Assembly: GCA_031272505.1 (NCBI GenBank)
Contig: JAISTQ010000059.1
Location: forward strand, 1-40,003
Reading direction: 5' to 3'
Source of the DNA: Propionibacteriaceae bacterium
GTDB taxonomy: Bacteria > Actinomycetota > Actinomycetes > Propionibacteriales > Propionibacteriaceae
Length of the DNA stretch: 40,003 bases
Each line of letters starts with the position of its first letter. The first letter of the stretch is position 1. The notes beneath the pieces are model-generated. The model worked only from the letters and a program-made list of their open reading frames with translations. It was not told the origin of the DNA and did no database searches. The position numbers were made by a program, and so were the translations under genes. Positions 1 through 40,003 of this stretch are shown here, in pieces.

Positions 1-64
1 TGGACCATCAAACAAGCAGAACAAGGGTCGCTTACGCTCAACCGTCCCACCGGATCCGGAGGAA

Positions 65-114
65 ACCGTCCACACTTTCCAAAAACCCCTTGATTTCACA
101 AAAGTGTGGACGGT
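65..114. repeat. 14-bp perfect inverted repeat with 22-nt spacer
   Basis: ACCGTCCACACTTT at 65-78 is the exact reverse complement of 101-114. No T-run follows on either strand, so a simple terminator is not obvious. It could be the end of a lost mobile element or a protein-binding hairpin. Confidence 0.6.
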
Positions 115-158
115 GACGCCACACAACACGTTGACGGAAAGCCCGAGCACAATAGCCG

Positions 159-310
159 GCGCGGGCCAACAGACGGCCATGCCGGGCAGGCCGGGCCCGC
201 GCAATGGGCGCAGCATCGAAGAAGGGGGTGCAGGGTGCGGGAGGTGGGAGTGTCGGCGCGGGCCAACAGACGGCCATGCCGGAGAGGGCCGGCCCGCGAA
301 ATGGTGGTCG
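159..310 (+). repeat. Dispersed hairpin repeat family B, two tandem copies
   Basis: Arms GCGCGGGCC (159-167) and GGCCCGCGC (194-202) form a perfect 9-bp stem. A second copy starts 97 bp later: arm 256-264 pairs with 291-298, with the loop sequence almost unchanged. A diverged third copy lies at 33158-33250 and shares the downstream tail (AATG, then GAAGAAGGGGTGC-like, then GGAGGTGGGAG-like). Unit length is about 95 bp. Confidence 0.65.
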
Positions 311-545
311 CTTCGCTCCCGCACTCTTGGTTCGCTCCAAGTGTGCTACCGCACACGTCGCGATGCTCGGCTTCGCCTGTCAGACTCAATCGTCACGGTC
401 GAATGAGCAAGCTCGCTCTCCCGCTCCTCAATCGTCTGTTCGCCTTCGCCTCCAGACTTCAATCGTCACGTGCGAATGAGCTTGAGCTCGCTCTCCCGCT
501 CCTCAATCGTCTGGATCCCCGGCCTTCGGCCGGGGATGACGGCGA
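304..545 (+). repeat. Dispersed intergenic repeat family A, with internal 73-bp duplication
   Basis: The copy begins with TCGCTTCGCTC-like and TTGGTTCGCTCCAAG motifs. It contains two tandem units, 371-443 and 444-515, each running from CTTCGCC through CAATCGTCAC to CTCAATCGTCTG. It ends in a strong hairpin, 515-524 paired with 528-537, followed by GATGAC. Relatives lie at 864-965 (reverse), 13153-13190 (short, reverse), 19334-19430 and 23769-23935. Confidence 0.7.
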
Positions 546-653
546 GGGGGCTACGGGGTGAGGGGTGAGGGGAAAGGCGAGGGGCTGCCGGGAAAGGGAG
601 GGTGAGGGGAAAAGCGAGAGGCCGATGGAAAGGGAGGTGGGATGTCGGGGACA

Positions 654-801
654 GACCACGGAATGCGGAGGCCGACCACGGAATGGGGAGGTAAGTTGCG
701 AAAACCCAAGTTACTTCTCGATTCGGTGGAAAAAGGTGCCCGGGAACCACGGAATGGGGAGGTAAATGGCGAATCGGGCAACTTACCCCCTGATTCGGTG
801 G
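654..801 (+). repeat. Tandem long-stem palindromic units, family C
   Basis: Two units start 71 bp apart (675 and 746), after a partial unit at 655-674. Each has arms of about 23 nt: 676-698 with 707-729, and 747-769 with 779-801. The left arm starts CCACGGAATGGGGAGGTAA and the right arm is its imperfect reverse complement ending in GATTCGGTGG. Compensating differences between the two units keep the stems. It resembles a small palindromic MITE or REP-type element. Confidence 0.6.
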
Positions 802-863
802 TATCGGGGGTCAGAGTTTGGAGGTGAGGGTGTCGGGCGGGTGAAGAGGGTGAGGAGGAGCCG

Positions 864-965
864 AAGGCACTCCGACGAACACACTGAGCCTGAGCGCGTG
901 AAACGCGCGAAGACAGTTTCGCGGAGCCGAGCGAAACGAGGACAGTTTCGCGGAGGCGAGCGGAG
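864..965 (-). repeat. Repeat family A, reverse-oriented copy
   Basis: GGCACTCCGACGAAC at about 866-880 is the reverse complement of the segment near 23800. CCGAGCGAAACGAGGAC matches the reverse complement of TCCTCGCTTCGCTCGG. GACAGTTTCGCGGAG occurs twice here as a short direct repeat (starting about 912 and 940). Confidence 0.55.
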
Positions 966-978
966 CAGCGCGGTTAAA

Positions 979-1014
979 CGATAGTGGCCGGCGCGCGGGC
1001 ACCGGCCACTATCG
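979..1014 (-). terminator. Rho-independent terminator of the VOC-ending operon
   Basis: A perfect 13-bp stem (979-991 with 1002-1014; CGATAGTGGCCGG) encloses a 10-nt loop. It lies 10 bp beyond the stop codon of the last gene of the minus-strand operon. In that direction it is followed by a short TTTAA tract. Confidence 0.8.
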
Positions 1015-1024
1015 CGAGTAACAA

Positions 1025-1348
1025 CTACGCGAACTGGTAGTACTCGATTAGGACGCCGTCTTTAACAACGAACGCCATCTTGTCGCCGCCACCAGCGTCA
1101 ATAGGACCAAAGACGACGCGGTCGGCTTCGGCGACATGCTTCTCGATTTCGCTTACCTTGTAAGCGACGTGCAACTGGAAGTGCATCTCCTCGGGGAACG
1201 GGCCACCCTCCTCAAAGCGGAGGTACTCAAACTTGTGGTCGGTCTCGTCGGGGTTGTTCAGCCAGAGCTTCATGCCATCGGCATAGTTCATGCCAGGGCG
1301 CTTTTCGGTCACTGGGACACCGATGTGCCAGAGTTCCAGAATTGCCAT
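1025..1348 (-). CDS. VOC (glyoxalase-fold) small protein, last gene of the dha/lsrF-like operon
   Basis: The product is 107 residues, the size of one two-module VOC domain. Seen directly: an N-terminal LELWHIGVPV strand with His8, a central QLHV strand with a second His near residue 59, and a C-terminal VVFGPI...MAFVVKDGVLIEYYQF segment with the Glu expected as metal ligand in glyoxalase/epimerase-type VOC enzymes. An AAAGG Shine-Dalgarno lies 8 bases before ATG. It follows the DUF1097-like gene by 36 bp and is the last gene before a terminator. By position it could isomerise or epimerise an intermediate of the pathway, much as LsrG does in autoinducer-2 breakdown, although LsrG has a different fold. 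The family call is moderate and the substrate is unknown. Confidence 0.6.
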   Translation of the reverse strand: MAILELWHIGVPVTEKRPGMNYADGMKLWLNNPDETDHKFEYLRFEEGGPFPEEMHFQLHVAYKVSEIEKHVAEADRVVFGPIDAGGGDKMAFVVKDGVLIEYYQFA

Positions 1349-1384
1349 TTTTTGCCTTTCTTAGTGTTTAGGGGTGTTCAGTTT

Positions 1385-1969
1385 TTACGCGAACGGGGTG
1401 CCGATCAGGCCAGCCACGAAGACCGTCAGCCAACCAGCGGCCAAGCCGATGACGCAGTACACCAGCTCGCCGATGCCGGCGCTGGCGTAGTTCGCCCACT
1501 TCGAGGCCCCTTCGGGGAAGGAACCCGGAATCTGCGGGAAGTAGCTCATGATGCCAAAGAAGACGCCCGCGCCCACGAACAACGCCGGGACATACGCGAA
1601 CGGCCAGGGGGCGATCATCAAGAAGATGACGACCGTCACCAAGATCACGAGGGAGAGCGGGGTGGCCCAGAAGCCGAGCTTGCCGAACGCGCCGGCGAGT
1701 TCGAAGATGGCGATCGAGGCGATGATGGCGATGATGTAGGACACCAGCGCCGACAGGCCACCGTTGACCCCGCCTTCGTTCGGGCCGCCGATGAGCACCG
1801 AGCCGCCGAGGAAATAGATGGCCCATGCCTGGAAGGCGATCCAGCCGCCACCGGACTTGATTGGGCCGACGATCTTGGTCTTCACCAAGAGCTGATCAAT
1901 GACCTGCACCAGGGCGGCGATCACCGCGATGGGGAAAGCCCATTGAACTAAATGATTGAGTAGTTCCAT
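1385..1969 (-). CDS. DUF1097-like multi-pass membrane protein
   Basis: The product is 194 residues with about five hydrophobic helices: near 8-28, 45-58, 72-95, 100-135 and 163-190. A WIAFQAWAIYFLGG segment near 47-60 and YVPALFVGAGVFFG near 126-139 resemble the WAGF..YF..GG and FVPG.F.GA patterns of the DUF1097 (YcdZ-type) family. The ribosome binding site is weak (AAAGA). It sits between the LsrF-type gene and the VOC gene. No other transport gene is in the operon, so it is the obvious candidate for moving the substrate or product across the membrane; that is inference. The upstream intergenic gap (about 120 bp) contains a hairpin. Confidence 0.6.
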   Translation of the reverse strand: MELLNHLVQWAFPIAVIAALVQVIDQLLVKTKIVGPIKSGGGWIAFQAWAIYFLGGSVLIGGPNEGGVNGGLSALVSYIIAIIASIAIFELAGAFGKLGFWATPLSLVILVTVVIFLMIAPWPFAYVPALFVGAGVFFGIMSYFPQIPGSFPEGASKWANYASAGIGELVYCVIGLAAGWLTVFVAGLIGTPFA

Positions 1970-2040
1970 TTTGATTATCTTTCAGTGTTAGGGTCTCAGT
2001 TGTGTCGCTGGCAGGGCATCCGACCCAGCCAGGGATATGG

Positions 2041-2092
2041 GGGACGGACTGTCGGTCTTTGCGATTCCCGGGCAGTCCGTCCCATCTTTTTT
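2041..2092. terminator. Hairpin between the LsrF-type gene and the DUF1097-like gene
   Basis: GGGACGGACTG (2041-2051) pairs perfectly with CAGTCCGTCCC (2073-2083). On the plus strand it is followed by ATCTTTTTTT, a textbook terminator for antisense transcription. On the minus strand, the operon direction, no U-tract follows. There it may instead protect or process the mRNA, or attenuate partially, between the two genes. Confidence 0.5.
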
Positions 2093-2973
2093 TACGATTT
2101 CACGTCCAAGTAGAACTCGTAGGCCCGCTTGTCGGTGAACGCCTCATGGACGACCTTGCCCACGGCTTGCGCCATGGCGTTCGGATCGTCCGCCTGGAAG
2201 ATGTTGCGGCCCATATCGACGCCGCGGGCACCTTCGTTGATCGCCCGGTAGGCCATCGTCAACGCTTCGGATTCGGGAAGTTTCTTCCCGCCCGCGATCA
2301 CGATGGGCACTGGGCAGGCATGGGTGACATGCTCGAAGCCGTCACAGTAGTACGACTTCACCACATGCGCGCCATTCTCAGCCAGCATCCGGGTGGCTAA
2401 CAGGAAGAACTGCTCGGTACGGGCCATGTCCTTGCCGACGGCGACGACGCCGAGGGTCGGGATGCCGGCCTTGGTTCCGGCATCTACGGTCCGCGCCAGC
2501 AGTTCCAAAGAGCGGGCTTCGCCGGCCGACCCGATGAAGGTCTGCACGGCCACCGCCACCGCGTCCATCGCCACCGCGTTCTCCATGTCGATGGCAATGC
2601 CACCGCCCACCGTCATGTCCTCAAACAGGACGGAGGTGTCATAGGTGGAACGCAGGCAGATCGGCTTCTGGACGGTCGGCGGCACGCAGGTCTTGAAAGC
2701 CCCGCGCGTGCCCATCAGCACGTTGACGTAAGGAGCCAACGGAGGGATGACGAGGTCGAGCCGCTCCAGCCCGGAAGTCGGGCCCATGATGTAGCCGTGG
2801 TCGAACGCCAACATCACGGTGTTGCCCGAGGCAGGTGAGAACATCTGCGCGAGCCGATGCTGCATCCCCCAATCCAGATGGCCAGCCCCCTTGATGGGGA
2901 AACCGCCCGAATCTGGCGGCGGGACGCCCACGCCGTAATCCTTCGAGGCCTTGTTGCCGACAGCATCCGCCAT
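2092..2973 (-). CDS. LsrF-type class I aldolase/thiolase
   Basis: The product is 293 residues, close to E. coli LsrF (291), which it resembles along its whole length as I remember that protein. Matching blocks are KGAGHLDWGMQ (28-38), VMLAFDHGY with Asp58 (53-61), GPTSGLERLD (64-73), VKSYYCDGFE with the expected Schiff-base Lys206 (205-214), PVPIVIAGGKKLPE (221-234) and GVDMGRNIFQ (251-260). LsrF cleaves phosphorylated 3-hydroxypentane-2,4-dione with CoA in autoinducer-2 catabolism. Here the kinase upstream is DhaKL rather than LsrK and no LsrACDB transporter is present, so the substrate may be a different phosphorylated ketose or diketone. It starts 2 bp after dhaK. Confidence 0.85.
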   Translation of the reverse strand: MADAVGNKASKDYGVGVPPPDSGGFPIKGAGHLDWGMQHRLAQMFSPASGNTVMLAFDHGYIMGPTSGLERLDLVIPPLAPYVNVLMGTRGAFKTCVPPTVQKPICLRSTYDTSVLFEDMTVGGGIAIDMENAVAMDAVAVAVQTFIGSAGEARSLELLARTVDAGTKAGIPTLGVVAVGKDMARTEQFFLLATRMLAENGAHVVKSYYCDGFEHVTHACPVPIVIAGGKKLPESEALTMAYRAINEGARGVDMGRNIFQADDPNAMAQAVGKVVHEAFTDKRAYEFYLDVKS

Positions 2974-2975
2974 GA

Positions 2976-3980
2976 CTACACCTGCTTGTAATACGGGGTG
3001 TTGCAGGGCGCCTTCCAGTAGTGCAGCAGCTCGTCATCCATGCGGGCGACGAAGAGCTGGAAGCCAGCCTGCTCCTGGACGGTGAGCATCTCGCCGACGA
3101 AGTTGGCGACGATCTCGATGTTCTTGCCAGCCAGATACTGCACGCAGCGCCGGTAGATCACCAGCAGCTCCATCAGCGTGGTGGCGCCGGAGCCGTTCAG
3201 GATCAGCATGATCTTCTCGCCGTCCTGGATGTCCAGGTCGTTGAGCAGGCCCTGCACCATGATGTCGGCGGTCTCATCGGCGGACTTCATCGGCTGACGG
3301 CCACCGCCGCCTTCACCGTGCTGCCCCATGCCGATCTCCATGTCGTCATCGCCCAGATCGCCGAACGGCATCCCGGTCTGCGGGTGCGTGGCGGTGCGGA
3401 CGGCGACGGCCAGGGTGGCCATGTTGTCAGCGAAACGCTGGGCCAATGCGGCGACCTCTTCGAGGGACTTGCCCTCAGCGGCGGCAGCGCCGGCGATCTT
3501 GTACAGCGGGACGCAGCCGACCAGGCCGCGGCGGTCGTCAGAGTTCGAGCGCGGCGCGTTCGAGACGTCTTCCTGGGTGACCACCTTGATGCACTTGACG
3601 CCGGGCTCGTTTTCGAGCGTCCGCATCGTCAATTTGCCGGTGATCATGTCGCCAGCGTGGTTCAGCACGACGTAGAGGACGCCTTTGCCCTTCTCCGCCA
3701 GCTTGATGGCATCCACGCAGGCTTCGGGGCCGGGGGCGGCGAAAATGTCGCCGACGACCGAGATGTCGATCATGCCCTCACCGACGAACCCCGACAGCGC
3801 CGGCTCATGCCCGGCTCCGCCCTGGGTGACGATGGTGACGCGATCTGCGCTGGCCAGCTTCTTGTTGATGACCTTGTTGTCCGGGCCGAGCTCGACGAGG
3901 TCCTGATGCGCGAGGGCGAGGCCTTCGAGCACTTCGGCGGTCAAGTTGGCTGGATCATTGATGAACTTCTTCATCTTCAT
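2976..3980 (-). CDS. dhaK: Dihydroxyacetone kinase subunit DhaK-like
   Basis: The product is 334 residues. DhaK binds its substrate covalently as a hemiaminal on a histidine; that residue is visible as His221 in GMGQHGEGG. GGAGHEPALSGFVGEGM (54-70), VGDIFAAPGP (77-84) and the NHAGD loop with Asp111 (108-111) form the substrate site. The AAGGAGG ribosome binding site is 9 bases before the first ATG. The gene pairs with dhaL. No dhaM (phosphohistidine donor) lies nearby, so ATP-dependent phosphorylation, or a donor encoded elsewhere, is possible. Actinobacterial DhaKL-like enzymes are known to act on erythrulose as well as dihydroxyacetone, so the substrate cannot be fixed. An LsrF-type enzyme next door argues for a 4-5 carbon compound. 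Confidence 0.9.
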   Translation of the reverse strand: MKMKKFINDPANLTAEVLEGLALAHQDLVELGPDNKVINKKLASADRVTIVTQGGAGHEPALSGFVGEGMIDISVVGDIFAAPGPEACVDAIKLAEKGKGVLYVVLNHAGDMITGKLTMRTLENEPGVKCIKVVTQEDVSNAPRSNSDDRRGLVGCVPLYKIAGAAAAEGKSLEEVAALAQRFADNMATLAVAVRTATHPQTGMPFGDLGDDDMEIGMGQHGEGGGGRQPMKSADETADIMVQGLLNDLDIQDGEKIMLILNGSGATTLMELLVIYRRCVQYLAGKNIEIVANFVGEMLTVQEQAGFQLFVARMDDELLHYWKAPCNTPYYKQV

Positions 3981-4000
3981 TAGCTAGAACCTCCTTGTTT

Positions 4001-4031
4001 GTTCTTGGATCTGTGTTCGTTCTTGGGTCTG
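4001..4031. repeat. 18-bp period direct repeat in the dhaL-dhaK gap
   Basis: GTTCTTGGATCTG (4001-4013) recurs as GTTCTTGGGTCTG at 4019-4031, just upstream of the dhaK ribosome binding site. It is a candidate binding or processing site; no function is visible. Confidence 0.4.
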
Positions 4032-4044
4032 AATATCGCAGGAA

Positions 4045-4677
4045 TTAAGTTGTGTGCGGTGCTCCCAGGCTCAGCCCCTGGAAAAACGCGGCGGTGCTCA
4101 TCGCACCGGCGTCGGGGGTGCCGAGCGTCCGTTCTCCGTATACCCGCGCCCTTCCGAAATGCGAAACCATCTCGGTGGTGGCTTGGGCTCCGGCGGTGGC
4201 GGCTGCTGCGGCAACCGCCAGTATCTCGGGGATGTCGCCTTCGCAGTCTTCCGCGGCTGCGACGGCGGGTAACAATGCGTCCATCATCGTTTTTTCGCCC
4301 ACTTGGGCCTTGGTGACGGATTGCATCGCGGCCCGGCTGCCGACGAACATCGCCTTCAGCAGCCCGGCGTCAATCTCCTCGGTTTCGGCGTCCAGCGGAT
4401 CACTCAACCCCTCCACGAGCATTCCGTAGAGCGGCCCGGCCGAACCGCCGCCGACCCCCATCACCGCGCTGGACAGGCTTTTCAAGAACGGCTTGAAGGG
4501 CTGGTCCGTCCAGGCTTCGACTGCTTGGCGGAAGGTCTTGGCGATTTTGCCGATGGTGATGCCGTGGTCGCCGTCACCGAAGGTGGAATCGATTTCGTTG
4601 TAGGTGGGTACGTTCTCTTCCCAGGTGTCTGCCACGGAGAGCAGGAGAAGGCCGAACCCCTTCCTGTCTAGTAACAT
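4045..4677 (-). CDS. dhaL: Dihydroxyacetone kinase subunit DhaL-like
   Basis: The product is 210 residues, the usual DhaL length. The open frame continues upstream to 4752, but ATG 4677 is chosen because GGAGG sits 6 bases before it and the family begins here. The nucleotide/Mg2+ motif DSTFGDGDHG gives Asp30, Asp35 and Asp37. GVGGGSAGPLYG is the glycine loop, and FGRARVYGERTLGTPDAGA is the C-terminal signature. DhaL carries the ADP/ATP and phosphorylates the substrate held by DhaK. It is the first gene of the operon, divergent from the SorC-type regulator. Confidence 0.9.
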   Translation of the reverse strand: MLLDRKGFGLLLLSVADTWEENVPTYNEIDSTFGDGDHGITIGKIAKTFRQAVEAWTDQPFKPFLKSLSSAVMGVGGGSAGPLYGMLVEGLSDPLDAETEEIDAGLLKAMFVGSRAAMQSVTKAQVGEKTMMDALLPAVAAAEDCEGDIPEILAVAAAAATAGAQATTEMVSHFGRARVYGERTLGTPDAGAMSTAAFFQGLSLGAPHTT

Positions 4678-4783
4678 TAGTAACCTCCATTGGCTACAGC
4701 GGTACATTCCGTCTACAAGCCTAAACACTGGCCGAACCAAAGAAAAAAGCACATTTGTTACAGTTTTTCGACCCCTCTGGCGG

Positions 4784-4798
4784 GTTTGAGGCTCAAAC
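4784..4798. promoter_or_regulatory. Perfect palindrome, likely operator of the SorC-type regulator
   Basis: GTTTGAGGCTCAAAC has two 7-bp arms around one base. It sits 4 bp upstream of the regulator's -10 box, in the divergent 137-bp region shared with dhaL. Its position fits autoregulation and control of the operon; this is inferred from layout only. Confidence 0.55.
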
Positions 4799-4802
4799 GT
4801 GC

Positions 4803-4808
4803 TAGTAT
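4803..4808 (+). promoter_or_regulatory. -10 box of a leaderless promoter (SorC-type regulator)
   Basis: TAGTAT is followed by exactly 6 bases and then GTG 4815. No ribosome binding site precedes that GTG, so transcription and translation probably start together. Confidence 0.65.
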
Positions 4809-4814
4809 CGCCGG

Positions 4815-5774
4815 GTGCGAGACGCCCGCTTGAAGCGATTGGAAGCGGTGGCCCGGCTCTACTACGAACAGGATTTGAGCCAGGAGGCCATCGCCCGTCG
4901 GCTGCGCATTTCCCGTCCGTACGTCTCCCGGATGCTCTCCCAGGCGAAGGAGGCGGGCATCGTCAAGATCAGCATCCTCTCCCAGGCGCCGCCGGACGAG
5001 GTGGTGGAGGCGGACGTCCGGGAAACCTTCCAACTCAACAGCGTCGCTTTGGTCGAAGACGGGCCGCAGGACAGCGTCACCAACGAGTCGCTGGGCAAGG
5101 CCGCGCTGCAGTTGATCGACGCCATCGGCGGCGGACGGCTGGGGCTGGGCTGGGGGAATGTGATTGGCACCTTGGTCGCCGGGCTGGAGCGTCGTCCGTC
5201 ATTCCCCTCAAAGGTGACGGACGTGACGCCGCTGGTCGGCAATCGCGGCATCCCGATCCGGCACTACCACTCGAACGAGAACGCCCGCATTGCCGCCACC
5301 CAACTCCAAGCCCAGGCGCACTACCTGCACGCCCCCTCGCTGGCGGAGACGAAGCACGAGCTGGATCTGCTGCGGCAGACCGAGCACTACAAGGCGGTGC
5401 TGGCCGAATGGCAGCAGTTGGACGTCGCGCTGGTGAACATCGGGAACCACCCGTCCACCCCGGACTTCGCCACCGCCGCCCGCTACGGGAACCTGCTCAC
5501 CCAGCGGCACGCGGTGGGCCGGCTGATCGCCTATTACTACGACGTCTTCGGGGAGATCATCCACTCCGAGCAGGATTACGCCATCCAGATCCCGCTGGAG
5601 ATCCTGGGCGCCGTCCCGCGGGTGATCGGGATCGTGAGCGCGAACGTCAGCACCGACGCTTTGATGGGGGCGCTGCGCACCGGGCAACTGACTGACATCG
5701 TCGTCCACCAATCTCTGATGGCTTCGGTGATGTCGCTGGCGGCCGCCGAAGGTGTGGCGGCGGACGCCGGGTGA
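4815..5774 (+). CDS. SorC/DeoR (LsrR-type) sugar-binding transcriptional regulator
   Basis: The product is 319 residues, the usual length (LsrR 317). The N-terminus carries a helix-turn-helix: VARLYYEQDLSQEAIARRL (about 12-30), then ISRPYVSRMLSQAKEAGIV (32-50). A C-terminal phosphosugar-binding domain follows (GLGWGNVIGTLVAGL, VALVNIGNHPSTPDF), with family-like spacing of glycine loops. SorC-family regulators bind phosphorylated sugars, LsrR binding phospho-AI-2, and release DNA. Being divergent from a kinase-led operon fits sensing of the DhaKL product. The start is GTG at a leaderless promoter, with a palindrome immediately upstream. Confidence 0.85.
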   Translation: MRDARLKRLEAVARLYYEQDLSQEAIARRLRISRPYVSRMLSQAKEAGIVKISILSQAPPDEVVEADVRETFQLNSVALVEDGPQDSVTNESLGKAALQLIDAIGGGRLGLGWGNVIGTLVAGLERRPSFPSKVTDVTPLVGNRGIPIRHYHSNENARIAATQLQAQAHYLHAPSLAETKHELDLLRQTEHYKAVLAEWQQLDVALVNIGNHPSTPDFATAARYGNLLTQRHAVGRLIAYYYDVFGEIIHSEQDYAIQIPLEILGAVPRVIGIVSANVSTDALMGALRTGQLTDIVVHQSLMASVMSLAAAEGVAADAG

Positions 5775-5777
5775 GTG

Positions 5778-5849
5778 AGCCTCCAATCGGATTCGAACCG
5801 ATGACCTTCCGCTTACAAGGCGGGAGCTCTACCACTGAGCTATAGAGGC
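5778..5849 (-). tRNA. tRNA-Thr (anticodon UGU)
   Basis: A 72-nt cloverleaf can be folded by eye. The acceptor stem is GCCTCTA/TGGAGGC, the D-stem GCTC/GAGC, the anticodon loop CTTGTAA (UGU) and the T-arm ATCGG-TTCGAAT-CCGAT, with discriminator U. The anticodon stem has one C-A mismatch at its outer pair. CCA is not encoded. It lies 12 bp after the DedA-family gene on the same strand and 3 bp from the convergent regulator stop, so it is probably processed from the longer transcript or has a promoter within that gene. Confidence 0.93.
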
Positions 5850-5861
5850 AGGAGAACCAGT

Positions 5862-6680
5862 TTACTGCGCATCGGAGCTTTGCGCCTTGGCGTTCTTCCG
5901 GGCGTTGATGACCGCGATCGCGATGATGACGACCAGCAGGCCGATGGAGATGTACCACATGTACTGGATGTACACCTCCAGGATGCCGATCACCGTTTCG
6001 CCGAAGCAGAAGCCCAGGTAGATGTAGATGCCGGAGAACACCACCGAGGAGAGATAGTCGACGATCAGGAACTTCTTCAGCGTGGTGCCCGCCTCGCCGA
6101 GCACCGCGTAGATGACGCCCACCGGGATCGGGATCGGCAGATAGGAGATGAAGATGGCCACCGTCTCGTATTTCCGGGCGATCTTCTCGGCCCGCTCGTT
6201 GCGCCGCCGGGCGCGTTCGGACTTGCCCGACCACACTTCGATGATGCCGCGGCCCCAGAGCTTGCCGGCCCACCAGTAGACCCAGTCGAACTTCATGCCC
6301 ATGGCGGAGCCGATGATCAACACCAACGGCCACCAGGTGTCACCCTGCGAAGCCAAAGCGCCGGTGCCCACCATGCCGAGCCGGTAGCCCAGCGCGCCGG
6401 AAATCTGCGGCGCCAACCCCAGGATCACCGGCTGCAGCGGGAGCATCACCAGCGAGTAGATGGCCACGAACGAGATCATCCCGATGCAGGTGAAATCCTT
6501 CTTCGTCGGCTTCTGCCGCCAGGGCAAACCGGGATCGTCCCACCATTCCCGCGCCTCAATCACTTCGCCTTCGACGACCTCCGCGTCTTCGGGCAGCGCG
6601 ACGGGAGCTTCCACCTTGTCAGCTAGGGGAATCTCCAGATGTGGTGGCTCATCCCCCTCAAATAACTGCTCGTCCGACAC
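5862..6680 (-). CDS. DedA / VTT-domain membrane protein
   Basis: The product is 272 residues. A 60-residue acidic cytosolic N-terminus is followed by hydrophobic segments near 65-90, 115-130, 170-195, 205-225 and 238-260. YLPIPIPVGVIYAVLGEAG...FLIVDYLSSVVFSGIYIYLG is the re-entrant/helix block of the VTT (DedA, SNARE-associated) family, whose better-known members flip polyprenyl phosphates or phospholipids. A basic KSERARRRNERAEKIARKYE stretch precedes it. The start is GTG at a leaderless promoter. tRNA-Thr follows 12 bp downstream. Which lipid it handles cannot be told. Confidence 0.75.
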   Translation of the reverse strand: MSDEQLFEGDEPPHLEIPLADKVEAPVALPEDAEVVEGEVIEAREWWDDPGLPWRQKPTKKDFTCIGMISFVAIYSLVMLPLQPVILGLAPQISGALGYRLGMVGTGALASQGDTWWPLVLIIGSAMGMKFDWVYWWAGKLWGRGIIEVWSGKSERARRRNERAEKIARKYETVAIFISYLPIPIPVGVIYAVLGEAGTTLKKFLIVDYLSSVVFSGIYIYLGFCFGETVIGILEVYIQYMWYISIGLLVVIIAIAVINARKNAKAQSSDAQ

Positions 6681-6686
6681 CCGTAC

Positions 6687-6692
6687 AACGTA
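6687..6692 (-). promoter_or_regulatory. -10 box of a leaderless promoter (DedA-family gene)
   Basis: On the minus strand TACGTT is followed by GTACGG and then GTG 6680, again 6 bases. Confidence 0.55.
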
Positions 6693-6714
6693 TCAGAGTT
6701 TTTCTGGTTCCAGT

Positions 6715-6743
6715 TTGACTACTGGCGAAACCGTGCAACAATG
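6715..6743 (+). promoter_or_regulatory. Candidate promoter of the MsiK-type ATPase gene
   Basis: TTGACT (6715-6720) is followed after 17 bp by ACAATG, an imperfect -10. A 5' leader of about 55 nt with a good ribosome binding site follows, unlike the leaderless genes nearby. Confidence 0.4.
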
Positions 6744-6806
6744 GGAGTGCATTTATTCCACTACGGATCGTCGGGCACGTACCTGCCCGTGGAAGGAGTT
6801 GTGGCC

Positions 6807-7898
<1,092 letters not shown>

Positions 7899-7910
7899 AG
7901 GATCGGGCAG

Positions 7911-9281
7911 ATGCCCCACTTCCTGTCGTCCCGGCCGGATTCCCGGTTGATTCCGCTGCCGTGGCAGGTGCCACTGGCGGAATGGCCCGCTGACTACTTG
8001 GTCGCGCTCCCGCGCGGTATCTCGCGGCACGTGGTCCGTTTCGTCGCCGTCGGCCAATCGATCTATGCCGCCAAAGAGGTGGTCGAGGAGTTGGCGCTGC
8101 ACGAATACCGGATGCTTGCCGAGCTGCATCGGCTGGGGGCGCCGGCGGTGGAGGCGGTCGCGGTGGTCACCGACCGGATTGACGAGGCGGGCCAGCCGCT
8201 GGATCCGGTGCTGATCACCCGGCACCTGGAGTTCTCGCTGCCGTACCGGACCCTGTTTGACCGCGGGGTCCGGCCGGAGACCGTCACCCGGCTGATTGAC
8301 GCCCTGGTGGTGCTCTTCGTGCGGCTGCACCTGATCGGCTTCCTGTGGGGCGACGTGTCGCTCTCGAACGTGCTCTTCCGCCGCGACGCCGGGGAGTTCG
8401 CCGCCTATCTGGTCGACGCCGAGACCTCCGAGATCCATCCGTCGCTCTCCGACGGCCAGCGCGAGCACGACCTGCAGATCGCGCACGTCAACCTCTACGG
8501 GGAGTTCCTCGACCTGGAGGCGGGCGGGGTGCTCGATCCCTGGCTGCAGCCGCAGGTGCTCGCCGATTCGGTGGTGAGCCGCTACCACGACCTGTGGAAT
8601 GAGCTGACCGGCATGGAGGAGTTTTCCGGCTCGGAGCCTTTCCGCATCGAGAATCGGGTGCGGCGGCTGAACGCGCTCGGTTTTGACGTCGCCGAACTCG
8701 ACATCGACATGGACGGCTCGAAGATCAAGATCCAGCCGAAGGTGGTGGAGGCGGGCTACCATTCGCGGCGGCTGATGCGGCTCACCGGCATCGACGCGGA
8801 GGAGAACCAGGCGCGGCGGCTGCTCAACGACCTGGACACCTACCGGGCCAGCCACGGGCTGCAGCACATGGACGAGTCGGTGGTCGGTTCGAAGTGGATG
8901 CGCAACTGCTACCAGCCGGTGCTGGAAGCGGTGCCCTTCGAGCTGCGCGGCAAGCGCGAGCCGGTGCAGATCTACCACGAGGTGCTCGAACACCGCTGGT
9001 ACCTCTCGGAGCGGCAGCATCGCGAGGTGCCGCTGCTGGAGGCGGCGCAAGCCTACGTCCACGACATCTTGGAAGGGCTGCCCGACGAGAAAGTCTCCGC
9101 CCTGGACGAGCCCAGTGTCGAGTTGCGCAAGCTGGCCAATCCCTTCGATCCCTCGCAGGGCTATGTCGATGACGACGGGCCGCCGCCGTTCGACCCGTGG
9201 GAGGCGGCAGCCGAGGACGTGCCGGCGCCGGATTTCCTGGACATCAACGCGCTGCGGGCCAAAGCCCAGCCGTCTGAATGA
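7911..9281 (+). CDS. DUF4032 protein with an N-terminal kinase-like fold
   Basis: The product is 456 residues. The N-terminal 200 residues look like a small (LPS/RIO-type) kinase: Lys55 in YAAKEV, Glu65 in LHEYRML, catalytic-loop GDVSLSNVLF (147-156) in place of HxDxxxxN, and VDAETSE (168-174) in place of DFG. The remainder matches the actinobacterial DUF4032 domain (SRRLMRLTGIDAEENQARRLL, VYHEVLEHRWYLSE-like). The substrate is unknown. An aspartate and asparagine remain in the catalytic loop, so activity is conceivable. It is co-transcribed with the MsiK-type ATPase; a regulatory link is possible but not shown. Confidence 0.75.
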   Translation: MPHFLSSRPDSRLIPLPWQVPLAEWPADYLVALPRGISRHVVRFVAVGQSIYAAKEVVEELALHEYRMLAELHRLGAPAVEAVAVVTDRIDEAGQPLDPVLITRHLEFSLPYRTLFDRGVRPETVTRLIDALVVLFVRLHLIGFLWGDVSLSNVLFRRDAGEFAAYLVDAETSEIHPSLSDGQREHDLQIAHVNLYGEFLDLEAGGVLDPWLQPQVLADSVVSRYHDLWNELTGMEEFSGSEPFRIENRVRRLNALGFDVAELDIDMDGSKIKIQPKVVEAGYHSRRLMRLTGIDAEENQARRLLNDLDTYRASHGLQHMDESVVGSKWMRNCYQPVLEAVPFELRGKREPVQIYHEVLEHRWYLSERQHREVPLLEAAQAYVHDILEGLPDEKVSALDEPSVELRKLANPFDPSQGYVDDDGPPPFDPWEAAAEDVPAPDFLDINALRAKAQPSE

Positions 9282-9285
9282 GCCG

Positions 9286-10167
9286 TCAGGACTGGTTTTT
9301 GGCCGATTCGAGCGTCTCGACGTACCAAGTCGTCCACTGCTCGATGTCGGCGGGATCGGGCTCGGTGGTGCTGGCGGCCGCCTGCAACGCGGCGATGCCC
9401 TTTTCGCGCCCCAGCTCTTCGAGGATCGTCTCCACCGCCACCTTGGCGAGCACCGTGCCGTCAAACGCGGAGCCGCAGTTGATGCCGGAATCCGGCGGCA
9501 ACGTGGTGGGGATGGGGCAGTCGCGCAGGAATTTCCGCAAAGCGGTGGCGTCCTCGTCGGCCACTTCGGGCAGCACCTCGGCGGTGATCATCTCGGCGAA
9601 ACCCTCGGTGATCCACTGCGGGCCGGGCTGGAAGCAGGCCGAATGGGTGATGAAATGCACTCCCTCGTGGACCAGCATCGGCATGATGGTGGCCTCGTTC
9701 GCCTGGAACATCAGCGGATTGACGACGATGGCCTCATGCGGGCCGCACGGGGTGGCCGCCTGGTAGACCTCGGCTGACTTGTCCGTCAAGTATTCGAAGC
9801 TCTCGCTGTTCACCGGGAAATCGATGATCAACTCGCCGTTCCACTCTTCCTCCGCCATGGAGCCCAAATCGGCCTCCCGCAGGTAAGTCTGGGCGGCCAG
9901 CGCGTAATCCTGCCAGGCGTAGACGTCGATGGTGACGTCGGTGTTGGTGACTTCCGTCCAAATCGCGTCGGATTCGTCCTTGAAATCCAAGGAGACGAAC
10001 TCGGGCATGAACTCGGTGCTGGACGGCGAAGGCGAGGCGGAGGCCGACGCGCTGGGCGAGGATGTGGCTGAAGGGGTGGGTGTGGTGGCGGGGCCGGTGC
10101 AACCAGCCAGCAGCAGCGCGGCGCTGAGCGCGAGCACGCCACTTCGCCAATTTGTTTTTGTTCTCAT
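9286..10167 (-). CDS. Lipoprotein with zincin-like HExxH motif
   Basis: The product is 293 residues from ATG 10167; a GGGGGG stretch lies 7 bases upstream. The signal peptide ends in a lipobox, LLLAGC, with Cys23. A Pro/Ser/Thr-rich linker of about 30 residues follows. The core has MLVHEGVHFITHSA with HEGVH at 167-171, and WITEGFAEM with Glu188, the spacing of gluzincin metallopeptidases (HExxH, then an ExxA-type third ligand). Four other cysteines may form disulfides. It is probably a membrane-anchored extracellular peptidase of unknown substrate. It follows the NlpC/P60 gene by 22 bp, which suggests a joint role at the cell wall. Confidence 0.65.
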   Translation of the reverse strand: MRTKTNWRSGVLALSAALLLAGCTGPATTPTPSATSSPSASASASPSPSSTEFMPEFVSLDFKDESDAIWTEVTNTDVTIDVYAWQDYALAAQTYLREADLGSMAEEEWNGELIIDFPVNSESFEYLTDKSAEVYQAATPCGPHEAIVVNPLMFQANEATIMPMLVHEGVHFITHSACFQPGPQWITEGFAEMITAEVLPEVADEDATALRKFLRDCPIPTTLPPDSGINCGSAFDGTVLAKVAVETILEELGREKGIAALQAAASTTEPDPADIEQWTTWYVETLESAKNQS

Positions 10168-10189
10168 ACCAGTGCCCCCCAGCAAGTGT

Positions 10190-11248
10190 TTAACCGATTA
10201 CCCGCCGCGCGCCAGCGTATGGGGCCGGATAGCTGCCCAGCGACTGGATCACGATGTCGTTGCGCGGATTCCGGGCGTGGGCGATCTTGCCGTTGCCGAT
10301 GTAGAGGGCGACGTGGTGGATGGGATGGTAGTAGAAGACCAGATCGCCGGGCTTGAGCTCGTTGCGGGCGACCGGCCGCCCCACCGAGAACTGCGAGCGC
10401 GAGGAGTGCGGCAGCGAGATGCCGGCGGCCCGATAGGAGGCCAGGGTGAAACCTGAGCAGTCGAACGCTTTCGGCCCGGAGGCGCCGCGCACATACTGCG
10501 AGCCGTCCACATGCGAGATCGCGTACGAGATGACCTTCTTGATCCGCTCGGAGACTTCGCCCGCCTCGGTGATGTTATAGGTGGTGGAGCCGCCGTCCGA
10601 GGTGTACATCGCGGCCAACTCCTGCGCGGTGAGCGTCTTCACCAACTGGTTGGCCTCGTCGAGCTTGTCGTTGATCTCCTTGTCCAGGGCGGCGAGCTTC
10701 TTTTCCTCGGCGGCCAGGGATTTGACCTCCGCGGCGAGCACCCGCTGCATGTCGGCCAGGTTCGCCTGCTCGACCAGATGTTGCTGCAGCGTGTTGTTCA
10801 TGTTTTCGTCCACCTTCGCGGAGGTGGAAAGCTGGCCGAGGAAAGTATCTGGATCGGAGGCGGTGACCAACTGGACGGTGGTGTCAATCCCGTTGCTCTG
10901 GAAGCGCATCAGGGCGATGGCGCGGGCTTGGCTGCTGAGCTGATCCACCTTGGCCTGCTGGGCGTCCACATCGGCCTGCAGCACCTTTACCTTGCTCTTG
11001 CTCTCTTCGAGCTTGAGCTTGGCCTCTTCGTAGTCTTCCTCGATCTGCGCAGCCTGCTCTTCGAGCTCCTTGACCAGCGCCTTCGCGTCTTTGGAGGTGG
11101 TCGGCGTGGCGGTGGTAGTGGGTGACGGGTTGGGAGACGGTGCCGGAGTGGGCGTCGGCGGGACCGGATCGGCCAGGGAGATCTGCGGCGAGAGGATGAC
11201 GGACAGAGTCACCAGCGCAGCGGCGATGCTACGAGCGGTAGCCCGCAT
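10190..11248 (-). CDS. NlpC/P60 peptidoglycan endopeptidase with coiled-coil N-terminus
   Basis: The product is 352 residues. ATG 11248 is preceded by GGAGGAG; an in-frame GTG 15 bases earlier lacks a site. A signal peptide (about 1-26) is followed by a PTPTPAPSPNPSP-type linker, then a long charged coiled coil (about 52-210) and the NlpC/P60 domain. The catalytic Cys264 (AFDCSGF), His312 (HHVALYIG) and His324 (IAHARN) are present. The layout is that of RipA/PcsB-type D,L-endopeptidases that split daughter cells, where the coiled coil restrains the enzyme. It is expressed with the zincin-like lipoprotein downstream. Confidence 0.88.
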   Translation of the reverse strand: MRATARSIAAALVTLSVILSPQISLADPVPPTPTPAPSPNPSPTTTATPTTSKDAKALVKELEEQAAQIEEDYEEAKLKLEESKSKVKVLQADVDAQQAKVDQLSSQARAIALMRFQSNGIDTTVQLVTASDPDTFLGQLSTSAKVDENMNNTLQQHLVEQANLADMQRVLAAEVKSLAAEEKKLAALDKEINDKLDEANQLVKTLTAQELAAMYTSDGGSTTYNITEAGEVSERIKKVISYAISHVDGSQYVRGASGPKAFDCSGFTLASYRAAGISLPHSSRSQFSVGRPVARNELKPGDLVFYYHPIHHVALYIGNGKIAHARNPRNDIVIQSLGSYPAPYAGARRVIG

Positions 11249-11286
11249 GTCTCCTCCAGACACAACTTGAGAAATTTCTTATGAAA

Positions 11287-11315
11287 ATCTTAGACTACAC
11301 CCGCCATTCAAGCAA
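11287..11315 (-). promoter_or_regulatory. Promoter of the NlpC/P60 gene
   Basis: On the minus strand TTGCTT, a 17-bp spacer and TAAGAT lie about 40 bases before the start codon, giving a leader of roughly 30 nt that carries the ribosome binding site. Confidence 0.55.
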
Positions 11316-11353
11316 ATGGATGCCGGATACTGGGCACACTAGTTTTCAGCACT

Positions 11354-11371
11354 GCTTGAGGGGGCTCAAGC
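11354..11371 (-). terminator. Hairpin overlapping the stop of the Cys-rich small gene
   Basis: GCTTGAG and CTCAAGC are separated by four bases (GGGG on the plus strand). The stop codon of the minus-strand small gene lies inside. It has no T-run, so it is a weak terminator or a protein site. Confidence 0.35.
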
Positions 11372-11608
11372 CGCGATCCAGCGCAGGGGAGGCACGAGCT
11401 CGGCACCAGCGAGCACCCGCAACGCCACCACCTCGTCTTTCGCCAGCGGCACATCGGCCGCCACCTCCGGCGCCATGGGCGGGGACGCGCCGCCGTCAAA
11501 ACCGAACTCCGCCGGCCCGAGCAGCAGCGAGACCACGCAATCCGCGCACCCGGCGCCGCGCACCAGGCAGGTGCCGCAATCTATCCGCATCTTTTCCATA
11601 TCTTCCAT
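11366..11608 (-). CDS. Small cysteine-rich actinobacterial protein
   Basis: The product is up to 80 residues. The start is uncertain among three in-frame ATGs (11608, 11599, 11590), with GGAG just upstream of the first. The core RIDCGTCLVRGAGCADCVVSLLL contains four cysteines in a C-x2-C ... C-x2-C arrangement suitable for zinc or an Fe-S centre. Small proteins with this core recur in actinomycetes, often near NlpC/P60 genes, as far as I recall. Function unknown. It lies upstream of the NlpC/P60 gene on the same strand, but that gene has its own promoter. Confidence 0.65.
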   Translation of the reverse strand: MEDMEKMRIDCGTCLVRGAGCADCVVSLLLGPAEFGFDGGASPPMAPEVAADVPLAKDEVVALRVLAGAELVPPLRWIAA

Positions 11609-11673
11609 ATCTCCATTGTGACGAGGGGGTACGACATTTATTCGCGCTAGGGAGAGAATCAGTAGATCAGGGT

Positions 11674-11679
11674 TAAACT
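11674..11679 (+). promoter_or_regulatory. -10 box deciding the start of the pyruvyl transferase-like gene
   Basis: TAAACT lies 6 bases before GTG 11686. The earlier GTG at 11680 directly abuts the box and is therefore unlikely to be in the transcript. Confidence 0.55.
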
Positions 11680-11685
11680 GTGGCT

Positions 11686-13152
11686 GTGCGCATCGTGATG
11701 CGAGCGGGAAAGGCCCCGCATACCGTCTTGCCGCCGGAGGCGACGGGTGCCTTCGGGCGCGTCGGCACCTTTGCCACCAACACCGGCAACCAGCTCTTCG
11801 CCAACGCCGTCTATCGGCACCTGAACACGCCCGACACGCAGATTTTGACCGACGGGATGAGCCTGCAACAGCCGGGTGTCACCCCCGCTGACGTAGAGCG
11901 CCTGAATGCCGAGGCGCACGCGGTCGCGCTGCCCCTGGCGAACGCCTTCCGGCCCGATTTCCTCGAACACCTGAACCGGCTGGCTGACCTCGTCGAACAG
12001 TTGACCATCCCGGTGACCGTCATCGGAGTTGGCGGACAAGCGCCGCTCGGCGTGTCGCTCAAAGACGTTAACGACGAAGTGAACCAGGCCACCACCCGTT
12101 TCGTGCGGGCCATCTTGGACCATTCGGCCAGCATCGGCGTGCGCGGCGCGTTGACGGCCCAGTACCTCGTCGATCTCGGCTTTCCCGCCGACCAGATCGA
12201 CCAGATCGGCTGCCCGTCCCTTTACGATTACGACGCCCGGCCCGCCAAAGCCCCGGTGGCGCCCGCCGCGCAGGCCAGCTTCGCCGTCACCTTGACGCCC
12301 ACCATCGCCGCCGACGCCCGGCTGCTCGCCCAAAACCGCGAACGCTACCCCGACCTGCTCTACATCGCCCAGGACTACAAGGACCTGCGGCTGCTGCTCT
12401 GGGGCGAGCCGGTGCCCAGCTACCCCGAGGGGATTCCGGCCACTCCCGACCATCCGGTTTACCAGGCTGGCCAGATGGCGATGTGCCTCGATCCGCGCAC
12501 CTGGTACGAGCTGCTCGCCCAGCGGGATTTCGGCTTCGGCACCCGCTTCCACGGCATCGTCGCCGCGTTGAACGCGGGCATTCCGGCGATGCTGCTCGCC
12601 CACGATTCGCGCACCTTGGAACTGGCCGAGTACCACTCCATCCCGTACCTTCCGCTCGACCCGGCCCAGGACTACGACGCGCTGGCCCTGTGGGAGCAAA
12701 CCGACATGGCCCCGTTCCACGCCAATCTGGAGGCTGGACGGCAGGCGTACATTGCCTTCTTGGAGCGCAACGGCTTCGCCCACACCTTCGCCGAGCCGAA
12801 TCCCGAATACGAGGAAATGCTGGCCGGCCTGGAGTACCCGCCGCCGGTCTTCCCGCTCGGCACCACCGCGCAAACCTTCGCCGAACGGCTGCATTGGCTC
12901 TGGCAGGGCCCCGGCCCGGACGCCCGCCGCGCCGCCCGCTGGCACCAGCCCGAATTCCGCGTCGGCACCGGCGAGCCCCCCTACCGCCCTGTCGAAGCCG
13001 CCATCGACCGCCTCACCCGCCTCGTCGAAAAACAAGCCGAAACCATCAAAGAGCAACGCAAAACCATCGCCGCCCTCGAACACCGCGTCACCAACCACCA
13101 TAACCTCCTCACCTTCCGCTGGCTCCGCCTCCTCCGCCGCAAGACAAAGTAG
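11686..13152 (+). CDS. Polysaccharide pyruvyl transferase family protein
   Basis: The product is 488 residues from leaderless GTG 11686; the frame is open from 11680. Family signs are GRVGTFATNTGNQLFANAVYRHL near the N-terminus, VTVIGVGGQAP, the segment ASIGVRGALTAQYL, and especially FGFGTRFHGIVAALNAGIPAML with TLELAEYHSIPYL, the GT-B-like nucleotide-sugar half. The last 50 residues are a basic coiled coil (LTRLVEKQAETIKEQRKTIA). Relatives add pyruvate ketals to wall or exopolysaccharides, but many relatives have other uses. No other glycan genes adjoin it. Confidence 0.75.
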   Translation: MRIVMRAGKAPHTVLPPEATGAFGRVGTFATNTGNQLFANAVYRHLNTPDTQILTDGMSLQQPGVTPADVERLNAEAHAVALPLANAFRPDFLEHLNRLADLVEQLTIPVTVIGVGGQAPLGVSLKDVNDEVNQATTRFVRAILDHSASIGVRGALTAQYLVDLGFPADQIDQIGCPSLYDYDARPAKAPVAPAAQASFAVTLTPTIAADARLLAQNRERYPDLLYIAQDYKDLRLLLWGEPVPSYPEGIPATPDHPVYQAGQMAMCLDPRTWYELLAQRDFGFGTRFHGIVAALNAGIPAMLLAHDSRTLELAEYHSIPYLPLDPAQDYDALALWEQTDMAPFHANLEAGRQAYIAFLERNGFAHTFAEPNPEYEEMLAGLEYPPPVFPLGTTAQTFAERLHWLWQGPGPDARRAARWHQPEFRVGTGEPPYRPVEAAIDRLTRLVEKQAETIKEQRKTIAALEHRVTNHHNLLTFRWLRLLRRKTK

Positions 13153-13190
13153 CGCCCGAGCGCAGCGAGGACAATTACGGAGGCTGACAC
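13153..13190 (-). repeat. Short relic of repeat family A
   Basis: CCGAGCGCAGCGAGGACA followed by TTACGGAGGC matches the reverse-oriented copy at about 930-960. It directly follows the pyruvyl transferase-like stop codon. Confidence 0.4.
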
Positions 13191-13192
13191 AT

Positions 13193-13198
13193 TAGACT
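13193..13198 (+). promoter_or_regulatory. -10 box of a leaderless promoter (OpuAC-like lipoprotein)
   Basis: TAGACT, 6 bases, ATG 13205. No ribosome binding site separates them. Confidence 0.6.
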
Positions 13199-13204
13199 CG
13201 GGGC

Positions 13205-14149
13205 ATGAAGAAGACGTGGATTGCGGTGGTGGCCGTGGTGTTGGCGGTGTCGGGGTGTGCGATCGCGGAGCCGGTGGAGAGTGAGAGCCCGGCCCCGGTG
13301 GTGAGCGACAGCGCCGGGGTGACGGTCGCGGCGAACGATCCGGCGACAGCACCGGGCACCGAGACCACGGCGCCAGCGGCCGACTTCTTGATTGCCACCG
13401 GCAGCACGTCGGCGGAACAGGCGCTGGCCGGGGTGGCGTGCGCGGCGGTGGTCCGCGCGGGCACTACCTGCGCCACTACGCCGGCGCCCACCAGCAGCTA
13501 CGATCTGGTGGCCGATCTGTCCACGCAGGAGTATCAGTTGGCGGTGGTGTTCTCCACTTCGACGGTGCTGGGCCTCAATGACGGCTCAGAGCCGCCCGCT
13601 CCCGGTGACGCGCTCGCGCAGTTGGCCGAGTTGGTTTCCCCCGATGTGGCGGTGATGGACGTGTCGCAGTTGGACGGCAAAATCGTCTGGGCGGCGAGCC
13701 CGGCCACCCGCTTCACCTGGTCGAACGCCGAGAACCTGGAAGGCATTGGCCTCGTCCCTTCATGGCTGCACAACCGGATTGACGGCGTGCCCTCCCTGGA
13801 ATCGGTCTACGGCATCAAGGCGATCACCTGGCAGGACGAGGATTCTCCGCTGTTGCGCGCCGAGCGCCTCAACAACGAGGAGGCGGTCATCGGCGCCTTC
13901 CGCAACCTCGACTACTACGAGCTCGAAGGGCTGTCGGTCGTCGAAGACCCCTCCGAGATCACCCTCCCCGACCAGGTCGCCATCCTGATCCCAGCCGCGC
14001 TGCAGGACAGCTCCCCGATCCAGATCGCCGCCGTCCAAGACGCTTTCGCCGCGCTCACCGACGAAACCCTCGCCCCCCTCGAATCAGCCGTCGCCACCGG
14101 CTCCGACCCGATCACCACCGCGCAAACCTGGCTCGACTCCGTCCGCTGA
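13205..14149 (+). CDS. Lipoprotein resembling OpuAC/ProX-type substrate-binding proteins
   Basis: The product is 314 residues. The signal peptide has lipobox AVSGC and Cys18. A linker of about 40 residues leads to a domain with FLIATGSTSAEQAL, where OpuAC proteins have a GS-x-TEQ-like strand. It ends with DQVAILIPA...LTDETLAPLESAVATGSDPITTAQTWLDSV, which follows the C-terminal pattern of glycine-betaine/choline-binding proteins. The similarity is distant and the aromatic cage cannot be identified by eye. No ABC permease or ATPase adjoins, so it may serve a transporter encoded elsewhere, or be an exported protein that has left transport. Confidence 0.6.
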   Translation: MKKTWIAVVAVVLAVSGCAIAEPVESESPAPVVSDSAGVTVAANDPATAPGTETTAPAADFLIATGSTSAEQALAGVACAAVVRAGTTCATTPAPTSSYDLVADLSTQEYQLAVVFSTSTVLGLNDGSEPPAPGDALAQLAELVSPDVAVMDVSQLDGKIVWAASPATRFTWSNAENLEGIGLVPSWLHNRIDGVPSLESVYGIKAITWQDEDSPLLRAERLNNEEAVIGAFRNLDYYELEGLSVVEDPSEITLPDQVAILIPAALQDSSPIQIAAVQDAFAALTDETLAPLESAVATGSDPITTAQTWLDSVR

Positions 14150-14155
14150 CACCGC

Positions 14156-14202
14156 AAATGTTGAGAATCGTCAACATTTCACAATGTTGAGAATCGTCAA
14201 CA
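14156..14202. repeat. Two copies of TGTTGAGAATCGTCAACA between convergent genes
   Basis: The identical 18-mer stands at 14159-14176 and 14185-14202, 26 bp apart. Its arms are TGTTGA/TCAACA around GAATCG. The first copy extends to 9-bp arms (14156-14164 with 14171-14179). It lies between the stops of the lipoprotein and ATPase genes. There is no T-run, so a doubled protein-binding site or bidirectional attenuator are both possible. Confidence 0.65.
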
Positions 14203-14206
14203 CCTG

Positions 14207-15301
14207 CTATGTCTGCTCGCGGAGGTACGTGCCGAGGTAGGGGAGAACGAACTCGATTTCGCCGCGGGCGGTGGAGGCGATGAGGCCGGCTTCGAGGAGG
14301 CGGGCGCGGTATTGCTGGGCGTTGGCGCGGCTCATCTGAGCGCGGGCGGCGACATCTTTGATTTGGCTGGAGCCGTCGTCTACGGCCATCGCGTTCAGGA
14401 AGGCGAGATCGCGTGCGGAGAGCTGTTTGAGTGCGGGCGCGTAGACGTCGTCCGCCAACTCACGTCGAGCGTTGCCGATGGCCAACTCCACCGTGGTGGC
14501 GGTGAGTTCAAGCTCGTCTCCCAACAGTTGCTGTGCGTGGTACCCAATCAGCTGGAGCAAGTACGGGTAACCGAAGGAGGCTTCCGTCATCTGCTGGATT
14601 ACCTCGGCTGAGAAAGTCTTCCCAAGCCGAGTAAAAGCCTGCGTGTAGAAGACGGCGACGTCGTTCAGCCTGATGGGGCCGAGCTGCACCTTGTGGGCGC
14701 GATTCAAGAAGGTGAGCACTTCGTCGTTCAACACTGACGACATGGAAGCTGGGAGCGCCGCCATGGCGATGGCGATGTCTTTGCGTTCGCCGCGAAGCTG
14801 CTGGAAGGTGGCGCTCAACTCGCGCATCTGCGGCGAGGTGGAGACCACTTCGTCAACCAGGATCAGCACCCCGTGGCCTGCGCCAGCCAGCGCGTCGCAA
14901 AGCAGTGAGAGCTTCACCCGAAAGCCATAATCGCGCCGGACCTCGTCAGTGAACGTCAAACCCAAGCTGAACCCCAAAGCGGAGGCCGAGAATCCCTTGA
15001 CTCGCTTGCCTTTCGGGATGTACTTGGCACCACCAAGCTGGATCAACTCGATGATTTCGTCGAGCATCCGCTCATGCACCAAGACTTGCGCCACCACGAA
15101 CCCGGCTGCCGCCGCTTGCTCAGCCAATTCCAGCAGCAACGCCGTTTTCCCCATGCCTCGATTCCCGATGTACAGGCTGGCCCGATTAGGGTGGCCCACC
15201 GGTCCCTCCAACGCTTCCAGGAACTCGGCAACCTCAGCTTCCCGGCCCACCAACTGCGCCGGGCGACTCCCAAAGCTGGGGGAGAACGTCTCATCCATCA
15301 T
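14207..15301 (-). CDS. AAA/STAND-type ATPase with C-terminal winged helix
   Basis: The product is 364 residues. LVGREAEVAEFLEAL (17-31) precedes Walker A GNRGMGKT (46-53). Walker B is GVLILVDE (144-151). ATP sensor-like IAIAMAALPASMSS and a lid domain follow (FGYPYLLQLIGYHAQQLLGD). The last 80 residues form a winged helix (LSARDLAFLNAMAVDDGSSQIKDVAARAQMSRANAQQYRARLLEAGLI). This resembles the Orc1/Cdc6-like or archaeal-type ATPases (COG1672 style), many of which have unknown roles. The start codon is the first of ATG-ATG, 6 bases after a TAGGCT box. A promoter of phased 10-bp repeats suggests autoregulation. Confidence 0.75.
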   Translation of the reverse strand: MMDETFSPSFGSRPAQLVGREAEVAEFLEALEGPVGHPNRASLYIGNRGMGKTALLLELAEQAAAAGFVVAQVLVHERMLDEIIELIQLGGAKYIPKGKRVKGFSASALGFSLGLTFTDEVRRDYGFRVKLSLLCDALAGAGHGVLILVDEVVSTSPQMRELSATFQQLRGERKDIAIAMAALPASMSSVLNDEVLTFLNRAHKVQLGPIRLNDVAVFYTQAFTRLGKTFSAEVIQQMTEASFGYPYLLQLIGYHAQQLLGDELELTATTVELAIGNARRELADDVYAPALKQLSARDLAFLNAMAVDDGSSQIKDVAARAQMSRANAQQYRARLLEAGLIASTARGEIEFVLPYLGTYLREQT

Positions 15302-15304
15302 CCC

Positions 15305-15374
15305 CCTAGCCTATCACTACTTATGACTACTTATAACAAGTTATTTACTTCTATTTACATCTATTTACTTCTAT
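15305..15374 (-). promoter_or_regulatory. Seven helically phased 10-bp ATA repeats at the ATPase promoter
   Basis: Read on the minus strand from 15374, every tenth base begins ATA for seven consecutive units: ATAGAAGTAA, ATAGATGTAA, ATAGAAGTAA, ATAACTTGTT, ATAAGTAGTC, ATAAGTAGTG, ATAGGCTAGG. The last unit includes the -10 box TAGGCT (15308-15313), which sits 6 bases before the ATPase start. One-turn phasing puts the same base step on one face of the helix, suiting intrinsic bending or cooperative binding of a protein. Confidence 0.65.
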
Positions 15375-15396
15375 TACTTTGGGGCGCCGAGGGGCC

Positions 15397-15424
15397 GAAG
15401 TCGGCCTCCAGGAGGGCGGTGTAG
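15397..15424 (-). repeat. 28-bp exact direct repeat, left copy (relic of the clc 3' end)
   Basis: It is identical over 28 bp to 18071-18098, inside the ClC gene, and in the same orientation. On the minus strand it encodes YTALLEADF and the frame continues GPSAPQSNRSK to a stop at 15361, an alternative ClC C-terminus. It marks the outer edge of a 2.67-kb insert. Confidence 0.8.
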
Positions 15425-15622
15425 CTCCATCGGGTCATCATGTTGGCCTGGTTCGCTCCAAGACGCGGTGCAGGGCGAGATCGATGTCGGTTCACATCTG
15501 ACGGCATCTACGGCGACAGTCCTGCCCCTGTTGCGGGCACAGGACTGGACGCCCCGGAGAACGGGGAATCCCATCCTCCGGGGCGGCAATCATAGGTTCA
15601 GTTCATTCAATTATTTACTGCG
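15425..15622. other. Non-coding left part of the insert
   Basis: No gene is supported here. It contains a TGGTTCGCTCCAAG fragment related to repeat family A near 15448-15461 and the hairpin pair at 15517-15584. An AT-rich stretch precedes the stop codon of the secreted protein. Confidence 0.5.
15517..15584. repeat. Two adjacent hairpins, possibly an IS200/IS605-type end
   Basis: CAGTCCTG (15517-15524) pairs with 15540-15547. GCCCCGGAG (15551-15559) pairs with CTCCGGGGC (15576-15584), enclosing GGGGAATCCC. A GGAATCCC-containing hairpin recalls the right ends of IS200/IS605-group tnpB elements, but no transposase remnant is certain. It also lies where a terminator of the secreted-protein gene would be. 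Confidence 0.4.
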
Positions 15623-17860
15623 TTAACAACGCCACTCGATGCCGATTGTGGCAGTAGACGATTTCCCGTTGTTAGTTTTGGCTGTGAGTTTAACGTCGCT
15701 ATAATTCTTCCCCTCCTTACAGTACGAGTGACTCTGAAGAGTTAGGCTGATGTAATCGCCAGTTTGATATATAGTGGCATTTTTGCACCAGGTATAGGAG
15801 GAACAATTTGCTTCCGCAGTATAACCATGGCCTGTCGTGTTGGTCACATAGAATATCATTGGACTCGTGATCCCCGTACTACCCCACTGCAGCAAGCTAG
15901 CGGTGGCGGATTGTGGCGAAATGGAAAACGTCGGCTCCCCTGTAGCTGGCTTCCCTTTTTGGATGGCCTCAATCTCTGCCTTCAGAGTAGTAGCACACCT
16001 CCGTATATCGCAAACAGTTACTATGATTTTGCCTTTCTTAGGTGTGCTCTTTTCGTTTTGGGATGCAGCCTTAATTGAACGGCAAGAATATCCGGTTGGA
16101 CAGTTCGAATCAGTAGGCCCCCCATCTTTCAACCACTGGCCGTCTGTATTGCTGTTGTACGAAAAGCCGACACTCTTGAGTTGATAGCCGTTGGGTGGTA
16201 AAATCTTAATGATCTCGGTATCGGAGGCGTTGGCCTCAAAGATGACTTGGGCAGGCGATACCTGCAAGATATTAGAAGTAGCTCCCTGCGTTATGGTAAA
16301 GACTTTCGATATTCCGCTACATTCCCCAATTACATCAGGCCAATACCCCTTTTTTGGTGGGACGGTGCAGGCGGCTAACCGATAACTGTAAGTAGCGGGA
16401 GTACTAACGTTATGAAGTGCAGTAATTCGTAGAGTATTAGTACCCTCAATTCGCTGTAAAGAGATGTCTTCGTCAACATATTCTGTTCCGTAGCTATAAT
16501 CCCAGTAAGGAGCATTAGTTTCCACGGTAACGACGACAGAACTGTTTGCCTCTTTTAGATAGTCAAAACCAGTATTAGCAAAAATCCAATAATCTATGGC
16601 AGGATCCGGATCTCCCGCCCGATAGACCCCTGAATCCCATTCTTTCCCGGTCTTGGAATCTATTATTCTCATATAGCCGTATTGAGCGTATGAAGTGCTT
16701 GGACCTAAGGTAGTTACTCTCACACAATCGTATCCAGGGATAAAACATTCAGTGTCTACGCTGAACTGATCGGCGCCGCTTACCATCTCGTAGGTGAACT
16801 TTCCATATTCAGATGAAGTGGTCGTAACCTTTAGGTACTGCTCTCCGCCTTTCTGGGGAAAAGCTAGCAAGGTATCTACCTCAAGAGAACTTTTTACGAT
16901 CTTCTTTGTTTGCTGCTTAACGCTGACAGAGCGGACCATGTCGCCGTAGACGTATACCAGGGAGGCCGCGTAGACGTTATCGGAGGTGTTGGCTTTTGCT
17001 ACGACACGCATGCAGTCATAGCCAACGACGCTGCAAGTCTTGTCTACGGTGAGGGCCCCGCTGGGGAAGGTGGTGGAGTTCGTCTGGTAGTAGTACTTCC
17101 CGTATTCTGCTGCCGGAGTGGCGATCTTGATGATCTGGGTACCGCCGCTGGGGCCGAAGGAGATTGTCTCGGGAGTTACTTCCAAGCTACTGGGTTGGGC
17201 TTTGGCGGCATTCTGGCTGAACTCAAGGAGGCGGCTCTGTCCGGAAGACTTGACCGTGAAATAGCTCTCCAGGGTTACCTGTTTGGTGTTTGGCTTGGCG
17301 GTGAGCCGCAAGCAGTCTCTGCCGGCGACGTAGCATTCGGTGTCCACCGTGAGCCCGATGCTTCCGGCCGCGCTGTAGGTGAAATCCCCATACGTGGCGG
17401 AAGGGGTAGCGATGGTGACCACGACACTTCCGCCGGAGCTCTGGAACACATCATCACTTGCGGAGATGGTGAGGCTGCTCGGTCGGTACTTCGCATTGCC
17501 GAGGTAGTCTACCTCGAGATAGGCGGTGTAGACGGTGTTACTGCAAACACGCTGGACGGACACCGTGGCCTCACGCGACGTGTTGCTGGGCGTTTTCGCT
17601 TTCACGATCAGGGTGCTGCCGGAGATGGAATAGCTCATCCAGCTTGGAACGCCAGCGCGCGGTGCGGTGCAGTTGGTGGCAGAGCCCAGCAGGGAAATGC
17701 TGTAGCTGTTGGTGCCCGTCATGGTGATGTAGCTCGGAGATAGATAGAACGGAGGAGCCACGGCTCCGGAGTTCGTGGGGCTAAGGAAAGAGGCCGTCAG
17801 CGCCATCGCGATGGCGGCACAGGTGGCGGCGAAGGGCATTCGCCTGGAATGGTTGTGCAT
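15623..17860 (-). CDS. Secreted multi-domain BACON/Ig-like protein with repeated CX6C modules
   Basis: The product is 745 residues with a signal peptide (about 1-33, no lipobox, no sorting signal seen). At least three modules of about 98 residues begin SSLTISA, SSLEVTP, SSLEVDT (near 128, 224, 324). Each runs through a GG-x-x-V/I-V/K-I-A/T-TP-x-x-x-YG-x-F/Y-x-Y strand to a disulfide-like pair, CYVAGRDC (176-183), CSVVGYDC (276-283), CFIPGYDC (372-379). Two or three more diverged modules follow (ILQVSPAQVIFEAN; FSISPQSATASL). The pattern LxVsP..i.F...GG resembles BACON domains, which bind carbohydrate or mucin in other bacteria. Base composition is clearly more AT-rich than in the neighbours, and the leaderless promoter rule does not apply. 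It is probably acquired. Confidence 0.65.
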   Translation of the reverse strand: MHNHSRRMPFAATCAAIAMALTASFLSPTNSGAVAPPFYLSPSYITMTGTNSYSISLLGSATNCTAPRAGVPSWMSYSISGSTLIVKAKTPSNTSREATVSVQRVCSNTVYTAYLEVDYLGNAKYRPSSLTISASDDVFQSSGGSVVVTIATPSATYGDFTYSAAGSIGLTVDTECYVAGRDCLRLTAKPNTKQVTLESYFTVKSSGQSRLLEFSQNAAKAQPSSLEVTPETISFGPSGGTQIIKIATPAAEYGKYYYQTNSTTFPSGALTVDKTCSVVGYDCMRVVAKANTSDNVYAASLVYVYGDMVRSVSVKQQTKKIVKSSLEVDTLLAFPQKGGEQYLKVTTTSSEYGKFTYEMVSGADQFSVDTECFIPGYDCVRVTTLGPSTSYAQYGYMRIIDSKTGKEWDSGVYRAGDPDPAIDYWIFANTGFDYLKEANSSVVVTVETNAPYWDYSYGTEYVDEDISLQRIEGTNTLRITALHNVSTPATYSYRLAACTVPPKKGYWPDVIGECSGISKVFTITQGATSNILQVSPAQVIFEANASDTEIIKILPPNGYQLKSVGFSYNSNTDGQWLKDGGPTDSNCPTGYSCRSIKAASQNEKSTPKKGKIIVTVCDIRRCATTLKAEIEAIQKGKPATGEPTFSISPQSATASLLQWGSTGITSPMIFYVTNTTGHGYTAEANCSSYTWCKNATIYQTGDYISLTLQSHSYCKEGKNYSDVKLTAKTNNGKSSTATIGIEWRC

Positions 17861-17886
17861 GATTTCTCGCTTTTTTTAGGGTACGG

Positions 17887-17906
17887 GGGGAGCTTCTATG
17901 CTCCCC
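17887..17906 (-). promoter_or_regulatory. Leader hairpin upstream of the secreted BACON-like gene
   Basis: GGGGAGC and GCTCCCC enclose six bases. On the minus strand a run of seven A follows, before a poor ribosome binding site and the ATG. A CATAAT box lies about 20 bp further upstream. The hairpin would be in the 5' leader. Confidence 0.4.
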
Positions 17907-18028
17907 GCTAGTCGGTATTATGGCAAAGGTCAGACCATTTACGACACACCCTTGCAGATATGGACAACAAACGTGGGCTATCTGCTTCCCGCAGCAACTC
18001 TTGCAACCATCTTGAGAGCCACGGGACC

Positions 18029-19321
18029 TTACTGAACAGCTGCGTCACTGCCGGGGGTGGCAGGAGTGGGGAAGTCGGCCTCCAGGAGGGCGGTGTAGAC
18101 GGGTTGGGTGTGGAGGAGTTCGGCGGTGATGTAGGCGGTGATGCAGACCAGGGTGAGGGGGAGGAGGTGGACGAAGGAGCCGGTCATTTCGAGGAGCAGC
18201 ACGATGCCGGTGATCGGGGCGCGGACGATGGCGGCGAAGCAGCCGGCCATGGCGACGATGATGAAGCCGTCGAAGCCGGAGGCGTCGATGCCGAACCAGG
18301 TGATGGCGACGTTGGCGGTGATCGCGCCGGTGATGCCGCCGAGGATCAGCAGCGGGAAGAGGATGCCGCCGGGCAGGCTGCCCGAGAAGCTCACAATCGA
18401 GAAGACGAAGCGGACGGCCAAGAGCAGCGCCAGGAAGCCGAGTGAGGCGGTGGGCAGCAGCGAGTCCAGGGCCCGCTGGCCGGAGCCGAGCGCCGCCGGG
18501 AAGCACAGGCCGACGGGCACCGCGAGCAGCATCACCGGGATCGGGCGGAAGATCGCCCAACGCTCCGAGACGCGCTGGTACCACCCTTTCAGCCAGACCA
18601 GCAGCCGGTTGTAGCTGGCCCCGATCAGACCCAGCGCCACCCCGAGCACCAGCAGCATCCAATAGGCGTTCAGCGGGAGGGCGACGGGTACCGTCAGGTC
18701 GAAGATCGGCTCGGTGCCCAGCAGCAGCGCCGTCACATAATCGGAGGCCACCGCCGCCAGCGTGGTCGCCATCAACGTCAGCGGGTCCAGTTTCTTGAAG
18801 ATCTCCTCGAAGGCGAAGATGGTGCCCGCCAGCGGCGCCCCGAAAGCGGCCGAAAGCCCGGCGCTCGCCCCGCCCGCGATCAGCATCATCTTTTCCGGCT
18901 CTTGTTTGGAGAAGTGACGGCCCATCCCGTCGCCGATGCAGGCGCCCATCTGGATGCATGGCCCCTCGCGGCCCAGCGCCAAGCCGGAGGCCATCGCGCC
19001 CGCGCCGCCGACGAATTTGGCCACCAACGTCGAAACCCAGGTGTCACGCAGCCGCCCTTGCACGATCGCCACCACCGCCGGGATGCCCGAGCCGCCGATC
19101 AGCGGATACCGCTTCCCCAGCCAGCCCAACGCCACCGCCAGCACCGCCAGCCCCACCACCAACAGCGGCAGATACCCCAGCGCCTGCCCGATGAACGCAT
19201 ACGCCTGGCTGGAGCCGTGCTCAATCGTGCCGAGCAGCCAGCGGTACCCCGAGACCACCACGCCGGTCAGCACTCCCACCACCAGGCTCTTCGCCAACAG
19301 TGGAATGGTCGTTACCCGCAT
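18029..19321 (-). CDS. ClC-family Cl-/H+ antiporter
   Basis: The product is 430 residues with about ten or more hydrophobic segments. The chloride-site motifs are present: GSGIPAV (about 77-83), GREGPCIQMG with the gating glutamate (about 117-126), GGILFPLLILGG, and the late tyrosine in QPVYTALL. AGTIFAFEE retains the internal Glu pair, which marks proton-coupled exchangers rather than channels. It exchanges chloride for protons and may help acid or osmotic balance. ATG 19321 follows a -10 box by 6 bases. The last 25 codons contain the 28-bp segment duplicated at 15397, so the present C-terminus may have been supplied by the insert. Confidence 0.9.
   Translation of the reverse strand: MRVTTIPLLAKSLVVGVLTGVVVSGYRWLLGTIEHGSSQAYAFIGQALGYLPLLVVGLAVLAVALGWLGKRYPLIGGSGIPAVVAIVQGRLRDTWVSTLVAKFVGGAGAMASGLALGREGPCIQMGACIGDGMGRHFSKQEPEKMMLIAGGASAGLSAAFGAPLAGTIFAFEEIFKKLDPLTLMATTLAAVASDYVTALLLGTEPIFDLTVPVALPLNAYWMLLVLGVALGLIGASYNRLLVWLKGWYQRVSERWAIFRPIPVMLLAVPVGLCFPAALGSGQRALDSLLPTASLGFLALLLAVRFVFSIVSFSGSLPGGILFPLLILGGITGAITANVAITWFGIDASGFDGFIIVAMAGCFAAIVRAPITGIVLLLEMTGSFVHLLPLTLVCITAYITAELLHTQPVYTALLEADFPTPATPGSDAAVQ
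18071..18098 (-). repeat. 28-bp exact direct repeat, right copy within the clc gene
   Basis: Identical to 15397-15424 over 28 bp; similarity stops abruptly on both sides. The copies are 2,674 bp apart and bracket the BACON-like gene. Confidence 0.85.
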
Positions 19322-19327
19322 ATCGAC

Positions 19328-19333
19328 AGTCTA
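19328..19333 (-). promoter_or_regulatory. -10 box of a leaderless promoter (clc)
   Basis: On the minus strand TAGACT, then GTCGAT, then ATG 19321. Confidence 0.6.
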
Positions 19334-19430
19334 CGAGTAGTGTTCGCTTCGCTCACGCGTTTTTGTTCGCTCCAAATGCCTTTGGCATGTCGCGCGATGG
19401 ATTCCGGGGCTGCGGTCGAGGATGACGATC
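19334..19430 (+). repeat. Repeat family A, degenerate copy
   Basis: TCGCTTCGCTC, TTGTTCGCTCCAA, GCCTTTGGCA and GGATTCCGGGGCTGCGGTCGAGGATGACG occur in the family order. It fills the gap between the divergent clc promoter and the end of the sensor kinase gene. Confidence 0.55.
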
Positions 19431-19433
19431 TGT

Positions 19434-20861
19434 CTATTGGGTTTTGGGGAGGCGGACGGTGAAGAGGGTGGTGCCGGGTTTGGAGGAGAGGGCGACGTAG
19501 CCGTGGTGGGCTTCGACGACGGCGGCGACGATGGCGAGGCCGAGGCCGGTGGATTTCACCCCTTCCATGCGGGTGCGGGAGGAGTCGGCGCGGGAGAAGC
19601 GCTCGAAGATGGTGGGCCGGACCTCTTCGGGCACGCCGGGGCCGTTGTCGGCCACCGTGATCCGCACCCAGGCGGCCTCGTCGACCAACTCGGCTTTGAC
19701 GGTGGTGCCCGCCGGAGTGTGCGTGCGGGCGTTGGCAAGCAGGTTCGCCACCACCTGGTGCAACTGGAAGGCGTTTCCGGGCACAATCAGCGGGGCATCT
19801 GGGACGTCCAGAATCCAGTTGTGATCGGGGCCGGCCACCCGCGCGTCGCTCAAGGCGTTCAGCACGATCTCGGTGACGTCGGTGGGCTCGAACTCCAGCA
19901 CCGGGCCGGAATCCAACCGGGCGAGCAACAGCAGGTCGTCCACCAGGGCGCTCATCCGATTCGCCTCGGATTCGATCCGGGAGAGCGCGTAGGCCGTCTC
20001 CTCGGGAAGCTCATCGCGATTCCGCTTCGTCAACTCGGCATAGCCGCGGATGGACGCCAGCGGGTTGCGCAGCTCGTGGGAGGCGTCGGCGACGAACTGG
20101 CGCACCTTCGTCTCCGATTCGTGCCGGGCGGCCAAAGCCCGGTCGATGTTGTCGAGCATGTGGTTGAACGCCGAACCGACCCGGCCGACTTCGCTCTCCG
20201 GGGCCACCCCGGTGGGGTTGAAGCGCACCGACACCGTCTCCTCAGAGGAGGCCAACGGCATCTGCGAAACATGGGCGGCGGTGTAGGTGAGCCGGTGCAG
20301 CGGGTTCATCGCGTGGGTGACCACCCGGCGGGTCAACAGGTAGGTGGCGCCGATGGCCAACAGTGTGAAGAGGGACAACGCGATCAGTTGCCAAGCCAGC
20401 GGGTTGGTCACCTCGGAAAGCGGCAGCGCCACCACCGAGAACTCCACCTCGTTGCGGCTGGACGCCATCACCCGGTAGTAGCCCTCGCCTTGCAGGTTGA
20501 TGGTCTCGATCGGTGCCCCCACCACGGTGTTGAAGAGTTGCTGCAAACCCGCGTCAGTCAACTTGAAAGGGCAGGAGATCGGCATGTACTGCAGGCTGAT
20601 GAGATTCACTTCCACCCGGACCAGCCCGGCGCCGAAATCCGCGCAGGTCGTCGACTCGTTGAAGCTGCCCCGGCTGAATCCCTGGTTCGCCGCCGAGCGG
20701 AGCCGATCGTCAAGGTGTTGCGAGAGAATCTGGAAGGAAGCCACCGCCGAGAAGGTGGAGAGCATGATCGTCACCACGCCCACCAGAATCGTGACCCGCC
20801 AGACAATCCGGCGGGCCATCGAGCCTTTGGGCAGCTTGGAGACTTTCGGCAGTTTCGCCAT
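19434..20861 (-). CDS. Sensor histidine kinase (TrcS/MprB-like)
   Basis: The product is 475 residues. TM1 is near 20-42, an extracellular domain of about 110 residues carries two cysteines, TM2 is near 157-177, and a HAMP linker runs to about 245. The dimerisation helix has DASHELRNPLASIRGY with phospho-acceptor His262. The ATPase domain has NLLANARTHTP (N box), VADNGPGVP (G1), FERFSR (F) and STGLGLAI (G2). The start could also be the GTG one codon earlier; GAGG is close to both. It is co-transcribed with the response regulator 15 bp upstream. The signal is unknown. Confidence 0.88.
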   Translation of the reverse strand: MAKLPKVSKLPKGSMARRIVWRVTILVGVVTIMLSTFSAVASFQILSQHLDDRLRSAANQGFSRGSFNESTTCADFGAGLVRVEVNLISLQYMPISCPFKLTDAGLQQLFNTVVGAPIETINLQGEGYYRVMASSRNEVEFSVVALPLSEVTNPLAWQLIALSLFTLLAIGATYLLTRRVVTHAMNPLHRLTYTAAHVSQMPLASSEETVSVRFNPTGVAPESEVGRVGSAFNHMLDNIDRALAARHESETKVRQFVADASHELRNPLASIRGYAELTKRNRDELPEETAYALSRIESEANRMSALVDDLLLLARLDSGPVLEFEPTDVTEIVLNALSDARVAGPDHNWILDVPDAPLIVPGNAFQLHQVVANLLANARTHTPAGTTVKAELVDEAAWVRITVADNGPGVPEEVRPTIFERFSRADSSRTRMEGVKSTGLGLAIVAAVVEAHHGYVALSSKPGTTLFTVRLPKTQ

Positions 20862-20876
20862 CACGCCTCGGTTTGT

Positions 20877-21608
20877 TTAGGCGCCAAGGGCAGGCTTCAG
20901 CACATAGCCGACGCCGCGGACGGTGTGGATCATTGGGGTGCGGCCGGCGTCAATCTTCTTGCGCAAATAGGAGATGTAAAGCTCCACCACATTGTCCTGA
21001 CCGCCGAAATCGTATTCCCATACCCGATCCAGGATTTGCGCCTTGGAAAGCACCCGGCGCGGATTGCGCATCAAATAGCGCAGCAGCTTGAACTCAGTGG
21101 CCGTCAGCTCTACCAACTCTCCACCGCGAGTCACCTCGTGGGCGTCCTCATCCATAACCAAATCGCCTACTACCAACTGAGTGTCCTCTCGAACGGTCGT
21201 CGCCCCCGAGCGCCGCAGCAGTGAGCGCAGCCGAGCGACCAGTTCCTCCAAAGAAAAAGGTTTGGTGACGTAGTCGTCACCACCAGCCGTCAACCCAATC
21301 ACCCGGTCGTTGACGGCGTCTTTCGCGGTCAAGAAGATGACGGGCACATCCGGATCATCGACCCGGATGCGCCGCATCACCTCTAGCCCATCGAAATCAG
21401 GAAGCATGATGTCCAACACGATCGCGTTTGGCTGAAACGAGCGGGCCAAGGAGACGGCATCCTTGCCGGAGGCGGCCGTTTTGACCTCCCAGCCTTCATA
21501 GCGCAGCGCCAGGGAGAGCAATTCGGTGATGCTCGACTCGTCATCGACGGCGAGAATCCGGATTGGGGTGCCATCCGGGCGGGTGAGCTGTTCGCGATTC
21601 GCGTTCAT
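20877..21608 (-). CDS. OmpR-family response regulator
   Basis: The product is 243 residues. ATG 21608 is chosen because AAGGA lies 7 bases upstream and the receiver domain follows naturally; the frame is open further upstream without a site. The receiver has Asp22-Asp23, phospho-acceptor Asp66 (VLDIMLPD), Thr94 and Lys116 (VTKPF). The C-terminal winged helix is VELTATEFKLLRYLMRNPRRVLSKAQIL...VVELYISYLRKKID, closing with IHTVRGVGYVL. It closely resembles mycobacterial TrcR/TcrX-type regulators. It is divergent from the sortase gene, which may be a target. Confidence 0.9.
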   Translation of the reverse strand: MNANREQLTRPDGTPIRILAVDDESSITELLSLALRYEGWEVKTAASGKDAVSLARSFQPNAIVLDIMLPDFDGLEVMRRIRVDDPDVPVIFLTAKDAVNDRVIGLTAGGDDYVTKPFSLEELVARLRSLLRRSGATTVREDTQLVVGDLVMDEDAHEVTRGGELVELTATEFKLLRYLMRNPRRVLSKAQILDRVWEYDFGGQDNVVELYISYLRKKIDAGRTPMIHTVRGVGYVLKPALGA

Positions 21609-21695
21609 ATTGAAATCCTTGTGGGTGTGACGTGGCGGGCGGTGTGTTCTTACTGTGAATAAGCTATCAATCTTTTCCATTGTTGGTGCGGCTTG

Positions 21696-21701
21696 TACAC
21701 T
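21696..21701 (+). promoter_or_regulatory. -10 box deciding the sortase start
   Basis: TACACT, 6 bases, GTG 21708. The earlier TTG at 21693 would precede the transcript. Confidence 0.55.
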
Positions 21702-21707
21702 GGCGCT

Positions 21708-22553
21708 GTGGAAACGACGGGATTTCCGGATGGAATATATCGGGATGAGGAACCGTTGGTTTCCAATGTGGAGGTACCGGAGCCTGTGGTGGCAACGAGG
21801 GAGACTGCTCGGGCTGCCGGGCCCCCACGACATGCTCTACCGCCCGAACCCACCCGCAAACCACGCAGCGTCGTCCGCGAGATCATCGGGCTTTTCGGCG
21901 AGATTTTGGTGACGTTGGGAGCCTTCCTGCTGCTCTTCGTGGGCTGGCAGCTCTGGTGGACGGACGTGGTCGCCGACGCCGACGCCGAAGAGGTGGTCAC
22001 CGCGATGGAGGTGGTCTGGGACGACCCGGATTCGCCGGAAGCGCAGGCGTTGATCAAGGACAAGAAAATTCCCCAAGAGGCCTGGGGCCTGGTGCGCATC
22101 CCCCGTTTTGGGTTGAAATACGCCAAGCCGCTCTATGAGGGCACCGACCGAGCCACCCTGCGCCGCGGGGTGGGACACTATACCGGGACGGTGATGCCCG
22201 GCGAGATCGGCAACTTCTCGATGGCCGGCCACCGCACCACCTATGGCAAGCCCTTCAACAAGATCCACACGCTCAAGAAGGGCGACTACGTGATCATCGA
22301 GACCCAGGAGAGCTACTTCGTCTACCAGATCACCGAGCATGAGATCGTGCTGCCCAGCGAGAACGCGGTGATCGCCCCGGTGCCTGACGAGAAAGGGGTG
22401 GAGCCGACCGAGGCGATGATGACGATGACGAGCTGTCACCCCGAGTTCTCCTCGCGGCAACGTTATGTGCAGCACGGCGTCTTCGTCACCGAACTGCCCC
22501 GCATCAAGGGCGGCAACCCGGATCTGAACCCCTACCTGGAGGTGGCAGAATGA
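21708..22553 (+). CDS. Class E-type sortase
   Basis: The product is 281 residues from leaderless GTG 21708. A 55-residue cytosolic tail is followed by one membrane helix (about 61-85). The sortase barrel has WGLVRIPRFGLKYAKPLYEG, catalytic His175 (MAGHRTTYG), Cys243 (MTMTSCHPEF) and Arg250 (FSSRQRY). Sortases join secreted proteins with an LPxTG/LAxTG-like signal to the cell wall. Class E enzymes are the housekeeping type in many high-GC actinomycetes. No substrate with a sorting motif is in this window. Its stop overlaps the start of the small membrane gene downstream. Confidence 0.88.
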   Translation: METTGFPDGIYRDEEPLVSNVEVPEPVVATRETARAAGPPRHALPPEPTRKPRSVVREIIGLFGEILVTLGAFLLLFVGWQLWWTDVVADADAEEVVTAMEVVWDDPDSPEAQALIKDKKIPQEAWGLVRIPRFGLKYAKPLYEGTDRATLRRGVGHYTGTVMPGEIGNFSMAGHRTTYGKPFNKIHTLKKGDYVIIETQESYFVYQITEHEIVLPSENAVIAPVPDEKGVEPTEAMMTMTSCHPEFSSRQRYVQHGVFVTELPRIKGGNPDLNPYLEVAE

Positions 22554-22720
22554 GACTTTCGTTCTATGGCTTGATCTGGCGGCTGCTGCCCGGCCCGAAA
22601 TGGCTCAAGGCCATCGAGGCGCTCGCCCTCATCGCCGCCATCGTCTGGGCCCTCTTCACCTTCGTCTTCCCCGTCATCGCCGACTACATGCCCTTCAACG
22701 ACGTCACAATCGACGAATAG
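22550..22720 (+). CDS. 56-residue membrane protein coupled to the sortase
   Basis: Starts at ATG 22550, overlapping the sortase stop (ATGA). The product begins MRLSFYGLIWRLLPGPKW, has one membrane helix (about 22-45) and ends in an acidic DYMPFNDVTIDE tail. Small proteins with the W-x-x-LPGP-x-W core commonly follow class E sortases in actinomycetes, as far as I recall. Translational coupling implies a shared function, perhaps stabilising the sortase. Confidence 0.8.
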   Translation: MRLSFYGLIWRLLPGPKWLKAIEALALIAAIVWALFTFVFPVIADYMPFNDVTIDE

Positions 22721-22829
22721 CCAATTTTGAGCGCCCGGCGCAACTCCTTGGAAATCGTGAAACACTGGGGGGGACGTTGTGGTCGGACCATTCGCCTCTC
22801 GCCCGACCTGTAATACAAGGAGTGTTGAA

Positions 22830-23768
22830 ATGGCTGTGTTTGCTATCGCCCGCGGAATCCTACTCTGGGCGGCAGATCGCAAGACCTTGAAGAAGCTCGT
22901 CGTCAAGATGCCCGTCACGAAGTCCGTGGTGAAGCGCTTCATCTCCGGCGAGAAGCTCGATGACGCGATCGGCGTCATCAAGGATCTGAAGGCCAAAGGC
23001 ATCAAGACCACGATCGATTTCCTCGGTGAGTTCACCGACACCGTCGATCAGGCGTACGTGGTGCGCGATGCCTACCTGGAGTTGTTGCAGCGGGTCAAGG
23101 ACGAGGGGTTGGCCGATTCCGTAGAAGTTTCCATCAAGCTCACCGCGCTGGGCCTCGGGCTCCCGAATGGGCAGGAGATCGCCTATTCGGTGGCCGAATC
23201 CATCCTCAAGGTGGCTGACGAGCTGGGCACCACCGCCACCGTCGACATGGAGGATCACACCGCCACCGACGTCACCCTGGCGGTGGTGAAGCGGCTGCGC
23301 GAGAAGTATCCGCGCACCGGCACGGTGTTGCAGTCGTACCTCTATCGCACCGTGGACGATTGCAAGGAGTTCAACGGCAAGGAAAGCCGGATTCGGCTCT
23401 GCAAGGGCGCGTACAAGGAGCCCGCCTCGGTGGCCTACCAGTCCCGGGACGACATCGATTCGTCGTATTTGAAGTGCCTGCAGGTGCTGATCGAAGGGGA
23501 GGGGCGGCCAATGGTGGCCAGCCACGATCCGAAGATCATCGAAGCCGCAAAGAAGGCGTTCGAGGAATCCGGCCGCAGCCGCGACACCTTCGAGTTCCAG
23601 ATGCTCTACGGCATCCGCCAAGACGCCCAGTTGGAGTTGGCCAATGCCGGCTACAACATGACGGTCTACGTCCCCTACGGCGTGGATTGGTGGGGCTACT
23701 TCGTGCGTCGGCTCGCCGAGAAGCCGGCGAACCTGAAGTTCTTCATTCGCGCGCTCTTCGGCAAGTAG
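22830..23768 (+). CDS. Proline dehydrogenase, monofunctional
   Basis: The product is 312 residues. AAGGAG lies 7 bases before ATG 22830. The FAD-dependent beta-alpha barrel is visible in TIDFLGEFTD, VSIKLTALGLGLP, ATVDMEDHTATD, VLQSYLYRT, RIRLCKGAYKEP (the conserved G-A-Y block), MVASHDPKII, EFQMLYGIR and the C-terminal YVPYGVDWWGYFVRRLAEKPAN with the substrate-binding arginine pair. It oxidises proline to pyrroline-5-carboxylate at the membrane. No P5C dehydrogenase gene adjoins. A family A repeat starts immediately after the stop. Confidence 0.92.
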   Translation: MAVFAIARGILLWAADRKTLKKLVVKMPVTKSVVKRFISGEKLDDAIGVIKDLKAKGIKTTIDFLGEFTDTVDQAYVVRDAYLELLQRVKDEGLADSVEVSIKLTALGLGLPNGQEIAYSVAESILKVADELGTTATVDMEDHTATDVTLAVVKRLREKYPRTGTVLQSYLYRTVDDCKEFNGKESRIRLCKGAYKEPASVAYQSRDDIDSSYLKCLQVLIEGEGRPMVASHDPKIIEAAKKAFEESGRSRDTFEFQMLYGIRQDAQLELANAGYNMTVYVPYGVDWWGYFVRRLAEKPANLKFFIRALFGK

Positions 23769-23935
23769 TCCTCGCTTCGCTCGGCCGCTCTTGGTTCGTC
23801 GGAGTGCCTCCGGCTCCTCCTCACTGTTCAGGCTTCGCCCTTCAGACTCAATCGTCGCGTGAGAATGAGCAAGCTCACTCTCCCCGCTACTCAATCGTCT
23901 GGATTCCCGGGCTGCGCCCGAGAATGACGGGTGTG
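23769..23935 (+). repeat. Repeat family A copy after proline dehydrogenase
   Basis: It runs CCTCGCTTCGCTCGG, CTCTTGGTTCG, CTTCAGACTCAATCGTC, ATGAGCAAGCTCACTCTCC, CTCAATCGTCTGG and ends in an ATTCCCGGGC-TGC-GCCCGAGAAT hairpin (about 23903-23925). It may act as terminator for both convergent genes. Confidence 0.65.
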
Positions 23936-23955
23936 GGTGCGCTTTTCCCTGAGCG

Positions 23956-25053
23956 CTAGCGAAGGCCGATCCGGGCGAGGCCGGAGTGGATGTCCGCGAG
24001 CAGGTCGCCTAAGTCTTCGATGCCGACGGAGAGGCGGAGCAGGCCGTCGGTGATGCCAGCGGCGGCGCGCACATCGTCGGGCATAGCCGAGTGGGTCATG
24101 GTGGCCGGGTGGGCGATGAGCGTCTCCACCCCGCCGAGGGATTCGGCGAGCGACATGGTGGTGAGCCCATCAGTGAAGGCGCGGACGGCGTCGGTATCCG
24201 CCAACTCGAAGCTGACGATGGCCCCGAAGCCGGGGTAGTAAACCTGCTGCACCTCGGGCTGGCCGCGCAAGTCGGCGGCGATGGCCTGGGCGTTGGCTTC
24301 GGCAGCCGGGAAGCGCAGATGCAGGGTGCGCAGGCCGCGCAACCCCAGGTAGCAGTCGATGGGCCCGGCCGTCACCCCGATGTTCTTGCCCCAGAAGGCC
24401 AACTCCTCGTGCAACTCCGCGCGCGCCGAGACCACCGCGCCGAGCACCACGTCGGAATGCCCGGCGAGGTATTTCGTCGCCGAATGCACCACCAAATCCA
24501 CCCCCAGGCTGATCGGCTGGCAGTTCATTGGGGTGGCGAAGGTGTTGTCCGCCAACACCAAGGCCCCCTGTGCGTGTGCCGCCGCCGTCACCGCCGCGAT
24601 GTCCGTCAGCCGCAACAGCGGGTTGGACGGCGATTCCACAATCACCAGCGCCGCCGGGGGAATGTCCGCTGGCGTCGCCAAATCCAAAAACTCCACCTGC
24701 AGCCGCCCTTTGCGGGCGTAGGAATCCAACAGCCGCCAGGTGCCGCCGTAGCAGTCATGCGGGGCGACCACCAGCGAGCCGACCGGCACGAAAGCCTCGA
24801 TCACCATCGCGATGGCGGCCATTCCCGAGGCGGTGACCACCGCGTCATAGCCTCCCTCCAGATCGGCGATGGCCCGCCCCAACAGCGCGCGGGTGGGATT
24901 GGAGGCGCGGGTGTAATCGTGTTCGGGCACCTCGGCGAACTCTTTGAAGGCGAAAGTCGTGGAGAGGTGGACGGGCGCCACCACGTCACCAAAAAGCGGC
25001 TCCGAGTTGATCCCAGCTCGCACAGTTTTGGTAGCCGAGGGTTTGAAAGGCAT
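23956..25053 (-). CDS. metB: Cystathionine gamma-synthase
   Basis: The product is 365 residues. It matches E. coli MetB as I remember it: VVAPVHLSTTF (24-34), DYTRASNPTR (46-55), APHDCYGGTWRL (97-108), VESPSNPLLR (139-148), ADNTF with Asp169, PLP lysine Lys194 in HSATKYLAGHSDVV, KNIGVTAGPIDCYLGLRGLRTL, and AESLGGVETLIAHPATMTH. PLP-dependent gamma-replacement joins cysteine and an activated homoserine in methionine synthesis. One oddity: after VQQVYYP the usual segment of about 16 residues with H-x-x-A-x-x-Q is missing and GFGAIVSFEL follows directly. The start has a leaderless -10 box. Confidence 0.85.
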   Translation of the reverse strand: MPFKPSATKTVRAGINSEPLFGDVVAPVHLSTTFAFKEFAEVPEHDYTRASNPTRALLGRAIADLEGGYDAVVTASGMAAIAMVIEAFVPVGSLVVAPHDCYGGTWRLLDSYARKGRLQVEFLDLATPADIPPAALVIVESPSNPLLRLTDIAAVTAAAHAQGALVLADNTFATPMNCQPISLGVDLVVHSATKYLAGHSDVVLGAVVSARAELHEELAFWGKNIGVTAGPIDCYLGLRGLRTLHLRFPAAEANAQAIAADLRGQPEVQQVYYPGFGAIVSFELADTDAVRAFTDGLTTMSLAESLGGVETLIAHPATMTHSAMPDDVRAAAGITDGLLRLSVGIEDLGDLLADIHSGLARIGLR

Positions 25054-25059
25054 GTGACT

Positions 25060-25092
25060 AGCTTAGCGCCCGGTAAGGTCACATTGTATACA
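25060..25092 (-). promoter_or_regulatory. metB promoter with TGTATACA palindrome at -35
   Basis: On the minus strand TAAGCT (25060-25065), 6 bases, ATG 25053. The palindrome TGTATACA (25085-25092) overlaps where the -35 element should be and could be an operator for a sulfur or methionine repressor. Confidence 0.5.
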
Positions 25093-25109
25093 CAGGTATA
25101 TTGCCATCG

Positions 25110-25133
25110 GCTGAAAAGCGTTTCAGCTAGTAT
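25110..25133 (+). promoter_or_regulatory. Palindrome abutting a TAGTAT -10 box, upstream of the sulfotransferase/cysN scar
   Basis: GCTGAAAAGCGTTTCAGC (25110-25127) has 7-bp arms around AGCG and touches TAGTAT (25128-25133). The intact regulated promoter implies that the lost locus was controlled, plausibly by sulfur supply. Confidence 0.55.
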
Positions 25134-25158
25134 TAACGCGCTTTAGGAGAGCGACACC

Positions 25159-25612
25159 GTGGATCGATTAGTAGACCCTTTACCCGAGCACGTCCGGCTA
25201 TTCCACATCGGGCCGCCGAAGACGGGCACCACTTCGGTGCAAGCCGCCGGTGCGGTGAGCCGCGCGGTGCTGCTGGAACACGGCGTGTATTACCCCGGCA
25301 AGGGGCTGAACCACCGGGAGGCGGTGAGCGCGCTGGTGGAACGGCCGGTTCCTCGCCGTCAAACACACCACCGTGTGGGCGCGGGTGAAGATCAAGGAGA
25401 TCGTCTACAAGATGGACGTGAACACCCTGCACCGCGACGAAACCGCCACTTCGCTGAAGCTGAACGAGATCGGCCGGGTGCGGATGCGCGCCACCCGTCC
25501 GCTCTTCTTGGACGAATACGACCGCAACCGGGAGACCGGGGCGTTGATCCTCGTCGACGAAGCCACCAACCGCACTGTGGGCGCGGCGGTGGTGAGTACG
25601 CTAGGCCGCTAG
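25159..25612 (+). pseudogene. Sulfotransferase 5' end fused out of frame to a cysN 3' end (deletion scar)
   Basis: GTG 25159, with AGGAG 9 bases upstream, opens a frame encoding VRLFHIGPPKTGTTSVQAA, the PAPS-binding P-loop of a sulfotransferase. It continues sensibly to about HREAVSALVER near 25340. From about 25346 the protein-like sequence moves to another frame, FLAVKHTTVWARVKIKEIVYKMDVNTL...NEIGRVRMRATRPLF...TGALILVDEATNRTVGAAVV. This is the C-terminal barrel of sulfate adenylyltransferase subunit CysN and ends at 25612. About 60 sulfotransferase residues and 88 CysN residues remain, and neither enzyme is functional. A single deletion probably removed the rest of a sulfate activation and sulfotransfer locus. 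The CysN end overlaps the convergent corrinoid-protein gene by 12 bp. Confidence 0.85.
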
Positions 25613-26236
25613 ATAGGTTGTCGCCACCTCGGCGGCGGAGGCCGCATCGGGGGCATAGCCGTCCGCCCCGATCTCAGCGCCGAACCCAGGCGTGATCGGA
25701 GCCCCGCCCACCATGATCTTTACCTGCTCGCGCAGCCCGGCGTCGGCCACGGCCTTGATCACCGAGCCCTGCTGCTGCATGGTGGTGGTGAGCAGCGCGG
25801 AAAGCAGCAACACGTCAGGCTGGTGTTCGCTGACCGCGGCGACGAATTTGTCGTCGGGCACGTCCACCCCCAGATCGATCACCTCGAAGCCGGCGCCTTC
25901 CAGCATCAGCTTCACCAGGTTCTTGCCGATGTCGTGCAGATCGCCCTTGACGGTGCCGATCACCGCCCGCCCGCGAGCCGACACGCCCGCCTCGATCAAC
26001 TGCGGTTTGAGCAACTCGGTGCCCTTGTTCAGCGCCCGGGCGGCGAGCAGCACCTGCGGCACGAACACCTCGTTGTTCTTGAAGCGCACCCCGAGCAGGC
26101 TCAGGCCGTGCAACAGCCCGTCATCCAACAATTGCTGCGCCGCAATCCCCTCGTCGAGGCCTTGCGAGAGCAGCTCCAGCACTGCCTGTACCTGCCCCTT
26201 TTGGACGGCTTCGGACACTTCGTCGATGATCGACAT
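25601..26236 (-). CDS. Methyltransferase-type corrinoid (B12-binding) protein
   Basis: The product is 211 residues, the usual size. ATG 26236 is chosen; GGGGTGAG precedes it and the family starts here. An N-terminal helical cap (about 1-85) is followed by the Rossmann-like B12 domain. This has GTVKGDLHDIGKN with the DxHxxG motif (Asp99, His101, Gly104), the SALLTTTM loop (146-153) and VGGAPIT (177-182). Such proteins shuttle a methyl group between a substrate-specific methyltransferase and an acceptor. Neither methyltransferase nor a reductive activase is beside it. Nearby metB makes a link to methionine or one-carbon metabolism possible. Confidence 0.87.
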   Translation of the reverse strand: MSIIDEVSEAVQKGQVQAVLELLSQGLDEGIAAQQLLDDGLLHGLSLLGVRFKNNEVFVPQVLLAARALNKGTELLKPQLIEAGVSARGRAVIGTVKGDLHDIGKNLVKLMLEGAGFEVIDLGVDVPDDKFVAAVSEHQPDVLLLSALLTTTMQQQGSVIKAVADAGLREQVKIMVGGAPITPGFGAEIGADGYAPDAASAAEVATTYLAA

Positions 26237-26269
26237 CTGTCTCACCCCTTCTCGCCATTGAACACCGGT

Positions 26270-26275
26270 ATCGTA
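26270..26275 (-). promoter_or_regulatory. -10 box of the corrinoid protein gene
   Basis: TACGAT on the minus strand, with a predicted leader of about 27 nt that includes the ribosome binding site. This one is not leaderless. Confidence 0.4.
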
Positions 26276-26364
26276 TCGGACTTGTCCGGCGGGCGTGCGG
26301 ACGTCTGCGTTCCAATAAACGACAGCTATCACAAAGTAAACATCTCAAAACCAGCGTGTCCATA

Positions 26365-26370
26365 TAAAAT
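26365..26370 (+). promoter_or_regulatory. -10 box of the GldA-like cassette
   Basis: TAAAAT lies in an AT-rich stretch. Transcription would begin near 26377, so the mRNA has either a very short leader before TTG 26379 or about 23 nt before GTG 26400. Confidence 0.5.
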
Positions 26371-26399
26371 CCACAGGTTTGCGCGTTTTGCTGGAAGGT

Positions 26400-27656
26400 G
26401 TGATTGAACTTAGCCATATCGTCAAGAAGTATGGGCAGCGGACGGTCGTCCAAGACCTCAACTTGACTATCGAACCCGGTCGGATTTACGGCTTCCTCGG
26501 CCCGAACGGCGCCGGGAAGACCACCACCATGAACATCATCACCGGTTACCTGGCCGCCACCAGCGGCACGGTGACGGTAAACGGCATGGACGTGCTCGCG
26601 GAGCCGGAGAAGGTGAAACGCCTGATCGGCTACCTGCCCGAGCAGCCGCCGCTGTACCTGGACATGAAGGTGAAGGAGTATCTGGATTTCGCCGCCGCAA
26701 TCAAGCAGATACCCAAGGCCGAGCGGGCCGCGCAGGTGGAACAGGCGATGGAAAAGGCGACCGTTTCCGACGTCGCCGGTCGCTTGATCCGCAACCTCTC
26801 CAAAGGCTACCGGCAGCGCGTCGGCGTGGCGCAGGCGATCCTTGGCGATCCGGAGATCATCATCCTGGACGAGCCGACCGTCGGCCTCGACCCCTCCCAA
26901 ATCGTCGAGATCCGCGAGCTGGTGAAGACGCTGGGCGCGAATCACACCGTCATCTTGAGCTCGCACATCCTCTCCGAAGTCACCGAGATCTGCGATTACA
27001 TCTTCATCATCGCGAACGGCATCCTGGTCGCCAGCGACACCACCGCCAGCCTGCTCACCGCGCGGCGGGGCGCCGCCAAGGAGATCGAGGTGCTGGTGAA
27101 GGGCAGCGGCAAGAAGGAGCGGGAGGCGTTGAAGCTCTTCGGCACCCAGATCAAGTCGGTGGAAATCCGGCCGGCCTCCCGCGGCCAGAGCCTGATCCAC
27201 ATTCGGGTGGCCGGGCGCGTTGATCGGCGGCAAGCCTTCCTCAAAGAGCTGATGAACCAAGGCAGCGAGGTGCTCGAGTACCGGGCCATCGCGAAGTCGC
27301 TGGAAGAGACGTTCTTGGAGTTGACGAACCAGGCCGCCCAAGACAGGGCATTGGAAGTGGCCCGCGAGTTGGCTGCCGAGAAGGCCGCGCCCGCTGATGC
27401 GACGGAGGAGCCGGAAGCGGTTGACGCTGCCGCCCCGGTTGAAGAGCCGGTCGCCACCGCGGAGCCCGAGCCGGAGCCTGAGCCCGAGCCGGATCCAGAG
27501 CCCGAGCCGGAGCCGGAACCCGAGCCAGAGCCGGAGCCCGAGCCCGAGCCCGAGCCCGAACCGGAGCCCGAAGAAGAACTGGAACCGGAACCCGAGCCGG
27601 AGCCCGATGCAGAGGAAGAACCGAAGACCGACAAGAAGGGCGGTGACGCGAAATGA
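26400..27656 (+). CDS. GldA-like ABC ATPase with long (Glu-Pro) tail
   Basis: The product is 418 residues from GTG 26400 ([12 protein letters not shown]). An upstream in-frame TTG at 26379 is the alternative, since GGAAGG is too close to the GTG. Walker A is [10 protein letters not shown] (34-43), the Q-loop [12 protein letters not shown], the signature [10 protein letters not shown], Walker [14 protein letters not shown], and the H-loop SSHILSEV. A regulatory domain follows (about 220-315), then about 65 residues dominated by Glu-Pro repeats. The cassette ATPase-permease/GldG-DUF4340 is the bacterial Gld-type transporter. In non-gliding bacteria its cargo is unknown, probably an exported polymer or lipid. 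The stop overlaps the permease start. Confidence 0.87.
27461..27615 (+). repeat. In-frame GAGCCN hexamer repeat (poly Glu-Pro)
   Basis: Roughly twenty imperfect copies of GAGCCG/GAGCCC, interrupted by a few GAT, GAA and CTG codons, encode the tail of the ATPase. Tract length is likely to vary between strains by slippage, always in steps of two residues. Confidence 0.8.
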
Positions 27657-29806
27657 TCGCCATCTTAAAGCGCGAGACCCTCGCCCTGCTGCAAACCGTC
27701 ACCGGTTGGCTCTACATCGCCGCCACCATCGCCCTGATGGGCCTGTATTTCTACGCCATCAACCTTGGCTATGGCGATCCGAAATTTGCCGACACGCTCG
27801 GCATGTTCCCCTACCTGATTCTGATCACCGCACCGGTGCTCACCATGCGGGCGTTCTCCGAGGAACGCCGCTCCAAGACGGATCAGTTGCTGCTCACCTC
27901 CCCGATCTCCATCTGGAAGATCGTGGTGGCCAAATATCTGGCCCCGGCCATCGTCCACACCGCCACCATGGTGATCATGGCCTTCGTCCCGTTGATCATC
28001 CTCGCCAATGGCGGCACCGCCGTCGCCGAGAACTATGTGGCCTGGCTGGGCTTCTGGTTCTACGGCCTGTGCGCGCTGGCGATCGGCGTCTTCGCCTCGT
28101 CGCTGTCTGAAAGCCAGGTGATTGCGGCGGTGGTGGGCTTCGTGATGCTCTTCCTGGGCTTCATGATGCCGAACATCACCTCCTTGATCACGGATACCGG
28201 CTGGTTCGGCACCGGGCTGAAGAAGATATTGGGCAGCTTCGATCTGATCACTCCGCTGCTTTCGTTCTTTGACGGCTGCATCTCGCTCACCGGCATTATC
28301 TATTACGTCACCATCATCGCGCTGTTCCTCTTCCTCACCACCCAGGTGATCCAGAAGCGGCGTTGGACGGTCTCGTCGAATCGTTTCTCACTCGGCGCCT
28401 TCTCGATTGGCGGCATCATCATCGCGATCGCGCTGGCCGTCTTTGTGAACCTCGCCGCCGGCGAGCTGCCGTCCACCATCTCCCAGATCGACGTCACCGC
28501 GTCCGGCCTGTATTCGATGACGGACACCACGAAGGATTTCCTGAGCAAGCTGGACAAGGACGTGACGATCTACGTGATCGGCACCGAGGACAATGTGGAC
28601 ACCACCGTCAAACAGACGTTGAGCAAGTATCAGGATTCGTCCAGCCACATCAAGGTGGAGTACATCGATCCGTACGTCAACCCGACGTTCTTCCAGCAAT
28701 ACACCTCGGACAACATCTCGATGGGTTCTTTGATCGTGGTCTGCGGCGACGTTTCGAAGGTGATTGATTACTCGCTGATGTTCACCTCCGAATTCGACCA
28801 AACCACCTACCAGTCCACCGTGACGGGTTATGACGGCGAAGGCCAGCTCACCAGCGCCATCCAGTTCGTCACCTCCGACAGCCTGCCGGTGATCTATGAG
28901 CTCACCGGCCATAATGAGACGGCGTTGGCGGGCGAATTCCTCTCCGTGGTGCAGAAGGCGAACGCCACCTTGGGCAGCCTGGAGTTGCTCACCAGTGAAG
29001 CGGTGCCCGACGATGCCGGGCTGGTCATCATCAACGGGCCGCAATCCGATCTCTCCGAAGACGACGCGCAGAAGCTGATTGACTACATCGCCACCGGCGG
29101 AGACCTGTTGGTGACCTTGAACTACGAGGCTCCCAGCAGCTTGCCGAACCTGGAGAAGGTGCTGGCGGAGTACGAAGTCTCTATGGTGCCCGGCCTGGTG
29201 TTCGAGAACGATGCGAACATGTACTATCAAAGCCCGCTGTTCATGATTCCCTATGTTGAGGCCACCACGTACACCTCGACTTCCGGAAGCTCGCGGGTCT
29301 TCGATCCGTATTCGAAGGCGGTGTCCTACCCCGAAGCGGCCAGCGGCGTCGCTTTCACTCCGTTGCTGATGTCGTCCGCGTCGGCGGTCGCCAAGGCGGA
29401 TCTCACCAACGTCACCTCCGCTGAATACGAGGAGGGGGACGTCCAAGGCCCGCTCACCCTCGGCTTGGAGGCCACCAAGACCGTCACCGCAGCGGACAGC
29501 ACCGAAGGCGGGACGGAGTCTGCGGGGGTGAATTCCGAGTTGATCATCTTCGGCTCCGACCTGATGTTCACCGACGAAGCCGACCAGATGGTTCCCGGCG
29601 CGAACACCACGCTGTTCACAGATGCCGTCAATTCGCTTTCGTCTGCCACCGACACCGTGGTGATTCCGGCGAAGGCCTACGACGTCTCGCAGGTGACGAT
29701 CACGCAGGCGACGGCCTTGATCTGGGGCATCCTCTTCATGGCGGTCATCCCGTTGCTCTGCCTGGGGGCCGGCGTGTTCATCTGGTATCGAAGGAGGAAG
29801 TCGTGA
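27653..29806 (+). CDS. Fused GldF-type permease and GldG-type auxiliary protein
   Basis: The product is 717 residues. Residues 1-240 form an ABC-2 permease with six helices: [53 protein letters not shown], and [17 protein letters not shown], among others. A seventh helix (about 245-268) leads into an extracellular GldG/ABC_transp_aux domain, with [24 protein letters not shown] (about 287-310), IYELTGHNE and [30 protein letters not shown] last helix (about 690-711) ends in RRRK. GldF and GldG are separate genes in Bacteroidetes; fusion is common in other phyla. The start overlaps the ATPase stop (ATGA). Confidence 0.85.
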
Positions 29807-30366
29807 AAAAGCAGACCCGCAATCTGATCATCGCGGGCGGGGCGCTGGTGTTGGCCGTCGTCGCCTACTTCTCGCTGAGCGCCTACAACGCGCAGCAGGA
29901 GGAAGAGCAGGCGGTCAAGGATGCCGAGTCGATCATCTTCGTGATGGATCAGGCGACGGTCGACGTCACCGCGTTCTCGTACACGGTGGCGGGGGAAACC
30001 CTCTCTTTCACCCGTGACGGGGATAGCTGGGTGTACGACGCTGATCCCACCCTCGACATCGACGAGGATGTGATCACCAACATGCTCTCCACCATGCACC
30101 CGCTGATGGCCACGCAGAAACTCGCCCCGGACGAGGCGGTGGATTACGGCTTCAACCAGCCCACCACCGTCATCAAGTGCACCACTGCGGCCGGCACCGC
30201 CTCGCTCACTGTCGGCATGATGAACTCGATCACCGGGGATTACTACCTGCATACCGGCAGCCTTGACGAGATCTACATGGTGAGCTACGACTTCCCCGAC
30301 GCTTTCTCGCAGACCGTGGACGCGCTGACGGTCACCACCAGTGCGACGCCGACTGCGGCCGAGTAG
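29803..30366 (+). CDS. DUF4340-like membrane-anchored protein of the Gld cassette
   Basis: The product is 187 residues. GTG 29803 overlaps the stop of the permease gene and has AAGGAGG upstream. An N-terminal helix (about 9-27) anchors an extracellular domain with FTRDGDSWVYDADPTLDIDEDVITNMLSTM and AVDYGFNQPTTVIKC...LTVG, the DUF4340 pattern. It is shorter than many relatives, having a single repeat. DUF4340 proteins typically form the third gene of GldA/GldFG operons; the role is unknown. Confidence 0.75.
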   Translation: MKKQTRNLIIAGGALVLAVVAYFSLSAYNAQQEEEQAVKDAESIIFVMDQATVDVTAFSYTVAGETLSFTRDGDSWVYDADPTLDIDEDVITNMLSTMHPLMATQKLAPDEAVDYGFNQPTTVIKCTTAAGTASLTVGMMNSITGDYYLHTGSLDEIYMVSYDFPDAFSQTVDALTVTTSATPTAAE

Positions 30367-30382
30367 GGGCCCGCATATCTAG

Positions 30383-30405
30383 TTGCTAATGAGAGTCATT
30401 TGCAA
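30383..30405. promoter_or_regulatory. Zur/Fur-like palindrome over the znuA promoter
   Basis: A 23-bp near-perfect palindrome has arms TTGC-x-AATGA and TCATT-x-GCAA around GAG. The AATGA...TCATT core is that of Fur-superfamily sites. It abuts the -10 box at 30406, so a bound metal-loaded repressor would block RNA polymerase. That zinc, via Zur, is the signal is inferred from the genes behind it. Confidence 0.7.
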
Positions 30406-30411
30406 TAGTAT
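30406..30411 (+). promoter_or_regulatory. -10 box deciding the znuA start
   Basis: TAGTAT, 6 bases, GTG 30418. The GTG at 30412 touches the box and is too close to be transcribed. Confidence 0.6.
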
Positions 30412-30417
30412 GTGCAT

Positions 30418-31350
30418 GTGGCTTTTACCAAGAGAGTGCTTTGCGGGTTCGCGGGCTTGGCGACCGCGCTGGCGTTGACGGGCTGCGCGGGTGGCGGATC
30501 GACACCTTCGAGCGATTCGGATGGGTTGGCGCACATCGTCGCGTCCACCAACGTGTACGGCGACATCGCCACCGCCATCGCCGGGGATCGGGCTGACGTC
30601 GTCAGCTTTATCAACAGCCCGAGCCAAGACCCGCACGAGTACGAGGCCAGCGCCCAAGACCGGCTGGCTGTCGAGGATGCCGACATCGTAATCGAGAACG
30701 GGGCGGGTTACGACCACTTCGTCGACCTGCTGCTCGACGGGGCCGAATCCCAGCCTGTGGTGCTCACCGCCGTCGTCGCTGCCGACCTGGTTCCTGAAGC
30801 CGAGGCGCACGGGGAGGCCGAGATTGAGGGCTTCAACGAGCACGTCTGGTATTCCTTCGACGCGATGGAGGCCTTAGCGCAACAACTCGCCACCGCGCTG
30901 GCTGACGTCGATCCGCAGGGAGCGGATGCCTATACGGCCAACTATCAGGCGTTCGCCGCGCAACTGGCCGAGCTGGAAAGCGCGGCCACGCAGTTGCAGG
31001 CGTCCGCGCAAGGCAAAGGCGTGGCGATCACCGAGCCCGTCCCGCTCTATCTGCTGGAGGCGGTCGGGTTGGTGAACCAGACGCCGGAGGAGTTCAGCGA
31101 GGCGGTCGAGGAGGGCGAGGACGTCCCACCCCGGGCGCTGCAGGAGACCTTGGATCTGTTCGGCTCCGGGCAGGTGGCGCTGTTGGCGTACAACGAGCAG
31201 ACCGCCGACAACACCACCGAGCAGGTGCGCGCGGCAGCGCAGACAGCGGGGATTCCGGTGGTCGATTTCACCGAGACGCTGCCCGAGGGGCAGACATACA
31301 TTGAGTGGCAGCGGGCCAACTTGGCAAACTTGGAGGCGGCGCTGTCATGA
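30418..31350 (+). CDS. Zinc/manganese ABC transporter substrate-binding lipoprotein
   Basis: The product is 310 residues. The signal peptide has lipobox LTGC (Cys23). The cluster-9 (ZnuA/TroA-type) metal-binding fold shows ASTNVYGDIATAIAGD, DPHEYEAS with His73, IENGAGYD, and EHVWYS with His142. The third ligand region reads ITEPVPLYLLEAVGL where ZnuA has a histidine, so Glu may substitute; this TEPVP form seems common in actinomycetes. The usual His-rich loop is reduced to EAEAHGEAE. The stop overlaps the ATPase start. Zinc is favoured over manganese because of the Fur-type operator, but is not proven. Confidence 0.85.
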   Translation: MAFTKRVLCGFAGLATALALTGCAGGGSTPSSDSDGLAHIVASTNVYGDIATAIAGDRADVVSFINSPSQDPHEYEASAQDRLAVEDADIVIENGAGYDHFVDLLLDGAESQPVVLTAVVAADLVPEAEAHGEAEIEGFNEHVWYSFDAMEALAQQLATALADVDPQGADAYTANYQAFAAQLAELESAATQLQASAQGKGVAITEPVPLYLLEAVGLVNQTPEEFSEAVEEGEDVPPRALQETLDLFGSGQVALLAYNEQTADNTTEQVRAAAQTAGIPVVDFTETLPEGQTYIEWQRANLANLEAALS

Positions 31351-32165
31351 CGGATGCGGAGCAGGCGGTACCCGTCCTGCAGTTGCGCGATGCCACGCTC
31401 GCGTTTGACGAGCGGGTGCTGTGGGAAGGGCTGAACTTGGACGTCCAGCCCGGCGATTTCATCACCGTGATCGGGGCCAATGGCTCCGGCAAGTCGTCGC
31501 TGCTGAAGGCGATCCTGGGGATGCGGAAACTCACCGCCGGCGAAATCCGGTTGGGTGGCCAGCCGGTGCGGCGCGGAGACAGCCGGATCGGTTACATTCC
31601 ACAGCAGCGGCTGATCCCCCGCGGCACCCCGATGCGCGGGCGCGATCTGGTGTCCATGGGGATCGACGGGCATCGCTGGGGGATGCGGATCACCGGGCGT
31701 CCGGCGGCGCGGGCCCGGGTTGCCGCCGCCATCGAATCCGTGGGGGCGTCCAGCTTCGCCGCGCAACCGGTGGGGATGCTCTCCGGCGGGGAACAGCAGC
31801 GGTTGCGCACTGCCCAGGCGCTGGTCTCCGATCCGGTGTTGCTGCTCTGCGACGAGCCGTTGAGCAGCTTGGATTTGAATTACCAGCAGTCGGTGGCCAA
31901 CCTGATCGCGCAGCAATGCCGGGATCGCGGGACGCCGGTGCTTTTCGTCACCCATGACATCAACCCGGTGCTGCCTTTCACGGATCGGGTGCTTTACCTG
32001 GCGGCCGGGCGGCACCTGCTGGGTTCGCCCGATGAAATCCTGCGCTCCGAGGTGCTTTCCGATCTCTATCAGACGCCGGTGGAAGTGACCCGCGTGGGCG
32101 ATCAGGTGATCGTCATCGGCGCTCCCGAGCATCACGAGCCCCACCACCTGGAGGTGCGTTCATGA
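31347..32165 (+). CDS. Metal ABC transporter ATPase
   Basis: The product is 272 residues. ATG 31347 overlaps the stop of the binding-protein gene (ATGA). Walker A is GANGSGKSS (43-51), the Q-loop YIPQQRLIP, the signature LSGGEQQRLR, Walker B LLLCDEPLSSLD and the H-loop VTHDINPVL. It powers the uptake system with the flanking genes; the permease start overlaps its stop. Confidence 0.88.
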   Translation: MTDAEQAVPVLQLRDATLAFDERVLWEGLNLDVQPGDFITVIGANGSGKSSLLKAILGMRKLTAGEIRLGGQPVRRGDSRIGYIPQQRLIPRGTPMRGRDLVSMGIDGHRWGMRITGRPAARARVAAAIESVGASSFAAQPVGMLSGGEQQRLRTAQALVSDPVLLLCDEPLSSLDLNYQQSVANLIAQQCRDRGTPVLFVTHDINPVLPFTDRVLYLAAGRHLLGSPDEILRSEVLSDLYQTPVEVTRVGDQVIVIGAPEHHEPHHLEVRS

Positions 32166-33007
32166 GCGTGCTGGAGACTACCGCCTGGTGGAGCCGGATT
32201 TTGAATTTTGACGATTATGGCCGGCTACTCGGGCTGGTGCAATACTCGCTGTTGGCCGCCCTGATTCTGGGGATCGTCGGCGGGGTGATCGGGGTGTTCG
32301 TGATGCAGCGCGACATGGCCTTCGCGGTGCATGGGATCTCGGAGATGTCGTTCGCCGGGGCGGCCGCCGCGCTGTTGGCCGGGGGCTCGGTGGTGGCTGG
32401 CTCCCTGATCGGCTCGTTGGTCGCCGCCGCCGTGATCGGGTTGCTGGGCGCCAAGGCCCGGGATCGCAATTCCGCCATCGGGGTGTTGATGCCCTTCGGG
32501 CTGGGCTTGGGCATCTTGTTCCTGGCCCTCTATGAAGGCCGCGCCTCCAGCAAATTCAGCCTGCTCACCGGGCAGATCATCTCGGTTGACGGCCCCCAGT
32601 TGGGCTGGTTGATCGGCATCTCCGCCCTCTCCCTGGCGCTGCTGGTCTTCATGTGGCGGCCCCTCGTCTTCAACAGCCTCGACGCGGAAGTCGCCGCCGC
32701 CCGCGGAGTGCCGAGCCGGTTCATCTCGCTGCTCTTCATGCTCACTCTCGGCATGATCGTTTCCGTCGCCGTCCAAATCATCGGAGCCCTGCTGGTGCTG
32801 GCCCTCCTGGTGACGCCCGCCGCCTCCGCCCTGCGCGTCTCCTCCTCCCCCGTCGTAGTGCCGCTGCTCGCCGCTGGTTTTGGCACCCTCGCCGCCGTCG
32901 GCGGCATTCTCCTCGCCCTCGGCGGCGCCCTCCCCATCAGCCCCTACATCACCACCATCTCCTTCCTCACCTACCTCCTCTGCCGCCTCTTCGGCAAACG
33001 CCCCTAA
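32162..33007 (+). CDS. Metal ABC transporter permease, ZnuB type
   Basis: The product is 281 residues with about eight membrane helices. YSLLAALILGIVGGVIGVFVMQRDMAFAVHGISEMSFAGAAAALLAG is the ABC-3 family signature near the N-terminus. IIGALLVLALLVTPAASALR matches the late conserved helix. ATG 32162 overlaps the ATPase stop. Its last 29 bases plus the following 8 recur 65 bp downstream. Confidence 0.88.
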   Translation: MSVLETTAWWSRILNFDDYGRLLGLVQYSLLAALILGIVGGVIGVFVMQRDMAFAVHGISEMSFAGAAAALLAGGSVVAGSLIGSLVAAAVIGLLGAKARDRNSAIGVLMPFGLGLGILFLALYEGRASSKFSLLTGQIISVDGPQLGWLIGISALSLALLVFMWRPLVFNSLDAEVAAARGVPSRFISLLFMLTLGMIVSVAVQIIGALLVLALLVTPAASALRVSSSPVVVPLLAAGFGTLAAVGGILLALGGALPISPYITTISFLTYLLCRLFGKRP

Positions 33008-33080
33008 CCTCCCCCGGTCGCGATGGTGGACTCGCTGATTCCGTCTGCCGCCTCTTCGGCAAACGCCACTAACCTCCCCC
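32979..33080 (+). repeat. Duplicated 3' end of the permease gene
   Basis: 32979-33015 (ending with the stop codon and CCTCCCCC) recurs at 33044-33080 with a single mismatch. The copies are 65 bp apart. The second copy is non-functional sequence behind the gene. Confidence 0.75.
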
Positions 33081-33157
33081 CCATAGCCGTCGATTCATCA
33101 CCCCCACCCACCCCTTCCCCCAAATCCGCCGGAATCGCTCATTCTTCAGTGGCCGAC

Positions 33158-33250
33158 GCGGGCCGTTGGGTGTGCATGGCGGGCAGCCTGGCCCGCAGGA
33201 ATGAGAGCGCCGGGGAAAGAAGGGGTGCGGAGGTGGGAGGTGTGGAGGTG
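33158..33250 (+). repeat. Dispersed hairpin repeat family B, third copy
   Basis: GCGGGCC (33158-33164) pairs with GGCCCGC (33190-33196). GTGCATGGCGGGCAG and the tail GAATGAGAGCGC, GAAAGAAGGGGTGCGG, GGTGGGAGG align with the copies at 159-310. Confidence 0.6.
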
Positions 33251-33304
33251 AGGGGCGAAAAGGGTGAGAGAACGGATAGCGGCGCGCAATGCGGATACAT
33301 GAGG

Positions 33305-33320
33305 TATGATTTACATGTAA
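33305..33320 (+). promoter_or_regulatory. -10 box and TTACATGTAA operator of the PPOX gene
   Basis: TATGAT (33305-33310) is followed at once by the perfect palindrome TTACATGTAA (33311-33320), which would cover the transcription start. That is a typical position for a repressor. The -35 element is weak. Confidence 0.5.
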
Positions 33321-33345
33321 TGCATGAAAGAGCGGGAGGGTTAAC

Positions 33346-33843
33346 ATGCAATTGGATGTGGTGAAGGATTGGGCGCGGGCCAAGGCGTACTTGGAAAAGG
33401 CGATGGACAAGGCGTTTTACGTGTCGTTCGCCACGGTCGGGGCTGATGGGGTGCCCACGGTGACGCCGATCGGTTCGCTGGTGCTCAACGACGATCAGAC
33501 CGGTTTCTACATGGAGCGTTTCCCGCGCAGTATTCCGGCGAACGCTGCGCACAACCCAAACTTCTGCCTGCTGGCGGAGAACATGAAGCTGCGGTCGGCC
33601 ATCAAGGAGTTCCGCAATGGCGGCTGGGGCGGCCTGCGCCTCTTCGGCACGCTGGGCGAGAAACGCGAGGCAAGCGCGGCCGAAATCGGGCGCATCCGCG
33701 ACCGTCTCCCATTCGGTCACTTCAAACGCGGCGGTGGCCTGCTGCTCGCCAACACCGTCTACGTGCGCGACCTCAGCTTCCGCCGCGCCGAAGCCCTCGT
33801 CGCCCACTTCGACCGCTCCTCCCAAACCTTCACCATCTTATGA
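33346..33843 (+). CDS. Pyridoxamine 5'-phosphate oxidase-fold protein
   Basis: The product is 165 residues. GGGAGGG lies 5 bases before the ATG. AFYVSFATVGADGVPTVTPIGSLVLNDDQTGFYMERFPRSIPANAAHNPNFCLLAEN is the split-barrel flavin fold (about 22-80), and GLRLFGTLGE continues it. PPOX-fold proteins bind FMN, F420 or haem and reduce various compounds; the cofactor and substrate are not evident. It is translationally coupled to the membrane protein downstream. Confidence 0.75.
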   Translation: MQLDVVKDWARAKAYLEKAMDKAFYVSFATVGADGVPTVTPIGSLVLNDDQTGFYMERFPRSIPANAAHNPNFCLLAENMKLRSAIKEFRNGGWGGLRLFGTLGEKREASAAEIGRIRDRLPFGHFKRGGGLLLANTVYVRDLSFRRAEALVAHFDRSSQTFTIL

Positions 33844-34289
33844 AATCCAAACTCGTCATCGCCGCATCCGTGCTCATGGGCATGGTCGGCATCGGCAACC
33901 TCTGGTGCATTTTCGATCCGAACGCTTGGATCAAGAACACAGGTGTTGGAAAGCCGGGTTTGCTCGGCCTATTGGGAGACAGTTGGCCTTGGGGAATTGA
34001 CGGATTGCTCCTGGTGATCGGAGTGGTTTTCCTGGTGATCGCTGCTGGCGCGCTGCTCATCCACCCAAGAATCGCCGCGAGGCTCCCCAAGCGAGCGATC
34101 CGCCCCATTCGCGCCATCGGATGGATCGGTGGAGTGGCCGTCGCCATGATGATGGTGGGAATGCTGCCACTTGTGTTACAGGCGGCCATGACACACCCAC
34201 TTGACGGCATGGTCGGAGGCGGCTTCGCTGGCCTCGCCTTCTGTCCTGTCTGGTTCATCGCCCTCTGGCAAACCCGAAACCCAAAGTGA
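33840..34289 (+). CDS. Small integral membrane protein, unknown
   Basis: The product is 149 residues with four hydrophobic segments (about 5-24, 55-75, 92-112, 122-142). ATG 33840 overlaps the PPOX stop, so the two are translated together. The first helix is preceded by a short basic tail and could be a signal anchor. I recognise no family. Possibly it partners the PPOX protein at the membrane. Confidence 0.65.
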   Translation: MKSKLVIAASVLMGMVGIGNLWCIFDPNAWIKNTGVGKPGLLGLLGDSWPWGIDGLLLVIGVVFLVIAAGALLIHPRIAARLPKRAIRPIRAIGWIGGVAVAMMMVGMLPLVLQAAMTHPLDGMVGGGFAGLAFCPVWFIALWQTRNPK

Positions 34290-34366
34290 CTTCACACTAA
34301 GGCCCGGAACGGCTTGGCTAGAGGTCGGCTAGGTTTCAAAAAGGCGACCGCGTGGCAAATCACCGC

Positions 34367-34372
34367 TAAGTT
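34367..34372 (+). promoter_or_regulatory. -10 box of a leaderless promoter (alcohol dehydrogenase)
   Basis: TAAGTT, 6 bases, ATG 34379. Confidence 0.55.
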
Positions 34373-34378
34373 GGTGTC

Positions 34379-35437
34379 ATGAGAGCGTTCGTGTTTGACG
34401 AGGTGGGCGGGCCGATCACCTGCCGGGAGGTGCCCGAGTTGGTTTGCCCGGCGGATGGGGTGTTGGTGGACGTGCGGGCGACGGGGGTCTGCCGATCAGA
34501 TTGGCACGCCTGGCGCGGGCATGATCCGGTGGCGTTGCCGCATACGCCGGGGCATGAGTTCGCGGGTGTGGTGGCCGCGGTGGGTGAACGGGTGGTCGGT
34601 CACCAAGTCGGCGCGCGGGTGACGGCACCTTTCGTGCAAGGTTGCGGGGCGTGCGCATATTGCGAATCGGGCAATGCCCAGGTGTGTCCGCACCAAGCGC
34701 AGCCCGGTTTCACCTTCGCTGGGTCTTTCGCCCAGCAGGTGGTGGTGCACCAGGCCGATCTCAACCTGGTGCCGCTCCCGGACGAGATTGATTTCGTGAC
34801 GGCCGCGTCGCTGGGCTGCCGTTTCGCCACCGCCTTCCACGCGCTCACCCGACAGGGCGAGCTGCAACCGGGGGAGTGGCTGGCGGTTTACGGCTGTGGC
34901 GGGGTGGGGCTGTCCGCGATCATGATTGCCAAGGCTTTGGGTGCCCGGGTGGTGGCGGTGGATCGGGCTGAGCCGGCGTTGGCCCGCGCGGCCGAGGTAG
35001 GCGCGGACGTGGTGTTGCGCAGCGGCACTGCGGAGCAAGTCAAAGACGTCACCGAAGGTGGAGCCCACGTTTCACTGGACGCGGTCGGCTCACCGGCAAC
35101 TTCGTCGTCAGCCATCCATTCGCTGCGCCGCCGGGGCCGCCACGTACAAGTCGGGCTGATGTTGCTCGATAACGCCACCGCCCCGCTGCCGTGGGACATC
35201 GTCATCGCCTGGGAGTTGACGGTCGCCGGCTCACACGGGATGGCCGCAGCCGCCTACCCGGAGATGCTCGCCCTCATCACCTCCGGCAAGCTCGATCCCA
35301 AGCGCCTTGTCGGCGAGGTGATCAGCTTTGACGCGCTGGGCTCGGCCTTGATGGCGATGGATCAACCGGTGCTCGGCTCGGGGGGCTTGACCGTCGCCGC
35401 CATCGGCGAGCCCGCGCCTGCGGTTCACCCCCAATAG
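34379..35437 (+). CDS. Zinc-dependent medium-chain alcohol dehydrogenase
   Basis: The product is 352 residues. The catalytic zinc ligands are Cys38 (GVCRSDWH), His59-Glu60 (PGHEFAG) and Cys147 (SLGCRFATAFHAL). The structural zinc cysteines are 89, 92, 95 and 103 (GCGACAYCESGNAQVC). The NAD-binding Rossmann turn is YGCGGVGLSA (171-180), with an acidic residue in VVAVDRAE favouring NAD over NADP. It oxidises or reduces an alcohol/aldehyde pair; the substrate is not evident. It converges with trpF, 7 bp apart. Confidence 0.9.
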   Translation: MRAFVFDEVGGPITCREVPELVCPADGVLVDVRATGVCRSDWHAWRGHDPVALPHTPGHEFAGVVAAVGERVVGHQVGARVTAPFVQGCGACAYCESGNAQVCPHQAQPGFTFAGSFAQQVVVHQADLNLVPLPDEIDFVTAASLGCRFATAFHALTRQGELQPGEWLAVYGCGGVGLSAIMIAKALGARVVAVDRAEPALARAAEVGADVVLRSGTAEQVKDVTEGGAHVSLDAVGSPATSSSAIHSLRRRGRHVQVGLMLLDNATAPLPWDIVIAWELTVAGSHGMAAAAYPEMLALITSGKLDPKRLVGEVISFDALGSALMAMDQPVLGSGGLTVAAIGEPAPAVHPQ

Positions 35438-35444
35438 CCGTCGT

Positions 35445-36098
35445 TTATGAGTTGACGGCGGACAGCAGCGCGGTGAGCAATTCCCGGGACTTTGCGCCGG
35501 GGGCGGTCTCGACGCCGCTGAGCACATCGATGTGGCTGGCGCCGGTAGCGTGGACCAGCGCTGCCGCGTTCGCCGGGGTGATGCCGCCCGCCAGGATGAC
35601 GGGCTTGCCTGCTGCGGCGGCTGCCACCCGCCGATAAAGGCCCGGGTCGGCTGGCCCACCGGTGGCCGCGTTTTCCGGAGTGCGGGGATCGATCAGGATG
35701 GCATGGACGGCGGTGGCGCTGAGGGCGGCGACGGTTTCGTCCAAGTCGGGGGTGTCGGGGAAGACCGTTTGGATGGTACCGATCCCGGACTTTGCGAGCT
35801 GATCGGTGATCGTGGCTGTCTGCGCGATCGGGTAGGGGACGTGCAGTTGGACGAAGCTGGGTTGGAGCGCCTCGCCCAAGGCGACGACATCGTCCGGCGG
35901 CCCGCCGACGACGATGGCTGAAGCCTGGCCTGTGGGCAGCGCGGTGATCAGTTGCCGCGCCTGGTCGGGGCCGATGTTCCACGGGACGGGCGTGGGATAG
36001 TTGACGACAAAGCCGATGACGTCGACGCCAAGTTCGGCGCAAAGGGCGGCGTCAGTGTGGTTCATGACACCGCAGACTTTGACGCGGGGAGCGCTCAT
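35445..36098 (-). CDS. trpF: Phosphoribosylanthranilate isomerase
   Basis: The product is 217 residues, the usual length. The catalytic Cys9 is in VKVCGV and the general acid Asp137 in ILIDPRT. The phosphate loops are GGITPANAAALV and IDVLSGVETAPGAKS. It performs the Amadori rearrangement, the third step from chorismate to tryptophan. Its ATG overlaps the trpC stop (ATGA), giving translational coupling. It is the last gene of the operon. Confidence 0.92.
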   Translation of the reverse strand: MSAPRVKVCGVMNHTDAALCAELGVDVIGFVVNYPTPVPWNIGPDQARQLITALPTGQASAIVVGGPPDDVVALGEALQPSFVQLHVPYPIAQTATITDQLAKSGIGTIQTVFPDTPDLDETVAALSATAVHAILIDPRTPENAATGGPADPGLYRRVAAAAAGKPVILAGGITPANAAALVHATGASHIDVLSGVETAPGAKSRELLTALLSAVNS

Positions 36099-36808
36099 GC
36101 CGACTCCCCGGTGGTGGCCGCGGCGAAGGCGCGATAGCAGGCCACCGGATCTGCGGCCTGCCAGATGGCGGTGCCGACGAGCACCGCGTGAGCGCCAGCG
36201 GCGAGCGCGGCGGCGGCATCAGCCGGGGTGGCGATGCCCGATTCCGAGACGACGACGGCTGAGGCGGGAGCGAGCGCGGCCAGGGAAGCCGTCCGGGCGA
36301 CGGTGCCGTCGTCAACCTCCAAGGCGGTGATGTCGCGGTTGTTGATGCCGACCAGGGTGGCGCCGAGGGCGCGGGCCCATTCCATCTCGGTGGCGTCATG
36401 GGTTTCGACGAACGGTTCGAGCCCGACGGCCAGGGCGCGGGCATGGAGTTCCGCGACAGTGTCGCGTCCGACGGTGGCGTACATCAGCAACACCGCCCGG
36501 ACGCCGAGGGCGGCGCTTTCGTCGATGTCCGCTGGTGAGGTCAAGAAGTCCTTGCGGAGCACGGGGAGGCTGGTGGCCTGGGCGATTTCACGCGCGAGGG
36601 CGGTCGAGCCGCCGAAGCTGTCCGGTTCAGTCACCACGGACAGGGCAGGTGCGCCAGCCTGCGCCAGCGCCACCGCTTGGGCAATCGGGTCGCGGCCAGC
36701 CATGAGGTCGCCCTCCTTGGGCGAGCGGAGCTTGACGTCCGGGATGACGGGAACCTCGCCCCGGCGGCGGGCAGCGAGCAGGGCGGCGGCGAACGGACCG
36801 GAGCCCAT
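36095..36808 (-). CDS. trpC: Indole-3-glycerol phosphate synthase, short N-terminus
   Basis: The product is 237 residues from ATG 36808, which lies 1 bp after the trpD stop; the open frame upstream only overlaps trpD. The catalytic segments are PDVKLRSPKEGDL (Lys26, Lys31; usually xKKASPSKG), VLRKDFL (the second catalytic lysine), FVETHDATE with the catalytic Glu, VGINNRDI and VVSESGI. The usual first 30-45 residues, which fold over the active site, are mostly missing, so it begins almost at the barrel. The K-L-R-S-P-K-E-G variation is uncommon. Confidence 0.87.
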   Translation of the reverse strand: MGSGPFAAALLAARRRGEVPVIPDVKLRSPKEGDLMAGRDPIAQAVALAQAGAPALSVVTEPDSFGGSTALAREIAQATSLPVLRKDFLTSPADIDESAALGVRAVLLMYATVGRDTVAELHARALAVGLEPFVETHDATEMEWARALGATLVGINNRDITALEVDDGTVARTASLAALAPASAVVVSESGIATPADAAAALAAGAHAVLVGTAIWQAADPVACYRAFAAATTGESA

Positions 36809-36809
36809 G

Positions 36810-37835
36810 TCAGGCGGCGAAGGTCTGGGAGGTGGCGCGGAGTTCGGCGAGCTTGTCGCGGGCGGCACCCGAGGCGATGAGATCGCGGGCCAGCTGGACG
36901 CCGTCTGCCAAGGTGTCCACTTTCCCGCCCACCAGTAGCGCGCCGGCGGCGTTGATGGCGATGGCGTCGTGGCGGGGCCCGGAGATCTCCCCGGCGAAGA
37001 CGCCGTTGATGGTGGCGGCGTTTTCCTCGGGCGTGCCGGTCTTGATCTCCTCCAGGGTGCAGCGGTTCAGCCCGACATCCTCAGGTTCGATCTCGTACGA
37101 CGTGATCTGCCCGTCCTTGAGTTCGTTGACCCGGGTCGTCCCGAGCAGCGAAACCTCGTCGAGGCCGTCCAACCCGTGGACGAACAAAGCCTTGGTGTAG
37201 CCCAGCTCCCGGGCCACGTAGGCGACCGTGTCGAGCAGTTCGGGCTTGTAGACGCCCAGCAGGTGGCGGGGGGCGAAGGCGGGGTTGATGAGCGGGCCGA
37301 TGATCGTGTAGAAGATCGTCTTGATCCCCAGCTCGGTTTCCGGGGGGAGGACCTTGCCCATGACGGGGTGGAAGAGCGGCGCGTAGAGGAACGCGATTCC
37401 GGTGCGTTCGATCAATTCCTCAGCCTGCGCGGGCGTCAACATGATGTTGACGCCGAGGGCTTCGAGGACGTCAGCCGAGCCGGACAGCGAGGCAATCGAA
37501 CGGGAGCCATGCTTGGCCACCGGGATGCCCGCGGCGGCGGCGACGATGGCGGTGGCCGTGGAAATGTTGAAGGTCGAAAGGCCTCCGCCGGTGCCGCAGG
37601 TGTCCATCATCTCGTCGGAAACCTTCGGCCGCAGCGGGACGCAGTTGTCGCGCATAGCCTTGGCGATATAGGCGATCTCCGGCAGGGATGCGCCTTTCAT
37701 GAGGAGAGCTACCTGAAAACCGGCGATCTGGACGTCAGAGACGTCGCCGGTGTTGATAGCGCCGATGAGGCCGGAAACCTCTGCTTGGGTGAGTTCTTGA
37801 TGGGTGGTGACTTTACTGAGGACGTCTTGATACAT
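36810..37835 (-). CDS. trpD: Anthranilate phosphoribosyltransferase
   Basis: The product is 341 residues, the usual length. The PRPP site has DTCGTGGGLSTFNISTA (78-94) and KHGSRS (108-113). HPVMGKVLPPETELGIKTIFYTIIGPLINP is the conserved hinge, and HGLDGLDEVSL the Mg/PRPP loop. It is the first gene of trpD-trpC-trpF. The trpE, trpG, trpB and trpA genes are not within the window, so the pathway is split. A promoter and hairpin leader lie upstream. Confidence 0.92.
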   Translation of the reverse strand: MYQDVLSKVTTHQELTQAEVSGLIGAINTGDVSDVQIAGFQVALLMKGASLPEIAYIAKAMRDNCVPLRPKVSDEMMDTCGTGGGLSTFNISTATAIVAAAAGIPVAKHGSRSIASLSGSADVLEALGVNIMLTPAQAEELIERTGIAFLYAPLFHPVMGKVLPPETELGIKTIFYTIIGPLINPAFAPRHLLGVYKPELLDTVAYVARELGYTKALFVHGLDGLDEVSLLGTTRVNELKDGQITSYEIEPEDVGLNRCTLEEIKTGTPEENAATINGVFAGEISGPRHDAIAINAAGALLVGGKVDTLADGVQLARDLIASGAARDKLAELRATSQTFAA

Positions 37836-37858
37836 ATTTGGCTCCGTCGATGGGGGCG

Positions 37859-37893
37859 GACGGGGAAGCCCCCGTCAACCATCGCTGAGTCTA
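37859..37893 (-). promoter_or_regulatory. trpD leader: -10 box and hairpin
   Basis: On the minus strand TAGACT (37888-37893) should start transcription near 37881, giving a leader of about 46 nt. GACGGGG (37859-37865) pairs with CCCCGTC (37870-37876) around four bases. No Trp-rich leader peptide is seen, so classical attenuation is not supported. Confidence 0.45.
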
Positions 37894-37956
37894 CTCCCCG
37901 CACAAAGATGACAGTGAACGTCTTCACCGAGAAGTATCCGGGGACACGGTGTTTCC

Positions 37957-39483
37957 TTAATCAATGATCGTGATTTCGACGCGGCGATTCAGTCTGCGGG
38001 CGTTTTCGAGGTCTTTCCCGTTCAGACCTGTCTCCTTGACCCGCGGGTCCTTTTCGCCCTTGCCGTCCGTCTCGAAGGTCCAACCAGAGCCCAGGCGCTG
38101 CTTCAGGGCGTCTGCGACGGCCTTGGCCCGGCGCTTCGACAGATCCAGGTTGTGGGAATCGCTGCCGGTGGAGTCAGTGTGCCCCACGATGCGCAGCTTC
38201 CGCCCGTCCTGCGCCTTGAGGATCTTCGCTGCCTTGTCGAGGGTCTTGCTGGCCGACTTGCTCAAAGTTGCCTTGTCCGTGGCGAACAACACCGTGGTGT
38301 CCAGTTCGATCTTCTCCGCCGCCCGCAACCCAGGCGATGTCTGCGCAAAGTAGTACTCAAAAACATCCTCAGTGGCCTTTGTGGGCGTTCCCTCCACCGT
38401 CCGGGGCGAGAACAGCCAACCCACGGTTCCCCCGAAAAGCAGGTCTTGGGTGCCAGGATCGGGTGACGTGATCTCGATTTCGACTCCCTCGCCCACCTTC
38501 GGCCCATAGGCGTCGGTGCAGGATGGGCACTGGGCCGTTTCGTTGGCGGGCTGCCAACCGCCCCAAACCCCGTCGGCATCTACTGCCAGGAGGTTCTCGA
38601 ACACTGTCTGCGAGAAGTGCTTGCTGTCCCAGGGGCTGGCTCCGTCGAGCTGACCCAGCAGGCGGTTGGGGCCATCGGCCGGGCGTTCGACGGCTACGCG
38701 TGCTGTCACCGTCCCTGCGGCGGCGCGCTCCAGGCTCACCAGACGCAACTGATAGCCGGCGAACGCCGGCACGAGGTCCCGTTGCGGCAGCGACGGCTCG
38801 ATCGCGACGTTTTCGAATGAGCCGACGTACGGAATGGTCAGCGTCACCGTGCTGGCGCCCTCCGGGGCCGACATGACGACGTAGGCGGGATAATCCCCAC
38901 CTCCGCCGAAATCGTATTCCTTCATGTTCGCGTTGTTCATGGAGCAGAGGCAGAAGTTCGTCTCCGTCCGCACGGCCCGGTAGCTGGTGTCATCGCCGGC
39001 GACTGTCAGCTTGACATCGGAAAACTCGTAGGGCGCTCCTGCGTATCCGCCGTTGTCCCGGTCGTTCAGGTGGACCCACCAACTGAAATCAGGATCCGCG
39101 AGAGCGCTCAGATCGGGCACCGCCGCTTCGTCGGCGTTGAGGCGCACCTCTACCAGAACTCGGTCACTACCGAGCCGGTAGACCCCCATCAAATCGATCC
39201 GCCACCCCTCGCGGGAGAGGTTTTCGTTCTTGGGATCGACACCACCAGTCAGCGTTCCGATCGGATCGGCGTAGGCATAGGGCTGAGCAGCCCCCAACTC
39301 ATAGGTCTCACCCAAGGTGTGGCTCTCCACAGTCGGCTCGGCAGCAGGCGTAGGCGAGTCCGCCGGGCTCGTGAGGCTACTCCCTGGTGCGGTCTCGCTC
39401 GGAGTCGGCGGCTCGGTGACGCATCCGGTAAGCACAGTCACCGCAATCAGGGACATCGCTAGAACGGTAAGACCCTTCGTCAC
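37957..39483 (-). CDS. Lipoprotein with C-terminal OmpA-type peptidoglycan-binding domain
   Basis: The product is 508 residues from GTG 39483, with GGAG 6-7 bases upstream. Alternatively it has 521 residues from GTG 39522, which stands 6 bases after a TACTAT box. The signal peptide has lipobox VLTGC. A Ser/Thr/Pro linker precedes a long beta-rich region with two CxxC-like pairs (NFCLCSMN; CPSCTDAYG), then the OmpA domain of about 120 residues. In that domain VLFATDKATLSKSASKTLDKAAKIL, RIVGHTDSTGSDSHNLDLSKRRAKAVADAL and ENARRLNRRVEITI carry the Asp and Arg that bind diaminopimelate. OmpA domains are less usual in Gram-positive lipoproteins; here it would tie the membrane to the wall. Confidence 0.85.
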   Translation of the reverse strand: MTKGLTVLAMSLIAVTVLTGCVTEPPTPSETAPGSSLTSPADSPTPAAEPTVESHTLGETYELGAAQPYAYADPIGTLTGGVDPKNENLSREGWRIDLMGVYRLGSDRVLVEVRLNADEAAVPDLSALADPDFSWWVHLNDRDNGGYAGAPYEFSDVKLTVAGDDTSYRAVRTETNFCLCSMNNANMKEYDFGGGGDYPAYVVMSAPEGASTVTLTIPYVGSFENVAIEPSLPQRDLVPAFAGYQLRLVSLERAAAGTVTARVAVERPADGPNRLLGQLDGASPWDSKHFSQTVFENLLAVDADGVWGGWQPANETAQCPSCTDAYGPKVGEGVEIEITSPDPGTQDLLFGGTVGWLFSPRTVEGTPTKATEDVFEYYFAQTSPGLRAAEKIELDTTVLFATDKATLSKSASKTLDKAAKILKAQDGRKLRIVGHTDSTGSDSHNLDLSKRRAKAVADALKQRLGSGWTFETDGKGEKDPRVKETGLNGKDLENARRLNRRVEITIID

Positions 39484-39528
39484 AATCTTCTCCAGCTCTC
39501 TTCGGGGATATGGGGGGTACACCTACCC

Positions 39529-39534
39529 ATAGTA
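39529..39534 (-). promoter_or_regulatory. -10 box of the OmpA-domain lipoprotein gene
   Basis: TACTAT on the minus strand, 6 bases, GTG 39522. Either translation starts there, or the transcript begins there and the GTG at 39483 is used. Confidence 0.5.
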
Positions 39535-39589
39535 TCGTGATCCGAAGACTGCACCATCGAGCACACCTTCGAGGACGGGTACGAGACGA

Positions 39590-39886
39590 TCATGCAACCC
39601 GAAAACCGACTCCGCGCCGACTACTGCTCCTCGCGCGCTCCTTCAGTACCCGCTGAAACCGGTAATCGTCGATGAAACAATGGATGCCTCGGTTCTCGCA
39701 GTTGATATCGTTCCGTGGCAGTGACGAGAGCCCCACCAACTCCACGCCCTCAAGGTCCACGGGACCGCCGCGAACCATCGCAAAACCGTACTCTCCTTCT
39801 GCTGGAAACTCATTCTTCAGGACGCGCCTACGTCGGATCGGGCTTAGCCTACCGACACCAGCTTTCTGTTCAGATGAGCGGCTCAT
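39590..39886 (-). pseudogene. Truncated DUF4417-like gene
   Basis: 98 residues from ATG 39886, with GGAGG 4 bases upstream. FPAEGEYGFAMVRGG, LVGLSSLPRND and NRGIHCFIDDYRFQRV resemble the first half of DUF4417 proteins (the G-x-H-F/C-FIDDY-x-F core), which usually exceed 200 residues. After FQRV the sequence becomes KERARSSSRRGVGFRVA and stops, with no continuation in other frames that I can recognise. The 3' half has therefore probably been lost. The family link is from memory and moderate. Confidence 0.5.
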
Positions 39887-40001
39887 AGCGCCTCCATTCT
39901 TCATCGGCCAGACGGAGATTTCCCGCCGTTCCAGCTTCGTGTCCAAACCACGGACTGTTGTCCGCCTCGAACGCGGCGATACTGTCGAAACAAGCCAGTG
40001 T
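39870..40001 (-). CDS. C-terminal end of an unknown gene (runs off the window)
   Basis: The minus-strand frame from the window edge reads TLACFDSIAAFEADNSPWF...NLRLADEEWRRYEPLI and stops at 39870. It overlaps the DUF4417-like start by 17 bp, so the two probably form an operon. The composition looks protein-like but I do not recognise the family. Confidence 0.45.
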   Translation of the reverse strand, partial: TLACFDSIAAFEADNSPWFGHEAGTAGNLRLADEEWRRYEPLI

Positions 40002-40003
40002 CC

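Follow-up and report, generated by a model that had tools for sequence, protein, structure and literature searches.

The operon dhaL-dhaK-lsrF-(DUF1097-like)-VOC, situated on the minus strand of a 40,003-nucleotide stretch of Propionibacteriaceae DNA (the window), looks like a pathway so far undescribed, in which a small keto-sugar is phosphorylated and split. With a probability that we place slightly above even, it is a catabolic route for a small ketose, probably of C4-C6, with a kinase step at C1 followed by a split into dihydroxyacetone phosphate (DHAP) and an aldehyde. We infer that uptake of the ketose would fall to the DUF1097-like protein in part of the genomes and, elsewhere, to RbsABC-type transporters or unlinked systems, and that the VOC protein, as a metalloenzyme, would epimerize or isomerize the sugar on either side of phosphorylation. 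The DhaK-DhaL variant would hold the keto group via a conserved histidine and phosphorylate the neighboring CH2OH, and the LsrF-type class I aldolase would cleave the resulting ketose-1-phosphate to DHAP and an aldehyde, a reaction suggested by the aldolase families present. The SorC protein would detect a phosphorylated intermediate and govern the operon genes. The original prediction had read the operon as an autoinducer-2 (AI-2)-like unit rebuilt from unrelated parts; its coherent gene set, found across phyla, holds, and of the two alternatives it offered, the undescribed small-ketose route fits best, whereas a dedicated AI-2 system is not supported. No description of the operon was found in searches of an open-access full-text library, nor in the available passages of PMC2728841, PMC8016206, PMC7828210, PMC12780249, and PMC10733421.

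The predicted layout of five minus-strand genes and a divergent LsrR-family regulator was confirmed from the sequence (Table 1). DhaL, of ~210 aa, begins at an ATG at 4677 that is preceded by GGAGG, and its translation contains GDGDHG. The regulator has a Sugar-bind domain above the cut-off, matches several helix-turn-helix models, each below its own cut-off, and aligns over nearly its full length with SorC, DeoR, and LsrR structures (E 8e-31 against PDB 2w48 and 4e-16 against LsrR 4go1). Judged by its helix-turn-helix and Sugar-bind regions, it belongs to the SorC/DeoR group. The inverted repeat beyond the VOC gene, which lacks a T run, is a possible transcript end; it is absent from the list of the terminator scan, and the promoter and terminator scan gave a count not above that of shuffled sequences. 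Among 56 SorC-DhaL gaps, the best dyads were GCCGC-GCGGC in 8 regions and GTTAC-N4-GTAAC in 7 (shuffle maximum 3), a recurrence that kinship of the loci may explain. Neither dyad is present in the window, and a shared operator was rejected.

Table 1. Features of the operon and its flanks in the window.
Feature	Position	Strand	Evidence
dhaL, phosphoryl-transfer (nucleotide-binding) subunit, dihydroxyacetone-kinase-type	4045..4677	-	Dak2 136 bits
dhaK, substrate subunit	2976..3980	-	Dak1 329.9 bits; LNHAGD + QHGEGGG subfamily
lsrF-type class I aldolase/thiolase family protein	2092..2973	-	PRK08227 378.8 bits, cut-off 297
DUF1097-like membrane protein, possible permease, optional part	1385..1969	-	Pfam 21.2 bits, gathering 24.6
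VOC-fold protein, putative metal-dependent ketose(-phosphate) epimerase/isomerase	1025..1348	-	
SorC/DeoR-family sugar-binding regulator	4815..5774	+	PF04198 107.3 bits
Divergent intergenic region, presumed promoter/operator	4678..4814	.	
13-bp perfect inverted repeat, arms 979-991 / 1002-1014	979..1014	-	Just past VOC

Conservation of the gene set was followed in 80 of 335 loci, sampled with LsrF similarity as the only selection criterion and with genes called by codon scores. Wherever the contig reaches far enough, LsrF is adjoined by DhaK (73/73), DhaL (70/70), and VOC (68/68), and a SorC regulator accompanies 43 of 51 operons. The order is DhaL-VOC-DhaK-LsrF in L151-L153, DhaL-DhaK-LsrF-VOC-SorC in L150, DUF1097-VOC-DhaK-DhaL-LsrF in Aureibacter, and VOC-DhaK-DhaL-LsrF in Parabacteroides. 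Because this coupling is complete and the set survives reordering, the ketose reading is favored. The distribution is patchy over several phyla, mostly in gut-dwelling bacteria: Clostridia (Oscillospiraceae among them), Synergistales, Deltaproteobacteria, Actinomycetota, and Bacteroidota, the last represented here by two plasmid records. The neighborhood check thus bore out the expectation that the genes are kept together elsewhere, except for DUF1097, which is present in 16 of 68 operons and missing from 52. Its proposed role as the transporter is accordingly weak, though it recurs in the bacteroidote operon of Aureibacter, whose homolog, annotated DUF1097, is 42% identical. The window protein falls below the gathering cut-off of Pfam PF06496, and its structure model is helical (pLDDT 70).

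The LsrF-type enzyme scores above its curated cut-off and has the catalytic lysine, K203. The ligand and catalytic residues of Escherichia coli LsrF are named in the available passages of PMC2728841; K203, D57, H58, R254, G226, G227, and G253 are retained in 78/78 sequences (the window and 77 of the 80 loci, three called short being omitted). However, three actinobacterial genomes (L260-L262) have DhaL-DhaK-class II F_bP_aldolase-VOC, with the aldolase in the position of LsrF, and in G291 (L263) a class II aldolase stands at the other end of the operon (class II aldolase-DhaL-DhaK-VOC); all four genomes lack an LsrF above the cut-off. The L263 aldolase shares 50% identity with an aldolase near an FGGY kinase-VOC-SDR-SorC unit (L169) and 33-41% with the L260 type, so two aldolase lineages occur in this setting. 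In sister operons, LsrF is therefore replaced by a class II ketose-(bis)phosphate aldolase, which makes aldol cleavage a likelier shared reaction of the two enzymes than CoA thiolysis; the replacement would speak against a CoA-dependent thiolase role for LsrF. Together with a DhaK that keeps its histidine in a changed pocket motif, it also favors the ketose reading. The NCBIfam model labels the operon enzyme "3-hydroxy-5-phosphonooxypentane-2,4-dione thiolase", a link to AI-2 that is probably misleading, and through this label operon genomes may be wrongly counted as AI-2 processors.

The alternative that survives best, although it is unlikely, is rebuilt catabolism of AI-2/DPD: VOC would isomerize DPD to 3,5-dihydroxypentane-2,4-dione, DhaKL would phosphorylate the hydroxyketone end, and LsrF would thiolyze the product to acetyl-CoA and DHAP. 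Phosphorylation at a hydroxyketone end is normal DhaK chemistry, and such a route would mean scavenging or quenching the AI-2 of other cells. The LsrF score and retained residues are in its favor, as is a tree of 43 LsrF-type rows (17 of them drawn from the window plus the 80 loci), in which the LsrFs of two Gram-positive lsr operons cluster with the DhaK-linked clade; a topology uniting the four lsr LsrFs in one clade is rejected (p-AU 1e-4). LuxS is encoded in the window genome, and the nearest relative, L004, has in its genome an LsrB-like protein (160.8 bits, below the cut-off of 384). On the other hand, of 49 operon genomes, 12 yielded a LuxS and 37 did not, and none of 50 has an LsrB above its cut-off, a threshold that the E. 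coli control also fails to reach. The class II aldolases weaken this route because thiolysis of a phospho-diketone leaves their replacement of LsrF unexplained. The LsrF family also occurs beside a Zn-dependent alcohol dehydrogenase (L118 by domain scan; L123, L124, and L134 by similar N-termini) and a RhaD-type aldolase/dehydrogenase (L117 by domain scan; L116 by inspection), and a Sagittula relative 72% identical to E. coli LsrF lies in a polyol-like sugar cluster; the presence of LsrF was for this reason rejected as proof of AI-2 processing. A dedicated AI-2 system, as first proposed, loses further ground because the unit lacks an LsrK (FGGY) kinase, DhaKL being there instead in the window and in 73/73 loci reaching far enough (near L006 there is an FGGY gene, but a separate one). 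No LsrB/LsrACD transporter is present in the window operon, and a VOC-fold protein replaces LsrG; the whole Lsr system was rejected as the class of the operon. A bolder and still less probable version is that gut anaerobes, most of those sampled being without luxS, consume AI-2 (DPD) by a convergent route of VOC, re-tooled DhaKL, and LsrF or a class II aldolase. If true, LsrF would be the sole lsr enzyme not replaced, and AI-2 would be removed in the gut more widely than lsr operon counts suggest.

The kinase bears on a second alternative. In DhaK, a conserved histidine binds the keto group of the substrate. The window DhaK has a Dak1 domain and retains this histidine (HGE), but it scores 290.7 bits against the DhaK equivalog model, below the cut-off of 406.25, and it carries LNHAGD and QHGEGGG where other DhaKs have (K/N)NYTGD-like and IHGEPG motifs. 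The changed motif occurs in 72/72 operon DhaKs (72 of the 80 loci, 8 with a cut or split DhaK being omitted and the window not counted) and is missing from 10/10 DhaKs read outside the operon. By this readable signature, the operon DhaKs form a subfamily of their own, which is directly testable. In plain dihydroxyacetone or glycerol use, which we consider improbable, DhaKL would make DHAP from dihydroxyacetone, LsrF would pass it on as a class I aldolase, and VOC would be a methylglyoxal glyoxalase. A single Dak1 match in 38 of 50 operon genomes and a glycerol dehydrogenase gene just upstream in L006 are compatible with this, but the window genome carries two further DhaKs, both of the usual IHGEPG type, and the altered motif is unlike that of canonical kinases. 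The L006 arrangement had no clustering counterpart in the other loci, and neither the constant presence of VOC (68/68) nor the occurrence of a VOC relative with an FGGY kinase fits dihydroxyacetone use.

The VOC protein is predicted to have a metal-dependent glyoxalase/epimerase-type fold with four candidate metal ligands (alignment of 36 of the 80 VOCs), and its best Foldseek match among those listed is methylmalonyl-CoA epimerase (E 7.5e-4). The fold agrees with the isomerase place assigned to it originally, and in most operons read it directly follows LsrF, like LsrG in E. coli, an order that also suits AI-2 catabolism; in the window, however, DUF1097 intervenes. This fold with its candidate ligands, together with RbsABC-type sugar transporter genes adjoining at least two operons (L050, L035), again favors small-ketose catabolism, and the operon defines a VOC family that is likely to act on sugars and is directly testable. 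The operon VOC was found in 14/300, 5/391, and 14/296 sampled genomes of three groups, in part outside the operon; within 16 kb around a homolog in G940 (L161/L244) there is neither DhaK nor LsrF. The weakest alternative, a doubtful one, is catabolism of a branched or oxidized keto-sugar, e.g., a 3-keto-sugar product, in which the oxidized sugar would be the VOC substrate: VOC relatives lie beside a levoglucosan-dehydrogenase-like gene (L170) and beside an AP-endonuclease-type TIM protein and a Gfo/Idh/MocA oxidoreductase (L272), and the Bacteroidota operons sit inside a cluster with cytochrome c genes, but the two VOCs are remote relatives (identities of 28% and 26%) that occur apart from DhaK and LsrF, and no oxidoreductase gene recurs as a neighbor among the operons read.

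In fucose/rhamnose/ribulose-type pathways, a kinase and a DHAP aldolase convert a ketose via its ketose-1-phosphate to DHAP and an aldehyde. The overall logic proposed for the operon is the same, although the operon draws its kinase, isomerase, and aldolase from different families. Like dihydroxyacetone kinases (PTS- or ATP-dependent DhaK/DhaL), the operon has both subunits and the histidine region; unlike them, it combines altered pocket motifs and a sub-equivalog score with VOC and aldolase genes as neighbors on every contig that reached far enough, and no dhaM was noticed among its genes. With the E. coli lsr operon (LsrK, LsrR, LsrACDB, LsrF, LsrG) it shares an LsrF family protein, a small isomerase-type protein downstream, a kinase, and a regulator of the same superfamily, whereas DhaKL takes the place of the FGGY kinase and a VOC fold that of LsrG, LsrACDB is absent from the unit, and a class II aldolase can replace LsrF. 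LerK, the L-erythrulose 1-kinase of a tetritol pathway, is presumably a DhaK family member, and we know of no VOC or LsrF in that pathway. As described in the available passages on Mycolicibacterium smegmatis (PMC10733421, PMC12780249), LerK acts at C1 of a small ketose, as the operon kinase would; its pathway reaches erythrose-4-phosphate via isomerases, whereas the operon route would proceed via an aldolase.

The original prediction had placed six genes in this region, and all of them were confirmed at their positions. The dhaK and lsrF genes are separated by two bases and are therefore likely to be co-transcribed. A perfect 13-bp inverted repeat (window 979-1014) directly downstream of the VOC gene may be a terminator, though it lacks a T run.

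Genes of the operon and its divergent regulator in the window
Feature	Position	Strand	Remark
dhaL	start ATG at 4677	-	
dhaK	3980-2976	-	
lsrF-type gene	2973-2092	-	
DUF1097-like membrane protein gene	1969-1385	-	
VOC-type gene	1348-1025	-	107 aa
SorC-family regulator gene	4815-5774		divergent from operon
tRNA-Thr	5777-5849	-	after SorC-family regulator gene

A search with the LsrF protein, using one genome per species, returned 335 relatives, the best 80 of which were analyzed regardless of their neighboring genes. Among loci whose contig extends far enough, LsrF is adjoined by DhaK in 73/73 and by DhaL in 70/70 and is accompanied by VOC in 68/68. DUF1097 is present in 16/68 and SorC in 43/51, and no further gene cluster was shared by more than 7 loci. 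By record title, the carriers are Propionibacteriaceae, Bifidobacteriaceae, many Oscillospiraceae and other Clostridia, Synergistales, and Deltaproteobacteria; judging in part by the genus names, most appear to be gut bacteria. VOC-profile searches of two further samples, which overlap in part with the genomes of the 80 loci, gave matches in 5/391 and 14/300 genomes, at 20 places in total; 17 of the 20 have LsrF no more than 1.5 kb away. Four distant VOCs (loci L150-L153) are all accompanied by DhaL, DhaK, LsrF, and SorC, three in the order DhaL-VOC-DhaK-LsrF with SorC divergent and one as DhaL-DhaK-LsrF-VOC-SorC. Plasmid records of the Bacteroidota Aureibacter tunicatorum and Parabacteroides distasonis carry DUF1097-VOC-DhaK-DhaL-LsrF and VOC-DhaK-DhaL-LsrF, respectively. 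The LsrF form of the operon is rare in Actinomycetota: LsrF exceeds its cut-off in 27/296 sampled genomes, the window's included, and no DhaK was found near LsrF in the stretches examined, some of them short, of the other 26. A VOC with 55% identity to the window's (L244 8983-9306) has neither a DhaK nor an LsrF for company over 16 kb of its genome.

The VOC profile matched in 14/296 genomes of the actinobacterial sample. Strong matches (E below 1e-48) occur in four genomes besides the window's own, all of one family, and no LsrF above the cut-off was found in these four. Three have the order DhaL-DhaK-class II aldolase-VOC, with DhaK-aldolase gaps of 8, 9, and about 120-130 bases by gene calls, and the fourth has class II aldolase-DhaL-DhaK-VOC. 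This exchange of LsrF for a class II aldolase is a direct observation, as are the gene families and their residues. These aldolases match PF01116 (268-280 bits) and ketose/tagatose/fructose bisphosphate aldolases, mostly under the curated cut-offs of single subfamilies; the accompanying DhaKs carry LN(H/Y)AGD and QHGE(E/G)GG. The fourth aldolase shares 50% identity with one near an FGGY kinase-VOC-SDR-SorC unit (L169) and 33-41% with the first three, so two class II aldolase lineages occur in this setting. In L169 (1350-9992), the VOC relative is flanked by the FGGY kinase and the SDR, accompanied by a SorC-type regulator; this unit stands opposite a galactitol-type PTS cluster that includes a class II aldolase. 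Of the ten weaker VOC places in the sample, nine (L264-L272) were examined, and no DhaK or LsrF match was found in the stretches covered.

Class II aldolases cleave ketose phosphates into dihydroxyacetone phosphate (DHAP) and an aldehyde; the family is not known to perform CoA thiolysis. Aldol cleavage is the simplest reaction common to both operon forms. We infer the substrate, positions, and step order of a pathway that, as a whole, we regard as just on the probable side: a ketose would be taken up, epimerized or isomerized by VOC, phosphorylated at C1 by DhaKL, and split by LsrF, yielding DHAP plus an aldehyde, under SorC control.

An AI-2 route instead of the ketose pathway is unlikely, and its best support is phylogenetic. 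The catalytic lysine and phosphate ligands described for E. coli LsrF (PMC2728841) are retained in 78/78 LsrF-type proteins. In a tree of 43 such proteins, LsrFs from two lsr operons of Gram-positive bacteria fall with or inside the DhaK-linked group. Grouping all four lsr LsrFs was rejected (p-AU 0.0001); grouping all DhaK-linked LsrFs was not rejected, at p-AU 0.077, or 0.219 when the two Bacteroidota are left out. The two operons (L171 1-9505, a Lacticaseibacillus paracasei plasmid; L128 and L241, an actinobacterium) possess lsrK, lsrR, lsrACDB, and lsrF; neither lsrG nor a VOC match was found in the stretches examined. However, LsrF relatives also occur in further sugar settings, which counts against an AI-2-like substrate, as does a Sagittula LsrF with 72% identity to E. 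coli LsrF, situated on a plasmid (L173 2784-9081) with an ABC transporter, a SorC-type regulator, and GlpD-like, FGGY kinase, and class II aldolase/adducin genes. Elsewhere, actinobacterial LsrF-type proteins (L118, L123, L124, L134), mostly with a short N-terminus and above the AI-2 thiolase cut-off, adjoin a Zn-dependent alcohol dehydrogenase-like gene (~340 aa). LuxS is present in the window's genome, but a search of 49 operon genomes, many of which are metagenome assemblies by title and may be incomplete, found it in only 12; AI-2, if the substrate, would mostly come from other cells. LsrB exceeded the cut-off in 0/50 operon genomes (highest score 160.8 bits, in the L004 genome), a result of little weight because the E. 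coli control also fell under it. The control genome matches the LsrF and LsrB models only under cut-off, so it may have no lsr operon and is poorly suited as a control in lsr searches.

Plain dihydroxyacetone use is more doubtful still. Compared with the two other DhaKs of the window's genome, operon DhaKs show many distinctive columns, and 72/72 carry LN(H/Y)AGD and QHGEGGG versus (K/N)NYTGD-like and IHGEPG motifs elsewhere. Among 31 DhaK loci from operon-bearing genomes, for which only part of the Dak1 matches were taken, QHGEGGG occurs in 21/21 adjoining LsrF (overlapping the 72) and IHGEPG or VHGEPG in 10/10 without it. QHGEGGG is also present in all six of the distant operon DhaKs (L150-L153, Aureibacter, Parabacteroides), five of which have LNHAGD and the sixth LNHSGD. 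Since the histidine is retained and the pocket changed, the main substrate is probably something other than dihydroxyacetone, although the finding of only a single Dak1 match in 38/50 operon genomes speaks against this. L153 also holds a partial second DhaK-like gene (3-272; 58% identity to the window DhaK) near glycerol kinase and corrinoid-methyltransferase-like genes.

On the Aureibacter and Parabacteroides plasmids, the operon sits within similar clusters (L172 8293-14876; L175 58-6608; L179 11235-16001). Each encodes a 1300-aa SUMF1-type protein, which in Parabacteroides was found to contain SUMF1, HZS_alpha, and NPCBM domains, and the Aureibacter cluster also encodes a RidA-like protein. 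Their SUMF1-type protein, cytochrome c or cytochrome c assembly (CcsA/ResB) genes, and Mala_s_1-type propellers hint that an oxidized compound feeds the operon in these two Bacteroidota; an oxidized keto-sugar as the substrate is the least probable alternative.

As for the ketose pathway, no description of this set of families was found in the parts of the open-access literature searched; its logic of kinase, epimerase, and DHAP aldolase is already known.
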